In this document: piece after piece, positions 1 to 64,000 of the stretch
Numbering within the stretch: position 1 is the stretch's first letter
Layout: each line of letters begins with the position of its first letter
Source: Bradyrhizobium sp. AZCC 1693
Lineage (GTDB): Bacteria > Pseudomonadota > Alphaproteobacteria > Rhizobiales > Xanthobacteraceae
Direction: 5' to 3'
DNA: 64,000 nucleotides
Assembly: GCF_036924745.1 (NCBI RefSeq)
Contig: NZ_JAZHSD010000001.1
Coordinates: forward strand, 7,377,001 to 7,441,000
Made by a program: the position numbers and the translations under genes
The notes under the pieces: generated by a model
Seen by the model: only the letters and a program-made list of their open reading frames with translations
The model's database searches: none
Told to the model about the DNA's origin: nothing

Positions 1-227
1 GCCGGCGGCTGGAGCGCAATGGCGAGCAGTTGATCGTAGGTCTCGCGCTGCTCGGCATCGGTCAGGATGTCATAGGCGCGCACCAGCTCCCTGAACCGCA
101 GCGCAGCATCGGGGTTCTCGGGATTGATATCGGGATGGGTAGCCTTCGCGGCCTTGCGGAACGCCGTCCGCAGCCCCTCGGCGTCATCACTCGGAAGCGC
201 TCCGAGCAAATCGTATAACGTCCCCAT
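1..227 (-). CDS. J-domain protein, N-terminal part (gene runs off the window)
   Basis: The visible 75 codons encode an N-terminal J domain. The protein starts MGTLYDLLG, carries the diagnostic HPD tripeptide (THPDINP) near residue 36, and continues with a helix IV-like segment (YDILTDAEQRETYDQLL). J domains recruit Hsp70/DnaK and stimulate its ATPase through HPD. The C-terminal part, which would define the client or a membrane role, lies beyond base 1, so the protein cannot be classified as DnaJ proper. The ATG at 227 is the first start in frame with the J domain; I see no strong Shine-Dalgarno before it. The reading frame is intact as far as it can be seen. Confidence 0.85.
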   Translation of the reverse strand, partial: MGTLYDLLGALPSDDAEGLRTAFRKAAKATHPDINPENPDAALRFRELVRAYDILTDAEQRETYDQLLAIALQPP

Positions 228-435
228 GGTGGTACCCGCGACTATTTCCCCCTCGGAACGTCCCCCGCCGCGGAGCCCTCCGATTGACGACGCCTTAGGT
301 AATCAAAAATATCAAGGCGGTAGAATGATGCTCTTATGGCAAAAGCATGCAAATCCTAAGGGATGGTTAACGCATACCGGCCGTAAGGCGCTTTGACTGG
401 CGGCAGCAAGCGGACGCGGCGGCCGCCAGCCCCCG

Positions 436-640
436 TCACAGCCGGTCGACAGCCTTGGAGGCGCCGTCCTTCCGAATGACGGTGAGGAAGACCTGGGGGC
501 GCATCTTGCATTTTCGATCAGACGGTGATGACGCTCCCGCCGATATCGAACCGGCCAACCTCGTTGACAGCCCGCAACAGGCCGGCACGGGTCATGTGCC
601 AATTCCTGCCGATGCCGAATGGTGCCGTTGGTTGTCGCGC
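436..640 (-). pseudogene. Remnant of the C-terminus of a periplasmic substrate-binding protein (probable)
   Basis: In a 505-base stretch without an intact gene, two minus-strand frames carry pieces resembling the end of a branched-chain-amino-acid type ABC substrate-binding protein. One piece reads TRAGLLRAVNEVGRFDIGG and ends in a stop. The other, in a neighbouring frame, reads RPQVFLTVIRKDGASKAVDRL and ends at a TGA near 436. Together they resemble the usual 'LTREGLLKALE...FDLGG...VELTVI.KDG' ending, so this looks like a frame-shifted, 5'-truncated relic. The rest of 228-732 holds no other gene I can support. The identification rests on pattern memory only. Confidence 0.3.
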
Positions 641-732
641 GCAGCGCCTTTGGATACGTTGCATTTGATCGTGCGATCCTTGCTTCCCTCGTCTGGAGAA
701 CAAGATGGATCGCGCTCAGGAGGCCCTCAGGC

Positions 733-1926
733 ATGATTGTCCTCGGTCGTCATCGCGCGCTTGCACAGGACGCCTGGGATGAATTGGCTGTCCGCGCGGT
801 GATCGAAGAAATTGCGACCGATGCAATCACCCATTTCGATCCCGACAGGTTATGGCCGGGTCATCCGAGTGGCGAGAGGGAGGAAGACGGCGACCCCAGT
901 TTCTACAAGGGCGCGGCTGGTGTCATTTGGGCGCTGGATTATCTACATCGCGTCGGTGCGACCCGCGTCGCCGAAGACTTTCGCCCGGCGATGCCTAAGC
1001 TTATGGAGCGGACGATCGCCGACTTCGAAATCAGCTTCCCGACCGATTACGAGAAACATGGCTCGCTGCTCCGTGGCGACATGGGTGCGGCGCTTCTCGC
1101 CATGCGCCTTGAGCCCACATCGAGCCTCGCTGATCTGGTGCACGGCCGCGCAGAAGCAAATAATGATCTGCCGATCCGGGAGCTGATGTGGGGCATGCCC
1201 GGGTCCATGCTCGCCGCCATCCACATGGCCGAAATGACCCAGGAAACGCGGTGGCGCATCCTGTTCGAAATGCAGGCGGCCCGGCTGCTGGCCGAGCTGG
1301 AGGACACGCCGCAAGGTCCACTATGGACACAGGATCTCTACGGCGAACGCGACCGTTGGCTCGGGCCCGTCCACGGTTTCGCCGGCAATGTCATTCCGTT
1401 GTTGCGCGGGTGGGATTGGTTGACGCCGACGCAGCAAGCGCAGGTGGCTGAGTTTGTACCGAAGACGCTTGCAGCGAATGCGTGGCGGTCAGAAGTTGGG
1501 ACCACGTGGGGCGCGAGAAGCAAGCGCGAGACGCCGCCAAAGATGTGTCAGCACTGTCACGGTGCGCCCGGCATGGTGACGACATTTGCGGACGCGCCCT
1601 TCGCTACCCCTGAATTTGACGCACTTCTTGTGGATGCCGGTCGCTTCAGCTGGGCCGCCGGACCGCTTACCAAGGGCTCGAATCTTTGCCACGGCACGGG
1701 CGGGAATGGCTACGCATTCCTAAAACTCTACCGTCGCACGAACGATCCGGTTTGGCTCGACCGCGCGCGCCAATTCGCCATGACGGCCATCGTCCAGTAT
1801 CGCGGCTCTCAGATAGCCGTTGGCCGCGGACGGTATTCGCTTTGGACCGGCGACGTCGGCCTTGCCATTTACCTTTGGGACTGCATCACCGGGGAGCCTC
1901 GTTTTCCCACGATCGACGTGTTCTGA
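733..1926 (+). CDS. LanC-like (lanthionine synthetase C family) protein
   Basis: This 397-residue protein has the hallmarks of the LanC/LanCL family, an alpha/alpha barrel with an active-site zinc that activates cysteine thiols for addition to dehydroamino acids or electrophiles. The expected motifs are present: HGFAG (His near 213), CHGAPG (Cys 275, His 276) and CHGTGGNGYAFL (Cys 319, His 320). The two Cys and the last His are the expected zinc ligands. The length matches stand-alone LanC-like proteins. I chose ATG 733 because AGGAGG lies 9 bases upstream; a longer frame begins at 619 without such a site. No LanB/LanM dehydratase or Cys-rich leader peptide was seen nearby, so a lantibiotic role is unlikely here. 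Its substrate is unknown. Confidence 0.85.
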   Translation: MIVLGRHRALAQDAWDELAVRAVIEEIATDAITHFDPDRLWPGHPSGEREEDGDPSFYKGAAGVIWALDYLHRVGATRVAEDFRPAMPKLMERTIADFEISFPTDYEKHGSLLRGDMGAALLAMRLEPTSSLADLVHGRAEANNDLPIRELMWGMPGSMLAAIHMAEMTQETRWRILFEMQAARLLAELEDTPQGPLWTQDLYGERDRWLGPVHGFAGNVIPLLRGWDWLTPTQQAQVAEFVPKTLAANAWRSEVGTTWGARSKRETPPKMCQHCHGAPGMVTTFADAPFATPEFDALLVDAGRFSWAAGPLTKGSNLCHGTGGNGYAFLKLYRRTNDPVWLDRARQFAMTAIVQYRGSQIAVGRGRYSLWTGDVGLAIYLWDCITGEPRFPTIDVF

Positions 1927-2036
1927 CCCGAACATCGCGACACGCCGGAATCAGCAAATACGCGGCGCTTTATCTTGAATGGCCTCCTGCCGAACAATAA
2001 GATTGTTGGCAGGCCACGTTTCGGAGCGCGCCCAAT

Positions 2037-2405
2037 ATGGCGTGGAATTTACTTTATTCTGGATACGCAACTCTCCAATACGAGATCGCCGAGGAGAGGG
2101 CGTCGGCGCTCGGGCGGCTTGGACGGCGGCTTGAGGCCGCGCTGACGGCACTAGCCGCATGCCCACGGACGACCAATTCCGATCGAAGAATCCGCGATGG
2201 TCTCGTCGAACAGGCGGGATACGCGCTCTGGCTCTTCGTCGTGCAGCGCGAGGCCTGCGGTCTCAACAAGATCGACCACGTGATACGGGTCTACGTCTAC
2301 GGGGTGCCGAACGAGGTGGTTGCCCGCATGGGGCCATTGGCCATCCCGAGCATCCATCCGGCGAAGACCATAGGGGTTAAGGTCGTGCTGCCGCCCATGT
2401 TCTGA
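2037..2405 (+). CDS. Small conserved hypothetical protein (DUF6665-like)
   Basis: A 122-residue soluble, mostly helical protein with no signal peptide. It contains the pattern 'YEIAEERASALGRLGRRLEAAL', then 'GLVEQAGYALWLFVVQREACGL', then 'YGVPNEVVARMG'. This resembles a small family seen in Bradyrhizobium and relatives that I remember as DUF6665, with the recurring phrase 'W.F.VQRE.CGL' and a C-terminal 'P.EV.ARMG'. No biochemical function is known to me. It lies 110 bases after the LanC-like gene on the same strand, so co-transcription is possible. The RBS before ATG 2037 is weak. Confidence 0.6.
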   Translation: MAWNLLYSGYATLQYEIAEERASALGRLGRRLEAALTALAACPRTTNSDRRIRDGLVEQAGYALWLFVVQREACGLNKIDHVIRVYVYGVPNEVVARMGPLAIPSIHPAKTIGVKVVLPPMF

Positions 2406-2510
2406 AACCCGCCTTTCGCGGCGGGGCGCCGCTAAACTCGCCGCCAACTATCTGGCGTTCGTCAAACTCGCTTCCATCCGAATTTGGCTGCGCGCTGACG
2501 AGTCCGCGCT

Positions 2511-3587
2511 CTAATTGACGAGTCTCGGTATTCCCAGATCGTCGGCGACCTGGTCCAGCCCGCGCAGCAGCGCGGGCGCTACGGGAATGCCAAGGCTGGT
2601 CCGCTTGAGGCGCGTTTCATGGCTGCGTTCGCCGGGCACCCAGATGCGATCCACGCCGGGGATGCGCCGGCTGTTGCGGAAGTCGCGCACCAGCGCATCG
2701 ACGCTTCGCTTGAAGATGGCAATGTCGCCGAAGGCTGCGATGTTGATCGCGGCGATCGCCTGTCCGGTGTTGGTGACGCTGTCGTCGTCGTGATTGAAGT
2801 CGATCACGTCGCGGCCCATCGCGGCGCCGCCGAGCGTGCCTGCAAGGAGGCCGATGATCATCGCAAGGCCGTAGCCCTTGTAACCGGCCTCCATGCCGCC
2901 GAGCGGTAGCAGCATGCCTTCGTCGGCGCGTTTCGGGTCGGTCAGCGGCTTGCCTTCGCGGTCGATCATCCAGCCCTCCGGCATGGTCTCGCCGCGCAGC
3001 GCCTTGGTCTTCACTTTCCCGTAAGCTGCGACCGTCGTCGCCATGTCGAGCACGATCGGGTTTTCGTCGCCGGCCGGAATCGCCGCCGCGATCGGATTGG
3101 TCGACAGCAGCATGTCGAGGCCGCCCCAGGGTGGAAGGTGATTGGCGTTGCCGACCGCGAAGTAGAGCCCGATCATGTCGTGGGCCAGCGGCATCGTGGC
3201 GTAGAGCGAGGCGGGGCCGGCATGGTTGCTGAACTGCGAGTTGACCCAGCCTATTCCGGTGCTGCGCGCCTTTTCGATCGCCATCCCGGCCGCGCGTTTC
3301 ATGACGAGGTGGCCCATGCCGTTGTCGCCGTTCAGGACGGCGGTGCCGGCGTGCTCGTGCACGACATGGATGTTGGGCCGGACGTTGAAGCCGCCGGCCC
3401 TGATCCGCTTGACATATTGCGGCAACCGGCTGACGCCGTGCCCGTCCGACCCCTGCAGGTCGGCCGCCGCCATCAGGGCCGCGACCGTTGCGGCGTCGGC
3501 GTCCGGCAAGCCCACCGCGGTGAGCGCTTGCTCAATGAAGGCCTTCAACCGGCCAAAAGTAACTGATGTATCGGACAGGACGGGCAC
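2511..3587 (-). CDS. Ldh2/malate-L-lactate dehydrogenase family oxidoreductase
   Basis: A 358-residue member of the Ldh_2 family (YlbC, ComC, DpkA, MdhII), NAD(P)-dependent 2-hydroxyacid or imino-acid oxidoreductases unrelated to classical Rossmann LDHs. Family features visible are the 'D..GSDGHGVSRLPQY' segment near residue 50 with the conserved His, the 'SNHAGPASLYA' segment, 'LSTNPIAAAIPA', and the C-terminal 'YKGYGLAMIIGLLAG' block. The substrate cannot be read from the sequence. The start is GTG 3587, the first codon of the family N-terminus; no ATG is available. It stands alone, with the AsnC-domain gene upstream on the same strand about 70 bases away. Confidence 0.88.
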   Translation of the reverse strand: MPVLSDTSVTFGRLKAFIEQALTAVGLPDADAATVAALMAAADLQGSDGHGVSRLPQYVKRIRAGGFNVRPNIHVVHEHAGTAVLNGDNGMGHLVMKRAAGMAIEKARSTGIGWVNSQFSNHAGPASLYATMPLAHDMIGLYFAVGNANHLPPWGGLDMLLSTNPIAAAIPAGDENPIVLDMATTVAAYGKVKTKALRGETMPEGWMIDREGKPLTDPKRADEGMLLPLGGMEAGYKGYGLAMIIGLLAGTLGGAAMGRDVIDFNHDDDSVTNTGQAIAAINIAAFGDIAIFKRSVDALVRDFRNSRRIPGVDRIWVPGERSHETRLKRTSLGIPVAPALLRGLDQVADDLGIPRLVN

Positions 3588-3654
3588 TCCCAGAGGCCCG
3601 CGGGCGTGGCCGCGCGCCGGGCGAAGTCGACGGCGGGCAGGCGGGCCGCCGCTG

Positions 3655-3900
3655 CTAGCCCGTGCCGAACGCCTTGAAGGTGATGATGGTGTGGGTGTCC
3701 TGGATGCCCGGAATCACCTGCACCTTCTCGTTGACGAAATGGCCGATGTCGGTGTCGTTATCGACGTAGAATTTGACCAGCAGATCGTAATCGCCGGCGG
3801 TCGAATAGATCTCCGAGGCGATCTCGGCCTCCGCGAGCGCATTGGCGACGGCGTAGGACTGGCCGAGCTTGCATTTGAACTGGACGAAGAAGGGAACCAT
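3655..3900 (-). CDS. Stand-alone Lrp/AsnC effector-binding (RAM) domain protein
   Basis: An 81-residue protein made only of the Lrp/AsnC C-terminal alpha/beta (RAM/ACT-like) domain, with no helix-turn-helix. The family core is visible in FVQFKCKLGQSYAVANAL, then 'GDYDLLVKF', then 'IPGIQDTHTIITF'. Such small proteins form oligomers that bind amino acids and may modulate full-length Lrp proteins; that role is inference here. ATG 3900 was chosen because GGAGA lies about 8 bases upstream; upstream in-frame codons add a sequence not belonging to the domain. It is divergent from thiD. Confidence 0.88.
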   Translation of the reverse strand: MVPFFVQFKCKLGQSYAVANALAEAEIASEIYSTAGDYDLLVKFYVDNDTDIGHFVNEKVQVIPGIQDTHTIITFKAFGTG

Positions 3901-3986
3901 CGCTGTCGTCTCCAAAAATGTTGGCCCCAATAGGCCAAAAAGCGCTGACAATGGCAAGCCAGCTTGCCGCCAATGGCGGGGCGCGC

Positions 3987-4028
3987 TAGGACAAGCCACT
4001 TAGGACAAGACACTTAGGACAAGACATG
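3987..4028. repeat. Three tandem copies of a 14-bp repeat upstream of thiD
   Basis: The sequence TAGGACAAGMCACT occurs three times head to tail at 3987-4000, 4001-4014 and 4015-4028. The first copy has C at the tenth position and the third diverges at its last two bases. It lies in the divergent space between the AsnC-domain gene and thiD. It could be a multi-site operator or a simple slippage product. Confidence 0.75.
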
Positions 4029-4060
4029 GCCCTGAAGCCCGCATTTTGACGAGACTTCTG

Positions 4061-4861
4061 ATGACGACGCCGATCGCGCTCACCATCGCCGGCTCCGATT
4101 CCTCTGGCGGTGCCGGCATCCAGGCCGACCTGAAGACGTTCGCCGCGCTCGGCGTCTACGGCGCTTCCGTAATCACCGCGCTGACCGCGCAGAACACCAC
4201 AGGCGTCAGCGGCATCCATCAGGTGCCGGCGGAGTTCGTGACCGCGCAGATCGATGCGGTGTTTGCCGATCTCGACGTCGGTGCGGTCAAGATCGGCATG
4301 GTGGCGCATCCGCCGGTCATCGATGCCATCGTCGCTGGGCTCAATCGCTGGTCGCCGAAACACGTCGTGCTCGATCCGGTCATGGTCGCAACCTCCGGCG
4401 ATCGTCTGCTCGCAACCGAAGCCGTCGACGCGCTGCGGACCAAGCTCATCCCGTTGGCGTCGGTGATCACGCCCAATCTGCCGGAAGCCGCAGCCTTGCT
4501 CGACGAAGGCGTGGCGGCCGACGAAGCCGCCGTCGAGAAACAAGGCAGGCGATTGCTGGCCCTGGGTTGCAAGGCGGTGCTGATCAAGGGCGGCCACGGG
4601 GAGGGCGCCGAGAGTATCGACTATCTGATCGATTCCTCTGACGTCACCGCACTCGCCGCGCCGCGCATCGCCACTAAAAATACCCATGGCACCGGCTGCT
4701 CGCTCTCCTCGGCGATTGCCGCGGGACTGGCGAAGGGCGATGGCATGGAGGCGGCCGTACGCAACGCCAAGGCCTGGGTCAGCGCCGCGATTGCCGCCGC
4801 AGACCGCTTCAGCGTCGGGCATGGCCACGGCCCGATCCATCATTTTCAGAAGTTTTATTGA
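4061..4861 (+). CDS. thiD: Hydroxymethylpyrimidine/phosphomethylpyrimidine kinase
   Basis: This 266-residue ribokinase-fold enzyme phosphorylates HMP and HMP-phosphate to HMP-PP in thiamine biosynthesis. Family motifs are plain: an N-terminal substrate region '[19 protein letters not shown]', 'VKIGMV', '[12 protein letters not shown]', 'ITPNLPEA', 'LIKGGHG', and the catalytic anion-hole '[20 protein letters not shown]' near residue 207. I chose ATG 4061; a TTG five codons upstream is also in frame. No other thiamine gene is adjacent, and a thi-box riboswitch was not recognised in the upstream 150 bases. A repeat element follows the stop codon. Confidence 0.95.
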
Positions 4862-4869
4862 CCTATCTT

Positions 4870-4978
4870 CGTCATCCCTGCGAACGCAGGGACCCATAAC
4901 CACCTGCGTTGGTTGTTGCGCGAGGTGTCGACCAGATTGCCCAATTGATGAGCCGCGGCTATGGGCAGGGACGACAGC
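4870..4978. repeat. Intergenic repeat element with terminal inverted CCCTGCG...CGCAGGG
   Basis: The element starts GTCATCCCTGCGAACGCAGGGA, a near-perfect hairpin, followed by CCCATAACCAC. It ends with CTATGGGCAGGGACGACA, a partial inverted copy of the start. This matches a dispersed intergenic repeat family that I know from Bradyrhizobium-type genomes (reading through as 'SSLRTQGPIT'). It lies directly behind thiD and may serve as its transcription terminator. The remaining bases up to 5120 show nothing else I can name. Confidence 0.65.
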
Positions 4979-5120
4979 GAGATGCTTTTTCTTCCAATGT
5001 CGCCTGCCTGTCGCATCGCGCTGCTATCCGCAAGTTGTGGGGCGCGGCATTGATTCCCGTGGGGTTATCGCGGCGTGAACAGTCATCGCCCTGTCACAAA
5101 AATCTGTCAGGTGAGCAGGT

Positions 5121-5933
5121 ATGGGCAGTGACTCCTTGAGTGAAGAGAGCCCGGAACGGCGCTTTCGTACCTTGTTTATCTCCGACGTCCATCTCGGAGC
5201 CCGCGGCTCGCAAGCCGATCGATTGCTGGACTTCCTCAAGAGCCACGACGCCGACACCATCTATCTCGTCGGCGATATCGTCGACGGCTGGGCGCTGAGG
5301 TCGAACTGGTACTGGCCGCAATCGCACAACGACTTCGTGCAGAAGATGCTGCGCAAGGCGCGCAAGGGCGCCAAGGTCATCTACGTGCCGGGCAATCACG
5401 ACGAATTCCTGCGCAGTTATTACGGCACGCATTTCGGCGGTATCGATGTGGTTGAAAACACCATCCACGAGGGCGCCGACGGCAAGCGCTACCTCGTCAT
5501 CCACGGCGACATCTTCGATCTCGTGGTGCAGAACGCACGCTGGCTCGCCCATCTCGGCGACAAGGCCTATGACTTCGCCATTCAGATGAATCGCCTCGTC
5601 AATTTCTTCCGGCGCATGTTCGGCGTGCCTTATTGGTCGCTGTCGCAATGGGCGAAGCTGAAGGTCAAGAACGCCGTGAACTATATCGGCGCGTTCGAAA
5701 AGACCCTGGCCGGCGAAGCGCGGCGGCACGGCGCCGACGGCGTCATCTGCGGCCACATCCACTACGCCACCATCCGCGACGAGCACGGCATCCGCTACAT
5801 GAATTGCGGCGACTGGGTCGAAAGCTGCACCGCGCTTGCCGAGCACGAGGACGGCCGGTTTGAGATCATCACCTGGACCGATCCGCAGCGAAGGGCAGCG
5901 CCCGTTCCCCGCGTCGCGGCGCGCGCCGCATGA
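5121..5933 (+). CDS. LpxH-like UDP-2,3-diacylglucosamine diphosphatase family metallophosphoesterase
   Basis: A 270-residue calcineurin-like phosphoesterase with all metal-binding motifs: SDVHLG, GDIVDGW, GNHDE, HGDIFD and GHIHY. Together with the 'RSNWYWPQSHNDF' region this places it with the LpxH-related proteins that in alphaproteobacteria often precede a glycosyltransferase. Whether it cleaves UDP-diacyl-GlcN in lipid A synthesis (a role usually taken by LpxI here) or another phosphodiester is not decided by sequence. Its stop codon overlaps the ATG of a broken glycosyltransferase (ATGA), showing an ancestral two-gene operon. The usual start is ATG 5121, with an AGGTGAGCAGGT stretch upstream. 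Confidence 0.85.
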   Translation: MGSDSLSEESPERRFRTLFISDVHLGARGSQADRLLDFLKSHDADTIYLVGDIVDGWALRSNWYWPQSHNDFVQKMLRKARKGAKVIYVPGNHDEFLRSYYGTHFGGIDVVENTIHEGADGKRYLVIHGDIFDLVVQNARWLAHLGDKAYDFAIQMNRLVNFFRRMFGVPYWSLSQWAKLKVKNAVNYIGAFEKTLAGEARRHGADGVICGHIHYATIRDEHGIRYMNCGDWVESCTALAEHEDGRFEIITWTDPQRRAAPVPRVAARAA

Positions 5934-6022
5934 CGCATATCCTGGTCGCGACCGATGCGTGGCATCCCCAGGGTCAACGGGGTGGTTCGGACGCTAACCA
6001 TGATGGCAGAGGCGGTCTTTGT
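5930..6022 (+). pseudogene. Truncated, frame-shifted remnant of a GT4 glycosyltransferase
   Basis: The ATG overlaps the stop of the phosphoesterase and starts THILVATDAWHPQ, the typical N-terminus of the glycosyltransferase that follows this phosphoesterase in relatives. One extra base in the CCCCAGGG stretch (about 5967-5974) then shifts the frame. Reading on in the +1 frame restores VNGVVRTLTMMAEA. After about base 6022 similarity stops and the rest of the roughly 1-kb gene is missing. The sequence to 6178 carries no other recognisable gene. There is a short palindromic motif, TTCACG..CGTGAA, at about 6110-6127. Confidence 0.7.
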
Positions 6023-6178
6023 CGAACATGCCCTGAATGTCCGCTCTGAGCCGGCGGAAGGCGAACTGGCCGAATTTGGCGCGAAAGACCCCGCATTTCG
6101 CCGCCTGAGTTCACGTAACGCGTGAATTCACGCTAAATCGTCTTGCCGGCCCGTCTGCGACCGCGATACAAATTGCGG

Positions 6179-7168
6179 ATGTCAGAATCTATCCAAAATC
6201 CACCCATTGGCGCGGCCGATATCGAGGCCGCCGCCAAGGTGGTTGCGCCCTTTGCGGTGCGGACCCCGCTGTTGTCGTTCCCCGTTCTCAATGAACGCGT
6301 CGGGACCAAGGTCTTTCTGAAGCCGGAAATGCTGCAGCGGACCGGATCGTTCAAGTTCCGCGGCGCCTTCAACAAGCTGGCCTCGATCCCGCAGGCCAGA
6401 CGCGGCGGCGGGGTGGTCGCGTTCTCTTCCGGCAACCACGCCCAGGGCGTGGCGGCGGCGGCGCAGATCCTCAGCATGCAGGCCACCATCGTGATGCCTG
6501 CGGATTCGCCCGTTACCAAGCGCGAGCGCACCAAGGGCTACGGCGCCGAGGTGGTGCTCTACGACCGCGACAAGGAAGACCGCGAAGCCATCGCCAACGG
6601 CATCGCGGCGAAGCGCGGCGCGACGCTGGTGCGCCCCTATGACGATCCCTTTGTGATCGCCGGACAGGGCACCGCGGGCCGCGAGATCGCCGAGGACATG
6701 GCGGCGCTGGGATTAGCGCCCGACATCGTGGTAGCGCCGGCGTCGGGCGGCGGGCTGATCGCCGGCGTTGCGACGGCCGTGAAGGCAAAATTTCCGCAAG
6801 CGCAGGTGATCGTCGCCGAGCCCAAGGACTATGACGATCACGGCCTGTCGCTGCGCGCCGGCCACCGCGAGGCCCATCACGCCGCCGGCCGCACCATCTG
6901 CGATGCGCTGATGGCGGCGATGCCGGGCGAACTCACCTTCTCGATCAACAGCAAGCTGCTCGCCAATGGCGTGACCGCCTCCGACGAGGAAGTCGGCGCC
7001 GCGGTCGCCTATGCCTATCGGGAATTGAAGCTGGTGGTCGAGCCGGGCGGCGCCGTCGGTCTCGCCGCACTGTTGGCCGGCCGCATCGACGTCAGGGGCA
7101 AGAACGTCGTCATCGTGCTCTCCGGCGGCAATGTCGACGCGGACCTGTTCGCCAAGCTGGTCGCCTGA
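6179..7168 (+). CDS. Threonine/serine dehydratase (PLP fold type II)
   Basis: A 329-residue enzyme of the threonine dehydratase/serine racemase group, which deaminates L-threonine or L-serine to the 2-oxo acid. The PLP lysine lies in the motif GSFKFRGAFNK (Lys 59). The cofactor-binding block 'SSGNHAQGVA' and the phosphate-cup glycines 'ASGGGLIAG' follow. There is no C-terminal ACT regulatory domain, so it is a short catabolic-type or racemase-like form rather than long IlvA. ATG 6179 begins the family N-terminus; an upstream in-frame GTG-less extension from 6143 has no domain support. It stands alone, with a hairpin after the gene. Confidence 0.88.
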   Translation: MSESIQNPPIGAADIEAAAKVVAPFAVRTPLLSFPVLNERVGTKVFLKPEMLQRTGSFKFRGAFNKLASIPQARRGGGVVAFSSGNHAQGVAAAAQILSMQATIVMPADSPVTKRERTKGYGAEVVLYDRDKEDREAIANGIAAKRGATLVRPYDDPFVIAGQGTAGREIAEDMAALGLAPDIVVAPASGGGLIAGVATAVKAKFPQAQVIVAEPKDYDDHGLSLRAGHREAHHAAGRTICDALMAAMPGELTFSINSKLLANGVTASDEEVGAAVAYAYRELKLVVEPGGAVGLAALLAGRIDVRGKNVVIVLSGGNVDADLFAKLVA

Positions 7169-7225
7169 CCAGGGCGCAGGCGTCCACACAATTTTAAGCA
7201 TCGCCGCGAGCGGCCTCCCCCGCGC

Positions 7226-7253
7226 GTCCCGTTCAATAACGATTGAACGGGAC
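7226..7253. other. Perfect 12-bp stem with 4-base loop
   Basis: GTCCCGTTCAAT pairs perfectly with ATTGAACGGGAC around the loop AACG. It sits between the dehydratase gene and the cytochrome-like/Vgb gene. There is no T-run, so it is not a typical intrinsic terminator. It could be an operator for the downstream gene or an RNA-stability hairpin. Confidence 0.6.
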
Positions 7254-7346
7254 AACCTTGACGGATGCGACAACGATAGCGAGGCTGAGCGCAACGAAGT
7301 TTCTTGAAAAGATCTGGATCGAACCAGGTCTCCCGGGAGGATGGCA

Positions 7347-8573
7347 ATGCGGGCCGCGCTGACTGTTTTGTCTCTCACGATCGTGTTCGGTGCGCCCGCT
7401 GCTCACGCCCAGTACACTGCGAAGGAATGGCCGGAAGGGCCGAGCAAGGCAAGGTTCGCTGCGACCTGCGATGGCTGCCACGACATCAACCGCATCCGTG
7501 TCGGCTATACGGCAGAGGGCTGGCTCTCGGTCGTGCGCATGATGCAGAACGTCAACGCGCCCGTGCCCGCTGAAGAGTGGGGCGCCATGACCGACTATCT
7601 CATCAAGAATTTTCCGGAACGGTCGCGGCCGCCGGCGGCGATCATCGATGGCCCGGTGAAGGCCGACATCAGGATGTGGGATGTTCCAACGCTGGGCTCG
7701 CGCCCGCACGACCCGCTTGCCGCGCGCGACGGTTCAATCTGGTGGACCGGACAGCTCGCCAACAAGCTCGGCCGGCTCGACCCGAAGACCGGCGCTATCC
7801 GGGAATACACGCTCAAGTCGGCATTGACAGGACCGCATGGGCTGGCCGAGGACAAGACTGGCAATATCTGGTTCACCGGCAACAGCGCCGCGCTGATCGG
7901 CAAGCTCGATCCGTCCACCGGCCTCGTCACCGAATACCCGCTGCCGGACGCGAGCGCAAAGGATCCTCACACGCTCAATTTCGACCAGAGCGGAATGCTG
8001 TGGTTCACCGTCCAGCAGGCGAACATGATCGGACGACTCGATCCCGCAACCGGCGCGGTCAAGCTCGTGACCTCTCCGACGCCGAAGTCGCGGCCCTATG
8101 GTCTCAAGATCAACGCCCAGGCCGTGCCTGTTGTCGTCGAATTCGGTACCAACAAGATTGCAACCGTCGACCCCCAGACAATGGCGATCAAGGAATATGC
8201 GCTGCCGAACCCGGCCGCCCGACCGCGGCGGCTTGCGATCGATTCCGACGGCATGGTCTGGTATGCCGATTTTTCGCGCGGCTATCTCGGGCGGCTTGAT
8301 CTGGCGACGGGCGATGTGAGGGAGTGGCCGTCGCCGAGCGGCGCGAGGTCGGAACCTTATGGCATCGTCTTCACGCACAAGGCGGTGTGGTACAGCGAGT
8401 CCGCCGCCAAGCCGAACACGATCGTGCGGTTCGATCCGGTAACTGAAAAATTCCAGAGCTGGGCGATTCCCGGCGGTGGCGATATCGTGCGCAACATGGA
8501 TGTCGCGCCCGACGGCAATCCGGTCATCGCCGACAGCCTGACGAACCAGGTCGGGCTGGTCGCCATGAAGTAG
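7347..8573 (+). CDS. Secreted cytochrome c-like / virginiamycin-B-lyase-like beta-propeller fusion
   Basis: The 408-residue product begins with a signal peptide (cleavage after AHA). A short segment with a CDGCH heme-attachment motif near residue 45 and a downstream methionine-rich 'VVRMMQNVNAPV' helix follow. The rest is a six- to seven-fold repeat of 'G.IWFTG....IGKLDP.TG....YPLP', the blade signature of Vgb/SMP-30-type propellers. The protein should be periplasmic and heme-bearing. True Vgb lyases inactivate streptogramins, but most family members have other roles, so I do not claim antibiotic resistance. I chose ATG 7347 because GGGAGG ends 6 bases before it; ATG 7341 touches the RBS. It converges on the caspase-like gene. 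Confidence 0.8.
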   Translation: MRAALTVLSLTIVFGAPAAHAQYTAKEWPEGPSKARFAATCDGCHDINRIRVGYTAEGWLSVVRMMQNVNAPVPAEEWGAMTDYLIKNFPERSRPPAAIIDGPVKADIRMWDVPTLGSRPHDPLAARDGSIWWTGQLANKLGRLDPKTGAIREYTLKSALTGPHGLAEDKTGNIWFTGNSAALIGKLDPSTGLVTEYPLPDASAKDPHTLNFDQSGMLWFTVQQANMIGRLDPATGAVKLVTSPTPKSRPYGLKINAQAVPVVVEFGTNKIATVDPQTMAIKEYALPNPAARPRRLAIDSDGMVWYADFSRGYLGRLDLATGDVREWPSPSGARSEPYGIVFTHKAVWYSESAAKPNTIVRFDPVTEKFQSWAIPGGGDIVRNMDVAPDGNPVIADSLTNQVGLVAMK

Positions 8574-8588
8574 CGTGTTAAACGGAAG

Positions 8589-8612
8589 CGGGCAGAGCGT
8601 GTGCTCTGCCCG
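8589..8612. terminator. Bidirectional hairpin between convergent genes
   Basis: CGGGCAGAGC and GCTCTGCCCG form a perfect 10-bp stem with loop GTGT. It lies between the stop codons of the Vgb-like gene (plus) and the caspase-like gene (minus). There is no long T-tract on either side, so termination strength is uncertain. Confidence 0.65.
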
Positions 8613-8638
8613 GATTCGCATCGTATCAAGCTCTCTGA

Positions 8639-10240
8639 TCAGCGCCGCCTGAAGCCGCCGCCGCCTCCGAACGAACGGCCGCCGAACGAACTGCGGGCGA
8701 ATGAACTGCGGGACGGGCCTGCGGCGAAGCGGTGGCTGAAGCCTCCGCCGCCCATGCCACTGTTGAAACGACGCGGCGCGATGTTGACCATGTGTCTGTT
8801 GGTGAGCCGTGCCGGATTGTTGTTGAACCTGCCGGGCAATCTCGCGACCTTGCCGGTGTTGACGGGATTGGCGTTGGTCTTGCCGGGCAGGGTCGTGACC
8901 TTGCCTGTGTTGCCGTTGTTCTTGCCGAGGTTGGTCGGGTTGATCCCACCCTTGGCGGGCAGCGTAACGATCTTGGACGGCGAGGGCATATGGGCCTGAG
9001 CGCCAAGGTTACCCTTGGAGATGCCCAGCGTCGGGTTGTTGCCGAAGTTCCCCGGCTTGAACGACGGCGACTGCTTCGCCAGATGCGTGAACTGCATCAG
9101 CGGCACGGCCTTCGGCGTCCCCTGCAGCTTCAGCGCAGACTTGGCATAAGGGCTGTTGGAAAAACTGTCGTGGAACGTCTTGTAGGCGAAGGGCGAGTTC
9201 GCAAGCACCGCCTTGTGCCACGCCTTTGCCACCTGCAGGTTGCCGAGCAGCAGGCGGATGTGGTCGCACAGCGGGTCATGCGGGTAGAGCCGGATGAACT
9301 CCTCATAATACTCGGGCGAGCCTTCGGACAGTACGTAGTCGTAGGCCTGGCGCACCGAACGCGAGGGCAGGTTCGCCGCGGTTTGCATGATCGGGCTGCG
9401 ATCCGGTGCACGGCCTGCGGCGACCGCGGTATCGCCGAAGAAGTAGAAGTCGGAGGTCAGCGACGAGCTTTCCCACGGCGTCTGCCGGCCCGAGGTCGCA
9501 TTGTTCACCTGGAGCCGCACGCGCTTGAACAATTGCTCGATCGGCAGGTTCGGTTCGCGCGCGACATTCAGGAAGGCCGAGGTATAGGGGCTGTGGTTGC
9601 CGTCGCCGTCCTGCGCTTCCATGCCCGGCGCGGTGGAGTAACCGACGATCGAGCCTCTCGGCGCATCGACGATGGCAAGGCCCCGCCCGGTGTCATTGAC
9701 CTCGGGGAACGGATTGTTGCGGCAGGCGTCGAGCACGACGATGCGCATCCGGCTCTGGATCGATTCCAGCGTACCCATCAGGTCGACCAGCCGCAGCGAA
9801 TTGCCGTCGAGATCGGACGGCGTGGAGATCTTGGCATCGACCGGCAGCAGATAGTTCTCGCCCGCCACCTGCACGCCGTGACCGGCATAGTAGATCATGG
9901 CGACGGTGCCGGGTCCGCGCTCGGCTACCCTGTTGGAGAAGTCCTGCACGACCCTGACCATGTCGCTGCGCGTCAGGTCGGTCGCCTGGGTGACCTCGAA
10001 GCCGGCCGAGTTCAGAAGCTGCGACATCGATTGCGCGTCGTTGCCGGGATTGGCGAGCCTTGGCGCGATCTGGTAATTCGAATTGCCGATGACAAGCGCA
10101 ATGCGCTGGTCCGTCGGCGGCGGCGTCTGCATGCCGTTGCGGATGTCGGCATTGGGGGCTTCGGCAAAGGCAGCGCCGGCGAAGCCCAACAGGCCTGCCA
10201 GCAGGCTGGCAGATAGCAGTAGCGACTTGAAACGGGACAT
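8639..10240 (-). CDS. Secreted caspase-family (peptidase C14/metacaspase-like) protein with low-complexity tail
   Basis: The 533-residue protein starts with a signal peptide (cleavage after AFAEA). It carries a caspase p20-like domain at about residues 45-265: 'RIALVIGNSNYQ' (first strand), the catalytic His 121 in YYAGHG, and the catalytic Cys 173 in LDACRNNPF. A helical middle part with 'YDYVLSEGSPEYYEEFIRLYP' follows. A tail from about residue 390 is rich in Asn, Gly, Pro and Arg and ends in GGRSFGGGGGFRRR. The domain and dyad are intact, so it is probably an active Arg/Lys-specific peptidase in the periplasm. The tail may bind the envelope or nucleic acid. GGAG lies just upstream of ATG 10240. 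Confidence 0.87.
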   Translation of the reverse strand: MSRFKSLLLSASLLAGLLGFAGAAFAEAPNADIRNGMQTPPPTDQRIALVIGNSNYQIAPRLANPGNDAQSMSQLLNSAGFEVTQATDLTRSDMVRVVQDFSNRVAERGPGTVAMIYYAGHGVQVAGENYLLPVDAKISTPSDLDGNSLRLVDLMGTLESIQSRMRIVVLDACRNNPFPEVNDTGRGLAIVDAPRGSIVGYSTAPGMEAQDGDGNHSPYTSAFLNVAREPNLPIEQLFKRVRLQVNNATSGRQTPWESSSLTSDFYFFGDTAVAAGRAPDRSPIMQTAANLPSRSVRQAYDYVLSEGSPEYYEEFIRLYPHDPLCDHIRLLLGNLQVAKAWHKAVLANSPFAYKTFHDSFSNSPYAKSALKLQGTPKAVPLMQFTHLAKQSPSFKPGNFGNNPTLGISKGNLGAQAHMPSPSKIVTLPAKGGINPTNLGKNNGNTGKVTTLPGKTNANPVNTGKVARLPGRFNNNPARLTNRHMVNIAPRRFNSGMGGGGFSHRFAAGPSRSSFARSSFGGRSFGGGGGFRRR

Positions 10241-10404
10241 GGCGGTGCTCCTTCTCCCTGGAGATTGGGAAGCACGCTATGTTCACGCGGGGGTCATTGT
10301 ACGTGACTCCGATCACGTTGTTGCGGGAGGCCCCATCGCTCTTGCCGCCGTTCGGCGCAACTGACAATCTCCGGTTGCTGGAAGATCGAAGGGACCCAAA
10401 TGGG

Positions 10405-10587
10405 GTGAGCTTCGGGCTAAAGGTCACGACAGGAATCATCGCGGCGGTGCTGGTCATCGCGGCGCTGGCGCAGGCGAGCAGGGTATTCACGCCGCTTGCC
10501 GCGGCCGTTTTCATCATCGCCATCGTGTCGCGCGGCTCCAGATTACGGTATCACAACCTGCGGGCGAACGGATCACGGCATCGCTGA
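10405..10587 (+). pseudogene. Fragment of an AI-2E family permease N-terminus (probable)
   Basis: Codons from about 10405 read GVSFGLKVTTGIIAAVLVI and then 'AALAQASRVFTPLAAAVFIIAIV', which resembles the first membrane helices of AI-2E (PerM-like) exporters. The frame then degenerates and ends at 10587, where about 300 further residues would be expected. It is most likely a 3'-deleted relic. The flanking stretches 10241-10404 and 10588-10882 hold no gene I can support. Confidence 0.35.
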
Positions 10588-10882
10588 TCGCGCTCGTCAA
10601 ACGGTGAGAGCGCTCGGTCAAATTGGTTTCTAATTCGCCGAGCTTTGTCGATGCATCGTCGGCGCGTCGGTGATTTGTCACAAAGTTTTGTAGCTAAACA
10701 CACTCGCCGCAAACCGACTCCAAGGTTGTATGATTGACTAGGTACACCTTCGAGAACTACGTTCACTACCGGTCACAAGAAGCTGAAGCGGTCGTCGAAG
10801 ATCGTTCTCGGCGTGCAACTCGTGTGTGTTGAGCGGCCGGACAATCTCCAAGGGAGCTTGTCCAGCCGCCGGGAGGGGTCCA

Positions 10883-11881
10883 ATGGACTTTCCTTCGATC
10901 GCAGAACAATCAGAACGGCCATACATCTCGACGGGACATCTGCCCGGGCCCGAAATGGTGCAGAAGCTGGTGTTAGATGCGCACCGGCGTTTCAGGTTGA
11001 ACGGCGACGGACATAATTCACAGGTCTATCCCGCGCTCGCGCGGGTTCCCAGAGAACTGTTCGGGATCTGTGTAGTCGGAACCAGCGGGCGCATCTACGA
11101 AGCCGGCGACACCGAGTACAAGTTTTCGATCATGAGCGTGTCGAAGCCGTTCGTGTTCGCGCTGGTTTGCGAGACGGTCGGCCCCGAGGAGGCGCGCGCC
11201 AGACTTGGGGCGAACGCCACCGGGTTGCCGTTCAACTCGCTTGCTGCCATCGAGCAGGGCGCCGGCCGCACCAATCCGATGGTCAATGCGGGCGCGATCG
11301 CGACCACGAGCCTCGTGCCCGGGCTGACGGCGGAAGGCCAATGGCAATTCATTCACGACGGGCTGTCGCGGTTTGCGGGGCGCAAGCTCACGCTCAATGA
11401 AGAGGTATACGCCTCGGCGTCGCAAACCAATTACCGCAACCGCAGTATCGCCCGGCTGCTGCAGAGCTACGACCGCATCTACTGCGACGTCAAGCAGGCA
11501 ACCGATCTCTACACCAGGCAGTGCTCGCTGAACGTGAGCGCCAGGGATCTGGCGGTGATGGGCGCGACGCTGGCGGACGGCGGCGTCAATCCCGTTACGC
11601 GGCAGCGCGTGGTCGACGCCGCGGTCTGCCATTATGCGCTCACCGTGATGATAACAGCCGGATTGTACGAGACCTCGGGCGACTGGCTCTACGACATCGG
11701 CCTGCCTGGCAAGAGCGGGATTGGCGGCGGCATCGTCGCGGTTTCTCCGGGCAAGGGCGGCTTCGGCACCTTCGCGCCGCCGCTCGATGCGGCCGGCAAC
11801 AGCGTGAAGGGACAGCTTGCGGCAAAATTCCTGTCGCAGCGGCTGGGAATGGATCTGTTCGTTTCTCAACCGGAAGTGTGA
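10883..11881 (+). CDS. glsA: Glutaminase (serine-dependent, GlsA family)
   Basis: The 332-residue enzyme hydrolyses L-glutamine to glutamate and ammonia. It belongs to the beta-lactamase-like glutaminase family. The catalytic SxxK motif is Ser85-Val-Ser-Lys88 within 'FSIMSVSKPF'. The family blocks 'NPMVNAGAI', 'YRNRSIARLL', 'YTRQCSLNVSARDLAVMGATLA' and 'GLPGKSGIGGGI' are present. GGGAGGGG lies 5 bases before ATG 10883, which decides the start over the longer frame beginning at 10826. The MFS gene follows after 75 bases on the same strand and may be co-transcribed. Confidence 0.94.
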   Translation: MDFPSIAEQSERPYISTGHLPGPEMVQKLVLDAHRRFRLNGDGHNSQVYPALARVPRELFGICVVGTSGRIYEAGDTEYKFSIMSVSKPFVFALVCETVGPEEARARLGANATGLPFNSLAAIEQGAGRTNPMVNAGAIATTSLVPGLTAEGQWQFIHDGLSRFAGRKLTLNEEVYASASQTNYRNRSIARLLQSYDRIYCDVKQATDLYTRQCSLNVSARDLAVMGATLADGGVNPVTRQRVVDAAVCHYALTVMITAGLYETSGDWLYDIGLPGKSGIGGGIVAVSPGKGGFGTFAPPLDAAGNSVKGQLAAKFLSQRLGMDLFVSQPEV

Positions 11882-11956
11882 GGCGATGCACCGAGCGGCG
11901 TGAACGCGCTGCCAGCGGCCGGCCGATCCGCAAACCGGGGAACTCGGGAGGATACC

Positions 11957-13609
11957 ATGGCGACGCACTCGATATTGATCGGAGCAATCCGGGAACAAGC
12001 GCGGGAGTCGTGGGTGCCGATGATCGCGATCGCGCTCGGCCAGATGATCATGTCCTTCAACGTCGCCTCGCTGCCGGTCGCGCTCGGCGGGATGGTGAAG
12101 AGTTTTGGCGTGCCGCCGACGACGGTCGCCACCGGGATCGTGGCTTATTCAATGCTGGTGGCCGGCTTCGTCATGCTCGGCGCCAAGCTCGCGCAGCGGT
12201 TTGGCGCGTTGCAGGTGTTCCGCTTCGCCGTGGTCCTGTTCTGTGCATCGCAGATATTGATGACCTTCAGCCCGACGGCAACATTGATGATCGTGGCGCA
12301 GGCGCTTTGCGGCGCGGCGGGCGCGGTCATCGTGCCGTCGCTGGTGGCGCTGATCGCCGAGAACTACACGGGGCGGCAGCAGGCGACGGCCGTCGGCGCG
12401 CTCGGCTCGGCGCGGGCGGCGGCTGGCGTGCTGGCGTTCATCATCGGCGGCGTGCTCGGCACCTATATCGGCTGGCGCCCGGCGTTCGGAATCCTGATCG
12501 CGGTTTCCGCCATCGTCTTTCTCCTGAGCTTCCGCCTCAAGCGCGACTACGGCCGCCCGGACGTGCAGTTCGATATCTTCGGTGTCGTTCTGGCCGCCTC
12601 GGCCATCATCCTCATCAGCTTCGGCTTCAACAACCTGAACGGCTGGGGGCTTGCGCTGGCGACCGCCAACGCGCCGTTCGATCTGCTCGGTCTTTCACCG
12701 GCGCCGGTGATGATCATTCTCGGTGTCGTGCTCGGGCAGGCATTCCTGATGTGGACGCACCGGCGGCAGGCGGCGGGGAAGACGCCGCTACTGGCGCTCG
12801 GGGTGATCGACTCGCCGGAGGAGCGCTGCGCGGTTTACGCGCTGTTTGCCGTGGTCGCGCTGGAGGCGGCGCTGAATTTCTCGGTGCCGCTGTATATCCA
12901 GATCGTCCAGGGCCGCTCGCCGCTCGCGACCGCCGTTGCGATGATGCCGTTCAACCTGACGGTATTTTTTACGGCGATGCTGATCGTCAATCTGTATGAC
13001 CGGCTGACGCCGCGGCAGATCGGCCGCTACGGCTTCATTCTGTGCACCATAGGGCTGGTGTGGCTCGCCTTTGTCGTGCGTAACGACTGGAGCGAGGTCC
13101 CGGTGCTGCTCGGGCTGATTCTGTTCGGCATCGGCCAGGGGTCGCTGGTGACGTTGCTGTTCAACGTGCTGGTCACGGCCTCGCCCAAGGAGCTTGCCGG
13201 CGACGTCGGTTCACTGCGCGGCACCACGCAAAATCTTGCCGCGGCGGTCGGAACGGCGCTGGCGGGTGCGCTTCTCGTCGGCCTGTTGAGTTCGATCGCG
13301 CTGACCAGCATCGCGGCGAATCCCGTGCTGCCAAAAGAAATCCAGAGCCAGGTCGATCTCGATAACATTACCTTCGTCAGCAATGACCGGCTGCGCAGTG
13401 TGATGGAAGGCACGACCGCCTCGCCGCAGCAGGTCGAGGAAGCCGTGCGCGTAAACGCCGAGGCGCGGCTGCGCGCCCTGAAGATAGGGCTCCTGATTAT
13501 GGCCGGCCTTGCGCTGCTGGCGATTATTCCGGCTGGCTGGCTTCCGAACTATCTGCCGGGCGAGATTCCGAGCGATGCGCCGACGGGCAGCCGATTGAGA
13601 ACGAGCTGA
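11957..13609 (+). CDS. MFS transporter, DHA2-like (about 14 membrane segments)
   Basis: A 550-residue integral membrane protein with about 14 hydrophobic helices and MFS motif A-like 'LGAKLAQRFGALQVFRF'. A long periplasmic loop ('PVLPKEIQSQVDLDNITFVSNDRL') lies before the last helix, as in drug:H+ antiporter-2 pumps such as EmrB/QacA. The substrate is unknown. ATG 11957 is preceded by GGGAGG at 5 bases; an upstream ATG at 11900 has no RBS. It lies close behind glsA, and a 51-codon stub follows. Confidence 0.85.
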   Translation: MATHSILIGAIREQARESWVPMIAIALGQMIMSFNVASLPVALGGMVKSFGVPPTTVATGIVAYSMLVAGFVMLGAKLAQRFGALQVFRFAVVLFCASQILMTFSPTATLMIVAQALCGAAGAVIVPSLVALIAENYTGRQQATAVGALGSARAAAGVLAFIIGGVLGTYIGWRPAFGILIAVSAIVFLLSFRLKRDYGRPDVQFDIFGVVLAASAIILISFGFNNLNGWGLALATANAPFDLLGLSPAPVMIILGVVLGQAFLMWTHRRQAAGKTPLLALGVIDSPEERCAVYALFAVVALEAALNFSVPLYIQIVQGRSPLATAVAMMPFNLTVFFTAMLIVNLYDRLTPRQIGRYGFILCTIGLVWLAFVVRNDWSEVPVLLGLILFGIGQGSLVTLLFNVLVTASPKELAGDVGSLRGTTQNLAAAVGTALAGALLVGLLSSIALTSIAANPVLPKEIQSQVDLDNITFVSNDRLRSVMEGTTASPQQVEEAVRVNAEARLRALKIGLLIMAGLALLAIIPAGWLPNYLPGEIPSDAPTGSRLRTS

Positions 13610-13658
13610 CTGAATACGAAGAGGCGAGGTGAGGGACATCCCGGCAAGGAGAACAACA

Positions 13659-13814
13659 ATGGATGTAATCGATCGCCGCAGCGCGCTGCGGAGCCTTCTC
13701 TGCGGTGTTGTAGCCACAAGGAATGGGTGTGGCCTTGCTACCAGCCGGCAGCACGTAGCAGGCCTTCGGATTCCGGAGGGTTGGTCGTTGCGGGCGGCAG
13801 GCAAAACCGGGTGA
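13659..13814 (+). CDS. 51-residue stub resembling the N-terminus of a small secreted protein
   Basis: A good RBS (AAGGAGAACAACA) precedes ATG 13659. The product begins MDVIDRRSALRSLLCGVVAT, which looks like the twin-arginine-like leader of small exported Bradyrhizobium proteins. It then loses the expected hydrophobic and Ala-rich continuation and ends after 51 codons. It may be a decayed gene with an intact start or a very short real peptide. Its C-terminus is only 31 bases from the convergent lipid-kinase gene. Confidence 0.35.
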   Translation: MDVIDRRSALRSLLCGVVATRNGCGLATSRQHVAGLRIPEGWSLRAAGKTG

Positions 13815-13844
13815 CATTCCAAACGAACGTCCCGGCGCGGGCCG

Positions 13845-14780
13845 CTATCGGTGGACTGCCACCTTGAGGCGGAACGGCAGCACCGTGACCGACATCGGCA
13901 ATTGTCCGATGCTTTCGCCGTCGACGTCGGCGCGGACCATGCGATCGCTTTCGATAGTGATCCGCGTCGCGTGGCGCCGTGACACCTTCGGGTGCGCGAG
14001 ATAACTGCCGTCGCCGAGGTTGGGGACGATCTTTGTCAGGGTCTCCCAATGTCCGATATCGCCGACCATGATCAGGTCGAGCTTGCGATCGCCGGGGTCG
14101 GCGCCGGGCGCGAGCATCAGGCCTTCGCCCGCGCCGTCGAAGCTGCACAGCATCAGCGACCACATCGGCAGGCTCTGTTCGGCCTCGTCGTCGATCCGGA
14201 TGCGGTAGTTGCGCGGGTTGTAGGTCAGCGACGTGAACGCCGTCATCAGGACGTAGCTGATCGGGCCGAGCCGCTTCAGGAGCGGCACGCGCTGCGCGCG
14301 CCAGGAAATCGTGGCGGCGGCGCCGACGATGGCGAGCACGAAGCCGTAGCGCGTCACCTGGCCGCCCGCATAGCCCCTGGCGTCGGCGCGGAATACGTCG
14401 ATGTCGCGCGTGTGGCCCATGGCGATGGCCTTGCTGGCCTCGCCGAGCGCGAGCTGGCCGAACGAGCGGGAAAGTTCGTTCGACGTGCCGCCCGGCAGTT
14501 GCGCCAGTACGAGGTCGGGCGCGATCGGCCGGTCGTCCGAGATCACGCCATTCATCATCTCGCTGAAGGTGCCGTCGCCGCCGACCGAGATCAGGCGCTG
14601 GCAACCGGCGCCGACGGCTTCCTGCGCCAGCTTAGTCGCGTGATTGGGCGCGCGGGTCATCGTGATGTCGTCGTCATCGATCGGGCCGAGATGCTTTTCG
14701 AGTTCGGCGCGAATTTGCGGCCAGCGCTTGCCGCAACTGCCCTTGTTCGCCATCGGGTTGACGATGATGCTGGTTTTCAC
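13845..14780 (-). CDS. Diacylglycerol/sphingosine kinase-family lipid kinase
   Basis: A 311-residue DAGK_cat-type protein. The N-terminus 'TSIIVNPMANKGS' is followed by the ATP-binding 'SVGGDGTFSEMMNGV' near residue 66 and 'LAQLPGGTSNELSRSFG'. A beta-sandwich C-terminal half carries 'DGESIGQLP' near the end, as in YegS/LCB5-like kinases. It probably phosphorylates diacylglycerol or a related membrane lipid at the inner membrane face. I chose GTG 14780 because GGAG lies 6 bases upstream and the family N-terminus begins there. The longer frame to 14870 would add an unrelated Arg-rich leader. Confidence 0.85.
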   Translation of the reverse strand: MKTSIIVNPMANKGSCGKRWPQIRAELEKHLGPIDDDDITMTRAPNHATKLAQEAVGAGCQRLISVGGDGTFSEMMNGVISDDRPIAPDLVLAQLPGGTSNELSRSFGQLALGEASKAIAMGHTRDIDVFRADARGYAGGQVTRYGFVLAIVGAAATISWRAQRVPLLKRLGPISYVLMTAFTSLTYNPRNYRIRIDDEAEQSLPMWSLMLCSFDGAGEGLMLAPGADPGDRKLDLIMVGDIGHWETLTKIVPNLGDGSYLAHPKVSRRHATRITIESDRMVRADVDGESIGQLPMSVTVLPFRLKVAVHR

Positions 14781-14926
14781 GGCGATCTCCGCTGGCACGA
14801 CAATCGCGCCAGCTTGACGTCGGCGCGGAAGCGAATCAACCGGAAAGCGAACTATTCGCAGGTGCAACAAATGCTGCGGACGCGTTGTGGAAGCCGGAGC
14901 GCTTCGAGCAGCGACGCAGAGGCGTT

Positions 14927-16198
14927 TTACGAAAAGAACGCGATCTTCTCGACCTGGCTCATGCGCCGGATCGGCGCCAGCGGGTCGTTGGCCGCCGTGA
15001 CCGGCTTTCGCAACATGCCGCTCGCGATGAGGGTCGAGCCGAGCGACACTTCCACGGCCGGCACAGGCGCCGGTGGCACAGGCGCGGCGGCGGGCGGCGG
15101 GGGTGGCTGAACCACCTGTTGAACCGGCGGCGGCGACGGCGCGGCGACCGGTTCGGGCGCCTTTGCGACGATCACGGGAGCGGTCGGCGCAGGCTCCGCC
15201 AGACGGGCTTGCTCGGCTGCCGCTTCGGCGATCTCGTCGTCGCTGATCGGATCAGGCGCGCCCATCTCCATCGCGATCATGTCAAGGACCGCCTCGTCCT
15301 GGTCGTCGGCCTCCTGGGTGGCGTTGTGGACAGCCGTTTCCTGGACAGCGGCTTCCTGGGCGGCGGCGACTTCGGCGGCCGGTGGCGATTTCGTCTGCGT
15401 CAGCACGGTTTCCGCCGCCGCACGCGCGGCCTCGGCAGTCATGACTGGCGAAGCGGACGGTGCCTCGGCAACTTCCTCTGTCAAAACTGTTTCGGCTGTC
15501 TGCGCCGCCGGGGCCGTTTCCGGCGCGGCCGGGGAGGGCGCCGCCGCTTCGGTCTCGGTTGCCAGCGCTGCCGAACCGTCGTCGTCGCCGAATTCCATAA
15601 GCCGGCCTTGCAGGGCCGCAAAGGCCGCACGCAGCGCTACGCGCGCCTCCTCGGAGGAGAACTGGTCGGTGCCCCTCTCGATGACGGTGACCTGCGAATC
15701 GATCAGGTCGCAGATCCGCCCGTCATTGCCGATTTCCCGCAAACGCCAGGCGATTTCCCGCAACACCCGCGCGCCCTTGCGGACCGGGGCCAGCCGCTGC
15801 TCCAGCGCGAGGCTGTCGAGCGCCTCCACCGCCGATTCCTCGGCCGCTTCGACCGAATTGCGGATGGCGGCGAGCGCCTCGGTCAGGCGCTCCTGCGCCG
15901 CGGCGGCCGCGGCGACGGCCTCTGCGGCCTGCTGCGCCGAAAGGCCTTCCTCCCGCTGGAGGCTTTCCTGCCGCTGAAGGTCTTCTTCCCGCTGGGCGGC
16001 GAGGCTTTGCTCGATCCTCACTACCGCGTCCAGCACCATGCGGGTGTCGGCATTGCGGTTGCGCTTGGCGTATTCGGTCAGGAACCAGCGGCCCCGCGAA
16101 GTCTCCATGAAGGCTTCGGCGATCGCAGCATAGTCCTCCTCGCGCGGCAGCGCGGCGCGTGCTGAGATCGGCGAAAGGGCGAATGCTTCGTCGGCCAT
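14927..16198 (-). CDS. Ala/Glu/Pro-rich protein of unknown function
   Basis: I do not recognise a characterised family. The 423-residue product has a structured N-terminus (about 1-160), with 'EEDYAAIAEAFMETSRGRWFLTEYAKRNRNADTR' and helices rich in Glu/Gln ('REEDLQRQESLQREEG'), suggesting a coiled coil. A 'VIERGTDQFSSEEARVALRAAF' block follows at about 180-205. The rest is a long low-complexity Ala/Glu/Pro linker and a poly-Pro stretch, ending in a conserved-looking tail 'DPLAPIRRMSQVEKIAFFS'. There is no signal peptide or membrane helix. The N-terminal motif recurs in Bradyrhizobium hypothetical proteins. ATG 16198 was chosen as the start of that motif. It is divergent from the MFS gene, 76 bases away. 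Confidence 0.7.
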   Translation of the reverse strand: MADEAFALSPISARAALPREEDYAAIAEAFMETSRGRWFLTEYAKRNRNADTRMVLDAVVRIEQSLAAQREEDLQRQESLQREEGLSAQQAAEAVAAAAAAQERLTEALAAIRNSVEAAEESAVEALDSLALEQRLAPVRKGARVLREIAWRLREIGNDGRICDLIDSQVTVIERGTDQFSSEEARVALRAAFAALQGRLMEFGDDDGSAALATETEAAAPSPAAPETAPAAQTAETVLTEEVAEAPSASPVMTAEAARAAAETVLTQTKSPPAAEVAAAQEAAVQETAVHNATQEADDQDEAVLDMIAMEMGAPDPISDDEIAEAAAEQARLAEPAPTAPVIVAKAPEPVAAPSPPPVQQVVQPPPPPAAAPVPPAPVPAVEVSLGSTLIASGMLRKPVTAANDPLAPIRRMSQVEKIAFFS

Positions 16199-16274
16199 GT
16201 CAAACTCTTCGCGCAAATCAGCGCGCATTGCGATAACGAGACAACACGATATTGCCCGAATCGCAATTGAATTG

Positions 16275-17474
16275 ATGCAGAGCGAATCACAAATCCCCAC
16301 AGCTTCTCAAGATGCATCCAGGCATTTCGCGACGCGGGTGGCGCTGTTTTACGGCACGCTGTTCGGCATGACCGGCACCCACCTGCCGTTTTTCACGGTC
16401 TGGTTGAAGGCGGTCGGGATTGATGCATTTTGGATAGGGCTGATTACGGCCGTTCCCCCGGTGACGCGGTTTACGGTGCTACCGCTGGTGACGGGCCTTG
16501 CGGAACGGCGCCAGGCCTTGCGCGGGGCCATCATCGTGACCGCCCTTGCCACCGCCTTGGGCTTTTTCATTCTGGGAACCCAGCATCTGCCGGTGCTGGT
16601 GTTCCTGATCTACGCCCTGACCTGCTGCCTGTGGACGCCCATGGTGCCGCTGACGGATGCCTATGCGCTACGGGGGGTGAAGCGCTATGGCCTCAATTAC
16701 GGACCGTTGCGGCTGTGGGGCTCGGCCGCCTTCGTCCTCGGGGCGCTGGTCTGCGGGGTGCTGTTCGACCTCATCGCCGCCCGACATCTGATCTGGATCA
16801 TCGCCGGCTCGGCCGCGATCGGGGCGCTGGCCAGCCTCGCGCTGCAGCCGCTGGACGACAGCAGGACGGCCCGCCCGGGCACCGGTGGCGCGGGCGCGTT
16901 GCTGCGCGACGGCGGCTTCATCGCTGTTATCGTGGCGTCGGCGCTGATCCAGGGCAGCCATGCCGCCTATTACATTTTCGCGTCGATTGCCTGGCAACAA
17001 GCGGGGTTCGACGGGCTGACGATTGCAGTTCTGTGGGTCCTGGGCGTGATTGCCGAGATCGTGCTGTTCGCGCTGTCGCCGCGATTCACCCTGCAGCCGT
17101 CGACGCTGGTGGTGATCGCGGCGGTCAGCGCCGCCGCGCGCTGGGCGATAACGGCACAGGACCCGCCGCTGGCTGTTCTCGCGATCGTGCAACTCGCGCA
17201 TGCGCTGAGCTTCGGGCTGACGCAGGTCGGTGTCATGGGACTGATGCTGCACCACGTGCCCGGCCACGTGATGGCGCGCGCGCAGGGTTATCTGACCGCC
17301 TGCGGCGGCATCGTCGCCGGCCTCGCGTCGATCGCGTCAGGCACGATCTACGAGACCTGGGGGCAGGGCATCTATTACGTGATGGTTGTGATGGCCGCCT
17401 TGGGCGGGCTGGTCGTCTGGCTGGCGCGGGACCGGCTCTCGCGTCAGCCCCACAAGGCGGCTTCCGGCGGATAG
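16275..17474 (+). CDS. MFS transporter (MFS_1-like, HcaT/PPP-family type)
   Basis: A 399-residue carrier with about 12 hydrophobic segments. The start 'FATRVALFYGTLFGMTGTHLPFFTVWL', the 'LWTPMVPLTDAYALRG' block and 'YGPLRLWGSAAFVLG' are typical of the 3-phenylpropionate/nucleoside-type subgroup. The substrate is unknown. ATG 16275 starts the family N-terminus; a longer frame from 16197 overlaps the divergent gene. The last 31 bases overlap the convergent epimerase gene, so the two stop regions are shared. Confidence 0.82.
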   Translation: MQSESQIPTASQDASRHFATRVALFYGTLFGMTGTHLPFFTVWLKAVGIDAFWIGLITAVPPVTRFTVLPLVTGLAERRQALRGAIIVTALATALGFFILGTQHLPVLVFLIYALTCCLWTPMVPLTDAYALRGVKRYGLNYGPLRLWGSAAFVLGALVCGVLFDLIAARHLIWIIAGSAAIGALASLALQPLDDSRTARPGTGGAGALLRDGGFIAVIVASALIQGSHAAYYIFASIAWQQAGFDGLTIAVLWVLGVIAEIVLFALSPRFTLQPSTLVVIAAVSAAARWAITAQDPPLAVLAIVQLAHALSFGLTQVGVMGLMLHHVPGHVMARAQGYLTACGGIVAGLASIASGTIYETWGQGIYYVMVVMAALGGLVVWLARDRLSRQPHKAASGG

Positions 17475-18439
17475 ACCAGGCTGCCGTCGTAGCGCAGCCC
17501 GCCATCGCGGTCGTGCGCCAGCAGCAGCGGACCGTCGAGATCCACGAATCGGGCCTGTTGCGCCAGCAGCATGGCCGGCGCCATCGCCAGCGAGGTCGCG
17601 ACCATGCAGCCGATCATGATTTCAAAGCCGAGCGCCTGCGCGGCATCGGCCATGGCGAGCGCCTCCGTCAGCCCGCCGGTCTTGTCGAGCTTGATGTTGA
17701 CGGCGTCGTAGCGCGCGCGAAGGCCGTCGAGCGAGGCGCGGTCATGCACGCTTTCGTCGGCGCAGACCGCGATCGGGCGCTTGATGCGCGCCAGCGCCTC
17801 GTCTCGCCCGGCCGGCAGCGGCTGCTCGACCAGCGTGACGCCGGCATTGGCGCAGGCGGCCAGATTGTATTCGAGATCGTCCGGCGTCCAGGCTTCGTTG
17901 GCATCCACGATCAGTTCGGATTCCGGGGCTGCCTTGCGGACTGCTGATATCCGCGCGTCATCACCGTCGCTGCCGAGCTTGATCTTCAAGAGCGGCCGGT
18001 GCGCGGCCTTGGCGGTAGCTGCGGCCATGGCTTCCGGCGTGCCGAGCGAGATCGTAAAGGCGGTGGTGCAGGAGCGCGGCGCCGGCCGGCCGAGCAGGGT
18101 CCAGACCCGCTGGCCGCTGCTTTTGGCCTCGAGGTCCAACAGCGCGCAATCGAGCGCGTTCCGGGCGGCGCCCGCGGGCATCGCCGCCTGCAGGGCCGTT
18201 CGGTCCAGTCCCCTCGCAAGCGGTTCCTGCATCGCGTTAAGTGCTTCCAGCGTCGCTTCAGGTGTTTCGCCATAACGGGGGTAGGGTACACATTCGCCGC
18301 GGCCGCTCTCGCCGTCATGGCTGACGGTGGCGACGACAGTGACGGCCTCGGTCTTGGCGCCCCGGCTGATAGTGAAGGCGCCTGCGATCGGCCAGCGTTC
18401 GATGCTGGCGGCAAGCTTTCGGGAAAGGCGGGAAGTCAT
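17444..18439 (-). CDS. Dipeptide epimerase (enolase superfamily, L-Ala-D/L-Glu epimerase type)
   Basis: A 331-residue enolase-superfamily enzyme. The catalytic KxK motif is in LLKIKLG. Metal ligands are Asp in 'VDANEAW', Glu in 'EQPLP' and Asp in 'CADES'. The second catalytic Lys is in 'NIKLDKTGG'. The 'GRGECVPYPRYGET' N-terminal capping segment and the overall length match YcjG/YkfB-like epimerases that recycle murein dipeptides. Specificity is by resemblance only. ATG 18439 opens 'TSRLSRKLAASIERWPIAGAF'; the longer frame to 18526 runs into a repeat element. It overlaps the convergent MFS gene by 31 bases. Confidence 0.87.
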   Translation of the reverse strand: MTSRLSRKLAASIERWPIAGAFTISRGAKTEAVTVVATVSHDGESGRGECVPYPRYGETPEATLEALNAMQEPLARGLDRTALQAAMPAGAARNALDCALLDLEAKSSGQRVWTLLGRPAPRSCTTAFTISLGTPEAMAAATAKAAHRPLLKIKLGSDGDDARISAVRKAAPESELIVDANEAWTPDDLEYNLAACANAGVTLVEQPLPAGRDEALARIKRPIAVCADESVHDRASLDGLRARYDAVNIKLDKTGGLTEALAMADAAQALGFEIMIGCMVATSLAMAPAMLLAQQARFVDLDGPLLLAHDRDGGLRYDGSLVYPPEAALWG

Positions 18440-18501
18440 TTTAAAATCTGGCAATTTTCTGAACCGTAAGCTTGCTCGCTGCAACCAACTATGGCTGGTT
18501 A

Positions 18502-18593
18502 GAGCATGATCCGGAAAAGTGGGCACCGGTTTTCCGACCAGATCATGCTCGATTAAAAGGGATTAGATCATGATTCATCGGATCATGATCTAG
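18502..18593. repeat. Palindromic GAGCATGATC repeat element, copy 1, plus a second GATCATGA palindrome
   Basis: GAGCATGATC at 18502-18511 pairs with GATCATGCTC at 18541-18550, enclosing the core AAAGTGGGCACCGGTTTTCC. A second palindrome, GATCATGA...TCATGATC, lies at 18566-18590. The core is a dispersed repeat I know from Rhizobiales. Another copy lies at 20581-20626, so the pair brackets the mlaE-mlaF genes. It separates the epimerase promoter from the Mla operon. Confidence 0.75.
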
Positions 18594-18662
18594 AACAGAT
18601 TCTACAAGGCAAGCGGCGTGCGGAACCTGACGTTTTTCAGGGGCGCATATCGGCCTTAAGGG

Positions 18663-19806
18663 GTGGGTATCGTGAGCGGCGACCCGACATTGGAGCGGAT
18701 AGCCAGGGGCAACGCGCTGGCGCTGTGCGCGACTGGCGCGTGGACGGCCCGCTTTGCGCCGGTACTGGAACGAATGGTCGCCGACGCCGAGAAGCTCGGC
18801 GGCACCCGGCCCAACATTTTCATCGACGTCTCGCAGGTGTCAAAGCTCGACACGTTCGGCGCCTGGCTGATCGAGCGACTACGGCGAAGCCTGACCCAGG
18901 GCGGCATCGAGGCCCAGATCGCCGGGCTCTCGGCCAATTATTCGAGCCTGGTCGACGAGGTGCGCCGTGTGAAGGCCGAGCCGGTCGTCGAAACCGACGG
19001 GGTGACGATTACGGGCATGCTGGAGCAGATCGGCCGCAGCGTGGCCGGTGTCGGCGGCACCTTGATCGGGCTGATCGACATGCTGGGCGCGGTGCTCGCC
19101 GCGGCCGGCCACGTCCTGATTCGCCCGCGCGGCTTCCGCCTGACCTCGACCATCCATCATCTGGAGCAGGTGTGCTGGCGCGCGGTGCCGATTGTGGTGC
19201 TGATCACGTTTTTGATCGGCTGCATCATTTCGCAGCAGGGCATCTTCCATTTCCGCAAGTTCGGCGCCGACATTTTTGTGGTCGATATGCTGGGGCGTGC
19301 TGGTGCTGCGCGAGATCGGCGTGCTGCTGGTGGCGATCATGGTGGCGGGCCGCTCGGGCTCGGCCTACACCGCCGAACTCGGCTCGATGAAGATGCGCGA
19401 GGAGATCGATGCGCTGCGCACCATGGGTTTTGACCCGATCGAAGTCCTGATCCTGCCGCGGATGCTCGCGCTGGTGCTGGCGCTGCCGATCCTGGCGTTT
19501 CTGGGCGCGATGGCGGCGCTTTACGGCGGCGGGCTGGTGGCGTGGCTCTACGGCGGCGTCGATCCCGAAGCCTTCCTGCTGCGGCTGCGCGACGCCATCT
19601 CGATCGACCACTTCATCGTCGGTATCATCAAGGCGCCCGTGATGGCGGCGGTGATCGGCATCGTCGCCTGCGTCGAGGGACTGGCCGTGCAGGGCAGCGC
19701 CGAGTCGCTCGGCCAGCACACGACGTCCTCGGTGGTGAAGGGAATCTTCTTCGTCATCGTGATGGACGGCGTGTTCGCCATCTTCTTCGCATCGATCGGA
19801 ATGTAA
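18663..19806 (+). pseudogene. mlaE: STAS-MlaE phospholipid-transport permease, interrupted by a +1 frameshift
   Basis: The first frame (start GTG 18663, or GTG 18672 with AAGGGG upstream) encodes a STAS/MlaB-like domain (about residues 12-105). It then enters the MlaE permease and reaches 'FGADIFVVDMLG'. The frame then shifts at the GGGG run 19292-19295. The neighbouring frame continues exactly with 'VLVLREIGVLLVAIMVAG' and runs through the EIDAL-containing cytoplasmic loop and the last helices to the stop at 19806. Removing one G restores a normal permease of about 380 residues. In the Mla system this permease sits in the inner membrane with MlaF and MlaD. Either the gene is inactive or the base is an assembly error; the intact mlaF and mlaD favour the error or a very recent mutation. 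Confidence 0.85.
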
Positions 19807-19808
19807 TC

Positions 19809-20579
19809 ATGGCGGGCGAAATTTCCGACGCCATCATCCGGGTTCGCGACATCACCGTGCAGTTCGGCAAGACGCGGGTGCTCGATGGACTCAACCTCGA
19901 CGTCAAGCGCGGCGAGATTTTGGGATTTGTCGGTCCGTCGGGCGCCGGAAAATCGGTGCTGACGCGGACCATCATCGGCCTGGTGCCGAAGGTCGCCGGA
20001 CGTATCGAGGTGTTCGGCGTCGATCTCGATGCCGCGAGTGCCACCGAGCGCCGCGGCGTCGAGCGCCGCTGGGGCATCCTGTTTCAGCAGGGTGCGCTGT
20101 TCTCCTCGCTCACGGTGCGCCAGAACATCCAGTTTCCGGTACGCGAATATCTCAAGGTCTCGCAGCGGCTGCTCGACGAGATCATGGTGGCCAAGCTCGG
20201 CATGGTGGGCCTGCGCCCCGAGGTCGCCGACCGCTATCCGTCCGAGTTGTCGGGCGGCATGATCAAGCGCGTGGCGCTGGCGCGCGCGCTCGCGCTCGAT
20301 CCCGAACTGGTGTTCCTGGATGAGCCCACCTCCGGCCTCGATCCGATCGGCGCCGGGGACTTCGACGAGCTGGTACGCACCCTGCAGCGTACTTTGGGCC
20401 TGACGGTTTTCATGGTAACCCATGATCTCGATAGCCTTTATACGGCCTGCGACCGCATCGCGGTTTTAGGGAACGGTAAGATCATAGCAGCAGGATCGAT
20501 TGCCGACATGCAGGCCTCGCAGCATCCCTGGCTGAGGCAATATTTTCACGGCAAGCGTGCCCGCGCGGTCATGGGCTAG
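19809..20579 (+). CDS. mlaF: Mla lipid-transport ABC ATPase
   Basis: A 256-residue ABC ATPase with Walker A 'GPSGAGKS', Q-loop 'LFQQGALFSSLTV', signature 'LSGGMIKRVALARAL', Walker B 'ELVFLDEP' and switch His in 'VTHDLDS'. 'EPTSGLDPIGAGDFDEL' is characteristic of MlaF/Ttg2A, which powers phospholipid trafficking between the inner and outer membrane. It starts two bases after the mlaE stop, so expression is coupled. The longer upstream frame is a shadow of mlaE. Confidence 0.93.
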   Translation: MAGEISDAIIRVRDITVQFGKTRVLDGLNLDVKRGEILGFVGPSGAGKSVLTRTIIGLVPKVAGRIEVFGVDLDAASATERRGVERRWGILFQQGALFSSLTVRQNIQFPVREYLKVSQRLLDEIMVAKLGMVGLRPEVADRYPSELSGGMIKRVALARALALDPELVFLDEPTSGLDPIGAGDFDELVRTLQRTLGLTVFMVTHDLDSLYTACDRIAVLGNGKIIAAGSIADMQASQHPWLRQYFHGKRARAVMG

Positions 20580-20580
20580 A

Positions 20581-20626
20581 GAGCATGATCACGGAGTGCG
20601 CACCGGTTTTTGATGAGATCATGCTC
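20581..20626. repeat. Palindromic GAGCATGATC repeat element, copy 2, inside the mla operon
   Basis: GAGCATGATC at 20581-20590 pairs with GATCATGCTC at 20617-20626 and shares the core GCGCACCGGTTTTTG with the copy at 18502. It sits between mlaF and mlaD, adding about 115 bases to an otherwise tight operon. It may attenuate or process the transcript. Confidence 0.75.
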
Positions 20627-20695
20627 AAACAAGCGATAAACGACGGGTCTGATCGGCGAAGCTGAACAGACCCAGATTCCGGAGTACCTTGAGTT

Positions 20696-21598
20696 ATGGA
20701 AACGCGGGCGAATTACGTCCTGATCGGGGCCTTCACGCTGGCGGTGATCGCCGCCGCATTCGGCTTCGTGCTGTGGTTTCAGAGCCTGCACACCACCAAG
20801 CAGCGCAGCCCGATCCGCATCGTGTTCGAAGGTCCGGCGTCCGGCCTGCGCAATGGCGGCAGTGTCAACTTCAATGGTATCAGGATAGGGGAGGTTGTCT
20901 CGGTCAAACTCGACAACCCGCGGCGCGTGGTCGCACTGGCGATGGTCGAGAACAACGCCCCGATCCGCAAGGACACGCTCGTCGGCCTCGAATTCCAGGG
21001 GCTGACCGGCGTTGCGGCGATCTCGCTGAAGGGCGGCGAGGAAAATGCGGCTGCCGTGCCGCTCGACGAGGACGGCGTTCCGATGCTGACCGCCGACCCG
21101 AGCGCGCTGCAGGACGTGACGGAGTCCATCCGCGCCACGCTGCAGAACGTCAACCGGATCGTCGCCGACAACCAGGAATCCGTGAAGAACTCGCTGCGGA
21201 ATCTCGAAACCTTCACGGCCGCGCTCGCGCGCAATTCCGAGAAGATCGACAACGTCATGCTCAGGGTCGACGGCGTGATGGGCAAGGCCGACAGCCTCAT
21301 GCTCGGGCTGAACACGGTCGCGGGCGGCGCCGCCGGCGGCGAACTGAATCTAATGGTGAAGTCGATCCGCGACCTCGCCGAGGACTTCGACAAGCGATCC
21401 GGCGCGCTGATAGCCGATGGCCGCCGCACGCTCTCCGACATCAGCCGCGCGGTGAACAATTTCGACCGCAACCCGACCCGCGTGATCTTCGGCGGCGGCA
21501 ACAACGCCGCGCCGGCGGAGGCTGCGGCTGCCCCGGCGAGGCCGGCACCGACGACCGCAGCAGCTCCGAAGCCGCCGAACGGGCAGAAGCGGCAGTAG
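20696..21598 (+). CDS. mlaD: MlaD-family (MCE domain) lipid-binding protein
   Basis: The 300-residue product has an N-terminal membrane anchor (about residues 7-28). An MCE domain follows, with 'PIRIVFEGPASGLRNGGSV', 'FNGIRIGEV' and 'GLEFQGLTGVAAISL'. A long periplasmic helical region carries 'NSLRNLETFTAALARNSEKID', and the tail is Ala/Pro-rich. MCE proteins form rings that pass phospholipids between the membranes. It is longer than E. coli MlaD (183), as is usual in alphaproteobacteria. It completes the mlaE-mlaF-mlaD set; no MlaC or MlaA is present in this window. Confidence 0.92.
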   Translation: METRANYVLIGAFTLAVIAAAFGFVLWFQSLHTTKQRSPIRIVFEGPASGLRNGGSVNFNGIRIGEVVSVKLDNPRRVVALAMVENNAPIRKDTLVGLEFQGLTGVAAISLKGGEENAAAVPLDEDGVPMLTADPSALQDVTESIRATLQNVNRIVADNQESVKNSLRNLETFTAALARNSEKIDNVMLRVDGVMGKADSLMLGLNTVAGGAAGGELNLMVKSIRDLAEDFDKRSGALIADGRRTLSDISRAVNNFDRNPTRVIFGGGNNAAPAEAAAAPARPAPTTAAAPKPPNGQKRQ

Positions 21599-21619
21599 GG
21601 TCGCGAATGGCGAGAGAGC

Positions 21620-21740
21620 CGTCATTGCGAGCCAACGGGTCGCGCGAATGCGCGCCCGATGACAGGCTCCGCGAAGCAATCCATCGCGGTTGCGTAGAAA
21701 AGAGTGGATTGCTTCTTCGCTTGGCTCCTCGCAATGACGA
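21620..21740. repeat. Intergenic repeat with CGTCATTGCGAG / CTCGCAATGACG ends
   Basis: The stretch opens CGTCATTGCGAGCCAA and closes TTGGCTCCTCGCAATGACGA, with GAAGCAATCCA and TGGATTGCTTC internally. It is thus a long imperfect palindrome. It belongs to a dispersed family common in Bradyrhizobium-type genomes. It lies behind mlaD and may end its transcript. Confidence 0.75.
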
Positions 21741-21777
21741 CATCGGCAAGGGCTGTTCGACCTCACCTTGCAGCATC

Positions 21778-22071
21778 CTATTTGAAGCGAATTTTTTTCA
21801 TCTGTGCGTTCGAGAAATAGTCAACCTTCATTTCAGGCAGCGGTGATTGCGCCTGGCGCGCGATTTCGATGCCTTCCTGATCTAATCTTTGATTTTCGGC
21901 TTCATCGTTGAACTGACGGTAGTGGGCAGTTTCGTAGTCGATGACCCACTTTTCGATTCTTCCGACGAGTTCAGGAGAAAGTCCGACTTCATTGGGATCG
22001 AGATGTTTCCCAATGAGGGAATCCCGGATTCCTGTTCCCGAGAGCATTCCATCGACTGTCAGATAGCGCAT
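21778..22071 (-). CDS. Small protein of unknown function (97 aa)
   Basis: I do not recognise this protein with confidence. It reads 'RYLTVDGMLSGTGIRD', then 'LSPELVGRIEKWVIDYETAHYRQF', then 'LDQEGIEIARQAQSPLP' and ends 'VDYFSNAQMKKIRFK'. The pattern of a strand, a 'SGTGIRD' turn, central helices and a final 'Y.S.A.M..I' strand recalls small orphan or immunity-like proteins, but that is a guess. Base composition is clearly lower in GC than both neighbours, suggesting transfer. It sits alone between repeats and the end of the giant coiled-coil gene. The RBS is poor. Confidence 0.6.
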   Translation of the reverse strand: MRYLTVDGMLSGTGIRDSLIGKHLDPNEVGLSPELVGRIEKWVIDYETAHYRQFNDEAENQRLDQEGIEIARQAQSPLPEMKVDYFSNAQMKKIRFK

Positions 22072-22145
22072 TCAAGCCACAGGGATTCAAGCCAGAAACG
22101 GGGCCGCGAGGCCTCCGTTTTCTATTCGGCACTCGCTATTCGCGC

Positions 22146-25100
22146 TTAACCCAGCCGCCCGGCCGCGTGCGCGAGCAACGTGTAGACCAGCCCGGTCTCC
22201 GAGGTGAGGTGGCCGCGCAGCGCCTGCGGCCCGCGATCCTCGCGCGCGACCTCGTCGAGCAGCCGTTCGAACTCGGCGATATAGCGGTCGACCGTCTGCT
22301 TGAAGCCGCGGTCAGCGCGATATTTGCGGGCGACTTCGTCGAACGCCTTTTGGCCGGCCGGCGTGTAGAGCCGCTTGCTGAACGCCTTGCTCTCGCCGCG
22401 CTGGTAGCGGTCCCACATTTCGGAGGCGAGGTTGCGGTCCATCAGCCGGCCGATGTCGAGCGACAGCGACTCCAGCGGATTGGCGGCGGTCTGCGGCGGG
22501 CGGCCACGGGGAGCCTGTCCCGCACCTGCGTCGGTGCGGTGGAGCAGGTCAGACAGCCATCCGTCGCCGCGTCCAGCGTCCTGGCCTGCCGGCGAGACCG
22601 GCGGGGCTTCGGCGCGGCGAGGGGCGGGCACGCCGAGGTCCGGCGGCGGCAGCGTCGATGCGCTGCCGGCGTCGCGCATGCGCACCTCGTTGCGGCCGCC
22701 GGCGGCGGCTGTCATCACGGGCTCTTCCTGGCGCTGCACGCTGGCGCGACCGGAGGTCACGACGTCGAGGCCGCGGCCATGATGGGCGACGATCCGGTTG
22801 AGTTCGGCGAGCGCCTCGATCTGGTCGACGATTACCTTGCGCATCTGCGCGGTGTTGTCGGCGGCCTCCTGCGGCATCTCGAGCACGCCGCGGCGCAACT
22901 CGTTGCGGGTTGCCTCGAGCTCGTTATGCATCTCGGCCGCCATCTGCTTCATGGACTGCACCATCGCACCGAACTTCTCGGTCGACTCCTTGAACATCGC
23001 ATCCGTCTCATGGTTGCTCTGCTGGTACAGATCGTTCATCGCATTGAGGGTCTGCTGCCGCTCGTTTTCGGCCGCAGCGCGCACCGCTTCGAACTGGCGG
23101 CTGATCGCGGCAGAGCCTGCGCCCGCGGTTTCCGCCACCACGCGCGCGATATCGCGGGCGCGCTCTTCGGCCGCGGCGAGCGATTCGTCGAGCAGGCCGG
23201 TGAAGCGCGACAGTCGCTGGTCGAGGTCGGTGGTGCGCAGGTCGATGGTGGTCACCAGCGATTCAAGCTGCGACTTGCGGTCGGCGACCGAGGTCGAGGT
23301 GGAACGGTTGGCCTGTTCGACCACGCCGGCGGCCTCGACCAGCTCCTTGCCGTGCTTCTCGAACTCGCTCGACAGTGCGCCGAGATCCTCCAGCGCCTTC
23401 GAGGTCTTGCCGTTGAAGACGGTGAGCTGGTCTTCCAGGGTCTGCGTGGCGATCCCGTTGCGGGCGGTGACGTCGTTCATGGCGGAGACGAAGTCGGCCA
23501 CGCGGGTCACCAGCGCGCGCTCCAGCGAGTTGAGATTGTCGTGGGCGCCGGTCAGCACTTCCTGCAGCAGGATGTTGCCTTCGCGCAGCCGTTCGAACAG
23601 CGCCACCGTGTCGGTGCGCAGGATCTTGCTGGTCTCCTGCATTTCGGTGACGGCGGCGATCGACACCTGACGCGACTGGTCGATGGCCGAGCGCGACGAC
23701 TGCTCGAGATCCTTCAGCGACTTTGCCACCGCGCCGGTGGCCATGTCGCCCGCGGACGTGATCGTGCGCGCGACCTCCGAGCCGTGGGTCGACATCGATT
23801 GCGAGAAGGCCTGGCCGCGGGTCTCGATCGATTTCAAGGCGTCGGCGGTGACGCGGTCGATGTCGGTCGTCAGTTGCGTGGTCCTGGTGCTGAGCGCCTC
23901 GACCAGCGAACCGCGGCGGCTGTCGACGATCTGCGCCAGACGGTCGGTCTGCTGCTGAACGTAGGTGACGATTTCGTCGGTCTTGCCGGTCATCGTCGAG
24001 CCGAAATTGCTGCTCGCGGCGAGCACCGAGCGCTCGATATCGGCCGAGGTCGATTTGACCTTGGTAGTGACCTCGTTGGTGGCGGCGATCAGGGCGCTCT
24101 GCGCGTTCTGCGCTGATGTCTGGATGGTGTCGGTCGTGCTGGCGGTGACGACGCCGAGCGAACGCTCCATGTCGGCGGCGATCGCCTTGATCTGGTTGGC
24201 GGCGTCGGCGGAGGTCGCGGAAAACGAGCTCTGGGCTTCGCGCGCGGTGCTCAGGATGGAGGAGGCGGTATTGGCGCCGACCGCGGTCAGCGTGCGTTCG
24301 ACATCGACCGCCAGCGACTTGACGTGGTTGGCGGCTTCGGTCGACGCCGTGATCAGCGTGTTCTGCGCTTCGCGCGCGCCCGTCGTGATCGACTCGGCAG
24401 TGGCATTGCCGGCCATCGAGAGCGAATGCTCCACGTCGGCAGCGAGCGACTTGACCTGGCTCGATGCGTCGGAGGACGCGCTCATGAGGGTGTTCTGGGC
24501 CTCGCGGGCGCCTGCTGTGATCGCCTCGGCGGTCGCCGTTCCGGCGATCGACAGCGAACGCTGAACGTCGGCGGCGAGCGACTTGACCTGGGTGGCGGCG
24601 TCGGTAGAGGCGGCGACCAGCGTGCTCTGCGCTTCGCGGGCGCCGGCGGTGACGGCCTCGGCGGTTGCAGTTCCTGCGAGCGACAGCGAACGCTCGACGT
24701 CGGCGGCAAGCGACTTGACGTGGTTTGCCGCGTCTGCGGATGCGGTCACCAGCGTGGTCTGCGCCTCGCGCGCGCCTGACAGAACCGACGCGGCCGTGGC
24801 GTCGCCGGCGGCCGAGAGGGTGCGCTCGACGTCGGCGGCGAGCGATTTGATCTGCGAGGCTGCCTCGGAGGAGGCCGCCACCAGCGTGGTCTGGGCATCC
24901 TGGGCGCTGGTGAGGATCGAGTTCGCCGCGCCTGTCCCGACGGCGGTGAGGCTGGCTTCGACCTCGGCCGAGGTCAGCTTGAGTTGTGCGCCGACATCGG
25001 AGGAAACCGTCAGCAGCGCCTGCTGCGCGGTGCGCGCGCCGGTCTGGATGGTCTCTGCGGTGTTGACGACGAGATTGGTCAGCGAACGCTCGGCGTCCTC

Positions 25101-27476
25101 GACATGCGACTTGATGCCGGAGGACAGCATTTCGGCGCGCGACATCAGATCTTCGCTGGCCTGGCGGCCGCTGCTTTCGATCCGGCCGGCCACGGCCTCG
25201 ATGCGCGAACCGAGCAGGTCCTCGAACTGCGCCACGCGGGTGTCGATGTCGCCGGCGATGGCGCCGACCCGCGTCTCCATGCCGCTGGCGAGGTCGCCGA
25301 CCCGGGTTTCGATGCCGCTGGCGATGCCGCCGACCCGCGTCTCGAGTCCACTGGCGATGTCGCCGACCCGCGTCTCAATGCCCTGATGGATTTCCTGGAA
25401 CCGCGCCTGGATGGTGTCGGTCAGATAGGCGCTGCGGCCGTCGAGGGTTTCGGTGACGTTGGCAATACGATGGTCGACCGCTGCAATCGCTTGCGCGGTG
25501 CCCTCGGTCAGCGAGGAGGTGAGCAGGCTGAGCCGCTGGTCGATCGACTGGATCGCCTGCGCTGCGCCGTCGGTCAGCGAGCCCGTCAGGGTGCTGAGGC
25601 GGTTGTCGATGGTCTCGGTGACGGACTTGGCGCGGGTGTCGAACGTCGTCTCCAGCGATTTCAGGCGCCCGTCGACGGTCTCATCGAACCATTTGATCTT
25701 GTTGTCGAGCGAAGTGTCGAGGTTGCTGACGCGGGTGCCGAGCGTGGTTTCGAACTGCAGCAGGCGCTGATCGAGCGAAGCGGTGATCTCGCCGCTGTTC
25801 GAGACCATGCGGGTGTCGAAGGTGTCGACGTAGTTCTTCAGGCTGTCGCTGATCTCCTGGGTGCGCGCGCCCATGCGCTCGACGATCTCGCCGCCGAAGG
25901 TTTTGACGGTGCGATCGAACTCGGAGATATGGCGCGTGATCAGCGCGCCGAGCGTGCCGCTGTCGCGGGCGAATTTTTCCGCAAGTTCGCCGCCCTGGTT
26001 CTTCACCAGTTCGTCGTACGCGCTCATCTGCAGCGCGAGGCTGTCGTGCGCGTTTTCGGTCTGGCTGATCACCTTGGCGACCAGCGTGTTGACGGTCACG
26101 TCGAGCGCGTCGCTGGCCTTGTCGCCGGAGGTGAGGATGCGGCTCGCCAGGCGGTTGCCGGCATCGTCGATCTTGCTGACGAGATCGCCCGAGCGCAGTT
26201 CGAGTTCGAGCAAGAGCGAGTCGGAGGAATTCTTCAGGGAGTCGTGGACCTGCTCGGTGCGGTCGGAGATGCCGTCGACGATGGTCGAGGAGCGCTGCTC
26301 GAATTCGCCGGTGATGCGGTCGATGCGCTCGTTCAGCATCTCGTGGACGCGATCGGCGAGATCGACGAACTCGTCGTGGACGTGGCCGGTCTTGAAGTTG
26401 AGGCTGGTGGTCAGCCGCTCGGAGGCGTCGAGCACGGCGCGCGTGGTCTCGGCGCTGGCTTCTTCCAGGCGGTCGAGCAGGTCGCCGCCGCGCTCGCCGA
26501 GCGCGAGGATCATGTTGTCGCCGGCATGACTGAGGGCGCTCGTGATGTGCTGGCCGCGCTCTTCCAGCGCGCCGGTGATGCTTTTCGCGACCTCGTCGAC
26601 GCGCGAGGCGATGGCGTCCGAGATCAGCGCGATGTCGTGGCGCAGATCGATCTGGACGCCGGAAATGGCGCTGCGAACCTGTTCGGCCTGGCCGACCAGA
26701 TTGTCGCGCTGATGGGCGATATCCTGCAGCAGCGCGCGAATCCGCACCTCGTTGTCGGAATAGGCGCGCTCGAGCGCTGCGACTTCATTGGCGACGAGCG
26801 TTTCCAGTTCGCCGGCGCGCGCGATCGCGCGCTCGACGCCGTCGCCCATCGCGGCGACTTCGCGGCGAATCGCTTGCCCTACGGTCACCATCGAATCGGC
26901 GGCGGCTCCCTCGGGCTCGGAGAAGCGGATCGCGACTTGCGCCATCGACTGCGCGATCATCCGCATTTCCTGGCCGCGCCAGGCAAGGCTCGCGAGGAAA
27001 TAGAACAACAGCACCGGCGCAAAGAACAACGCGGCAAGGCCGGCGAGCACCAGCACGCCGCCGCTCTGTCCGATCGCCGCCTGCAGCGCGGGCAGGAAGC
27101 TGATGGTCAGCAGGCCGCAACCGATCACCCAGACGCCGCCAAACACGGAGGCAAGCGTGTAGACGCTGCGGGCAGGGCTGCCCTTCTGGATCGCCTGCAG
27201 AATCTGTCCGATGGTTTCGCGATCATCGTTGGCGGCGCGACGGGGGCTGCGCGGCTCCTCGATCGGATCGAACACCGGCCGCTCGGCGCTTCCGCGCGTG
27301 TCAAAAGACATATCGGAATAGGGCGGCGGGGCCGACGGACTGGTCTGAGCGGCGAGTTCGTTGCCAAGCGAATTTCGATTGGGGTCGACGGTCGTATCGC
27401 TGATGTTGAGCGCTTCCTGAATGGCGGAGAGCGCGACTTCAGTGGGATCTTTGACCTTCTTGGGATTGTTCGCCAT
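22146..27476 (-). CDS. Giant membrane-anchored coiled-coil protein, candidate GPR/RgsE-like polar-growth scaffold
   Basis: The 1776-residue product has a disordered, Pro-rich N-terminus (1-100), two membrane helices (about 105-130 and 139-165), and then almost 1,500 residues of continuous helix. It contains five 11-residue units (xIETRVGDIAS type) and seven to eight tandem 44-residue units (SLAADVERSL...REAQ.TL...DAA..VK, about residues 834-1180). A Pro-rich linker follows near 1600. A folded C-terminal domain holds 'GRLMDRNLASEMWDRYQRGE'. This architecture and the apolipoprotein-like 11/44-mer periodicity match the growth-pole-ring protein GPR of Agrobacterium and RgsE of Sinorhizobium, relatives of TipN. 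The assignment is inference from architecture. A CtrA-type box lies in its promoter region. AGAGGG precedes the ATG. Confidence 0.75.
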   Translation of the reverse strand: MANNPKKVKDPTEVALSAIQEALNISDTTVDPNRNSLGNELAAQTSPSAPPPYSDMSFDTRGSAERPVFDPIEEPRSPRRAANDDRETIGQILQAIQKGSPARSVYTLASVFGGVWVIGCGLLTISFLPALQAAIGQSGGVLVLAGLAALFFAPVLLFYFLASLAWRGQEMRMIAQSMAQVAIRFSEPEGAAADSMVTVGQAIRREVAAMGDGVERAIARAGELETLVANEVAALERAYSDNEVRIRALLQDIAHQRDNLVGQAEQVRSAISGVQIDLRHDIALISDAIASRVDEVAKSITGALEERGQHITSALSHAGDNMILALGERGGDLLDRLEEASAETTRAVLDASERLTTSLNFKTGHVHDEFVDLADRVHEMLNERIDRITGEFEQRSSTIVDGISDRTEQVHDSLKNSSDSLLLELELRSGDLVSKIDDAGNRLASRILTSGDKASDALDVTVNTLVAKVISQTENAHDSLALQMSAYDELVKNQGGELAEKFARDSGTLGALITRHISEFDRTVKTFGGEIVERMGARTQEISDSLKNYVDTFDTRMVSNSGEITASLDQRLLQFETTLGTRVSNLDTSLDNKIKWFDETVDGRLKSLETTFDTRAKSVTETIDNRLSTLTGSLTDGAAQAIQSIDQRLSLLTSSLTEGTAQAIAAVDHRIANVTETLDGRSAYLTDTIQARFQEIHQGIETRVGDIASGLETRVGGIASGIETRVGDLASGMETRVGAIAGDIDTRVAQFEDLLGSRIEAVAGRIESSGRQASEDLMSRAEMLSSGIKSHVEDAERSLTNLVVNTAETIQTGARTAQQALLTVSSDVGAQLKLTSAEVEASLTAVGTGAANSILTSAQDAQTTLVAASSEAASQIKSLAADVERTLSAAGDATAASVLSGAREAQTTLVTASADAANHVKSLAADVERSLSLAGTATAEAVTAGAREAQSTLVAASTDAATQVKSLAADVQRSLSIAGTATAEAITAGAREAQNTLMSASSDASSQVKSLAADVEHSLSMAGNATAESITTGAREAQNTLITASTEAANHVKSLAVDVERTLTAVGANTASSILSTAREAQSSFSATSADAANQIKAIAADMERSLGVVTASTTDTIQTSAQNAQSALIAATNEVTTKVKSTSADIERSVLAASSNFGSTMTGKTDEIVTYVQQQTDRLAQIVDSRRGSLVEALSTRTTQLTTDIDRVTADALKSIETRGQAFSQSMSTHGSEVARTITSAGDMATGAVAKSLKDLEQSSRSAIDQSRQVSIAAVTEMQETSKILRTDTVALFERLREGNILLQEVLTGAHDNLNSLERALVTRVADFVSAMNDVTARNGIATQTLEDQLTVFNGKTSKALEDLGALSSEFEKHGKELVEAAGVVEQANRSTSTSVADRKSQLESLVTTIDLRTTDLDQRLSRFTGLLDESLAAAEERARDIARVVAETAGAGSAAISRQFEAVRAAAENERQQTLNAMNDLYQQSNHETDAMFKESTEKFGAMVQSMKQMAAEMHNELEATRNELRRGVLEMPQEAADNTAQMRKVIVDQIEALAELNRIVAHHGRGLDVVTSGRASVQRQEEPVMTAAAGGRNEVRMRDAGSASTLPPPDLGVPAPRRAEAPPVSPAGQDAGRGDGWLSDLLHRTDAGAGQAPRGRPPQTAANPLESLSLDIGRLMDRNLASEMWDRYQRGESKAFSKRLYTPAGQKAFDEVARKYRADRGFKQTVDRYIAEFERLLDEVAREDRGPQALRGHLTSETGLVYTLLAHAAGRLG
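23922..24977 (-). repeat. Eight in-frame 132-bp tandem units (44 codons each)
   Basis: Seven well-conserved and one divergent 44-codon unit run head to tail inside the giant coiled-coil gene. Unit starts are spaced exactly 132 bases, the first at 24977 and the eighth at 24053. Unit consensus features are Asp-Val-Glu-Arg near the start, Gly-Ala-Arg-Glu-Ala-Gln in the middle and Val-Lys at the end. 44 equals four 11-residue coiled-coil repeats. Confidence 0.85.
25218..25382 (-). repeat. Five tandem 33-bp units (11-residue coiled-coil repeat)
   Basis: Within the giant coiled-coil gene, five consecutive 11-codon units of the form G-hydrophobic-E-T-R-V-G-x-hydrophobic-A-S follow each other exactly: GIETRVGDIAS, GLETRVGGIAS, GIETRVGDLAS, GMETRVGAIAG, DIDTRVAQFED. 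The DNA is repetitive enough for slippage. Confidence 0.85.
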
Positions 27477-27650
27477 GTTCAGTCTGAGCCCTCTAAACTT
27501 TTACGCACCCAGCCGTTCTTGCAAAAGCCCCCGCAAGCTCGAAGCTGGATTCATAAACCCCCGCGGACCGCAAGCACGCCCGCCGGCAGCTTGTCCGCAC
27601 ACATCCGCAAACATCCTATTGGTTGAGCGATACGAATGAAATGGCCGCGA

Positions 27651-27674
27651 TTAAGACATTCTTAATCATCGTTA
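27651..27674. promoter_or_regulatory. Perfect CtrA-type box (TTAA-N7-TTAA) with an extra TTAA half-site
   Basis: TTAAGACATTCTTAA at 27651-27665 is an exact TTAA-N7-TTAA, the full recognition pattern of the alphaproteobacterial cell-cycle regulator CtrA. Another TTAAC follows at 27672. It lies in the 392-base divergent space between the giant coiled-coil gene and the Hpt gene. No other gene was found in that space. Confidence 0.6.
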
Positions 27675-27868
27675 ACAGCTTTGTTCCTTAAGGCCTTACG
27701 GATACACAGATTTCTGGAACCCCATTGCCGATCGAGGCAGATTATCGGCAAAAACAAGGCGAAGTTGCGACGGATTCCGGGAACGTTCCGTTAACCGCTG
27801 CCGTGGTTGGCTGGCGAAAATGCCCCTCCCGAGAATCAGTGCGGCGGGGGCGATCCGGACTCTGGGCC

Positions 27869-28246
27869 ATGCCGCTTCATCTCGAACGGATAGAATGGAT
27901 GCCATCGCCACCGCTGGCTCCTGGCGACGGGCCGATCGATTTCGACCATCTGCAACGCATGACGCTCGGCGATGCCGCGATCGAGCAGGAGGTGTTGACG
28001 ATGTTCTTGGCCCAATCGGCAACACTCGTGTACACGCTCGCCGCCATACCTGCGGATGCCAGCGCGCTGGCGCACACGCTCAAGGGGTCGGCTCGCGCGA
28101 TCGGCGCTTTTGCCGTCGCCAGTGCCGCGGCCCGGCTGGAGGCGGCCATCGCCAGAGGCTTCGATCCGTCCGCTGCACTCGCCGAGCTTGGCGAGGCGGT
28201 TGCTGAGGCGCGGGCAGCCATCGAGGCGGTTCTGCGCCGTCCCTGA
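27869..28246 (+). CDS. Stand-alone histidine phosphotransfer (Hpt) domain protein
   Basis: A 125-residue protein consisting of one Hpt four-helix domain. The phospho-accepting histidine is His 69 in 'LAHTLKGSARAIGAF', followed by 'AAARLEAAIARGFDP' and a last helix. Hpt proteins relay phosphate between receiver domains of phosphorelays. No kinase or receiver gene is adjacent. It is divergent from the giant coiled-coil gene, with a CtrA-type box between, so a cell-cycle or polarity relay is conceivable but unproven. ATG 27869 and ATG 27899 are both possible; no strong RBS decides. Confidence 0.85.
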   Translation: MPLHLERIEWMPSPPLAPGDGPIDFDHLQRMTLGDAAIEQEVLTMFLAQSATLVYTLAAIPADASALAHTLKGSARAIGAFAVASAAARLEAAIARGFDPSAALAELGEAVAEARAAIEAVLRRP

Positions 28247-28385
28247 GCTAAAAGCGGGCCGTATCGGCCAAAATCCCGGTGAAGTCCGGCCTTAAGGTTT
28301 TCGTCCCGACCGCTGGCGCTGTGCGGATCGACCCGTTATACGACTGCCGGGACCTTCCTTACCTATTCCGGCAGCACGAGCGATC

Positions 28386-28706
28386 ATGGCCAAAATCCAC
28401 TTTGTCGACCATACCGGCGAAAAACGAACCATTGAAGTCGAGAACGGCGCGACCGTGATGGAAGCCGCGATCCGCAACGCCATTCCAGGCATCGAAGCCG
28501 AATGCGGCGGCGCCTGCGCCTGCGCGACCTGCCATGTCTATGTCGAAGAGCCGTGGCGCGAGAAGGTCGGCGCTCCGACGCCGATGGAAGAGGACATGCT
28601 GGATTTCGGTTTCGACGTGCGGCCGAACTCGCGCCTGTCGTGCCAGATCAAGGTGAGCGACGACCTCGACGGCCTCGTGGTGTCGACGCCGGAACGGCAG
28701 GCCTGA
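28386..28706 (+). CDS. Adrenodoxin-type [2Fe-2S] ferredoxin
   Basis: A 106-residue ferredoxin with the cluster cysteines Cys40, Cys46, Cys49 (C-x5-C-x2-C in '[12 protein letters not shown]') and Cys86 ('RLSCQI'), the adrenodoxin/FdxB/putidaredoxin pattern. It transfers single electrons, typically to cytochrome P450s or in Fe-S cluster assembly. A matching NADPH:ferredoxin reductase gene lies about 700 bases downstream (29428), making them a plausible pair. Start ATG 28386 is the family start. Confidence 0.94.
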
Positions 28707-28812
28707 GGTCCCGAAAGCATTCAGCGCGATCCTGCCTTGGCGTGCCGGCAGGCTGCAACAGCATCGCGTCCACACGGGCCGACGATCAGCGCCGCCAACA
28801 TCGCCGCGCCTA

Positions 28813-30456
<1,644 letters not shown>

Positions 30457-30577
30457 TTCGCGAAAAGCGCAGTCGGGCTCGCGGAGCCTTGTCGGGAGCG
30501 ACGATCCTCACTGGAACCGTCCGCGAAATGGCCTTAGTCTGCGCCCATTCATTTAGTGGATTGATCAGGTGATGACG

Positions 30578-31186
30578 ATGCGCAAGCTGGCCGGATTTCA
30601 ACTGATACTCCCGATCGTGATCGGGCTCACGTTTGCCGGTGAACTCGCCGCGCAGCCGGCGGAACTTTCTGCGGCCGGGCTGTGGCAAAAAGTCGAGAAG
30701 GGCAAGCCGGTCGGATGGTTCCTGGTGGTCGATCGCAACGGCTTTTTTGAAGGCGTGTTCGCCAAGCTTTTTCTCGAGCCGGGTGATCCTCCCAATCCGG
30801 TCTGTTCGAAATGCACCGACGATCGGAAGGATGCGCCGTGGCTCGGGCTCGCCTTCATCCGCGACATGAAGCGCGACGGATTGAAATACGAGAACGGCAA
30901 CGTGCTCGATCCGCGCGACGGCAAGATCTACAAGGCCAAGATGACGCTGAGCCCCGATGGCCAGACGCTGACGATGCGCGGCTATCTCGGCATTTCGCTG
31001 CTGGGCAAGGATGAGGTCTGGACCCGTCTGCCGGACACGGAGTTGGCGCAGGTCGATCCCGCCATTATCGCAAAATATCTGCCGGCGCAGGCCGCAGCGA
31101 TGAAGCCGCCGGCCGGTCCGGCAAAGGCCCCCGCGGCGCACAAGAAGACCACTGCGCCAGCACCCGTTCCTGCACCTGCGCGCTAG
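30578..31186 (+). CDS. Exported DUF2147-family protein
   Basis: The 202-residue product has a signal peptide (cleavage near ELAAQ) followed by a DUF2147 lipocalin-like domain: '[18 protein letters not shown]', '[43 protein letters not shown]' in sections, and '[19 protein letters not shown]'. The tail is Ala/Pro/Lys-rich. Two Cys (CSKC) could form a disulfide or bind metal. The function of the family is unknown, though members are periplasmic. I chose ATG 30578 because AGG lies 8 bases upstream; two other in-frame starts (GTG 30569, ATG 30572) lie too near the RBS. Confidence 0.82.
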
Positions 31187-31329
31187 GGAAGGGTCGGAGT
31201 CCAAGGCCCAGATACAAAATCGCGAAAACAACCCCATGCAAAGTAGAATGGGCTTCGGGCTCGTAACACTTGCGCCGCTTGCGTCCGGGCACGAGATGGT
31301 CCGTCGTCACGGCCCAGCTTGATCCTGCG

Positions 31330-33312
31330 CTAGTTCAATCCGGTTCTGCCCGGTGGCCGCGGCGCATCCGGTATTGGCTGCACCGGCTGTGACGTGACTT
31401 CAGGCATCGCCGCATCGAGCTGCAGCACGGCGGCGGCGGCTGGCGCGGCGGCATCGGCCATCGCGGCATGCCCTTCGGCGCTCGGATGTACCGCGCCGCC
31501 ATAAACCGCCGACAAGACGCCCCAGGTCGCATCATGGATGTCGGACGGCTGCTGCGATGCCGGCAGGCCTTGCGGGTAGGTCATCGCCGCGAAGTAGCTG
31601 TCATTGGCATCGCGGATCCAGCGCGCGCGGGGCAGATAAGCGCGGTACTCGCCGGCGCTGCGGCCGCACAGCATCGGCTGGTTGGCGGCCGTGACGATAT
31701 CGGGATCGAAGCTGTCGCCGGTCGCCGAGAAGCACTGCCGGTCGAATTCGGGATCGCTCTCGGCGCGCGCGCAGAAGCCGTGGCTGGCAAAGCTGGTCTG
31801 ATGGCCATCGACGAAGGTCATGCGGTCGGCGCCCGGATTGCGGCACAGGATGCCGCCCTCGCAGAGCGCGAGCGCCCTCAACTGCGGCAGGAATTCGCTT
31901 TCGACGAAGTTCGAAACGGCGGCCAGCCGCTGCGGCTGCGCGTTGAAGGAGGGATGAATGTCGAAGCCGCCGCGTCCGCCGGGGCAGGGCGCGCCGCCAT
32001 TCGCCAGTGTCGGATTGGCGTAGGAGGTGTAGACCACCCGCGACAGGTCGCCGCCGACCAGCGGCTTCAACGCCTCGCGCAGTTTTGCAAATCCCTGCGG
32101 CAGGTCGCGTGTCATCGCCGAGCGTGCGTCGTCCACCGAAGCCATCACGCCGCTGCGCCGAAACAGGGCACGTTCGGTCGCGGTGTCCACGATCACGTCG
32201 GCGACGAGGCCGGAGAAATAGATGTCATTGGCGCCGACCGACAGCAGCACCAGGTCGAGCTTGCGATCCGGCTGGCGGCGTTTCGCGGCGGTGAGGGCGT
32301 CGCGCAGCTCAATCAGTTGTCCGTTGACGGTGCCCTGGCACGCACCACTACCTGATTTCGACGGCAGGCAGTCGCGGGCGCGTTGCGAGCCGAGCAGCCC
32401 GTCGGCAATGGTGGCGCCGGTGCAGGCCAGCGGCAGATAGGTCACCGCGATGTGCGGATATCGCACGGCGAGCGCCAGTGCGGTGCGGGTCTGATAGCTG
32501 TAGAGCGACCGGTGGCAGGCAGGATTGAACCAGAGCGCGCTCTGGCGCTGCCAGACCGACAGAAAGTCCGGCGCCTCGCAGGCGCGTCCGCCTTTGTAGC
32601 CCGCGCGGCTCGGACGGTAATATTGCGCGGCTGCCGTTCCGAGATAGGAGCGGAAGCAAAAGCCTTCGTCGGACAGCGCAACCGGCCGGTCCGGATTTCC
32701 CTCGCCGGAAGCGACACTGTCGCCGAGGCCGGCGATGAAGATGTCGCGCACCGCGATCTCGGTGAAAACGCGCTGACTGCCATCCGAGCTGGACACGTCG
32801 GCGGTCACCACCGTGGTGCGGCCGTAGCGGACCCGGAGATTGACCGGTTCGGCGCAGTCGAAGGTGGAAGTTTGCGGGCCGTCGCCATCGTCGACCGTCC
32901 AGGCGCAGGTGGCGCCGACCGGCACCGGGCCGGTCAGGCGGATCACGACCGGATGATCGATCGGGGTGAGATAGCTTTCCTTGACGTTGTCGCGGGTGCA
33001 GGGCTCGCTGACGCGGCCGGCCAGGTCGATGCAGAGCCGGTTCACCGTGTTGCGCGCCCAGCCGCGGCCGTCGCTCTGGATCGCCAGCACCTGCTCTGTG
33101 GCCAGCACGCTGCGGCCGCGTGCGGCTTCGGCGTGCAGCAGGAAATCCCGCTCCTCGCGGAACAGGCGGAAGCGGTTGCGCACCTCCCAGGAGATCTGCA
33201 GCGGCCCATAGCCGCCGGCGGTCTGGGCTTGCGCAGCGGATGTGGATATGCCGGCCAGCGCGCCGGCAACCAGCGCGACCGACAGCATTGAACGTAGCAG
33301 GATTCCAGCCAT
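31330..33312 (-). CDS. Secreted SGNH/GDSL-type hydrolase-like protein (660 aa)
   Basis: The protein has a signal peptide (cleavage after AAQAQ), then about 170 residues of beta-rich N-terminal domain. A GDS block I 'AGLGDSVASGEGNPD' (nucleophile Ser near 203) follows. Then come an oxyanion Asn block 'LVLLSVGANDIYFSG' and a late 'AVHPSAEGHAAMADA' carrying the catalytic His. The long spacing and many Cys pairs (e.g. 'CHRSLYSYQTRTALALA', 'CTGATIADGLL') resemble large secreted SGNH lipases/esterases. The substrate is unknown. The C-terminus is Pro-rich. ATG 33312 starts the signal peptide. Confidence 0.82.
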   Translation of the reverse strand: MAGILLRSMLSVALVAGALAGISTSAAQAQTAGGYGPLQISWEVRNRFRLFREERDFLLHAEAARGRSVLATEQVLAIQSDGRGWARNTVNRLCIDLAGRVSEPCTRDNVKESYLTPIDHPVVIRLTGPVPVGATCAWTVDDGDGPQTSTFDCAEPVNLRVRYGRTTVVTADVSSSDGSQRVFTEIAVRDIFIAGLGDSVASGEGNPDRPVALSDEGFCFRSYLGTAAAQYYRPSRAGYKGGRACEAPDFLSVWQRQSALWFNPACHRSLYSYQTRTALALAVRYPHIAVTYLPLACTGATIADGLLGSQRARDCLPSKSGSGACQGTVNGQLIELRDALTAAKRRQPDRKLDLVLLSVGANDIYFSGLVADVIVDTATERALFRRSGVMASVDDARSAMTRDLPQGFAKLREALKPLVGGDLSRVVYTSYANPTLANGGAPCPGGRGGFDIHPSFNAQPQRLAAVSNFVESEFLPQLRALALCEGGILCRNPGADRMTFVDGHQTSFASHGFCARAESDPEFDRQCFSATGDSFDPDIVTAANQPMLCGRSAGEYRAYLPRARWIRDANDSYFAAMTYPQGLPASQQPSDIHDATWGVLSAVYGGAVHPSAEGHAAMADAAAPAAAAVLQLDAAMPEVTSQPVQPIPDAPRPPGRTGLN

Positions 33313-33409
33313 GGCGTCGTTTGACGTTAGCGGTAAGGCAGAAATAAGAGAATGAGGCAGCTCCGCGTCAAAAGACCAGACGGCGCAGATAACGACGCCG
33401 TTACCAGCC

Positions 33410-34465
33410 TCAGGATTGCCGGCCCTTGATCGGTGGCCGCACCCGGGCCTTGGCCGTACAGGCTTCGCCGAGCCGACGCCGTCCCAGCCAGGGTTGCACC
33501 ACGCTGAGCCAGAGTTCGCGTGTACCCATGATCCAAATCGAGATGCCGAACGGGATCATGAAGTAGAGGATACGGAACACCACCAGCGTCGCCAGCAATT
33601 GCTCCTTGCTGAACTGCGGCAGCGCCACCAGCATCGCGGCGTCGAACACGCCGATGCTGCCGGGCGCATGACTGGCAAAGCCGAGCAGCGTCGCCAGGAT
33701 GAACACCACCGCCAGCGAAACGAAATCGATATGCGGCTCGGTCGGCATCAACAGATACATCGCCAGCGCGCAGAAGCCGAGATCGACCACGCCGATCAGA
33801 ACCTGCAGCAGCGTCAGCCGCGCTGACGGCAACACCACCTTCCAGCCGTTCTGCCCGAGCTCGCGGCGGGCCTCGCCCGTCAACAGCCAGACGAAATAGG
33901 CGGCGATGCCGGCAAGGCAGCCGATCGCGATCAGCCGGTTCATCGCCGGCGGCAGCAGGTCCATCGTCGATGCCGCCTCGGGATGCCAGGCCATGCCGCA
34001 GCCGAGCACGAACAGATTGCCGAGCCAGAAAGTGAGGCCCGAGAGGAAGCAGATTTTTGCGACGTCGATCGCGGTCAGGCCGTAATCGGAATAGATCCGG
34101 AACCTGATCGCGCCGCCGGTAAAGACGGTGGCGCCGATGTTGTGGCCGATGGTGTAGCTGGTGAAGCTCGACATCGCGGCGATGCGATAGGGAACGTGCG
34201 TCTTGCCAATGGTTCGCAATGCGAAGAAATCATAGAAGGTCAGCGTGCAAAACGCGCCCACCACGCACAGCGCGGCCAACGCGATCCGATGTGGGGCGAT
34301 GTCGGTAAGCGCAGTCAGAATAACCCCGGTGTCGACCCCCTTGAGGGTGTGAACCAGATGGCTAATCGCAAGACCGATGATGAGAAGACTCGCAGCGATC
34401 CCTAGCCGTTTCCAGCCGATCTTCTTCTTGAAGCCACGCCCGAGCGCGGTCAGCAGCCGATGCAT
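33410..34465 (-). CDS. LPG-synthase-TM/UPF0104 family membrane protein
   Basis: A 351-residue protein with about eight membrane helices. It has the family phrases 'FYDFFALRTIGKTHVPYRIAAMSSFTSYTIGHNIGATVFTGGAIRFRIYS' (in parts) and 'GFASHAPGSIGVFDAAMLVAL'. This is the flippase-like transmembrane half of MprF-type lysyl-phosphatidylglycerol synthases, here without the synthase domain. Such short forms occur widely and may transport a lipid; the substrate is unknown. ATG 34465 is preceded by GGGAGGATGA-like sequence (GGGAGG on the minus strand), a good RBS. Confidence 0.85.
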   Translation of the reverse strand: MHRLLTALGRGFKKKIGWKRLGIAASLLIIGLAISHLVHTLKGVDTGVILTALTDIAPHRIALAALCVVGAFCTLTFYDFFALRTIGKTHVPYRIAAMSSFTSYTIGHNIGATVFTGGAIRFRIYSDYGLTAIDVAKICFLSGLTFWLGNLFVLGCGMAWHPEAASTMDLLPPAMNRLIAIGCLAGIAAYFVWLLTGEARRELGQNGWKVVLPSARLTLLQVLIGVVDLGFCALAMYLLMPTEPHIDFVSLAVVFILATLLGFASHAPGSIGVFDAAMLVALPQFSKEQLLATLVVFRILYFMIPFGISIWIMGTRELWLSVVQPWLGRRRLGEACTAKARVRPPIKGRQS

Positions 34466-34736
34466 TCATCCTCCCGGCGGGGCGGCAATAACTAAAGGTG
34501 GGCCTGTCACGACGGGTGACAGTCGACGGTCAGAGGCACCGTGCGCGCAACCCATAAGCCAAAACCGGGCCGTTGTGCAGCCCTTGACAAGCCTGCCTTT
34601 TGGCCACGTTGGCCGTTGTCATACGTCCTACATATGTCCCCGCGTTAACGATTTTGAGTCGCAACGAGGTCCGTTCTGCGGGCTCTTTTTGCTGCATCGT
34701 GCCGTCCGTTCCATCGCGGCGTTTTCGAGGCCATCA

Positions 34737-34762
34737 GGAACATCCCTTTCGCGAGCCGGTTA
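34737..34762 (+). promoter_or_regulatory. Candidate EcfG-type (general stress) promoter of the YciF gene
   Basis: GGAAC at 34737-34741 followed after 16 bases by GGTTAG resembles the GGAAC-N16/17-CGTT pattern of the alphaproteobacterial general-stress sigma factor, with one mismatch in the -10. It lies about 85 bases before a stress-associated YciF gene. The remaining 34466-34736 region holds nothing else I can identify. Confidence 0.3.
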
Positions 34763-34844
34763 GCTCCGATCAGCATCGAACATGAAGCGTAGGTCCGGCC
34801 TGGAAAAGGCCCGCGCGTGCATGTTCCAATGAAGGAGGATCGCG

Positions 34845-35351
34845 ATGGGACTGTTCACCAAAGACATCAAGACCATGAACGACCTGTTCGTGCATCAATT
34901 GCAGGACATCTATTACGCCGAGAAACAACTCGTGAAGGCCCTGCCGAAGATGGCGGAAAAAGCGACCGACAAACAGCTTAAACAGGGCTTTTTGACCCAT
35001 CTTGGCGAAACCAGGACGCATGTGCAGCGCCTCGAGGAGGTGTTCCGCATGCACGGGACCGAGGTGAAGGCGGTCGATTGCCCGGCGATCGACGGCATCA
35101 TCGAGGAAGCCGACGACGTCGCGGGCGAGATCGCCGACAAGGCGGTGCTGGACGCAGCCCTGATCAACGCCGCGCAGGCCGCCGAGCACTATGAGATTAC
35201 CCGCTACGGCAGCCTGATTGCGTGGGCGCGGCAGCTTGGACGCAATGATTGCGCCAGCATCCTCCAGCAGACGCTGGATGAGGAAAAGAAAACTGACACC
35301 AAGCTGACCTCGCTGGCGGAAGGCAAGGTCAACCTGCGGGCCGCAAGCTGA
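34845..35351 (+). CDS. YciF/DUF892 ferritin-like stress protein
   Basis: A 168-residue four-helix ferritin-like protein. It has the family start 'LFVHQLQDIYYAEKQLVKALPKM', then 'HLGETRTHVQRLEEVF', and the second metal helix pair 'NAAQAAEHYEITRYGSLIAWA' and 'QTLDEEKKTDTKL'. Glu/His residues at the diiron positions (E in YYAEKQ, E..H in GETRTHVQRLEEVF, EHYE, DEEKKTD) are intact. The family is induced by osmotic and general stress. AAGGAGG lies 7 bases upstream of ATG 34845. A GC-rich inverted repeat at 35376-35405 (CGCCGCG/CGCGGCG then CTTTC) may terminate it. Confidence 0.92.
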   Translation: MGLFTKDIKTMNDLFVHQLQDIYYAEKQLVKALPKMAEKATDKQLKQGFLTHLGETRTHVQRLEEVFRMHGTEVKAVDCPAIDGIIEEADDVAGEIADKAVLDAALINAAQAAEHYEITRYGSLIAWARQLGRNDCASILQQTLDEEKKTDTKLTSLAEGKVNLRAAS

Positions 35352-35514
35352 TCTCGTCGTCCAGTTGAGGCAAAACGCCGCGCCGGGAGCAATTCTCGCG
35401 CGGCGCTTTCGCGAGCGGAGACCGGCACCGCAACCATACTTCGATCATTAGCGAAACGTTTGATTGAAACGGACGCATTTGCGCCGCGTTGGCCCTCAAA
35501 GCATCAGGTGAGCC

Positions 35515-36954
35515 ATGCGGAGCGCTTCTCTCAATTTCGAGCCGGTTCCGAAGATCGATATTTCCGCGAGCCCGCAAGCCGGGCCGGGGCCTTCCGGGCT
35601 TGCCGCCTCGCTGACGCTCGCGGGGATGAGTCTCGGCTACGGCGTCGTTCAGCTTGATCTCACCATCGTCAACACCGCGCTTAACGCCATCGGATCGTCG
35701 CTCGGCGGCGGGGTTTCCAAACTGCAATGGGTGGTGAGTGCCTACACGATCGCCTTTGCGGCTTTCATTCTGACGGCGGGTGCGCTCGGCGATCGAATCG
35801 GCGCCAAGCGGATATTCATGGCGGGCTTTGCCATCTTCACGGCAGCCTCTGTCGCCTGCGCGCTGGCGCCCAATGCCGCTTTTCTGATCTCGGCACGCTG
35901 TGTTCAAGGATTGGCCGCGGCCATTTTGGTGCCGAACTCGCTGGCGCTGCTCAGCCATGCCTATCCCGACGAAAAGGCCCGCGGTCGTGCGGTCGGTATC
36001 TGGGCTGCTGGCGCGAGCCTTGCGCTGACGGCCGGTCCGTTCGTCGGCGGCGGCCTGATCATGCTGGTCGGCTGGCGCTCGATCTTCCTGGTCAATTTGC
36101 CGATCGGCCTGGTCGGCCTTTGGCTGGCCTGGCGCTTTGCCGGCGAGACGACGCGATCGCCCGGTCGCGAGATCGACCTGCCCGGTCAGATCGCCGCGAT
36201 CGCTGCGCTCGGTTTTCTCGCCGGCGCGATCATCGAGGGCGGTTCGCTCGGTTGGCACAATCCGTTCGTGATCGCGGGCTTCGCAGCCTTTGCGATATCG
36301 GCGGCGCTGTTCCTGTGGCGGGAGGCGCACGCCCCGCAACCGATGTTGCCGCTTTCGCTGTTTCGGCATCGGATGTTCGCATTGACGTCGCTGATCGGCC
36401 TGCTCGTCAATGTCGCGATCTACGGCTTGATCTTCGTGCTCAGCCTGTATTTCCAGCAGGTCAATGGATTGTCGCCGTTTGCGACCGGGCTCGCCTTTGT
36501 GCCGATGATGGGCGCGGTCTTGCCGGTGAACCTGATTGCGCCCCGCATCGCCGAGCGCATCGGCGCGCCTGCCACGATAGCGGCCGGCGCGGTGCTCTCC
36601 GCGGTTGGATGCCTTGCGGCACTCGGCGTCGATGCCAACACAAGTTACTGGGCAATCTGCATGCAATTGATCGCGATGAGCACCGGCCTCGGATTGCTGG
36701 TGCCGCCGCTGACATCGACCTTGCTCGGAAGCGTGGAGAAGTCACGTTCGGGTATCGCCGCAGGCGTGCTCAATGCGACCCGGCAAACCGGCAGCGTGCT
36801 GGGCGTCGCCTTGTTCGGTTCGTTGGTCGGCCAGTCCAGTGCTTTCATGACGGGGCTGCATGCGTCACTGACCATTTCGGCCGGCGTGCTGCTCGCAGCC
36901 GCCGCGGCAATCTGGTGGGGGTCGTCGATCGACATGGCCGGTCACGAGCAATGA
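35515..36954 (+). CDS. MFS transporter, DHA2 family drug:H+ antiporter type
   Basis: A 479-residue protein with about 14 membrane helices. It carries motif D1 'LDLTIVNTALNAIGSSL', motif A 'GALGDRIGAKRIFMAG', motif B 'RCVQGLAAAILVPNSLALL' and motif C-like 'GPFVGGGLIMLVGWRSIFLVNLPIG', all hallmarks of EmrB/QacA-type exporters. The substrate is not predictable and no MFP partner is adjacent. The RBS AGGTGA lies 5 bases before ATG 35515. Confidence 0.9.
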   Translation: MRSASLNFEPVPKIDISASPQAGPGPSGLAASLTLAGMSLGYGVVQLDLTIVNTALNAIGSSLGGGVSKLQWVVSAYTIAFAAFILTAGALGDRIGAKRIFMAGFAIFTAASVACALAPNAAFLISARCVQGLAAAILVPNSLALLSHAYPDEKARGRAVGIWAAGASLALTAGPFVGGGLIMLVGWRSIFLVNLPIGLVGLWLAWRFAGETTRSPGREIDLPGQIAAIAALGFLAGAIIEGGSLGWHNPFVIAGFAAFAISAALFLWREAHAPQPMLPLSLFRHRMFALTSLIGLLVNVAIYGLIFVLSLYFQQVNGLSPFATGLAFVPMMGAVLPVNLIAPRIAERIGAPATIAAGAVLSAVGCLAALGVDANTSYWAICMQLIAMSTGLGLLVPPLTSTLLGSVEKSRSGIAAGVLNATRQTGSVLGVALFGSLVGQSSAFMTGLHASLTISAGVLLAAAAAIWWGSSIDMAGHEQ

Positions 36955-37041
36955 TGAACCGGTTGTAATTTGTGCTAACGTCGCGCGGCGTTTAAGCTGA
37001 CGGAACAGCAACCGTGCGTTGCCGCCAGGGGGAGCTCCGCA

Positions 37042-39054
37042 ATGCCCACCGCGCCGATCGATCGCCGTGATTTCCTGCGCCATGGGGCCTTGATCGGCAC
37101 TGCGGTGCCGATCGCCGGACTTGTGCTGCAAGCGCGCGCAGAGCCGGCCGCGCTGGTCGCGCGCCGGGTCTTTTTCGACAATCCCGATTGCACCAATGTG
37201 CGGGTGAGTCCCGACGGTCAGAACGCCGCCTATATCGCGCCGCTCAACGGCGTGAACAATCTGTGGGTGGCGCCACTGAACGATCCGGCCGCGGCGCGGC
37301 CCGTGACCCGTGTGACCGATCGCAACATCGGAAGCTATTACCGCTGGGCGTATACCAGTCGTCACCTGGTATTCTTCAGGGAACGCGACGGCGACGAGAA
37401 CTGGCGCGCTGCGAGCGTCAATATCACGAACGGGGCGGTCGTTCCGCTGACGCCGGAGCAGGGCGTGAAGTCGTTCCTGCAGGAGATCGATCGCAAATTT
37501 CCGGACGAGATGCTGATCCGGCACAATGCACGCGACAAGAGCCGCTTCGATCTGTTCCGGATCAACATCGTGACCGGCGCCAGCGAACTGAAGTTCGAGA
37601 ACACCGAATATGCCGACCTGTTCACGGACAGCGACTTTCAATTGCGGATGGCGACGCGCCTCGCCCCCGACGGCACCGCTGAAATTTTCGAGCGCAAGCC
37701 GGATGGCACATGGACGCCATTCATCCAGGTGCCGATCGGCGATATCGATACCTTCAGACTCATCGATATGGGCGCCGACGGCAACACGCTCTACTTTCTT
37801 GACTCACGTGAACGCGACAGGGCTGCGTTGTTTTCCATGGATATGACGACGCGCGAGACAAGATTGCTCGCCGCCGATGACGAAGCCGATATCGTGGAGG
37901 CCACGCTCGACGAGCAGCGCCGCCCGGTCGCCGCCCGGGCGAACCGGGACCGCTCCCGCTGGTACGCTGTTAACCCCATCGCCAAACAGGATCTTGCGGA
38001 TCTCGCCCGGCACGGATCCGGCGACGTTTACTTTCTCAGCGACAGCGCCGACCGGCGGAAGGCAAGCGTGTTCTTCGAGCGCGACAGCGAGAGCGGCGAA
38101 TTTGCACTGCTCGACCGTGAGCGGCGCGAGGTGCGCAAAATGCTGGTCCAGCGCAAGGCGCTGGCCGACGTACCGCTGCGCAAAATGCAGCCGGTGATCA
38201 TTCCCTCCCGCGACGGCTTGCGTCTCAACGGCTATTTGACATTACCTGCACCGGAAGCCGGCGGCGGCCGGATGCCGCTCGTGCTGGTGATCCACGGCGG
38301 TCCCTATTTGCGTGACGTCTGGGGCTTCAATTCGACCCACCAATGGCTCGCCAACCGCGGCTATGCGGTGTTGAGCGTCAACTATCGAGGCTCGACTGGT
38401 TTCGGCAAGGCGTTCATCAAGGCCGCCGACCGCGAATGGGGCGGGCGGATGCATGACGACCTGATCGACGCGGTCGATTGGGCGGTGGCGCAGGGCATTG
38501 CCGATCCGAAACGGGTCGGCTTCTTCGGTGCGAGCTATGGCGGTTATTCCGCCTTGATGGCGGCGACCAAGACGCCGGAAGTGTTCGCCTGCATCGTCGA
38601 TGTCTTCGGAATTTCCAATCTCATCACCTTCATGGCGACCATTCCGCCCTATTGGGGACCGTGGTTCAGCATCTGGAAAAACCGCCTCGGCGATCCCGCC
38701 ACCGAGGCCGGGCGCGCCTTTCTTGCCGAGCGCTCGCCGATTAACCATCTCGATCGTGCGACCAAGCCCATTCTGATCGCACAAGGGATGCGGGACGTCA
38801 GGGTGGTGGCCGCGGAATCCGAGCAGATGGTGGCCGCGCTCAAGCAACGCGGCGTGCCCGTCACTTACATCACGTTTCCCGACGAGGGACATGGATTCGT
38901 GCGGCCGGAGAACCGGCTCGCCTTCTACGGGGTGACCGAGGCGTTCCTCGCCAAACATCTCGGCGGCCGCTCGCAGCCGATCGGAAACGATTTCGCCGGC
39001 TCCTCGCTCAAGGTCGAGACCGGCGGCGAGCTGGTTCCCGGCATTTCCGGATAG
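37042..39054 (+). CDS. Tat-exported S9-family (prolyl-oligopeptidase-like) peptidase
   Basis: The 670-residue product opens with a twin-arginine leader ('RRDFLRHGALIGTAVPIAGL'). It has a beta-propeller N-terminal half (about 45-390) and an alpha/beta-hydrolase C-terminal half. The catalytic Ser lies in 'GFFGASYGGYSALM', the Asp in the 'GMRDVRVVAAESEQM' loop and the His in 'DEGHGF'. The class matches acylaminoacyl/dipeptidyl peptidases that trim peptides in the periplasm. GGGGGAG lies upstream of ATG 37042. It stands alone in its transcription unit. Confidence 0.9.
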   Translation: MPTAPIDRRDFLRHGALIGTAVPIAGLVLQARAEPAALVARRVFFDNPDCTNVRVSPDGQNAAYIAPLNGVNNLWVAPLNDPAAARPVTRVTDRNIGSYYRWAYTSRHLVFFRERDGDENWRAASVNITNGAVVPLTPEQGVKSFLQEIDRKFPDEMLIRHNARDKSRFDLFRINIVTGASELKFENTEYADLFTDSDFQLRMATRLAPDGTAEIFERKPDGTWTPFIQVPIGDIDTFRLIDMGADGNTLYFLDSRERDRAALFSMDMTTRETRLLAADDEADIVEATLDEQRRPVAARANRDRSRWYAVNPIAKQDLADLARHGSGDVYFLSDSADRRKASVFFERDSESGEFALLDRERREVRKMLVQRKALADVPLRKMQPVIIPSRDGLRLNGYLTLPAPEAGGGRMPLVLVIHGGPYLRDVWGFNSTHQWLANRGYAVLSVNYRGSTGFGKAFIKAADREWGGRMHDDLIDAVDWAVAQGIADPKRVGFFGASYGGYSALMAATKTPEVFACIVDVFGISNLITFMATIPPYWGPWFSIWKNRLGDPATEAGRAFLAERSPINHLDRATKPILIAQGMRDVRVVAAESEQMVAALKQRGVPVTYITFPDEGHGFVRPENRLAFYGVTEAFLAKHLGGRSQPIGNDFAGSSLKVETGGELVPGISG

Positions 39055-39164
39055 CGCAACAAGACGCCGGCAAAGCGTTTGTTCACCATCCGCGCAACTG
39101 ATCTGGGGTGGTTACCCCAAATACACCAATGGAACCGCAGTTACAGGCCACTGAGAGGTCTGTA

Positions 39165-41567
39165 ATGTACCAAGTCCTGAATTGCCTCGTCACTGAGCAT
39201 GACTGGCGACTGGTTGTGCTGGCAGGCGCCATTTGCTCGTTCGCCAGCGCGGTCGCCATCAGCCTGTTTCATCGCGCTAGGGCCTCGCATGGCCGAACGC
39301 GCGCGACCTGGGTTTGCCTCGACGCGGCTGTCGGCGGCTGCGGAATCTGGGCTACCCATTTCGTCGCGATGCTGGCTTACGATCCCGGCGCGGGCGCCGG
39401 ATACAGCATCCCCGTCACGCTTTTGTCCCTGCTTTTCGCGGTATGCATTGTCGCCATCGGCCTCTGCGTTGCACTGTCCAGTGCGCGCCTGCCGGTCGTT
39501 GCGATCGGCGGTGCGATCGTTGGCGGCGGTGTCGCGGCGATGCACTATACCGGCATGGCGGCGCTTGAGCTTCCGGCCTACATTGTCTGGGCACCCGGTA
39601 CCGTTTTGGCCTCGATCGTTTTCGGAAGCGTATTCGCGGCCCTTGCAATGCTCGTCGCCGTGCGCCGCGACGATTCTGCTCATACCCTGGCCGCGGCCGG
39701 CCTGCTCACAGTCGCGATCGTTTCACATCATTTCACGGCGATGGGCGCCGTCACGCTCGTTCCCGATCCGACGCTCGGCTCCGACTCGCTGACGGTTTCT
39801 CCGGCCGCGCTTTCGTTTCTGACTTCTGTCGGCGCCTTTGCCATTCTCGGAATATCGATGCTGGCGGCCATGTTCGATCGCCGCGCAAAGGGCGAACTCC
39901 ATGACCAAAAGATCCTGCTCGATTCAGCAATCACAAATATGTCGCAGGGACTTTGCATGTTCGATGCGGACGGCCGCATCCTCTTGTTCAACCAGCGCTA
40001 CGTCGAACTGATGGACAGGTCTGGCATGCCGCTTCAGGGCCGCCTGCTGATTGACGTCCTGCGCGAGGTGAAAGCGGTCGGCGAATGGGACGGCGATCCC
40101 GATGAGTTCTTCAATGCGGTAGTGGCGGACGCCAAAGCCGGCCGGACCGTGACCAAGACAATGGGCCGCAACGGACGTTCGCTCCGCGTGGTCGATCAGC
40201 CCATGAAGGGCGGCGGATGGGTCGCTACCTTCGAAGACATCACCGAATGGCAGGCGGCCCAGGAACAGATCTCGCATATGGCGCGCCATGATGCGCTGAC
40301 CAATCTGCCAAACCGGACGCTGTTCCGCGAACAGCTCGAAAAGGCCTTGCGGCTCGTCAGGCGCAGCGATCAGCTTGGGGTGCTGTGTCTCGACCTCGAT
40401 CACTTCAAGGACATCAACGATTCGCTTGGCCATCCGGTCGGCGACGCGCTGCTCAAGGAGGTCGCACGGCGTCTCGGCGAATGCGTGACAGAGCACGACA
40501 CGGTGGCGCGGCTCGGCGGCGACGAATTCGCGATCGTGCAGTTCTGCAGCGATTGCGAGCCGTCCGCCGTCGCCATGCTCGCCAGCCACGTGGTCGAGCA
40601 GGTTTCCGCGCCCTACGAGATCGCCGGTCACCAGCTGGTCATCGGCGTCAGCATCGGCATTTCGCTGGCGCCCGAGGACGGCAAGAACCCCGACGAACTG
40701 CTGAAGAAGGCCGATCTTGCGCTCTATCGCGCCAAGGAGGACGGCCGCGGCACTTACCGGTTCTTCGAGGCCGGAATGGACGCGCGTGCGCAGGCGCGGC
40801 GGCTGCTGGAACTCGATTTGCGTGCGGCGCTCAAGCGCGGGGAGTTCGAGGTCTATTACCAGCCGATCCGCGACGTTGCCAAAGACGTGGTGGTTGCCTT
40901 CGAAGCCCTGGTGCGCTGGAATCATTCGCTGCGCGGCCTGATCTCTCCGGTCAATTTCATTCCGCTGGCCGAAGAAACCGGCCTGATCGTGCCGCTCGGC
41001 GATTGGGTGTTGCGTCAGGCCTGCATGGACGCGGCCGGCTGGTCGCAGAATGTCGGCGTCGCCGTCAATCTTTCGCCGGTGCAGTTCAAGAATCCGAGCC
41101 TGGTATCGGCCGTGAAGGAGGCGCTGAGGGCCTCCGGCCTTCCGGCGCACCGGCTCGAACTGGAGATAACGGAATCGGTGCTGCTGCAGAACAGCGAAGC
41201 AACGCTGGCGGTTCTGCACGAGCTTCGCGGCTTTGGCGTCAGGATCTCGCTCGACGACTTCGGAACGGGATATTCGTCGCTGAGCTACCTGCGCAGCTTC
41301 CCGTTCGACAAGATCAAGATCGACCGCTCATTCGTGAGCGAACTGGCGACGCGTGACGATTCGATGGCGATCGTCCGGGCGGTGACCGGCCTCGGCAAGA
41401 GCCTTGGCATCGTCACCACGGCTGAAGGTGTCGAGACCGATGCGCAATTCGATCTGTTGCGCCAGGAGGGGTGCACGCAGGCGCAAGGCTATCTGTTCAG
41501 CCGCCCGCGTCCCGCCGCCGACGTGGAGAACATGCTGACACAGCCGCGGCAGCGCCTGACCGCCTAG
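39165..41567 (+). CDS. MHYT-PAS-GGDEF-EAL cyclic-di-GMP signalling protein
   Basis: The 800-residue protein has a seven-helix MHYT sensor (about 5-235, with MHYT in 'VAAMHYTGMAAL' and HF variants in the other repeats), proposed to bind copper and sense oxygen, CO or NO. A PAS-like domain (about 262-365, 'NMSQGLCMFDADGRILLFN') follows. The GGDEF domain has an intact 'RLGGDEFA' and the EAL domain has an intact 'AFEALVRW' plus 'DDFGTGYSSLSYL'. It could therefore make or degrade c-di-GMP; EAL ligands look complete. GAGAGG 7 bases before ATG 39165 decides the start. It may influence motility, whose genes lie 7 kb downstream. Confidence 0.93.
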   Translation: MYQVLNCLVTEHDWRLVVLAGAICSFASAVAISLFHRARASHGRTRATWVCLDAAVGGCGIWATHFVAMLAYDPGAGAGYSIPVTLLSLLFAVCIVAIGLCVALSSARLPVVAIGGAIVGGGVAAMHYTGMAALELPAYIVWAPGTVLASIVFGSVFAALAMLVAVRRDDSAHTLAAAGLLTVAIVSHHFTAMGAVTLVPDPTLGSDSLTVSPAALSFLTSVGAFAILGISMLAAMFDRRAKGELHDQKILLDSAITNMSQGLCMFDADGRILLFNQRYVELMDRSGMPLQGRLLIDVLREVKAVGEWDGDPDEFFNAVVADAKAGRTVTKTMGRNGRSLRVVDQPMKGGGWVATFEDITEWQAAQEQISHMARHDALTNLPNRTLFREQLEKALRLVRRSDQLGVLCLDLDHFKDINDSLGHPVGDALLKEVARRLGECVTEHDTVARLGGDEFAIVQFCSDCEPSAVAMLASHVVEQVSAPYEIAGHQLVIGVSIGISLAPEDGKNPDELLKKADLALYRAKEDGRGTYRFFEAGMDARAQARRLLELDLRAALKRGEFEVYYQPIRDVAKDVVVAFEALVRWNHSLRGLISPVNFIPLAEETGLIVPLGDWVLRQACMDAAGWSQNVGVAVNLSPVQFKNPSLVSAVKEALRASGLPAHRLELEITESVLLQNSEATLAVLHELRGFGVRISLDDFGTGYSSLSYLRSFPFDKIKIDRSFVSELATRDDSMAIVRAVTGLGKSLGIVTTAEGVETDAQFDLLRQEGCTQAQGYLFSRPRPAADVENMLTQPRQRLTA

Positions 41568-41615
41568 AGCATTGTCGGTTCTGGGGGCGGGCCGTCGCTC
41601 GAAAACGCTATTCGC

Positions 41616-42050
41616 TCAGGCCTTGCGCAACGCGAAATGCGCGCCGCAGAACGCCATTGCCGCACCGAGGCATAAGGCCGCAAGGCCCGCCAGCACGCCC
41701 GATATGGTCGGGACCGGGCTCGGCGCCGAGGCGGCCTGTCCGGCGCCGGCGAGGATCAACACGCCGACCACGATCAGGAACTGGCGCATCCGCTGTGGGA
41801 TTTGGCCTGAGGCCGCACTGTGCATCAGATTGGCGGTGAAATAGCCGCCGGAGAAGCCGACGGTCGCGATCAGCCACCATGCGATCGCCGCGCCGGCCGG
41901 CATGAATTCGCTGGTATCGGACCGCCACAGGCCGCCGAGATCGAGCCTGTAACGTGCGCCCAGCATGTGGACGGCCAGCGCCAGCAGCACTCCGGAAACT
42001 ATCGCGCCGGCCAGAATCAGGCGGCGCGGAAAATAAGTCGTCTCGGCCAT
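41616..42050 (-). CDS. Small membrane protein of unknown function (144 aa)
   Basis: I do not recognise a named family. The product has four hydrophobic segments: 'LILAGAIVSGVLLALAV', 'GAAIAWWLIATVGFSGGYF', 'QFLIVVGVLILAGAG' and 'LAGLAALCLGAAMAFCGAHF'. A short periplasmic or cytoplasmic stretch 'YRLDLGGLWRSDTSEFMPAG' follows the first. It is divergent from the next gene, 70 bases away. ATG 42050 is chosen because the hydrophobic pattern begins there; the longer frame adds an Arg/Pro-rich leader. Confidence 0.7.
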   Translation of the reverse strand: MAETTYFPRRLILAGAIVSGVLLALAVHMLGARYRLDLGGLWRSDTSEFMPAGAAIAWWLIATVGFSGGYFTANLMHSAASGQIPQRMRQFLIVVGVLILAGAGQAASAPSPVPTISGVLAGLAALCLGAAMAFCGAHFALRKA

Positions 42051-42120
42051 GGCCCGCTTGTAAGGTAAAGCCGGCTCGCCGCGCAAGCAGGCGGCCTCAA
42101 ACGATACGGGATATTTTGAA

Positions 42121-42726
42121 TTGCCGACATCACTGCCGAACCGGGCGACGGAAGGCGAGGGGGCGCGCACGATCAGCTACGCCTACAAGGCGTCGCTGAT
42201 TTCGTCGGCGTATCAATTCGAACTGACGGATTCCGGATTGTCGTGGCAGATGGGCCGCCGGTCCGGCGTGTGGCCCTATGCCGACATCGCTTCGATCCGC
42301 CTGTCGTACCGACCGATGTCGATGCAATCCCGTCGCTTTCGCGCCGACATTGAAAGGGCCGGTGGCGAACGGATCGCCGTCCTTTCGACGACCTGGCAGA
42401 CCATCTCGTTGATGACGCCGCAGGACCAGGACTATCGCACCTTCATCACCGAACTGCACCGAAGGATGAAGGCGGCGGGCAGCACGGCTTCCCTGATTGG
42501 CGGCATCGGGACGGTGACCTATGCCATGGCGGTTGCGATGCTGGTGTTGCTGGCAATCGCGATGATCGGACTTCTCGTCCGGGCGCTTGCGACTTCCGAA
42601 TTCACCGGCGCGTTGTTTCTGGTCGGTATCGCGGTCTGGTTTGCCTGGACCATCGGCGGCTTCATCAAGCGCAATCGTCCGCGCAGATACTCGTTCGACG
42701 ACCTTCCCGAGACGCTGCTGCCGTAG
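42121..42726 (+). CDS. Membrane protein of unknown function with PH-like N-terminus (201 aa)
   Basis: Residues 15-115 form a beta-rich soluble segment: 'ISYAYKASLISSAYQFELTD', 'WPYADIASIRLSYRPMSMQSRRFRADIE', 'LSTTWQTISLM'. This resembles a bacterial PH-like fold. Two hydrophobic helices (about 128-152 and 162-182) and a basic tail follow. No function is assigned. The start appears to be TTG 42121, with GGGAT upstream; no ATG or GTG fits the conserved N-terminus. Confidence 0.65.
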   Translation: MPTSLPNRATEGEGARTISYAYKASLISSAYQFELTDSGLSWQMGRRSGVWPYADIASIRLSYRPMSMQSRRFRADIERAGGERIAVLSTTWQTISLMTPQDQDYRTFITELHRRMKAAGSTASLIGGIGTVTYAMAVAMLVLLAIAMIGLLVRALATSEFTGALFLVGIAVWFAWTIGGFIKRNRPRRYSFDDLPETLLP

Positions 42727-42820
42727 CCTGATTCGCAATCAAGCGACACGAAATGTGATTTCGCGATGCGCCGTCGGGCGCGGCACTCTGTGCGCCGTTC
42801 CTGACAATAGGCGAGTTGCC

Positions 42821-43429
42821 GTGACAACCCCAACGATGCGATCGCCGACGGAAGCCGAGATTGAAGCAATCAATGCGCGGCATCTGATCGAGACGCCGTT
42901 GCGGCCGGCCGATCTCCTGTTCGTGTTCGGCACGCGCGAGGATGTCGACGAGCGCGTCGATGAAGCCTGCAGGCTGTGGTGCGCGGGATATTTTCGCTGG
43001 GCGGTCGTGAGCGGCGGCGCGACGCCGGGATCCGATCTGTCGGAATGCGAGATCATCGCCGGCGCAATGGCCGCGCGCGGTGTTCCTGCCGACATCATCC
43101 TGAGAGAGGATCGCGCAATGAACACCGGCGAGAACGTGATCTTCTCGCTGCCGATCATCGAAGCAGCGCTCGGGCTCGCCAACATCCGCAGCGTGATCTG
43201 TCTCGGCAATACCTGGACGGCGCGCCGCTATCCGATGACGCTGCACCGGCACTGGCCGGAAGTGGAGAAGATGCTGGTCATGGTCGACAGCTTCAAGACG
43301 CCGCGGGCGCTTTGGCACACCGACGCCGAATTCTCGCGTCGCATGCTCAATGAATGGGACAAGATCGAGCCGTACAAGGCGAAGGGCTTTATCGCGGAGT
43401 GGCCGGCGTGCGAAATGCGCGACCGGTAG
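42821..43429 (+). CDS. YdcF-like DUF218 family protein
   Basis: A 202-residue DUF218 protein. The family core is 'PADLLFVFGTREDVDERVDEACRLW', 'RWAVVSGGATPGSDLSECEIIAGAM' and 'AMNTGENVIFSLP' (the Glu-Asn-containing motif), followed by 'ICLGNTWTARRYPMTL'. Family members act on nucleotide or envelope substrates, but this soluble form has no known reaction. GTG 42821 is chosen because AGGCGA lies 6 bases upstream; ATG 42836 is possible. The convergent MocR gene ends 2 bases after its stop. Confidence 0.82.
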   Translation: MTTPTMRSPTEAEIEAINARHLIETPLRPADLLFVFGTREDVDERVDEACRLWCAGYFRWAVVSGGATPGSDLSECEIIAGAMAARGVPADIILREDRAMNTGENVIFSLPIIEAALGLANIRSVICLGNTWTARRYPMTLHRHWPEVEKMLVMVDSFKTPRALWHTDAEFSRRMLNEWDKIEPYKAKGFIAEWPACEMRDR

Positions 43430-43431
43430 CG

Positions 43432-44772
43432 CTATTCAGTCGTATCGACGTCTTCTTTCGCCGTCAGCATTCCCGAGAGCGTGCGCAGCGCCAGATCGAG
43501 CTGTTCGGTGCTGGGGGCGCCGAGCGCCAGGCGGACGGCGTTGGGGGCATGGCCGGGAATCACGGCGAAGGTGGTCGAAGGGGTCAGCGCGATGTCGCGC
43601 CGGGCCGCGGCCGCGACGAATGTCTGCGAGCGCCAATGCTGGGGCAAAGTGAGCCAGAGATGGTAGGATTTGACGTTGGCCTGGATTTCGAAGCCGGCGA
43701 GATATCTGGCCGCCATCTGCTGCCGCCGTGCCGCGTCGATCCGTTTCAGGCGTGACAGCTCGGCCACCGTGCCATCAGCCATCAGCCGTTGTCCGGCGGC
43801 AAAGGCAAATCCGGAAGCCGTCCATCCGCCCGAGCGAACCGCGGCCATGATGCGCTCGCGCAGGCGCGGCGGCGAAACGATGAAGCCGAGCGCAAGGCCG
43901 GGCGCCACCTTCTTCGACAGGCTGTCGAGCGTGATGCAGCTATCGGGTGCGAGCGCGGCCATCGGCGTTTCCTCGTCGAGAAAGCCATAGACGGTGTCCT
44001 CAATGACGGTGAGGCCGAGCTTTTCGACGACGCGAAGCAGGTCGGCCCGGCGCGCCGGCGGCATGGTCATGCCGAGCGGATTTTGTATCGTCGGCTGAAC
44101 GTACAGCGCCGACAGATGCGCTTCGCGGTGCGCCTTCGCCACCGCGTCCGGGCGAACGCCGTGCTCATCCATCGCAAGCGGCACCAGCGTGACGCCGAGC
44201 CTGGCGGCGATGTCCTTGATGAAGGGATAGGTCAGCGCCTCGACGCCGCAACGGCCGCCGCTCGGCACCATCGCCGCCAGCGCCGCGGCAATGCATTGCC
44301 TGCCGTTCGCGGTGAAGACGAGTTGATCGGCGGCCGGGGTCCAGTCCTCGCGGGAGAGAAACTCGGCGGAAATGGTCCGGGCCGCCTGTGTGCCCGTCGT
44401 GGTCGAGTGCCGTAGCGCGAGATCGAGCACCTCGGGGCGCTCCAGCCCGGCAAGGCTTCTTGCGATCATCACCGATTGCGTCGGCAGGATCGGATAGTTC
44501 ACTTCCAGATCGATGCGCGCGCCGCGCGGCTCAGTCGGCATGGCGACACCGCGCCGCGTCTCGCCCGAAACGAACGTGCCGCGTCCGACTTCGCCGACCA
44601 CGAGGCCGCGGCGCAACAGCTCGGTGTAGACGCGGCTCGCGGTGGAGACGGCGATCTTGCGCTCATAGGCAAAGCTGCGCTGCGGCGGCAGGCGGTCGCC
44701 CGGCTTGAGCGCGCCATTGGCGATCTCGGCGGCGACGGTATCGGCAAGCTTCAGGTACTCGAACTTTGACAT
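43432..44772 (-). CDS. MocR-type GntR/aminotransferase transcriptional regulator
   Basis: A 446-residue chimeric regulator. It has an N-terminal GntR winged helix (about 1-72, 'IANGALKPGDRLPPQRSFAYERKIAVSTASRVYTELLRRGLV' in parts). A type-I PLP aminotransferase-like domain follows, with 'ANGRQCIAAALAAMVP', 'YVQPTIQNPLGMTMP', 'EDTVYGFL' and the PLP lysine in 'LDSLSKKVAPGLALGF'. MocRs usually control vitamin B6, GABA or amino-acid genes. Its start is ATG 44772. Three direct repeats overlap and follow its promoter (44775-44856), towards the divergent DUF1127 gene, which is the likely target. Confidence 0.92.
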   Translation of the reverse strand: MSKFEYLKLADTVAAEIANGALKPGDRLPPQRSFAYERKIAVSTASRVYTELLRRGLVVGEVGRGTFVSGETRRGVAMPTEPRGARIDLEVNYPILPTQSVMIARSLAGLERPEVLDLALRHSTTTGTQAARTISAEFLSREDWTPAADQLVFTANGRQCIAAALAAMVPSGGRCGVEALTYPFIKDIAARLGVTLVPLAMDEHGVRPDAVAKAHREAHLSALYVQPTIQNPLGMTMPPARRADLLRVVEKLGLTVIEDTVYGFLDEETPMAALAPDSCITLDSLSKKVAPGLALGFIVSPPRLRERIMAAVRSGGWTASGFAFAAGQRLMADGTVAELSRLKRIDAARRQQMAARYLAGFEIQANVKSYHLWLTLPQHWRSQTFVAAAARRDIALTPSTTFAVIPGHAPNAVRLALGAPSTEQLDLALRTLSGMLTAKEDVDTTE

Positions 44773-44774
44773 TA

Positions 44775-44856
44775 TTGCACCGAGAGCAATGTTTTTCTTG
44801 CACCGAGAAGTGTATCGGATCATTTTGGAACCATCAAGCCAGAGATTGCACTGAGA
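44775..44856. promoter_or_regulatory. Three direct TTGCACCGAGA repeats, candidate MocR operator
   Basis: TTGCACCGAGA occurs at 44775-44785 and 44798-44808, 23 bases apart. TTGCACTGAGA, one mismatch, occurs at 44846-44856. All have the same orientation, as is typical of direct-repeat MocR operators. They occupy the 179-base gap between the mocR-type gene and the DUF1127 gene. Confidence 0.6.
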
Positions 44857-44951
44857 GGGGTGCAAACAATCAGTCCATTAAGGTGCAGGCGCTCTCGCAA
44901 GCGTTTGCGCCGGCGGCAGCGGCTTGCCGCGTGAAAGCAAGGAGAAGTGCG

Positions 44952-45188
44952 ATGACCACGATCTATTCGACGGCAGGCCAACCTGCGCCCCGGAGTTCGG
45001 TGAGCGGATTTTTCCGCCTGCTCGGAAGCTGGGTAAACGGCATCGTCACCTACTTTGCGCGCCGCCAGGCCATCCAGACGCTGAGCGAACTGGACGATCG
45101 CGCGCTCCGCGATATCGGCATCGAGCGCAGCCGGATTGAATCGGCCGTGCGCGGCACAGTCGATCCGGACTTCGGGCGCATCATGTGA
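44952..45188 (+). CDS. DUF1127 domain small protein
   Basis: A 78-residue basic protein with the C-terminal DUF1127 motif 'RRQAIQTLSELDDRALRDIGIERSRIE', a YjiS-like domain found in many small proteobacterial proteins. Larger relatives are linked to RNA turnover and phosphate/carbon metabolism. The N-terminus has a hydrophobic 'FFRLLGSWVNGIVTYF' segment. AAGGAGAAG upstream of ATG 44952 supports the start. It is divergent from the MocR gene and probably under its control. Confidence 0.88.
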   Translation: MTTIYSTAGQPAPRSSVSGFFRLLGSWVNGIVTYFARRQAIQTLSELDDRALRDIGIERSRIESAVRGTVDPDFGRIM

Positions 45189-45224
45189 GTGTCCGGCGTC
45201 GCGACTCAGCGGCGCCGTTACGTC

Positions 45225-45650
45225 TCAGTGCCGCACCACCAGCACCGAGCATCTGGCGTAGCGCACGACGTGCCCGGCGTTGGAGCCGAGGAAGTAGGTC
45301 CGCATCGCCGGCCGGTGCGAGGTCATCACGATCAGGTCGGCCTTCATCGCCGCCGCCTCCTCGAGAATCTCGTGATAGATGCCGCCCTGCCGCACTGCGA
45401 TAGAAATGCGTGAAGCCTCAATGCCGGATTCCTTCGCCACGATGGAGAGCGCTTCTTCCGAGGTCGCGCGCTGCTGGGCGTCGAAATCGGCCGGTACATA
45501 TTCCGCCAGCATCACCGGCGTCATCGGTAGCACGTTGAGCAGGCGCACCGAGCCGTTCCAGGTCTGCGACAGCGTCGCGGCGGTCGCGATCGCAGGCTTG
45601 GCCAGATCGGTATCGGCGAGGTCGATCGGCACGAGAATCGACTTGAACAT
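45225..45650 (-). CDS. Universal stress protein, UspA family
   Basis: A 141-residue Usp with the ATP-binding pattern: 'ILVPIDLADTD' at the start and 'ADLIVMTSHRP' leading to the C-terminal loop 'GSNAGHVVRYARCSVLVVRH' (G-2x-G-9x-S/T). It is thus likely an ATP-binding dimeric form, cytoplasmic and induced by stress. GGAGG lies 7 bases before ATG 45650. It is monocistronic. Confidence 0.93.
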   Translation of the reverse strand: MFKSILVPIDLADTDLAKPAIATAATLSQTWNGSVRLLNVLPMTPVMLAEYVPADFDAQQRATSEEALSIVAKESGIEASRISIAVRQGGIYHEILEEAAAMKADLIVMTSHRPAMRTYFLGSNAGHVVRYARCSVLVVRH

Positions 45651-45810
45651 CTGCGCCTCCTGGCTTGAGCCGGTTCGGTCCTGACTTATCAGGATCGGGC
45701 TCTAGCCTTTTGTTTTGACGTGTTTTCTTTTACGCGAACTTGTTCTCAATTCGCTCGAAATCTGCGTCGTGGGGGAGCTTAGCATGGCGGGGCGGGGATG
45801 TCCGCCAGCC

Positions 45811-46365
45811 TCAATCGTCCAGCGCCTGCTTCAGCAATTTCGGGCTGGTGAAGCGCACGAGTTTGCCGCGGCGGAATGCCACTTCGCTCCAGTCGTCGAT
45901 CGCAAAATCCAGGATGGCCAGGCCAGCGGTTGGCAGATTGTCTTCGAGTGATTTCTTCGCCGCCGCGTCGCCGCTGCCGGCGAGCATCAGCGCCAGCTCA
46001 TGCACGCCGGGATTGTGCCCGATCAGCATCAAGCGCGCGGGATCGATGACCTCGGCCATACGGATGATCCGCAGGAGCTGCGCGGGCTCGGCACCGTAAA
46101 TCTCGTCGAGCAGTTCGACCTGTGGCTGCGGAAGCCGTTCCCGCACCGCATCCTTCATCGCATCGCGCGCGATCTCCCAGGTCTGGCGTGCCCGCACCGC
46201 GGTCGAAACCAGAACGGCGTCGGGAAAGGGTGGATGCCGGCCGATCCAGGTTCCGATGGCGGCGGCATCCAGCCGGCCGCGCTCGTCGAGACGGCGATCC
46301 TGGTCATGGCCCGAAGGCGCGTCGTGTTCGGTCTTGGCGTGACGCAGCAGCATCAAACGGCGCAT
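45811..46365 (-). CDS. SixA-like histidine phosphatase
   Basis: A 184-residue histidine-phosphatase-superfamily protein with 'LMLLRHAKTEH' (phosphate-accepting His 9 in the RHAK motif). The other catalytic residues are in 'STAVRARQTWE' and the second His in 'LMLIGHNPGVHELAL'. The RHA/GHNPG combination is typical of SixA, which dephosphorylates Hpt domains. An Hpt protein is encoded at 27869 in this window, but no direct link is implied. A 160-base gap to UspA shows no other feature. Confidence 0.9.
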   Translation of the reverse strand: MRRLMLLRHAKTEHDAPSGHDQDRRLDERGRLDAAAIGTWIGRHPPFPDAVLVSTAVRARQTWEIARDAMKDAVRERLPQPQVELLDEIYGAEPAQLLRIIRMAEVIDPARLMLIGHNPGVHELALMLAGSGDAAAKKSLEDNLPTAGLAILDFAIDDWSEVAFRRGKLVRFTSPKLLKQALDD

Positions 46366-46459
46366 GGGCGCGATCTCGATTCGGTCTTAGTCTCGACTAA
46401 TCTACAGGCTCATGTCCCGGACAAGGTGACAAGCGCTGCAGCGGTCCGTAAGAAACGCC

Positions 46460-47947
46460 ATGCCCGAGACTTTCACAAGTGCGGCCAACGGCCCCGACGA
46501 CGACGCGCCTTTTCGCTCGCGTCTGTCATTCGACCTGGATGTTGACATTTGCGTGGTCGGAGCCGGACTTGCCGGCCTCACGGTGGCGTTGGAGGCCGCG
46601 CGCCTCGGCGCCAGCGTGGCCGTGCTCGAGGGCCGGCATGTCGGCTGGAACGCGTCCGGCCATCAACTCGGCACGGTCATGCCGGGCTACAGTCTTCCGA
46701 TCGGCGACCTGATCGAGCGCGTCGGCCTGGAAGACGCGCGCGAGCTGTGGGCGATGTCGAAGGCGGGCGCCGATTATGTTCGCGCCGCCGCCACCGAAGA
46801 AGCGATGCCGGGAATTACGCTGACCGAGGGCGCGCTGGAGGTCTCCAATGTCGACGCCGGCGAAACGCTGATCAGCCGGCTGCAGACGCTGAGCGAGGAT
46901 TTCGAGACCGAGGTCGAGGGATGGCAGGTCGATCGCGTTCGCGATCAGCTCGGGACCGCGCGCTATTTCCACGGCATCTATTATCCGCGCGCGTTCCAGA
47001 TCGACGGCCGCAAATATATCCATGGCCTGGCCGCGCAGGCGAGGCGGGCGGGCGCGCGCATCTTCGAGGATACGCCCGTCGTCAGCATCGATCCGTCGGG
47101 AATTCGCAAGCGCATCGTGACGCCGTCGGCACGGCTGCGCGCCTCGCACATCGTGCTGGCCGGCAACGTTCACCTCGGCGCCCCGTTGCGCCGTCTGTCG
47201 GAGACGCTGCTGCCGGTCTGGCGCTATGCGGCGGTAACGGAGCCGCTCGGCGGGCGGCTGGGCGAGGTGATCGCCTTCAAGGGGTCGGTGGCCGACAGTG
47301 ACGGCATCGACCATTTCCGGATCGTCGACGGCGACCGGCTGATGTGGGCGAGCCCGGAAACCACCTGGGAGGCGCGGCCGCGCCGCTTTGGACCCGTCAT
47401 CCAGCGCCGTATTGCCACTATCTTCCCCCAACTCGGCAAGGTGCCGATATCAGACGTGTTCGGTGGCGCGGTCGGCGTGACCGTGCACGGCATGCCGCAG
47501 ATCGGCCAGCTGCGCAAAGGATTGTGGGTTGCGAGCGGCTTCGGCCGCCATGGGCTGAACACGTCGGCGATGGCGGGGCAGGTGATTGCGCGCAGCATCC
47601 TGTGGGGCGAGGAACGCTGGAAACTGTTCTCGCCGTTCGAACTGGTGTGGGCGGGCGGCGCCACCGGCCGCGCCGCCGGCCATCTGATCGGCTTGTGGGG
47701 GCGGGGCCATTCCGCCGCGGCCGGCGCGCTGGCCCGTTACCGCGAAGGCGCCCGCGCCCGGGAACGCGTGCGCGAGGCGCGGTTGGCGGAGGCCAACCGG
47801 CAGGCCGGAACCAGGCCGCCGCGGCATCCGCCGGCTGGGCCGCGTCCGGTGCGCCCGCAGCCTCCGCAGCCGGCAGGAGCGCAGGACGGCCGGATATTGC
47901 CCGCTCCCTCGCAGGAAAGTGAGAAAATCCGGGACGGATCCGTGTAA
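46460..47947 (+). CDS. FAD-dependent amine/amino-acid oxidoreductase (DAO family)
   Basis: A 495-residue flavoprotein with N-terminal dinucleotide fold 'ICVVGAGLAGLTVALEAARLG' and a DAO-family C-terminal block 'GLWVASGFGRHGLNTSAMAG'. 'WNASGHQLGTVMPGY' and 'LPVWRYAAVTEPL' resemble PuuB/gamma-glutamylputrescine-type oxidases, but the substrate is unproven. The last about 70 residues are a Pro/Arg-rich tail, unusual for the family. MsrB follows 63 bases later. The RBS is weak and ATG 46460 is the family start. Confidence 0.85.
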   Translation: MPETFTSAANGPDDDAPFRSRLSFDLDVDICVVGAGLAGLTVALEAARLGASVAVLEGRHVGWNASGHQLGTVMPGYSLPIGDLIERVGLEDARELWAMSKAGADYVRAAATEEAMPGITLTEGALEVSNVDAGETLISRLQTLSEDFETEVEGWQVDRVRDQLGTARYFHGIYYPRAFQIDGRKYIHGLAAQARRAGARIFEDTPVVSIDPSGIRKRIVTPSARLRASHIVLAGNVHLGAPLRRLSETLLPVWRYAAVTEPLGGRLGEVIAFKGSVADSDGIDHFRIVDGDRLMWASPETTWEARPRRFGPVIQRRIATIFPQLGKVPISDVFGGAVGVTVHGMPQIGQLRKGLWVASGFGRHGLNTSAMAGQVIARSILWGEERWKLFSPFELVWAGGATGRAAGHLIGLWGRGHSAAAGALARYREGARARERVREARLAEANRQAGTRPPRHPPAGPRPVRPQPPQPAGAQDGRILPAPSQESEKIRDGSV

Positions 47948-48010
47948 CGTCGGCGCCCGTGGGCCGTACTTGATGGCGAACCGTTACGCCCGCCTCGCAC
48001 GGAGATTTCC

Positions 48011-48511
48011 ATGATCGACCGCCGTATCCTGCTCGCATCCCTGGCCGGCCTGTTTGGCCTCGCCGCATTCCGCTGGCTGCGCACCACGCCGGCGCAAGCC
48101 GCCGAGAAATTCGAGGTGGAAAAGACCGACGCCGAATGGCGCGCACAGCTCACGCCGCAGCAGTATGAAATCCTGCGCAAGCACGGCACCGAGCGGCCGG
48201 GTTCGAGCCCGCTCCTGAAAGAAAAACGCAAGGGTGTCTTTGCCTGCGCCGGTTGCGATCTGCCGCTGTTCTCCTCGGACACCAAATATGAGAGCGGCAC
48301 CGGCTGGCCGAGCTTCTGGCAGCCGCTCGAGAATGCCCTTGGCGAAACCAAGGACACGACGTTCGGGATGACGCGCACGGAAGTCCACTGCCGCCGCTGC
48401 GGTGGACATATGGGTCACGTCTTCGACGACGGGCCGAAACCGACCGGATTGCGCTATTGCATCGACGGGTTTGGGCTAGTGTTTCATCCGGCAGGGCCAC
48501 AGGCTTCATAG
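48011..48511 (+). CDS. msrB: Exported peptide-methionine (R)-S-oxide reductase
   Basis: A 166-residue MsrB with an Arg-Arg hydrophobic leader ('[18 protein letters not shown]'), likely Tat-type, so it may act in the periplasm. The zinc site cysteines are in 'CAGCDLPLF' and '[12 protein letters not shown]'. The catalytic Cys is in 'RYCIDGFGL'. Ser/Thr/Trp motifs 'SGTGWPSFW' are present. It reduces methionine-R-sulfoxide. A strong terminator lies directly behind. GGAG at 6 bases supports ATG 48011. Confidence 0.93.
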
Positions 48512-48550
48512 CGGCTTGCGCTCGGCAATTGTTGCCCGCCCGGCAAATGT

Positions 48551-48578
48551 GCCCCGGTCTTCGGACCGGGGCTTTTTT
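48551..48578 (+). terminator. Strong intrinsic terminator after msrB
   Basis: GCCCCGGTC and GACCGGGGC pair around a TTCG tetraloop and are followed by six T. This insulates the msrB transcript from the flagellar hook operon that starts about 50 bases later. Confidence 0.93.
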
Positions 48579-48610
48579 ATTAAGCCTTTGATTTCTATTG
48601 AGTTTATAGT

Positions 48611-48627
48611 TTGGCACAACGCTTGCG
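48611..48627 (+). promoter_or_regulatory. Sigma-54 promoter of the flgEKL operon
   Basis: TTGGCACAACGCTTGCG carries TGGCAC and TTGC with the exact 5-base spacing (GG to GC 10 bases), the -24/-12 pattern of RpoN promoters. It is followed by the hook gene start 73 bases downstream, and a terminator closes the upstream gene. Sigma-54 control of the hook operon matches Caulobacter-type class III flagellar genes, which need an activator such as FlbD; none is in this window. Confidence 0.85.
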
Positions 48628-48699
48628 ACATGTTCTCCCGACGCGGCCTCGGTTTCCCTGGAACGGCGAGCCGCCCGGATCGAATTTGGAGAACATGTC
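48627..48699 (+). promoter_or_regulatory. 12-bp inverted repeat bracketing the flgE leader, second arm covers the RBS
   Basis: GACATGTTCTCC at 48627-48638 is the exact reverse complement of GGAGAACATGTC at 48688-48699. The second arm contains the GGAGAA Shine-Dalgarno and abuts ATG 48700. The first arm overlaps the region just after the -12 element. If transcription starts at or before the first arm, the two can form a 12-bp stem that hides the RBS. Confidence 0.65.
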
Positions 48700-50508
48700 A
48701 TGGGTATCTTCGGCGCACTCACCACCGCGGTCGGCGGCCTTCGCGCCAACTCCTACGCGCTGGAAAACGTCTCGGGTAACATCGCCAACTCGCAGACCAC
48801 GGCGTTCAAGCGCGTCGACACCTCCTTCCTCGATCTGATTCCGCAGACCTCAGCGACCGCGCAACTCGCGGGCGGCGTCACCACGCAATCGCGCTCCACC
48901 AACTCGGTGCAGGGCGACGTGCAGACGGCCTCGGTTGCGACCTTCATGGCGATCAACGGCAACGGCTTTTTTGCGGTGCAGAAGCCCGGCAACTTCACCG
49001 ACGGCACGCCGGTGTTCGATGGCGTCGACCGCTATACCCGCCGCGGTGACTTCCAGCTCGACAAGAGCGGCTATCTGGTCAACGGCGCCGGCTATTACCT
49101 GCAGGGCGTGCCGATCGACCCGACCACAGGCAACCCTTCCGGCAGTTCGCCGCAGGTCCTCCGATTCCAGAACGACTTTTTGCCGGCGCAGCAAACCACC
49201 AGGATCGACTACCGCGCCAACCTCGCCAGCTATCCGCTGACCACCAAGCATGACGTTTCCGTGCCCGGATCGGAATTGATCGTGCCCGGATCGTACAGCG
49301 CCGGACATAATCCGCTGGCGCTCGGCACGCCTGCGGCGCCCTATACCGACTCCACCAGGAGCGGCACCACGCAGAACAACAAAGCGACGCCATCGGTGGC
49401 GAACACAGCCGCGACCCTGCTCAACGGCGCCGCCGGTACCGACTCGATCTCTTCCAATTTCATCGCGGGCGACACCATTACGGTCAACGGCCAAACCATC
49501 ACCTTCATGGCGTCAGGCGCCGCCGGCAACAACCAGATCAACATCACAGACAACATCGGAACCTTGCTGGGCAAGATCGACGCGCTCCAGGGAACGTCAG
49601 TCGCGTCCACGATCGCCTCCGGCTCGATCACGCTGCACTCCGGCACCGCCAACAACCTCACGATCTCAAGTTCGAACAACGCAGCTTGGGCTGCCCTCGG
49701 CTTTACCGGCACCGTGACGGCGACGCGCGGCGGCGGCGGCGGCGTCGGCACCGGTCAGGTCGTCGGCAACGACAACTCGACGTTCCTCGCCGAGTCGATA
49801 GCGGGTGGTGCGGTCACGACCTACGACGTCTCGGGCGCTCCGGTGAACCTGCAGTTCCGCTGGGCCAAGGTCGACAGCGCCTCGCTTGGTGCGGGTCACA
49901 CCGACACCTGGAACCTGTTCTACCAGGTCAATCCCAACGCAACCGGCACCCAGGTCGCGTGGCAGAACGTCAACACCAACTTCACTTTCTCGGCCTCCGG
50001 CCAGATGACGCCGGCGGTACCGAACATCGAGCTCACCAATGCCGTCGTCAACGGCGTCTCGTTGGGCAGTCCCGTCATCAACTTCGGCACCGGCGGTGTC
50101 ACCCAGTTCGCGGACGCCAACGGCAACGTGCAGGTCAACCAGATCCAGCAGGACGGCTTCCCGGCCGGCCAGTTGCAGTCCGTCGGCGTCGGCACCAACG
50201 GCCGAATCGTCGGCAACTATTCCAACGGCCGCAACCTCGACCTCGCCGAAATCTCGGTCGCGACCTTCAACGGCACCAACTTCCTCAAGCGCGTCAATGG
50301 CGGCGCGTTCGAAGTCACCGACGCATCCGGACAGGCGCTGTTCGGCAAGGCCGGAACCATCGTCGGCTCGTCGCTGGAAGGATCCAACACCGATATCGCC
50401 GACGAGTTCACCAAGCTGATCGTCACCCAGCAGGCTTACTCGGCCAACACCAAGGTGATCACCACTTCCAACACGATGGTGCAGGACCTCCTGAACGTGC
50501 TGCGCTGA
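48700..50508 (+). CDS. flgE: Flagellar hook protein FlgE
   Basis: A 602-residue hook subunit, exported by the flagellar type III apparatus and polymerised into the hook. The conserved N-terminus 'ALTTAVGGLRANSYALENVSGNIANSQT' and the C-terminal 'IVTQQAYSANTKVITTSNTMVQDLLNVLR' flank the usual hook core ('GYYLQGVPIDPTTG'). About 110 residues (232-345) form an inserted domain ('ITVNGQTITFMASG' to 'SSSNNAAWAALGF'), also found in FlgL and the flagellin here. The protein is clearly longer than the 400-residue enteric hook protein. It is the first gene of the flgE-flgK-flgL operon, from a sigma-54 promoter. Confidence 0.95.
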   Translation: MGIFGALTTAVGGLRANSYALENVSGNIANSQTTAFKRVDTSFLDLIPQTSATAQLAGGVTTQSRSTNSVQGDVQTASVATFMAINGNGFFAVQKPGNFTDGTPVFDGVDRYTRRGDFQLDKSGYLVNGAGYYLQGVPIDPTTGNPSGSSPQVLRFQNDFLPAQQTTRIDYRANLASYPLTTKHDVSVPGSELIVPGSYSAGHNPLALGTPAAPYTDSTRSGTTQNNKATPSVANTAATLLNGAAGTDSISSNFIAGDTITVNGQTITFMASGAAGNNQINITDNIGTLLGKIDALQGTSVASTIASGSITLHSGTANNLTISSSNNAAWAALGFTGTVTATRGGGGGVGTGQVVGNDNSTFLAESIAGGAVTTYDVSGAPVNLQFRWAKVDSASLGAGHTDTWNLFYQVNPNATGTQVAWQNVNTNFTFSASGQMTPAVPNIELTNAVVNGVSLGSPVINFGTGGVTQFADANGNVQVNQIQQDGFPAGQLQSVGVGTNGRIVGNYSNGRNLDLAEISVATFNGTNFLKRVNGGAFEVTDASGQALFGKAGTIVGSSLEGSNTDIADEFTKLIVTQQAYSANTKVITTSNTMVQDLLNVLR

Positions 50509-50555
50509 TTGCGCGGCGGGCCGTTCGCGATGCGTCTTGAGATGGGCAATTAGTC

Positions 50556-52436
50556 ATGGGTTTGAGTCAAGCTCTCTCCACCGCAATGTCCGGCCTGCGC
50601 GCGACGCAAGCCGCGATCGCGCTGGTCGGATCGAACGTCGCCAACGCGGAAACGCCCGGTTACGTCAGGAAGTCGATCATCCAGTCCGCCGGCGTGACCG
50701 GCGATTACGGCTCGAGCGTTCTGCTCCACGGCGTCGACCGGCAGCTCGATCAGTATCTGCAGACGCAACTGCGGACTGAAACCTCCGGCGCGGCCTATGC
50801 CGATATCCGCTCGACCTTCCTGCAAAATTTGCAGAACGTCTACGGAAATCCGGCCGAGACCGGCACCATCGAGGACTCGTTCAACAAGCTGTTGACCGCC
50901 TTTCAGGGCCTGTCGACCAGCCCGGACTCGCAGTCGGCGCGGATCGGCGCCGTCAGCGCCGCGCAGACCATGGCGCAGACGCTCAATGCGGCGACGCAGG
51001 GGATTCAGAGCCTTCGCGCCAATGCCGAGATGGGCATCAACGATTCCATCGTTACGGCGAACAACGCGATGGCCCAGATCGCGTTCATCAACAACCAGCT
51101 CCAGAACAACGGCACGACCGATGCGGCGACGGCGTCGTTGTTGGATCAGCGCGACCAGTACATCACTCAACTGTCGAGTCTGATGGACATCAGAACGGTC
51201 GTCAACGACCTCAACCAGGTGACCGTCTTCACGAATTCCGGCGTGCAACTGGTCGGGACCGAGGCTGCGCAGCTAAGCTTCAATCCGCAGGGCACGATGA
51301 CGCCCAACACGCTGTACAACACCGATCCGACCAAGAGCAACGTCGGCACCATCGCGATCAATTTCCCGCACGGCGGCAGCTACGATCTGGTCTCGACCAA
51401 CTCGATTCGGTCGGGCAAGATCGCGGCCTATCTCGAATTGCGCGACAACACGCTGGTGAAGGCGCAGGCGCAGATCGACCAGTTCGCCGCGTCGATGGCG
51501 AGCGCATTGTCGGACAAGACGACGGCCGGCACCGCTTCGCCCGCTTCCGTGCTGCCGCAGGCCGGCTATGATCTCGATCTCACGGGATTGCAGTCCGGCA
51601 ACGTCATTCACGTCAGTTACAAGGACAACACCACCGGCGTTACGCATAACCTGTCGATCGTGCGGGTCGACGATCCGACTGTTCTGCCGCTGAGCAATAC
51701 CGCGACCCTCGATCCCAACGATGAAGTGCTGGGCGTCAATTTTTCCGGCGGTATGGCCTCGGTGGTTTCCCAGCTCAACGCCGCGCTCGGGTCGGCCGAT
51801 CTGCAGTTTTCGAATCCGTCCGGCTCCACGCTGCGCGTTCTGGATGACGGCGCGTCGAATCGTTCGGATGTACTGGCGGCGTCGGTCACCACGACGATGT
51901 CCTCGCTCACCAGCGGCAACCCGCAGCTCCCGCTGTTCACGGACAATGGCGGCCTGTTTTCCGGTGCGCTCACCGCCAACGGTTCGCAGCAGACGGGTCT
52001 CGCGGGCCGCATCAGCGTCAATCTCGGGCTGCTCGGCGATCCTTCGCGTACCATCGTGTTTTCCACCAGCCCGCTGACGCCTTCGGGCGACACCACGCGT
52101 TCCGACTTCATTCTCACGCAGCTGCAGTCGGGCAACTACCGCTATTCGCCGCAGACCGGCATCGGGACCACCGGCGCGCCGTTCACCGGCACGCTGGTCA
52201 ACTTCGCCAAGCAGTTCATCAGCCAGCAGGGCGAAGCCGCAACCGCCGCCAAGCAGCTTTCCGACGGTCAGTCTGTGGTGCTGAACACCCTGCAGAAGAA
52301 GGTGACGGATACCTCGGGCGTCAATATCGACGACGAGATGGCGCATCTGCTCGCGCTGCAGAATGCCTATTCCGCCAATGCGCGCGTCATGTCGTCCATC
52401 AAGCAGATGTATGACACGCTGATCCAGGCCATGTGA
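50556..52436 (+). CDS. flgK: Flagellar hook-associated protein 1 FlgK
   Basis: A 626-residue hook-filament junction protein. It has the N-terminal 'LSTAMSGLRATQAAIALVGSNVANAETPGYVR' and C-terminal 'HLLALQNAYSANARVMSSIKQMYDTLIQAM' coiled-coil segments of FlgK, with an expanded middle. It lacks the 'TVNG.TITF' insert seen in FlgE, FlgL and flagellin, which makes the insert pattern informative. It begins 47 bases after flgE, and flgL follows 7 bases after it. The 'RDQYITQLSSLMDIRTVVNDLNQV' block matches the FlgK core. Confidence 0.95.
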   Translation: MGLSQALSTAMSGLRATQAAIALVGSNVANAETPGYVRKSIIQSAGVTGDYGSSVLLHGVDRQLDQYLQTQLRTETSGAAYADIRSTFLQNLQNVYGNPAETGTIEDSFNKLLTAFQGLSTSPDSQSARIGAVSAAQTMAQTLNAATQGIQSLRANAEMGINDSIVTANNAMAQIAFINNQLQNNGTTDAATASLLDQRDQYITQLSSLMDIRTVVNDLNQVTVFTNSGVQLVGTEAAQLSFNPQGTMTPNTLYNTDPTKSNVGTIAINFPHGGSYDLVSTNSIRSGKIAAYLELRDNTLVKAQAQIDQFAASMASALSDKTTAGTASPASVLPQAGYDLDLTGLQSGNVIHVSYKDNTTGVTHNLSIVRVDDPTVLPLSNTATLDPNDEVLGVNFSGGMASVVSQLNAALGSADLQFSNPSGSTLRVLDDGASNRSDVLAASVTTTMSSLTSGNPQLPLFTDNGGLFSGALTANGSQQTGLAGRISVNLGLLGDPSRTIVFSTSPLTPSGDTTRSDFILTQLQSGNYRYSPQTGIGTTGAPFTGTLVNFAKQFISQQGEAATAAKQLSDGQSVVLNTLQKKVTDTSGVNIDDEMAHLLALQNAYSANARVMSSIKQMYDTLIQAM

Positions 52437-52443
52437 GGGTTTC

Positions 52444-54321
52444 ATGTCTATTGACGGCGTTAACGGCAGGACATCCTATATCGGGACCTCGATCCTCAAT
52501 ATCCGCGCGCAACTCGATAATCTGACGCAGCAACTCGCCAGCGGCCGGGTCTCGACGACCTATGCGGGGCAGGGCGCCAATCGCGGCTTTGCGCTTAGCT
52601 TGCGCGCCCAGGTCAGCGGTCTCGATTCCTATGCGGACACCGCGAAGAACGTCAATATCAGGCTCAACGTCGTCAACCTTGCGCTGCAGGGCTTGGCCGA
52701 CATCGGCACGTCGGTGAAGAGCGCGGCCAGTACGTCGACCATCGTGCTCAACAACAACGGTCAAACCTCCGGCCAGATCACGGCGCAGGCGGCGTTCTCG
52801 AATGCGGTGTCGCTGCTCAACAGCCAGACCGGCGACCGCTATCTGTTTTCCGGACGCACCACCGACACATCAGCGACAGTGCCGGCCGACGTCATGCTCG
52901 ACGGCATAGGAACCCAGGCCGGGTTGAAGCAACTGATCAACGAACGGCGTCAGGCCGATCAGGGCGTCAGCAACATGGGGCATCTGACGGTCTCGTCGCC
53001 GCCGTTGACGACCACCGTGACCAGCCTCGCCGAAGACGGTTCATCGTTCGGCTTGAAGCTTGGCTCGATCAGTTCGTCGCTGACGGGAGCGACCGTGACA
53101 CAGCCGGCCGGTGTGCCGCCGGCCGTCACCGTCGATCTCGGCGCCGTCAATCCGAACGATGGCGACAAGGTCACGTTCAACTTCAACCTGCCCGACGGCA
53201 CCACCGAGTCGATCGCGCTGACCGCGACGACCAAGAATCCGCCGCCGACAGGCTCGTTTCTGATCGGCGTCGACACGGTTGCGACCACCGCGAACCTGCA
53301 GGCCACATTGACGTCTTCGATCCAGACGCTGGGCGACACGTCGCTGGTGGCGGCATCCGCGATCGCGGCATCAGACAATTTCTTCAATCCGTCCGCCACC
53401 GTCACGGGGGCTGCGGTCAACAATCAGGCCGCGGTGCCGGCGCCGATCACCGGCGCTACGTTGCTTTCGGGCCTTGCGGGAACGGATTCGCTGGCCGCGA
53501 GCTTTGCGGCGGGCGATACCATTACGGTGAACGGCACGCCGATCACCTTCGTCGCATCGGGTGCGACCGGCAACCAGCTCAACATCACCGACAGCGTGCA
53601 GACCCTGCTGGCAAAGATCGATTCGATCAGCGGAACCGGTACGCCGTCGACCGTCACCGGCGGCGTGATCGCGCTGCACGGCGGTGACGGCGCCAGCCTG
53701 ACGGTTTCCAGTTCGAACACGGCCGCGTTCGCGGCACTGGGCTTCAGCGCTCCGGCGAGTGCAAATCCGGCGCCGTTGCGTGTCAACGGTCCGCCGTTTG
53801 CCACCGCCACCAATCTGATCGGCGGCACGTCCGCCAACACCGTCTCGTGGTACACCGGCGAAGTCGGTACCGATCCGCCGCGGGGCACCGCGATCGCACG
53901 CATCGACCAGTCGATCACGGTGCAATATGGCGCGCGCGCCAACGAGCAGGCGTTGCGCTATCAGTTGCAGAACATCGCGGTGTATTCCGCGGTCACGACC
54001 AATGCCAATAATCCGAACTCGAAGGCGCAGGTGAACGCGCTGCAGCAGCGGATTTCGGCAAACCTGGCGCCGCAGACCGGCCAGCAATCGATTCAGGACA
54101 TGCAGGCGGAGTTCGCCGGCGCACAGAACGCCATCAAGGCCTCGACCGACCGCCAGACCCAACTCAAGGGAATGGCGCAGACCATGCTTGACCAGATCGA
54201 GGGCATTAACCAGGACGAGGTCGCGACCAAGATCCTGGCGCTGCAGACGAGCCTGCAGGCCTCGTATCAAACCACGTCGATGCTCTACCAGACCACGCTG
54301 ACCAAGTTCCTGCCGGTCTGA
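52444..54321 (+). CDS. flgL: Flagellar hook-filament junction protein FlgL (flagellin family, large form)
   Basis: The 625-residue protein has flagellin-type termini: 'TSYIGTSILNIRAQLDNLTQQLASGRVSTTYAGQ' and 'LALQTSLQASYQTTSMLYQTTLTKFLPV'. It is about twice the size of enteric FlgL. A first expansion lies at about 120-320. A domain at 328-440 ('GDTITVNGTPITFVASGATGN', 'NTAAFAALGF') is homologous to the insert in FlgE and the repeated domain of the flagellin. It ends the flgEKL operon before a shared terminator. Confidence 0.92.
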   Translation: MSIDGVNGRTSYIGTSILNIRAQLDNLTQQLASGRVSTTYAGQGANRGFALSLRAQVSGLDSYADTAKNVNIRLNVVNLALQGLADIGTSVKSAASTSTIVLNNNGQTSGQITAQAAFSNAVSLLNSQTGDRYLFSGRTTDTSATVPADVMLDGIGTQAGLKQLINERRQADQGVSNMGHLTVSSPPLTTTVTSLAEDGSSFGLKLGSISSSLTGATVTQPAGVPPAVTVDLGAVNPNDGDKVTFNFNLPDGTTESIALTATTKNPPPTGSFLIGVDTVATTANLQATLTSSIQTLGDTSLVAASAIAASDNFFNPSATVTGAAVNNQAAVPAPITGATLLSGLAGTDSLAASFAAGDTITVNGTPITFVASGATGNQLNITDSVQTLLAKIDSISGTGTPSTVTGGVIALHGGDGASLTVSSSNTAAFAALGFSAPASANPAPLRVNGPPFATATNLIGGTSANTVSWYTGEVGTDPPRGTAIARIDQSITVQYGARANEQALRYQLQNIAVYSAVTTNANNPNSKAQVNALQQRISANLAPQTGQQSIQDMQAEFAGAQNAIKASTDRQTQLKGMAQTMLDQIEGINQDEVATKILALQTSLQASYQTTSMLYQTTLTKFLPV

Positions 54322-54344
54322 CGAACGCTTGTCTGCTCAGAAAT

Positions 54345-54373
54345 GAAAAGGCCTCCTTGCGGAGGCCTTTTTC
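54345..54373. terminator. Bidirectional terminator between flgL and flbT
   Basis: AAAAGGCCTCC and GGAGGCCTTTTT pair around the loop TTGC, giving A-tract and T-tract on the two sides. It therefore works for flgL (plus) and for flbT (minus). Confidence 0.92.
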
Positions 54374-54394
54374 GTTCAGGCGAGGTGGTGGTGG

Positions 54395-54823
54395 TTATGC
54401 AGACTTTCGGTCGGGCTCATTGGACGCCTGAAGCTTTCGGGCGCTCTCGAGAATCTGCTCCTCATGGCCGATCAATTTCTTCGATTCCTTCAGCGCGTGA
54501 TAGAGATCGCCGTTCAGAATGTAGTTGTTGATCCCTTCGATGAAGGGCCATGCGCTCGGCATCGCGGTCAGGATGTCGCGCACGAGGCTGAAATAGGTCG
54601 GATGGTGCGCCATCGGATCCGGTGACAGGTACATGAGCTGCACGGCGAGATAGACCAGCTTGGCCGGCGTGTCGGCGCTCTCGGGTGTGAGGATATCCTT
54701 CTCACGCAGGATCGGAATCCTGTCACCGTCGATCAGCAGTCTGGCGCGTTGATCGGTATTGGTGACCACGCAGGCGCCGATAATGATTCGCTCGTGCGGT
54801 TTGAGCTCGACTTTCAAGGCCAT
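54395..54823 (-). CDS. flbT: Flagellar regulatory protein FlbT
   Basis: A 142-residue FlbT. In Caulobacter it binds the 5' leader of flagellin mRNA and represses translation until the hook is finished. The family core is 'VELKPHERIIIGACVVTNTDQRARLLIDGDRIPILREKDIL' in parts, followed by 'LYLAVQLMYLSPDPM'-like and 'INNYILNGDLYHALKESKKLI'. GGAGA lies 8 bases before ATG 54823; the longer frame to 55039 is leader sequence. It is divergent from the flagellin gene. Confidence 0.94.
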   Translation of the reverse strand: MALKVELKPHERIIIGACVVTNTDQRARLLIDGDRIPILREKDILTPESADTPAKLVYLAVQLMYLSPDPMAHHPTYFSLVRDILTAMPSAWPFIEGINNYILNGDLYHALKESKKLIGHEEQILESARKLQASNEPDRKSA

Positions 54824-54896
54824 GCCTGTTCTCCGTTTGACGCTTTTCGCGTTGTCGATTGCCCGCCGGCAGATTCGGCATCCTTCCCGATGATGG

Positions 54897-55004
54897 TTAA
54901 CCAATGGTGAACATGCGATTAGTGCCCGTCTGGCGGAGCTTTTTCGCTGGCGATCCGTAGGAATACGGAGTGGATTCGGACGCGTCGAATTAATTTCAAA
55001 TTCA
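54897..55004. promoter_or_regulatory. Divergent flbT/flagellin promoter region with two near-CtrA boxes
   Basis: The 311-base gap contains TTAACCAATGGTGAA at 54897-54911 (TTAA-N7-TGAA) and TTAATTTCAAATTCA at 54990-55004 (TTAA-N7-TTCA). Each is one base away from the CtrA consensus. No sigma-54 element was found here. A leader of about 100 bases precedes the flagellin ATG, a plausible FlbT target. Confidence 0.35.
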
Positions 55005-55134
55005 TCGTCTTTGCGAGCGACTTGCCCGACCAAATTCATTTTTTCTTAGAGACTTGCTTTCAGAGTGAGCCGTCGCCTGATCGAGAGGTCGGGAAAGTGG
55101 CTCGTTTTAATTTCACACCAGAAAGGTATGAAAG

Positions 55135-57384
55135 ATGTCCGGTATTGTTCTTTCGGCTTCGGTTCGCCAGAACCTTCTCTCGCTGCAGTCGACCGCCGAT
55201 CTGCTCGCCACCACGCAGAACCGCCTTGCCACCGGCAAGAAGGTCAACACGGCCCTCGATAACCCGACCAACTACTTCACCGCGCAGTCGCTCGACGCGC
55301 GCGCCGGTGACATCAACAATTTGCTCGACGGCATCGGCAACGGCGTGCAGGTGCTGCAGCAGGCCAACAACGGCATCACCTCGCTGCAGAAGCTGGTCGA
55401 CACCGCGAAGTCGATCGCCAACCAGGCGCTGCAGAGCGCGGTCGGCTACTCCACCAAGTCGAACGTCTCCACCACGATCACCGGTGCGACGGCTGCCGAC
55501 CTGCGCGGCACCACGAGCTACACCAGCGCGACCGCGAGCAGCAACGTGCTCTACACCGGTGCGGCCGGCGGCGCGACGGCGGCTGCAAGCACCACCAAGC
55601 TCGGCGGCGTTTCTGGCGCTGCCACCGGCACGGCGGTGAACGACAACGCGGCGGCTGCCATCACGACCGGCACGCTGATCTATGGCGCTACCGCTGCGTT
55701 GACCACGCAGGCCGCCACCAAGTTCGTTGACGGTGACGTGCTCACCGTGAACGGCAAGACCATCACCTTCACGTCAGCCGCGACCCCAGCCGCTGCGGCG
55801 GTTCCGGCCGGTTCGGGCGTGAGCGGCAACGTCGTCAACGACGGCAGCGGCAACTCGAAGGTCTACCTGAACGCGGCCACCACGGTGGGCGACGTGCTTC
55901 AGGCGATCGATCTTGCCAGCGGCGTCCGGTCCGCCGTGAACGCCAGCGGCGCCGCGACGGTCACCAGCCCTGCCTCGGGCCAGACGGCTTCGTCGATCAC
56001 TGCCGGTGCGGTCAAGCTGCAGAGTTCGACCGGTGCCGATCTCTCGGTCAGCGGCAAGGCTGACATTCTCAACGCGCTCGGCCTCACGCCGGCGACCGGC
56101 TCGGGCACGGCCACCATCGAGGCGACCCGCACGACCGACACCAACACGCTCGGCTCGCTGCTGCAGACCGGTTCGTCGCTCTATGTCAATGGCCACACCA
56201 TCAACTTCGCCGCCGGCGCTACCCCGGCTGCGGCGAATGTCCCGACTGGCTCGGGCGTGAGCGGCAACGTCGTCACCGACGGCAACGGAAACTCGACCGT
56301 TTACATCCAGTCCGCCACGATTGCCGACCTGCTCAAGGCCGTCGACCTGGCGACCGGCGTGCAGACCGCCACGAACGCGAGCGGCGCGGCCACTGTGGCC
56401 ACCGCTTCCGGTCAGGTCGCCTCGTCGATCGCCAGCAACGGCACGCTGAAGATCTCGACCGGCACCAGCCAGGATCTGGCGATCACCGGCACCGGCAACG
56501 CGCTGAGCGCGCTTGGTCTTGGCGGCAACACCGGCACCGACAATGCGTTCACGGCGGCCCGCACTTCCGCCGCCGGCGGCATCAACGGCAAGACCTTGAC
56601 CTTCTCCTCCTTCAATAGCGGCACGGCGGTCAACGTCACCTTCGGCGACGGCACCAACGGCACGGTCAAGACCCTCGATCAGTTGAACAAGGCGCTGCAG
56701 GCCAACAACCTGATCGCCACGCTCGACTCTGCGGGCAAGCTCACGATCTCGGCGGCTAACGACTATGCGTCGTCGACGCTCGGGTCATCGGTCTCCGGTG
56801 GCGCGATCGGCGGTACGGTGACGGCTGTGCTGTCCTTCACCAACGCGGTGGCTCCTGTCGCCGATGCGCAGGCCCAGAACACCCGCGCCACTTTGGTGAA
56901 CCAGTTCAACGGCATCCTGGCCCAGATCACCACCACCGCGCAGGACGCGTCGTTCAACGGCATCAACCTGCTCAGCGGCGATCAGCTCAAGCTGACGTTC
57001 AACGAAACCGGCAAGTCGACCCTGAACATCACCGGCGTCAACTTTGATGCCGCCGGTCTCGGCCTGGCGAACCTGACCAGCGGCGTCGACTTCATCGACA
57101 ACGCCGCCACCAACAGGGTTTTTGCCGACCTGAGCAGCGCCTCGACCCAGCTGCGCACGCAGGCTTCTACCCTCGGTTCGAACCTGTCGATCGTGCAGAT
57201 CCGTCAGGACTTCTCGAAGAACCTGATCAACGTGCTGCAGACCGGCTCGTCGAACCTGACGCTGGCCGACACCAACGAGGAAGCGGCGAACAGCCAGGCG
57301 CTGTCGACCCGCCAGTCGATCGCGGTGTCCGCGCTGGCGCTGGCCAACCAGAGCCAGCAGAGCGTGCTGCAGCTCCTGCGCTAA
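55135..57384 (+). CDS. Flagellin, large form with repeated variable domain
   Basis: A 749-residue flagellin with canonical D0/D1 ends: 'IVLSASVRQNLLSLQSTADLLATTQNRLATGKKVNTALDNPTNYFTAQSL' in parts and 'STRQSIAVSALALANQSQQSVLQLLR'. The central region has two long homologous blocks centred near residues 202 and 349 (period about 147 residues; 'VLTVNGKTITFTS' and 'LYVNGHTINFAAG', each followed by 'GSGVSGNVV.DG.GNS'). A third, weaker one lies near 480-560 ('INGKTLTFSS'). I believe this is the DUF1522 domain known from Bradyrhizobium flagellins. Size and style fit the thick subpolar filament. AAAGG is 8 bases before ATG 55135. Confidence 0.94.
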   Translation: MSGIVLSASVRQNLLSLQSTADLLATTQNRLATGKKVNTALDNPTNYFTAQSLDARAGDINNLLDGIGNGVQVLQQANNGITSLQKLVDTAKSIANQALQSAVGYSTKSNVSTTITGATAADLRGTTSYTSATASSNVLYTGAAGGATAAASTTKLGGVSGAATGTAVNDNAAAAITTGTLIYGATAALTTQAATKFVDGDVLTVNGKTITFTSAATPAAAAVPAGSGVSGNVVNDGSGNSKVYLNAATTVGDVLQAIDLASGVRSAVNASGAATVTSPASGQTASSITAGAVKLQSSTGADLSVSGKADILNALGLTPATGSGTATIEATRTTDTNTLGSLLQTGSSLYVNGHTINFAAGATPAAANVPTGSGVSGNVVTDGNGNSTVYIQSATIADLLKAVDLATGVQTATNASGAATVATASGQVASSIASNGTLKISTGTSQDLAITGTGNALSALGLGGNTGTDNAFTAARTSAAGGINGKTLTFSSFNSGTAVNVTFGDGTNGTVKTLDQLNKALQANNLIATLDSAGKLTISAANDYASSTLGSSVSGGAIGGTVTAVLSFTNAVAPVADAQAQNTRATLVNQFNGILAQITTTAQDASFNGINLLSGDQLKLTFNETGKSTLNITGVNFDAAGLGLANLTSGVDFIDNAATNRVFADLSSASTQLRTQASTLGSNLSIVQIRQDFSKNLINVLQTGSSNLTLADTNEEAANSQALSTRQSIAVSALALANQSQQSVLQLLR

Positions 57385-57411
57385 GCGGGACGCTAACGTC
57401 AACGATCAAGG

Positions 57412-57440
57412 CGGCGGGGGAAACCCCGCCGTTTTCTTTT
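57412..57440 (+). terminator. Terminator after the flagellin gene
   Basis: CGGCGGGG and CCCCGCCG form a perfect 8-bp stem with a GAAA loop followed by TTTTCTTTT. Confidence 0.92.
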
Positions 57441-57482
57441 CGGGCAAAAATTTCTTCCAGCTCGAGGAGGAAAAACGTCGGC

Positions 57483-57542
57483 ATGAAGAAAAGCACCGAA
57501 GCGAAGAATTTGGGTTTCGATCTTAATTCCATCAGAACGTGA
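57483..57542 (+). CDS. Possible 19-residue small ORF behind the flagellin
   Basis: AGGAGG at 57465-57470 is followed after 12 bases by ATG and 19 codons (KKSTEAKNLGFDLNSIRT). The RBS is the best in this 316-base gap, but the spacing is long and no family is known. The remainder of the gap to 57700 shows no other feature. Confidence 0.22.
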   Translation: MKKSTEAKNLGFDLNSIRT

Positions 57543-57700
57543 TGGGCGGCATGCTGACGCAAATATGGATTTTTTTGCCGGACTGCCGACACAATCGGTA
57601 ACGCTTGCTAACCATATTTAAAGGCGCAACCTGTATGAAAGTTAGGCAGTTTTCCTGAAGTCCCGCGGTCCTGCAAAACCGCTCCCATCGAGGTTCGTGA

Positions 57701-58066
57701 ATGTCTAATGCAGCCCAGGCCTACGCGCGTACATCTCAAACGACGACGTCTCCCCGTGAAATCGAAGCGCAGGCGCTGCTGAAGGCCGCACGGCAACTGC
57801 AGGAAGTCCAGTCCAACTGGAACGGTCCCGACACAGCGATGCACAATGCGTTGCTCTTCAATCGCCGGCTCTGGTCGATCTTCATGAGCGCCGTGGAGAC
57901 GAATGAAAATCCTCAACCGATGGAAGTCCGGCAGAACATTGCCAACATCGGCGTGTTCGTGATGAAACAAACCGTCGACATGCAGTTGAATCCGGATCCG
58001 GCCAAGCTGAAGTCGCTGATCGACATCAATTGCAATCTCGCCGCCGGCCTTTCGGGTCGCGGCTAA
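57701..58066 (+). CDS. flaF: Flagellar biosynthesis regulator FlaF
   Basis: A 121-residue FlaF. In Caulobacter it counteracts FlbT, permits flagellin translation and acts as a secretion chaperone. Family features are 'AYARTSQTTTSPREIEAQALLKAARQLQ', 'NALLFNRRLWSIF' and 'PMEVRQNIANIGVFVMKQT'. It lies downstream of the flagellin gene, with flbT on its other side, an arrangement that keeps the regulatory pair around its target. The RBS GAGG lies a few bases before ATG 57701. Confidence 0.94.
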   Translation: MSNAAQAYARTSQTTTSPREIEAQALLKAARQLQEVQSNWNGPDTAMHNALLFNRRLWSIFMSAVETNENPQPMEVRQNIANIGVFVMKQTVDMQLNPDPAKLKSLIDINCNLAAGLSGRG

Positions 58067-58089
58067 CCTGTTCGACCGAGTGTGCCGAG

Positions 58090-58455
58090 ATGGCTGACCT
58101 CTGGAGCATCATATCGGCCAACTACAAGACGGTGGGATTGACCGTTCCGTCCAAGACCCCGTACGTCGCGGTCGATCCCAAGCTCTATGAAGGCACCTGG
58201 ACCGGGAAATATCCCGACAACAAGACGTTCAAGTTCACGATCTCGAACGTCACAGGCTTTCGCGCCAAGGTGCAGTACCAGAGCGGCGGCACCAACAAAT
58301 TCCAGGAAGTTCTGATCAAGGACCTTTCGTTCCGGATCGGCGACACCAAGTTCACGCTATCCGCCCTTGGGAAAGCGGAGATCAAGAACGTCGTCACCGA
58401 TCCGTCGAGCGGCCAGACCTATCTCGACCAGGCCTACGCAACACGCTCCAGCTAA
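58090..58455 (+). CDS. Conserved-looking protein of unknown function in the flagellar locus (121 aa)
   Basis: I do not recognise the family. The product is soluble and beta-rich: 'YEGTWTGKYPDNKTFKFTISNVTGFRAKVQYQSGG', then 'VLIKDLSFRIGDTKFTLSALGKAEIKNVVTD'. The pattern resembles small lipocalin- or ferredoxin-like folds. It starts 23 bases after flaF on the same strand, probably in one operon. Codon use is like that of its neighbours. There is no signal peptide. It may be a chaperone or filament accessory protein, but this is only context. Confidence 0.75.
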   Translation: MADLWSIISANYKTVGLTVPSKTPYVAVDPKLYEGTWTGKYPDNKTFKFTISNVTGFRAKVQYQSGGTNKFQEVLIKDLSFRIGDTKFTLSALGKAEIKNVVTDPSSGQTYLDQAYATRSS

Positions 58456-58468
58456 TTCTGCCCGCTTA

Positions 58469-58849
58469 TTAAGCCTTGCGATCGGTGGCGCGAAGCCGCG
58501 TGGGGGCGTCCTTGGTCAAATCGAGCGTGTGGAAATAAGCCCGCCGGCGCAGCACGGCTTCCTCGGGAAACTGCTTCACCACCTGGCTCGTCCTGGTATC
58601 GATGACCTGATAGACGACGGCGCGGGCGTCGCGGTCGATCACCACCTGGTTTGACGTCGAGGCATTCGAAATGGAGACGCGGACCGCCGCGGAATCGGTG
58701 CTGGCGCGCGCGCTCGAGTCCACCGCCGCGACGCTCTGGCTCGCCGGCAGTTCGGTCGCGACCGCATGTTGTGCCGCCTCGCTCACGTGCTGAACGATCG
58801 GCGCGGCAACCGGTGCCCCCACCGGTTTAATGTTGAAATCTGTACTCAT
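58469..58849 (-). CDS. FlaG-like flagellar protein
   Basis: A 126-residue protein with a disordered N-terminus. Its C-terminal segment 'SNQVVIDRDARAVVYQVIDTRTSQVVKQFPEEAVLRRRAYF' has the FlaG pattern (Asp, 'V..V.D..T..VV.Q.P.E..L'). FlaG influences filament length in other bacteria. It converges on the flaF operon, 13 bases from its stop. Assignment rests on the short motif and on context. Confidence 0.65.
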   Translation of the reverse strand: MSTDFNIKPVGAPVAAPIVQHVSEAAQHAVATELPASQSVAAVDSSARASTDSAAVRVSISNASTSNQVVIDRDARAVVYQVIDTRTSQVVKQFPEEAVLRRRAYFHTLDLTKDAPTRLRATDRKA

Positions 58850-59007
58850 GGCAGCCTCCAGGCTTGCTGCGAGTCAAATCCCAACCCCTCGTGGAAACAA
58901 TATAGCTCTACACCTCTCAACGCGGTGTTAGGGAATACGCTCAATTCCGCGCTGATGCGGGCGTGCAAATTTAGTGAAAATTGTAGAGATCCGAAGACCG
59001 CGGTTGC

Positions 59008-59511
59008 TTACAACGAGCGGCTGACCGAGAGCGGGGTGATGTTGCGCGGTCCCGGCACGGCGCGTTGTCCCGAAGCCGTGTAGGTGTTCGGAATGTTCTT
59101 GCGCTGGATCTCGGCGTTGACGCCGCGGACGATGCCTTCGGACACCGCGTGCGCCGTCGCAAGGACGGTGAGGTTGATCTGCAGCATCGCGCGGAAGGTG
59201 TCGTGATGGCGGCGCAGCGTAGTCAGCAATTCCGGCGACACCTGCGCCAGGTATTTTTGGGCATTCTTCAGGTTCTCGACTGCGACCATGTAGCGGCGCG
59301 ACAGCTCGCCCTTCTGGTTTTCCAGCCGCATCGCCTCGCGCACATTGCCGGCGCGAACCAGTTCGGTTTCACGTTCGATGATGCCGAGCAGGGCGCTCAT
59401 CACGTCCATCAGATCTTCCGCGAGCTTGCGTGCTTCCGCCGGCGTGGAGATCGCTCTTGCTGGTGCGGATGTTGGTGAGGGGACGGGGCTGCCCTGAGGA
59501 CGCTGATTCAT
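59008..59511 (-). CDS. FlgN-family flagellar chaperone
   Basis: A 167-residue, mostly helical protein with 'ARKLAEDLMDVMSALLGIIERETELVRAGNVREAMRLENQKGELSRRYMVAVENL' in parts. This is the FlgN-type helical hairpin that binds FlgK and FlgL before export. The N-terminus is Pro/Ser-rich. It follows the cheL/flgJ gene by 19 bases, so flgI, cheL/flgJ and flgN form one operon. Confidence 0.8.
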   Translation of the reverse strand: MNQRPQGSPVPSPTSAPARAISTPAEARKLAEDLMDVMSALLGIIERETELVRAGNVREAMRLENQKGELSRRYMVAVENLKNAQKYLAQVSPELLTTLRRHHDTFRAMLQINLTVLATAHAVSEGIVRGVNAEIQRKNIPNTYTASGQRAVPGPRNITPLSVSRSL

Positions 59512-59530
59512 GTCGGGTTTTCCTTTTGGA

Positions 59531-59887
59531 TCAGCCGGCGCGGTTGGCTTGCTGCAGGATCAAGGTGCGGAAGACGTCGTTGGAAATGCCGATGCCGCCG
59601 GACTTGGCGAAGGATTTCGAATATTCGTCCGTCAGCATCGAGCGCCAGACGCCGGTGCCGGTCGTGTCGCCGAACGGCCCATCGCCTTTGACGCCGGTGG
59701 TCATCTGCGAAAACATCGAGTTGAGGAACATCGCCTCGAACTCCTGGGCCTTGGCGCGGGTCTTTTTCTGCGCCTCGGGTGAAATCTTTTTCATCGCATC
59801 GGCAAGCTGCGGATCGTTGCGGCCGTTGATCAGCGAAATCTTCTTCTTCGAGTATGCGCCAATGCCGTTGATAAGGCTCGTGTCCAT
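59531..59887 (-). CDS. Rod-binding protein, FlgJ N-terminal domain (CheL-like)
   Basis: A 118-residue protein equal to the rod-capping domain of FlgJ without the muramidase domain, as in Caulobacter CheL. The core is 'AQEFEAMFLNSMFSQMTTGVKGDGPFGDTTGTGVWRSMLTDEYSKSFAKSGGIGISNDVFRTL' in parts. It starts at ATG 59887, overlapping the flgI stop (TGATG), which couples translation. GAGGTGA upstream serves as RBS. Without a muramidase domain, another enzyme must open the peptidoglycan. Confidence 0.9.
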   Translation of the reverse strand: MDTSLINGIGAYSKKKISLINGRNDPQLADAMKKISPEAQKKTRAKAQEFEAMFLNSMFSQMTTGVKGDGPFGDTTGTGVWRSMLTDEYSKSFAKSGGIGISNDVFRTLILQQANRAG

Positions 59888-61011
59888 CACATCACCTCGA
59901 TGTCGGCCTGGATCGCACCGGCGGCCTTGATCGCCTGCAGTATGCCGATCAGGTCGCGCGGGCCGATGCCGAGACCGTTGAGGCCGTCGACGAGCTGCTG
60001 CAGCGAGACGCCGTCCTTCACGACCGCGAATTTCTTGCCGTCTTCGGAAACGCTGACCCCCGTGCGCGGCGTCACCACGGTGCGGCCGCGCGACAGCGGA
60101 TTGGGCTGGCTCACTTGCGGGCTTTCCGAAATCGTCACGGTGAGATTGCCCTGCGCCACCGCCACGGTCGCCACGCGAACGTCGCGGCCCATCACGATGA
60201 TGCCCGAGCGCTCATCGATCACGATCTTGGCGGCAAGATCCGGGTCGACCTGCAATTGCTCGATCTCGGTCAGGAAGGCCACCACGTTGCCCTTGAATTC
60301 GGCGGGGATCGCGAGCTGCACCGTGGAGGGATCGATCGGCTCGGCCGTCTTGACACCGAGGAAATCGTTGACGGCCGCCGCGATCCGCTTGGCGGTCGTG
60401 AAATCGGCGTTGCGCAGCGCCAGCCGGACATTGGGCAGGCGATTGAGCGCGAATTCGATCTCGCGCTCGATGATGGCGCCGTTGGCGATGCGGCCGACGG
60501 TCGGCACGCCGCGGGTGATCTTGGCGGCCTCGCCTTCGGCCTGGAAGCCGGAGATCGCCAGCGAGCCCTGGGCGACCGCATAGACGTTGCCGTCGGCGCC
60601 GAGCAGGGGAGTGACGAGCAGGGTGCCGCCCTGCAGGTTCTTGGCGTCGCCGAGCGCGGATACCGTGACGTCCATCCGCGTGCCCTGGGTACCGAAGGCC
60701 GGCAAATTGCCGGTGACCATGACGGCGGCGACGTTGCCGGTGCGGATGGTGGCGCCGCGGATGTTGACGCCCATGCGTTCCAGCATCGCCTGCAGCGATT
60801 GCTTGGTGAAGGGGATGTTGTTCAGCGTGTCGCCGGTGCCGTTGAGGCCGACCACGAGGCCGTAGCCGATCAACTGGTTCTGCCGCACGCCTTCGATGTT
60901 GGCGAGATCCTTGATCCGCGACGTCGCGCCCGCGGGCGACGACGCTAACGCCAGCGCCAGCAGCGCGGCGCAGGCCATCCAAATCAGTCCTGCCGAACGG
61001 ATGCCGGGCAT
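59887..61011 (-). CDS. flgI: Flagellar P-ring protein FlgI
   Basis: A 374-residue periplasmic P-ring protein with signal peptide (cleavage near SPAGA). Family blocks are 'RIKDLANIEGVRQNQLIGYGLVVGLNGTGD', 'SLQAMLERMGVN', 'NVAAVMVTG' and 'ERSGIIVMGRDVRV', ending 'GIGPRDLIGILQAIKAAGAIQADIEVM' (each shown in part). It forms the bushing in the peptidoglycan layer. It is the first gene of the flgI-cheL/flgJ-flgN operon and diverges from fliX, the arrangement known from Caulobacter. Confidence 0.96.
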   Translation of the reverse strand: MPGIRSAGLIWMACAALLALALASSPAGATSRIKDLANIEGVRQNQLIGYGLVVGLNGTGDTLNNIPFTKQSLQAMLERMGVNIRGATIRTGNVAAVMVTGNLPAFGTQGTRMDVTVSALGDAKNLQGGTLLVTPLLGADGNVYAVAQGSLAISGFQAEGEAAKITRGVPTVGRIANGAIIEREIEFALNRLPNVRLALRNADFTTAKRIAAAVNDFLGVKTAEPIDPSTVQLAIPAEFKGNVVAFLTEIEQLQVDPDLAAKIVIDERSGIIVMGRDVRVATVAVAQGNLTVTISESPQVSQPNPLSRGRTVVTPRTGVSVSEDGKKFAVVKDGVSLQQLVDGLNGLGIGPRDLIGILQAIKAAGAIQADIEVM

Positions 61012-61081
61012 CCTGTGCTCCCCTCGAGGTCTTCCACCGGACCGCTTGCGCCACTCCCATGACGGCGGTCCGGCATTAACT

Positions 61082-61099
61082 ATGCGAGGGTCATGCCAC
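61082..61099 (-). promoter_or_regulatory. Weak sigma-54-like element upstream of flgI
   Basis: On the minus strand GTGGCATGACCCTCGCAT has the -24 GG and -12 GC at the correct spacing but departs from TGGCAC and TTGC by one base each. It lies about 75 bases before the flgI ATG. It may be the flgI operon promoter. Confidence 0.3.
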
Positions 61100-61214
61100 G
61101 TCGCGCTTCTGATGCAATGCCTTGATATTTCTGGATGTTCGCCGGGGCATGGTGCGGCGGCGGCTTCACCACGATGGGCGAAACTGCCGTACGTCGGCAG
61201 ATTTTGCCGGGCTA

Positions 61215-61229
61215 TTTACGCATCATTAA
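61215..61229 (+). promoter_or_regulatory. Near-consensus CtrA box upstream of fliX
   Basis: TTTACGCATCATTAA is TTTA-N7-TTAA, one base from the CtrA pattern, and lies 48 bases before fliX ATG. In Caulobacter fliX is CtrA-controlled. An AAGGAGG follows at 61234 but is too far from the ATG to be its RBS. Confidence 0.45.
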
Positions 61230-61276
61230 CCATAAGGAGGCGAAGGTCCCTCTATTCTCACGCCGAGATCACCACG

Positions 61277-61690
61277 ATGCGCATCTACGGACCGAACGGC
61301 ACCACGCTTGGATCGCCAGCGAGTAACACGCGGCGAACCAGTTCGACCGGCTTCTCGCTGCCGGAAGCACCGTCGGCTCCCGAGGAGCCGCGCTCGGCCG
61401 CAGCGCCCAGGGCCGCCGGCAACATCGATGCGCTGCTGGCGCTGCAGGGCGTCGAGGATCCGACCGAGCGCCGCAAGCGTTCGGTGGCACGGGGCAGGGG
61501 CGCGCTCGACGTGCTCGACGAACTCAAGATCGGACTGCTCTCCGGCAATCTCGATGCTTCCACCGTGAACCGGCTGCGCGATGCCGCTGCCAATCTGAAG
61601 TCCTCCTCCGGCGATCCAGGCCTCGACGCGGTATTGTCCGAGATCGAGCTGCGGGTTGAAGTCGAGTTGGCAAAGGCCGGACAGTTCTAG
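61277..61690 (+). CDS. fliX: Flagellar assembly trans-acting factor FliX
   Basis: A 137-residue FliX, the partner of the sigma-54 activator FlbD in Caulobacter, which couples class II basal-body assembly to class III gene expression. Visible features are the start 'MRIYGPNGT', the helical core 'NIDALLALQGVEDPTERRKRSVARGRGALDVLDELKIGLLSG' in parts, and 'EIELRVEVELAKAG' at the end. It fits the sigma-54 promoter found at flgE. It is divergent from flgI. The RBS directly before ATG 61277 is weak (GAG). Confidence 0.92.
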   Translation: MRIYGPNGTTLGSPASNTRRTSSTGFSLPEAPSAPEEPRSAAAPRAAGNIDALLALQGVEDPTERRKRSVARGRGALDVLDELKIGLLSGNLDASTVNRLRDAAANLKSSSGDPGLDAVLSEIELRVEVELAKAGQF

Positions 61691-61698
61691 ATTCGGGG

Positions 61699-61803
61699 TG
61701 TCGTTGCCCGGCTTGACCGGGCGCCCCAGTTTTCCAGAGGCGCTCGCGTTCGGCCGAGAGGCCGCGGCGTACTGGATGCCCCGCTTGAAGCGGGGCATGA
61801 CAG
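61699..61803. repeat. Intergenic repeat with two GC hairpins
   Basis: Hairpin GCCCGG-CTTGA-CCGGGC (61706-61722) and hairpin GCCCCGC-TTGAA-GCGGGGC (61778-61796) flank GCGTACTGGAT. This is a dispersed repeat type of Bradyrhizobium-like genomes. It lies between the convergent fliX and HxlR genes and may terminate both. Confidence 0.7.
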
Positions 61804-61814
61804 CGGTGGTTGAC

Positions 61815-62204
61815 TCACGCCGCGATATCCTTCCGCGCCGCGTCGTAACGGCGCTGCGCGTTCAACACCTCCTTGAGGTTCGCCTCCGCCCATTCCCGCA
61901 ACGGATCGACGGCGCCGGCGAGCGTCGCGCCGAGCGGCGTGATCGAATACTCCACCGTGACCGGCACAGTCGCGATCGCGCACCGCCGGATCAGTCCGTC
62001 GCGTTCGAGCGATTTGAGAACCTGGCTGAGCATCTTCTGCGAGATGCCTTCAATGGTGCGCCGTAACGCATTGAAACGCATCGGCTCGTCGCGCACGAGA
62101 AGCAGGATTAACACCGCCCATTTGTCGCCGACGCGATCGAGAATCTGGCGCGTCGGGCAATCGGCCGAATAGGCGTTCGGGGTTTTCGAATTGGCGGCTT
62201 TCAC
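61815..62204 (-). CDS. HxlR-family transcriptional regulator
   Basis: A 129-residue winged-helix protein of the HxlR (MarR-related) family. The conserved N-terminal Cys in 'ADCPTRQILDRVGDKWAVLILLLV' (often redox- or aldehyde-sensing) is present. 'RFNALRRTIEGISQKMLSQVLKSLERDGLI' and the wing 'VEYSITPLGATL' follow. It is divergent from an NAD(P)-binding reductase gene, the usual target of such regulators. An imperfect GATAC...GTATC repeat lies in the 114-base gap. Confidence 0.92.
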   Translation of the reverse strand: MKAANSKTPNAYSADCPTRQILDRVGDKWAVLILLLVRDEPMRFNALRRTIEGISQKMLSQVLKSLERDGLIRRCAIATVPVTVEYSITPLGATLAGAVDPLREWAEANLKEVLNAQRRYDAARKDIAA

Positions 62205-62318
62205 GGCGGTTACTCCGGCGTAATCAGGTGACCCAAAAGTGCTCTCTTCACACTTACATCCTTTTCGCTATCTAGTCACCATTGGATACCATATTCGCGT
62301 ATCGAAAGGGAGACTTCC

Positions 62319-62930
62319 ATGAAAATCGCCGTCATCGGCGCGTCCGGCAACGCCGGTTCGCGCATCACCGCCGAACTCGCCCGCCGCGGCCACAGCGTGA
62401 CCGCCATCGCCCGCCATCCCGAGAAGGTTGCTGCCCAAGCCAACGTGACACCGACCAGGGGCGACGTGACGGACCAGGCCGGCCTTGCCCGGCTGCTGGC
62501 CGGCCACGACGCCGCGATCAGCTCGGTTCATTTTCTTGACAGCGATCCGGTCAAGCTGATCGGGGCCGCCAGGGAATCGAAGGTCGGCCGCTACCTCGTC
62601 GTCGGCGGCGCCGGCAGCCTCGAAGTGGCCCCGGGGGTCCGCCTGGTGACCACCCCGGGCTTTCCCGTGGCATACAAGGCAGAAGCCGAGAAGGGCGCCG
62701 CCTTCCTCGACCTGCTCAAAGCCGAAAGGGAACTCAACTGGACCTTCCTGTCGCCCTCGGCCCTGTTTGTGGCCGGCGAGCGAACCGGCAAGTTCCGCCT
62801 CGGGACCGACCAGCTTTTGACCGCTGCCGACGGCAAAAGCTCGATTTCCTTCGAGGACTTCGCAGTTGCACTCGCCGACGAGATCGAACGCCCGGCCCAT
62901 ATACGCCAGCGCTTCACGGTCGGCTACTAA
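62319..62930 (+). CDS. NAD(P)-binding atypical SDR (NmrA/YwnB-like) reductase
   Basis: A 203-residue Rossmann protein: 'IAVIGASGNAGSRITAELARRGHSVTAIAR' (GxxGxxG), 'YLVVGGAGSLEV', and 'WTFLSPSALFVAGERTGKFRLGTDQLL' typical of the short YwnB-type NAD(P)H-binding family. The reaction is unknown; divergent HxlR regulators often control such quinone or aldehyde reductases. AGGGAGAC lies before ATG 62319. Confidence 0.88.
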   Translation: MKIAVIGASGNAGSRITAELARRGHSVTAIARHPEKVAAQANVTPTRGDVTDQAGLARLLAGHDAAISSVHFLDSDPVKLIGAARESKVGRYLVVGGAGSLEVAPGVRLVTTPGFPVAYKAEAEKGAAFLDLLKAERELNWTFLSPSALFVAGERTGKFRLGTDQLLTAADGKSSISFEDFAVALADEIERPAHIRQRFTVGY

Positions 62931-63084
62931 AGGACAGGCCGCCCCGATAGTTTTGCCTGTGCAAGGCCTTGGGGCGGTACTTCCACGGGGACGGACGATA
63001 TTGTCTGTGACAACCCGCCGCTATATAAGGCCGGCGCGGACGGACAATTTTCCGCCCCGCCTTGTACGTGAAGATGGGCTGGCC

Positions 63085-63495
63085 TTGGAAAAGTTGAAGA
63101 ATTATCGACCCTCCGAAAAAGAGCCTTTCATGAACGACCGCCAGCGCGATTATTTTCGCGCTAAGCTGCTGGCGTGGAAGGACGAGATCCTGAGGGAATC
63201 AAAGATTACCCTGCAGACCCTCCAGGAAGAGAACGTCAATCATCCCGATCTGGCTGATCGCGCCTCTTCCGAAACCGATCGCGCCATCGAACTGCGCGCC
63301 CGCGACCGCCAGCGCAAATTGATCTCCAAGATCGACGCCGCGCTGCAACGTATCGAGGACAACACCTACGGCTATTGCGAGGAGACCGGCGAGCCGATTT
63401 CGCTGAAGCGGCTGGAAGCCCGTCCGATCGCGACGCTGTCGGTGGAAGCGCAGGAACGCCACGAGAAGCGCGAGAAGGTTTACCGGGACGAGTAG
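63085..63495 (+). CDS. dksA: DksA-type RNA-polymerase-binding regulator without zinc-finger cysteines
   Basis: A 136-residue DksA: helical 'RDYFRAKLLAWKDEILRESKITLQTLQEE', then 'HPDLADRASSETDRAIELRARDRQRKLISKIDAAL' (coiled-coil tip with 'DLADRASSETD'). The former zinc-finger region 'YGYCEETGEPISLKRLEARPIATLSVEAQERHE' keeps one Cys of four. It acts with ppGpp on RNA polymerase. The conserved N-terminal extension 'EKLKNYRPSEKEPF' has counterparts in rhizobial DksA, so I prefer TTG 63085; ATG 63130 is the alternative. Upstream 62931-63084 may hold the promoter (TATATAA near 63023). Confidence 0.9.
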   Translation: MEKLKNYRPSEKEPFMNDRQRDYFRAKLLAWKDEILRESKITLQTLQEENVNHPDLADRASSETDRAIELRARDRQRKLISKIDAALQRIEDNTYGYCEETGEPISLKRLEARPIATLSVEAQERHEKREKVYRDE

Positions 63496-63567
63496 GGCAT
63501 TGAGGGGTGGCGACTGACCGTCCTGTGCGGTCAACGCTACGCGTTGCAAACAAGAAAGCCGCCGCCG

Positions 63568-64000
63568 ATGGACAAAATTCTCGCGGCCGCACAGATCATC
63601 GCCACCGCGCGCCGCAATCGCACGCCGCTGGCCGCGCTTCCGCCTGATCTTGTGCCAGGCGACGAGGCGGCAGGTTATCAGATACAGCGCGCGGTCCACG
63701 ATCTGCTGCTGCCGCAGACAGGCAGCCTGGTCGGTTACAAGATCGGCTGCACCAGCGCGGTGATGCAGCAATATCTCGACATCCCCCATCCCTGCGGCGG
63801 CGGTGTATTCGCCAAGGGCGTTCACGACAGCGGCGCCAAGCTACGATTCGGCGATTACGTTCGCGTCGGCGTCGAATGCGAGATCGCGGTGCGGCTCGCG
63901 CGCAATGTCGTGCCGACCGAAGCGCCGTTCACTGCGGAATGGGTGATGGAGGCGATCGAGGCCTACCACCCCGCGATCGAGATCGTCGACGACCGCTACG
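63568..64000 (+). CDS. 2-keto-4-pentenoate hydratase / FAH-family protein, N-terminal part
   Basis: 144 codons are visible before the window ends. 'LGYKIGCTSAVMQQYLDIPHPCGGGVFAKGV'-like sequence and 'VRVGVECEIAVRLARNV' with 'AIEAYHPAIEIVDDRY' match the MhpD/2-oxopent-4-enoate hydratase group of the fumarylacetoacetase superfamily. Glu residues in 'ECEIA' and 'PAIEIVDDR' are the expected metal ligands. These act in meta-cleavage pathways of aromatic compounds. ATG 63568 is the start; the C-terminus is missing. No associated pathway genes are visible. Confidence 0.85.
   Translation, partial: MDKILAAAQIIATARRNRTPLAALPPDLVPGDEAAGYQIQRAVHDLLLPQTGSLVGYKIGCTSAVMQQYLDIPHPCGGGVFAKGVHDSGAKLRFGDYVRVGVECEIAVRLARNVVPTEAPFTAEWVMEAIEAYHPAIEIVDDRY

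Follow-up and report, generated by a model that had tools for sequence, protein, structure and literature searches.

A DUF1522-related domain inserted in the hook protein, FlgL and flagellin of Bradyrhizobium sp. AZCC 1693, a candidate outer coat of the flagellum

Introduction

Outer domains of flagellins are usually regarded as species-specific decoration, restricted to the filament. Among them, the DUF1522/Flagellin_IN superfamily is already known in flagellins and FliD. According to two reports, outer domains dimerise to form sheaths or screw-like surfaces (PMC8931119), and motility of P. aeruginosa PAO1 needs an outer-domain network (PMC10256154). Here, a window of 64,000 nt from Bradyrhizobium sp. 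AZCC 1693 (contig NZ_JAZHSD010000001.1, positions 7,377,001-7,441,000, forward) was analyzed, in which a domain of this superfamily is carried, within 48700..57384, not only by flagellin but also by FlgE and FlgL. A search of the open-licence literature returned no published description of the domain in FlgE or FlgL, which is weak evidence of absence; in the same literature a single paper mentions DUF1522 together with flagella or flagellins.

The locus and its host genes

The features of the locus, in coordinates of the window, are as follows.

48700..50508, + strand: FlgE-type hook protein, 602 aa (open reading frame; Pfam Flg_bbr_C and FlgE/F/G D1; TIGR03506; PDB FlgE chain)
49324..49737, + strand: whole insertion in FlgE, about residues 209-346 (missing, by alignment, from the insert-less FlgE of relatives L242, L243 and L244)
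49384..49716, + strand: shared outer domain in FlgE, residues 229-339 (56% identity to the FlgL block; HMM 137.9 bits; AF2 pLDDT 90.9)
50556..52436, + strand: FlgK, 626 aa, without the domain (TIGR02492, 341 bits, cut-off 170.75)
52444..54321, + strand: FlgL (HAP3), 625 aa (position, flagellin-like ends, names of close homologues)
53392..53772, + strand: whole insertion in FlgL, about residues 317-443 (missing, by alignment, from the FlgL of L242, L243, L189 and L154)
53428..53757, + strand: shared outer domain in FlgL, residues 329-438 (HMM; identity to the FlgE block)
55135..57384, + strand: flagellin, 749 aa (Pfam Flagellin_N, Flagellin_C and DUF1522; PRK12688)
55738..56067, + strand: flagellin copy 1 (DUF1522), residues ~202-311, within a longer match at residues 174-320 (Pfam; hhalign prob 98.4, E 8.5e-15)
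56176..56502, + strand: flagellin copy 2 (DUF1522), residues ~348-456 (Pfam; hhalign prob 98.2, E 4.8e-14)
56575..56769, + strand: third, degenerate flagellin copy, residues ~481-545 (hhalign match to the type-2 FlgE/FlgL insert of other genera, in its second half)

The hook protein contains PF06429 and PF22692 above their Pfam cut-offs, passes the subfamily model TIGR03506 (253.7 bits, cut-off 70.25) and matches a FlgE chain of the PDB (E 6.4e-25); its best score against the NCBIfam FlgE equivalog is 259.5 bits, below the cut-off of 365. FlgL likewise lies below the TIGR02550 cut-off (43.4 vs 127.2 bits), the flagellin/FlgL models being sub-threshold, and close homologues, with 94% identity in the region searched, are named flagellar hook-associated protein 3 FlgL. 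With both proteins below their NCBIfam equivalog cut-offs, the names FlgE and FlgL were taken from gene order (flgE-flgK-flgL), core domains and the names of close homologues. The flagellin is identified by PRK12688 (1188 bits, cut-off 614).

One domain in three host proteins

The initial annotation had proposed a common block at residues 232-345 of FlgE and 328-440 of FlgL, two to three copies of it in the flagellin and none in FlgK. The HMM boundaries listed above bear out the first two assignments, and pairwise comparison of FlgE 218-341 with FlgL 318-440 gave 56% identity over 124 aa (E 2e-31), still perceptible in the DNA (71% over 241 nt, E 1e-26). No match was found between the two hosts outside these blocks. 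The flagellin was joined to them by profile-profile comparison, the check suggested beforehand, in which a profile of 34 FlgE/FlgL inserts matched with prob 96.5 and E 7.5e-10. Since the HMM built on these inserts scored the middle of the flagellin at 52.0 bits, against -22.1 bits for the best of 2000 shuffles, the match is not due to chance. The proposed number of flagellin copies corresponds to two Pfam DUF1522 stretches and one degenerate third copy, the latter matching the type-2 insert profile (prob 96.4, E 1.3e-9) and, weakly, the window's own insert profile (prob 12.5, E 0.0023; both by hhalign). As to FlgK, that of the window gave an hhalign probability of 0.1 against the insert profile, the domain was found in 0/63 and 0/78 FlgK ORFs in two counts over fetched loci, and no FlgK examined in the source's family carries it.

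The domain belongs to the DUF1522/Flagellin_IN superfamily, as indicated by profile-profile homology and by the order of strands and helices in structural models. In the flagellin, Pfam DUF1522 (PF07482) reaches 233.7 bits in two stretches for a cut-off of 25. The FlgE insert scores only 15.1 bits against the same cut-off, the FlgL insert has no DUF1522 match at E<=1, and DUF1522 matches 48 of 70 insert sequences at that threshold. Because they fall below the Pfam cut-off, the FlgE and FlgL inserts are placed by sequence score as a sister group of DUF1522, outside DUF1522 proper; the kinship with DUF1522 suggested at first thus stands as homology to the flagellin copies and not as membership of the Pfam family.

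The novelty of such a domain in a hook protein also has to be narrowed. The superfamily already occurs in hook-type proteins, as the FlgE of L241, from another genus, carries a so-called type-2 insert which matches Flagellin_IN (PF07196) with 37.9 bits. The window's inserts have no Flagellin_IN match at the 22.7-bit cut-off, and the type-2 profile aligns with their profile with prob 89 and E 2.2e-6. In the class-level sample, one FliD and one FlgK carry Flagellin_IN and are matched weakly by the insert HMM (up to 21 bits).

Predicted fold

AlphaFold (AF2) models were obtained for the FlgE insert (pLDDT 90.9) and for residues 150-480 of the flagellin (pLDDT 92.5). Predicted structures of differing topology would have spoken against a common domain; the order of DSSP elements is the same in both models. 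This order is predicted to be a beta hairpin, a strand, a long helix, a strand pair, a strand and a short helix with the ALGF/L end, flagellin copy 1 being modeled with two extra hairpins which are missing from the FlgE and FlgL inserts. Foldseek returned no significant match in the PDB for either model, and the closest solved folds by VIA-align, with middling Z, were FliD D2-D3 and H. pylori FlgE2. Pfam also gave some ubiquitin-like hints (OTU1_UBXL and others), which were set aside, most being sub-threshold and no ubiquitin-like structure being among the matches listed by the fold searches; OTU1_UBXL exceeded its cut-off solely in a flagellin of 1706 aa (35.6 vs 22.7 bits).

Insertion sites and evolution of the domain

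Insert-less orthologues align flush on both flanks, which defines clean insertion sites in FlgE and FlgL. Depending on the relative, one and the same FlgE site holds one copy, two copies, a type-2 insert or none. In other genera, the remotely related type-2 insert is again common to FlgE and FlgL, and in L229 it occupies a different FlgL site. These data bear on the idea that all axial proteins once had an outer domain, since lost from all but FlgE, FlgL and flagellin. Such a common descent would agree with the distant similarity in fold to FliD D2-D3, H. pylori FlgE2 and flagellins, but it is made highly improbable by the identity of the FlgE and FlgL blocks in hosts otherwise without match, by the flush alignment of insert-less orthologues and by the second FlgL site of L229. 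As the cores of the hosts belong to different families, and as orthologues without the insert are found, the domain was apparently copied from one unrelated gene to another, in line with the spreading between axial proteins put forward in the initial annotation.

This spread is probably mostly old, because sharing a genome does not make FlgE and FlgL inserts more similar: mean identity is 0.571 within and 0.568 between genomes (68 genomes), which led us to reject ongoing flgE-flgL gene conversion. In genome G064, a domain of the FlgE copy-1 type sits in a FlgL (tree support 100), which suggests one later FlgE-to-FlgL copying. Many repeated transfers, derived from 13 label changes in a first domain tree, were dropped as the alignment has few columns and AU tests permit single clades: one clade each was unrejected for FlgL without the first copy of G064 (p 0.77), for FliC (p 0.71) and for the main FlgE copies (p 0.39). 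The trees were built after removal of 17 long divergent rows. The 'FlgL' frame of L233 (2154 aa) is a read-through open frame, of which the last 830 residues alone were used, and L228, with split frames, was kept in.

The module could also have come from, or been exchanged with, tail and virion proteins of phages of Alphaproteobacteria. In its favor, there are predicted phage proteins that resemble it in both sequence and fold (E 1.1e-6, 38% identity over 95 columns; 38% for a 'Major tail protein'). A Phage_tube_2 tail-tube ORF also bears the domain, and a Rhizobium phage protein is 43.7% identical over 52% of the query. However, flagellar copies themselves span 27-66% identity to the FlgE insert, a range that includes these values of 38-44%, so that no phage copy is specially close, and matches were obtained in just 3 of 50,697 phage records and in 2 viral contigs. 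Phage traffic is therefore a very unlikely account of the domain.

Distribution and copy number

A survey of relatives, also suggested beforehand, found the domain in FlgE, FlgL and flagellin of the genus, and insert-less FlgE and FlgL in neighbouring lineages. At least one strong domain match was obtained in each of the 70 genomes sampled from the genus (host proteins being unclassified in that count). Among named loci, which were picked by domain motif, the domain is present in FlgE in 72/72 and in FlgL in 74/79. In the family sample, 48 of the 50 genomes with a detected flagellin copy also have a FlgE copy, a figure uncorrected for ancestry, and the domain is in FlgL in just 13 of the 62 genomes with FlgL in view.

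Copy number varies from 1 to 3 in the FlgE and FlgL arrays, among the matches listed, and reaches about nine matches, some weak, in the 1706-aa flagellin. At least 60 FlgE/FlgL pairs, in 60 of 70 genomes, were counted by position among the matches listed, host identity being taken from order and spacing and ten genomes having no pair. The 60 pairs listed fall into (FlgE,FlgL) size classes (1,1) 21, (1,2) 1, (1,3) 3, (2,1) 26, (2,2) 7 and (3,2) 2; of the three (1,3) pairs, two have one listed domain only, the frame owing its length to an open frame upstream. A FlgE of two-copy size accompanied by a FlgL of one-copy size is thus found in 26/60 of these pairs. Matching of copy number between FlgE and FlgL was rejected as weak, the arrays differing in many genomes.

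Such variability would suit a permissive-site model, in which loops in the middle of FlgE, FlgL and flagellin simply tolerate insertions, and a module common in the neighbourhood was dropped in and duplicated with no shared function. Consistent with this, the same FlgE site bears different inserts or none, copy numbers vary, and 22 of 74 FlgE orthologues without the domain are shorter than 510 aa (frame length). In addition, 14 of 62 genomes of the family sample have the domain in FlgE with no detected flagellin copy. Conversely, a domain-bearing flagellin stands beside a domain-less FlgE in G007, G124 and G072 and, outside the family, in G385 and probably G248, which indicates that matching of FlgE, FlgL and flagellin is not required. 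Yet a neutral passenger should be lost, whereas the domain persists in every genome sampled from the genus, and should lose its conserved positions, which are nearly invariant across 70 diverse copies. The co-occurrence with flagellin copies also argues against mere tolerance, which we consider doubtful.

A coat module of the flagellum

The reading that we favor, with a probability of about 0.58, is that the domain is a coat module, copied into unrelated hosts, which packs neighbouring subunits and stabilises or stiffens the flagellum. A small self-folding DUF1522/Flagellin_IN domain would have been duplicated and inserted into host genes that are unrelated to each other. In the hook protein it sits between the conserved ends, in FlgL it occupies a loop, and the flagellin has two to three tandem copies of it in its middle part. 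It would then have been kept in each host by vertical inheritance, with local tandem amplification. Copies on adjacent subunits would pack side by side and give the hook, the FlgL ring and the thick subpolar filament similar outer layers, by which the flagellum may be stabilised or stiffened. FlgK, which is described as an elastic layer, would be left bare. In favor of this reading, the second FlgE of G153 (443 aa, probably lateral) lies outside the two domain matches of that genome.

A likely surface position would also suit a role in display, the domain being a surface ligand, glycan carrier, adhesin or phage/immune decoy along the organelle rather than a packing element. Its sequence is, on direct reading, rich in Ser, Thr and Ala, and outer domains with a part in adhesion or proteolysis have been reported (PMC8931119; PMC5595980). 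Against this, the blocks contain no enzymatic or binding domain above Pfam cut-offs and their best conserved positions (GDTITVNG, the helix, ALGF) look structural. A display function hence appears unlikely.

The coat reading can be tentatively widened to a transferable and stackable 'tube-coat' module of ~110 residues, copied between genes of successive tube segments in arrays of 1 to ~9 and present also in phage tail tubes. If so, unrelated tube proteins would gain one matching outer layer, and surface matching along an organelle would be evolvable by domain copying, a solution reached at least twice (by this insert and by type-2).

The same decoration is shared by genes of different families, those of hook, FlgL and filament, and has been multiplied in each, with FlgK spared, and may provide matching outer coats on hook, junction and filament parts. 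Two questions become testable, the first being whether hook, junction and filament need matching outer layers and the second whether the mechanics of thick subpolar flagella come from these layers. Some species also have a thin lateral flagellar system in the same cell. This system, the insert-less orthologues of neighbouring genera and the copy-number series offer natural controls in Bradyrhizobium and its relatives.

Comparison with known systems

The two flagellin copies of the window are DUF1522 domains, to which the FlgE and FlgL inserts are homologous, with the same predicted order of secondary structures; they differ by their sub-threshold scores and by the absence of the extra hairpins of flagellin copy 1. 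Flagellin_IN is related through the type-2 FlgE insert of L241, whose profile aligns with that of the window's inserts, while the latter themselves give no match to it. Fold resemblance to FliD D2-D3 and to the outer domains of H. pylori FlgE2 and FlaB (PDB 5xlj, 5npy, 9yh1) appears remote. The system is also reminiscent of the giant flagellins of Oceanospirillales, in which an outer domain is tandem-duplicated and filaments are thick (PMC6248924). In the accessible part of that report flagellin alone is described, whereas in the present case FlgE and FlgL also carry and multiply the domain.

A Common Domain in FlgE, FlgL, and Flagellin

The block under study spans FlgE residues 229-339 and FlgL residues 329-438, these names resting on gene order, core domains, and the names of close homologs. 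The flagellar genes of the window are as follows:

48700-50508, flgE
50556-52436, flgK
52444-54321, flgL
54395-55039, flbT, on the strand opposite to flgE, flgK, and flgL
55135-57384, flagellin gene (749 aa)
57701-58066, flaF
58469-58849, minus strand, FlaG-like ORF (24.0 bits, cut-off 23.8)
59531-59890, minus strand, short Rod-binding (PF10135) ORF adjoining flgI

The nearest named homologs of FlgE are Bradyrhizobium hook proteins (92% identity over the searched region). A second flagellin gene lies at 4689002-4689766 (minus) of the genome's single 7.6-Mb contig, ~2.7 Mb from the one at 55135-57384; its protein is 98% identical over the searched region.

The initial annotation proposed that FlgE, FlgL, and flagellin contain one block which FlgK lacks. 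Consistent with this proposal, BLASTP among the four proteins of the window aligned FlgE 218-341 with FlgL 318-440 (56% identity, E 2e-31); at the DNA level, the flgE and flgL blocks show 71% identity across 241 nt (E 1e-26). The flagellin query matched the same block of FlgL (E 5e-6) and FlgE (E 2e-4), the reverse direction giving E values of 3e-4 and 0.002, respectively. Pfam identified DUF1522 in two stretches of flagellin (233.7 bits) and named nothing in the FlgE and FlgL blocks. Profile–profile comparison, the suggested check, proved significant: a profile built from 34 FlgE/FlgL copies (window plus sampled family genomes) matched flagellin 174-320 with a probability of 96.5 (E 7.5e-10), versus 0.1 for FlgK. 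With flagellin alignments on the other side, flagellin copies 1 and 2 reached 98.4 (E 8.5e-15) and 98.2 (E 4.8e-14). In addition, an HMM of the FlgE/FlgL copies scored the flagellin middle at 52.0 bits, while 2000 shuffles gave at most -22.1. Homology of the three blocks is thus nearly certain. Two to three flagellin copies had been expected; the first two stand, and the third is degenerate, matching a remotely related insert of other genera (type-2 insert).

Insertion, Origin, and Copy Number

FlgE proteins without insert, from three loci of relatives (L242, L243, and L244), align flush on either side of window residues 209-346, as do insert-less FlgL proteins (L242, L243, L189, and L154) on either side of residues 317-443. 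The block therefore came into both proteins as an insertion, which upholds the proposed spread between axial proteins. Transfer, and not common descent, very likely gave rise to these blocks. A single FlgE site is used by one copy in the window, two copies in the L172 locus, and the type-2 insert in L241; the FlgL insert of L172 likewise occupies a site identical to that of the window. Across 68 genomes, FlgE and FlgL inserts from one genome are no closer than inserts from different genomes (identity 0.571 versus 0.568); in AU tests, monophyly of the inserts of each host protein was not rejected. FlgL of one genome (G064) has two copies, the first of which groups with first FlgE copies (support 100). 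The simplest history combines a few old copying events with vertical inheritance, tandem growth, and, occasionally, a more recent transfer from flgE into flgL.

FlgE proteins of about 600-650 aa contain one copy and those of about 750-790 aa two; judging by order and spacing, two genomes have three. Among the best 120 FlgL homologs, 79 have three copies, 25 two, and 16 one, a list which is ranked by score and therefore favors many copies; 1308 to 3215 proteins passed in searches of this kind, the top 120 being used. Identity between FlgL copies is 59-81% (seven multi-copy proteins compared). In an order-level relative (G380), a 1706-aa flagellin-like ORF (L220:4588-9705) contains nine domain matches, some weak. 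Near flgK/flgL of another genome (G355), a 1426-aa ORF (L226:4551-8831) has seven Flagellin_IN stretches; no FlgE, FlgK, FlgL, or flagellin core was detected in it.

Distribution and Pairing

The FlgE-insert query matched 67 of 198 family genomes at E<=0.01, including all 11 drawn from the genus (the window's own among them). In the regions fetched for these matches, plus the window, a sample biased towards presence, the domain occurs in 62/63 FlgE, 0/63 FlgK, 13/62 FlgL, and 72/108 flagellin ORFs. The 136 of 198 family genomes with an FlgE orthologue of at least 141 bits form a fairer denominator: 62 of these orthologues have the domain and 74 lack it, the latter including 22 frames below 510 aa and 42 above 660 aa. 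In 80 named loci picked by domain motif, it was found in FlgE (72/72), FlgL (74/79), and flagellin (5/35, many being cut by locus ends), and in 0/78 FlgK. Every sampled genome of the genus (70/70) contains one or more matches at E<=1e-12. Beyond the family, the domain is rare. The order sample has it in 20/297 genomes, 10 of which lie outside the family; of the 10/289 positive genomes in the class sample, one is the window's own and the other nine give weak matches.

Within the genus, FlgE and FlgL cores split into score groups (FlgE_N 383 bits in G105 versus about 213 in G024), the FlgE cores of G000, G105, and G122 standing against the other genomes, which suggests that the subpolar cluster comprises several lineages.

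DUF1522 was found in 28/198 family genomes, 27 of which have the FlgE domain, versus 35 of 108 others with an FlgE orthologue (Fisher p 2e-10, ancestry ignored). If a flagellin copy detected either by DUF1522 or in the fetched regions is accepted as presence, 50 genomes qualify, and 48 of these have the domain in FlgE (exceptions, G007 and G124); 14/62 FlgE-positive genomes show no flagellin copy. A flagellin copy stands beside a domain-less FlgE in G072 (family), G385, and probably G248 (both outside the family). One genome (G153) has, elsewhere and outside its two domain matches, a second FlgE of 443 aa which probably belongs to a lateral system.

Related Inserts

Twenty regions were fetched to examine other FlgE lengths. 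In 14 of them (L228-L241), FlgE is 663-782 aa long, with the domain absent by HMM (only E 0.09 in L232), and matches the type-2 insert of roughly 220 aa, L237 over a shorter stretch. This insert also occurs in FlgL of L229, L233, and L237 (L236 FlgL having 92 aa in common) and is matched by flagellins of L227, L229, and, weakly, L246. Its FlgE site in L241 is identical to that of the window insert; in L229 FlgL, it sits in another loop, just beyond residue ~187. Based on Flagellin_IN in the L241 FlgE insert (37.9 bits, cut-off 22.7) and on type-2 matches to the window insert profile (probability 89, E 2.2e-6) and the third flagellin copy (96.4, E 1.3e-9), DUF1522, the FlgE/FlgL inserts, and Flagellin_IN are best seen as branches of one superfamily. 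FliD_C (PF07195) gave no match at E<=1 across the whole genome, yet FliD D2-D3 is among the solved structures closest to the insert in fold, at a middling Z score.

In five class-level relatives (L201, L202, L203, L205, and L210), the domain sits at about 90-200 in ORFs of ~423 aa; that of L201, which was scanned, encodes a Phage_tube_2 tail-tube protein. A hypothetical protein of Rhizobium phage RHph_N1_10 (L250:1210-3399) is 43.7% identical to half of the FlgE insert.

Proposed Role and Comparison With Known Flagella

The analysis establishes a homologous domain with a predicted fold, which was inserted, stacked, and widely retained in the genus. The best overall explanation is an outer-coat module on hook, FlgL, and filament, to which we assign a probability of about 0.58, slightly lowered from 0.60 because of the exceptions to FlgE–flagellin pairing. 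The inserts would lie on the outside of the hook, FlgL ring, and filament and may pack against neighboring copies, which would give these segments like coats; FlgK would be kept free of inserts since it must move. For a packing or stiffening role, the odds are roughly even.

Outer domains and Flagellin_IN in several flagellar proteins are already known, as are tandem growth of outer domains in flagellins (PMC6248924) and the frequent occurrence of DUF1522 in flagellins (PMC5595980). In searches of open-licence literature, no account was found of one closely similar outer domain common to FlgE, FlgL, and flagellin. In B. diazoefficiens, the subpolar filament is described as thick and made of 68-kDa flagellins, the lateral ones as thin and made of 34-kDa flagellins (PMC4823718). 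In other flagellins, outer domains are reported to dimerize or tetramerize to form a sheath or screw-like surface (PMC8931119); in P. aeruginosa PAO1, an outer-domain network is reported to be needed for motility and to confer stability when the medium is viscous (PMC10256154).
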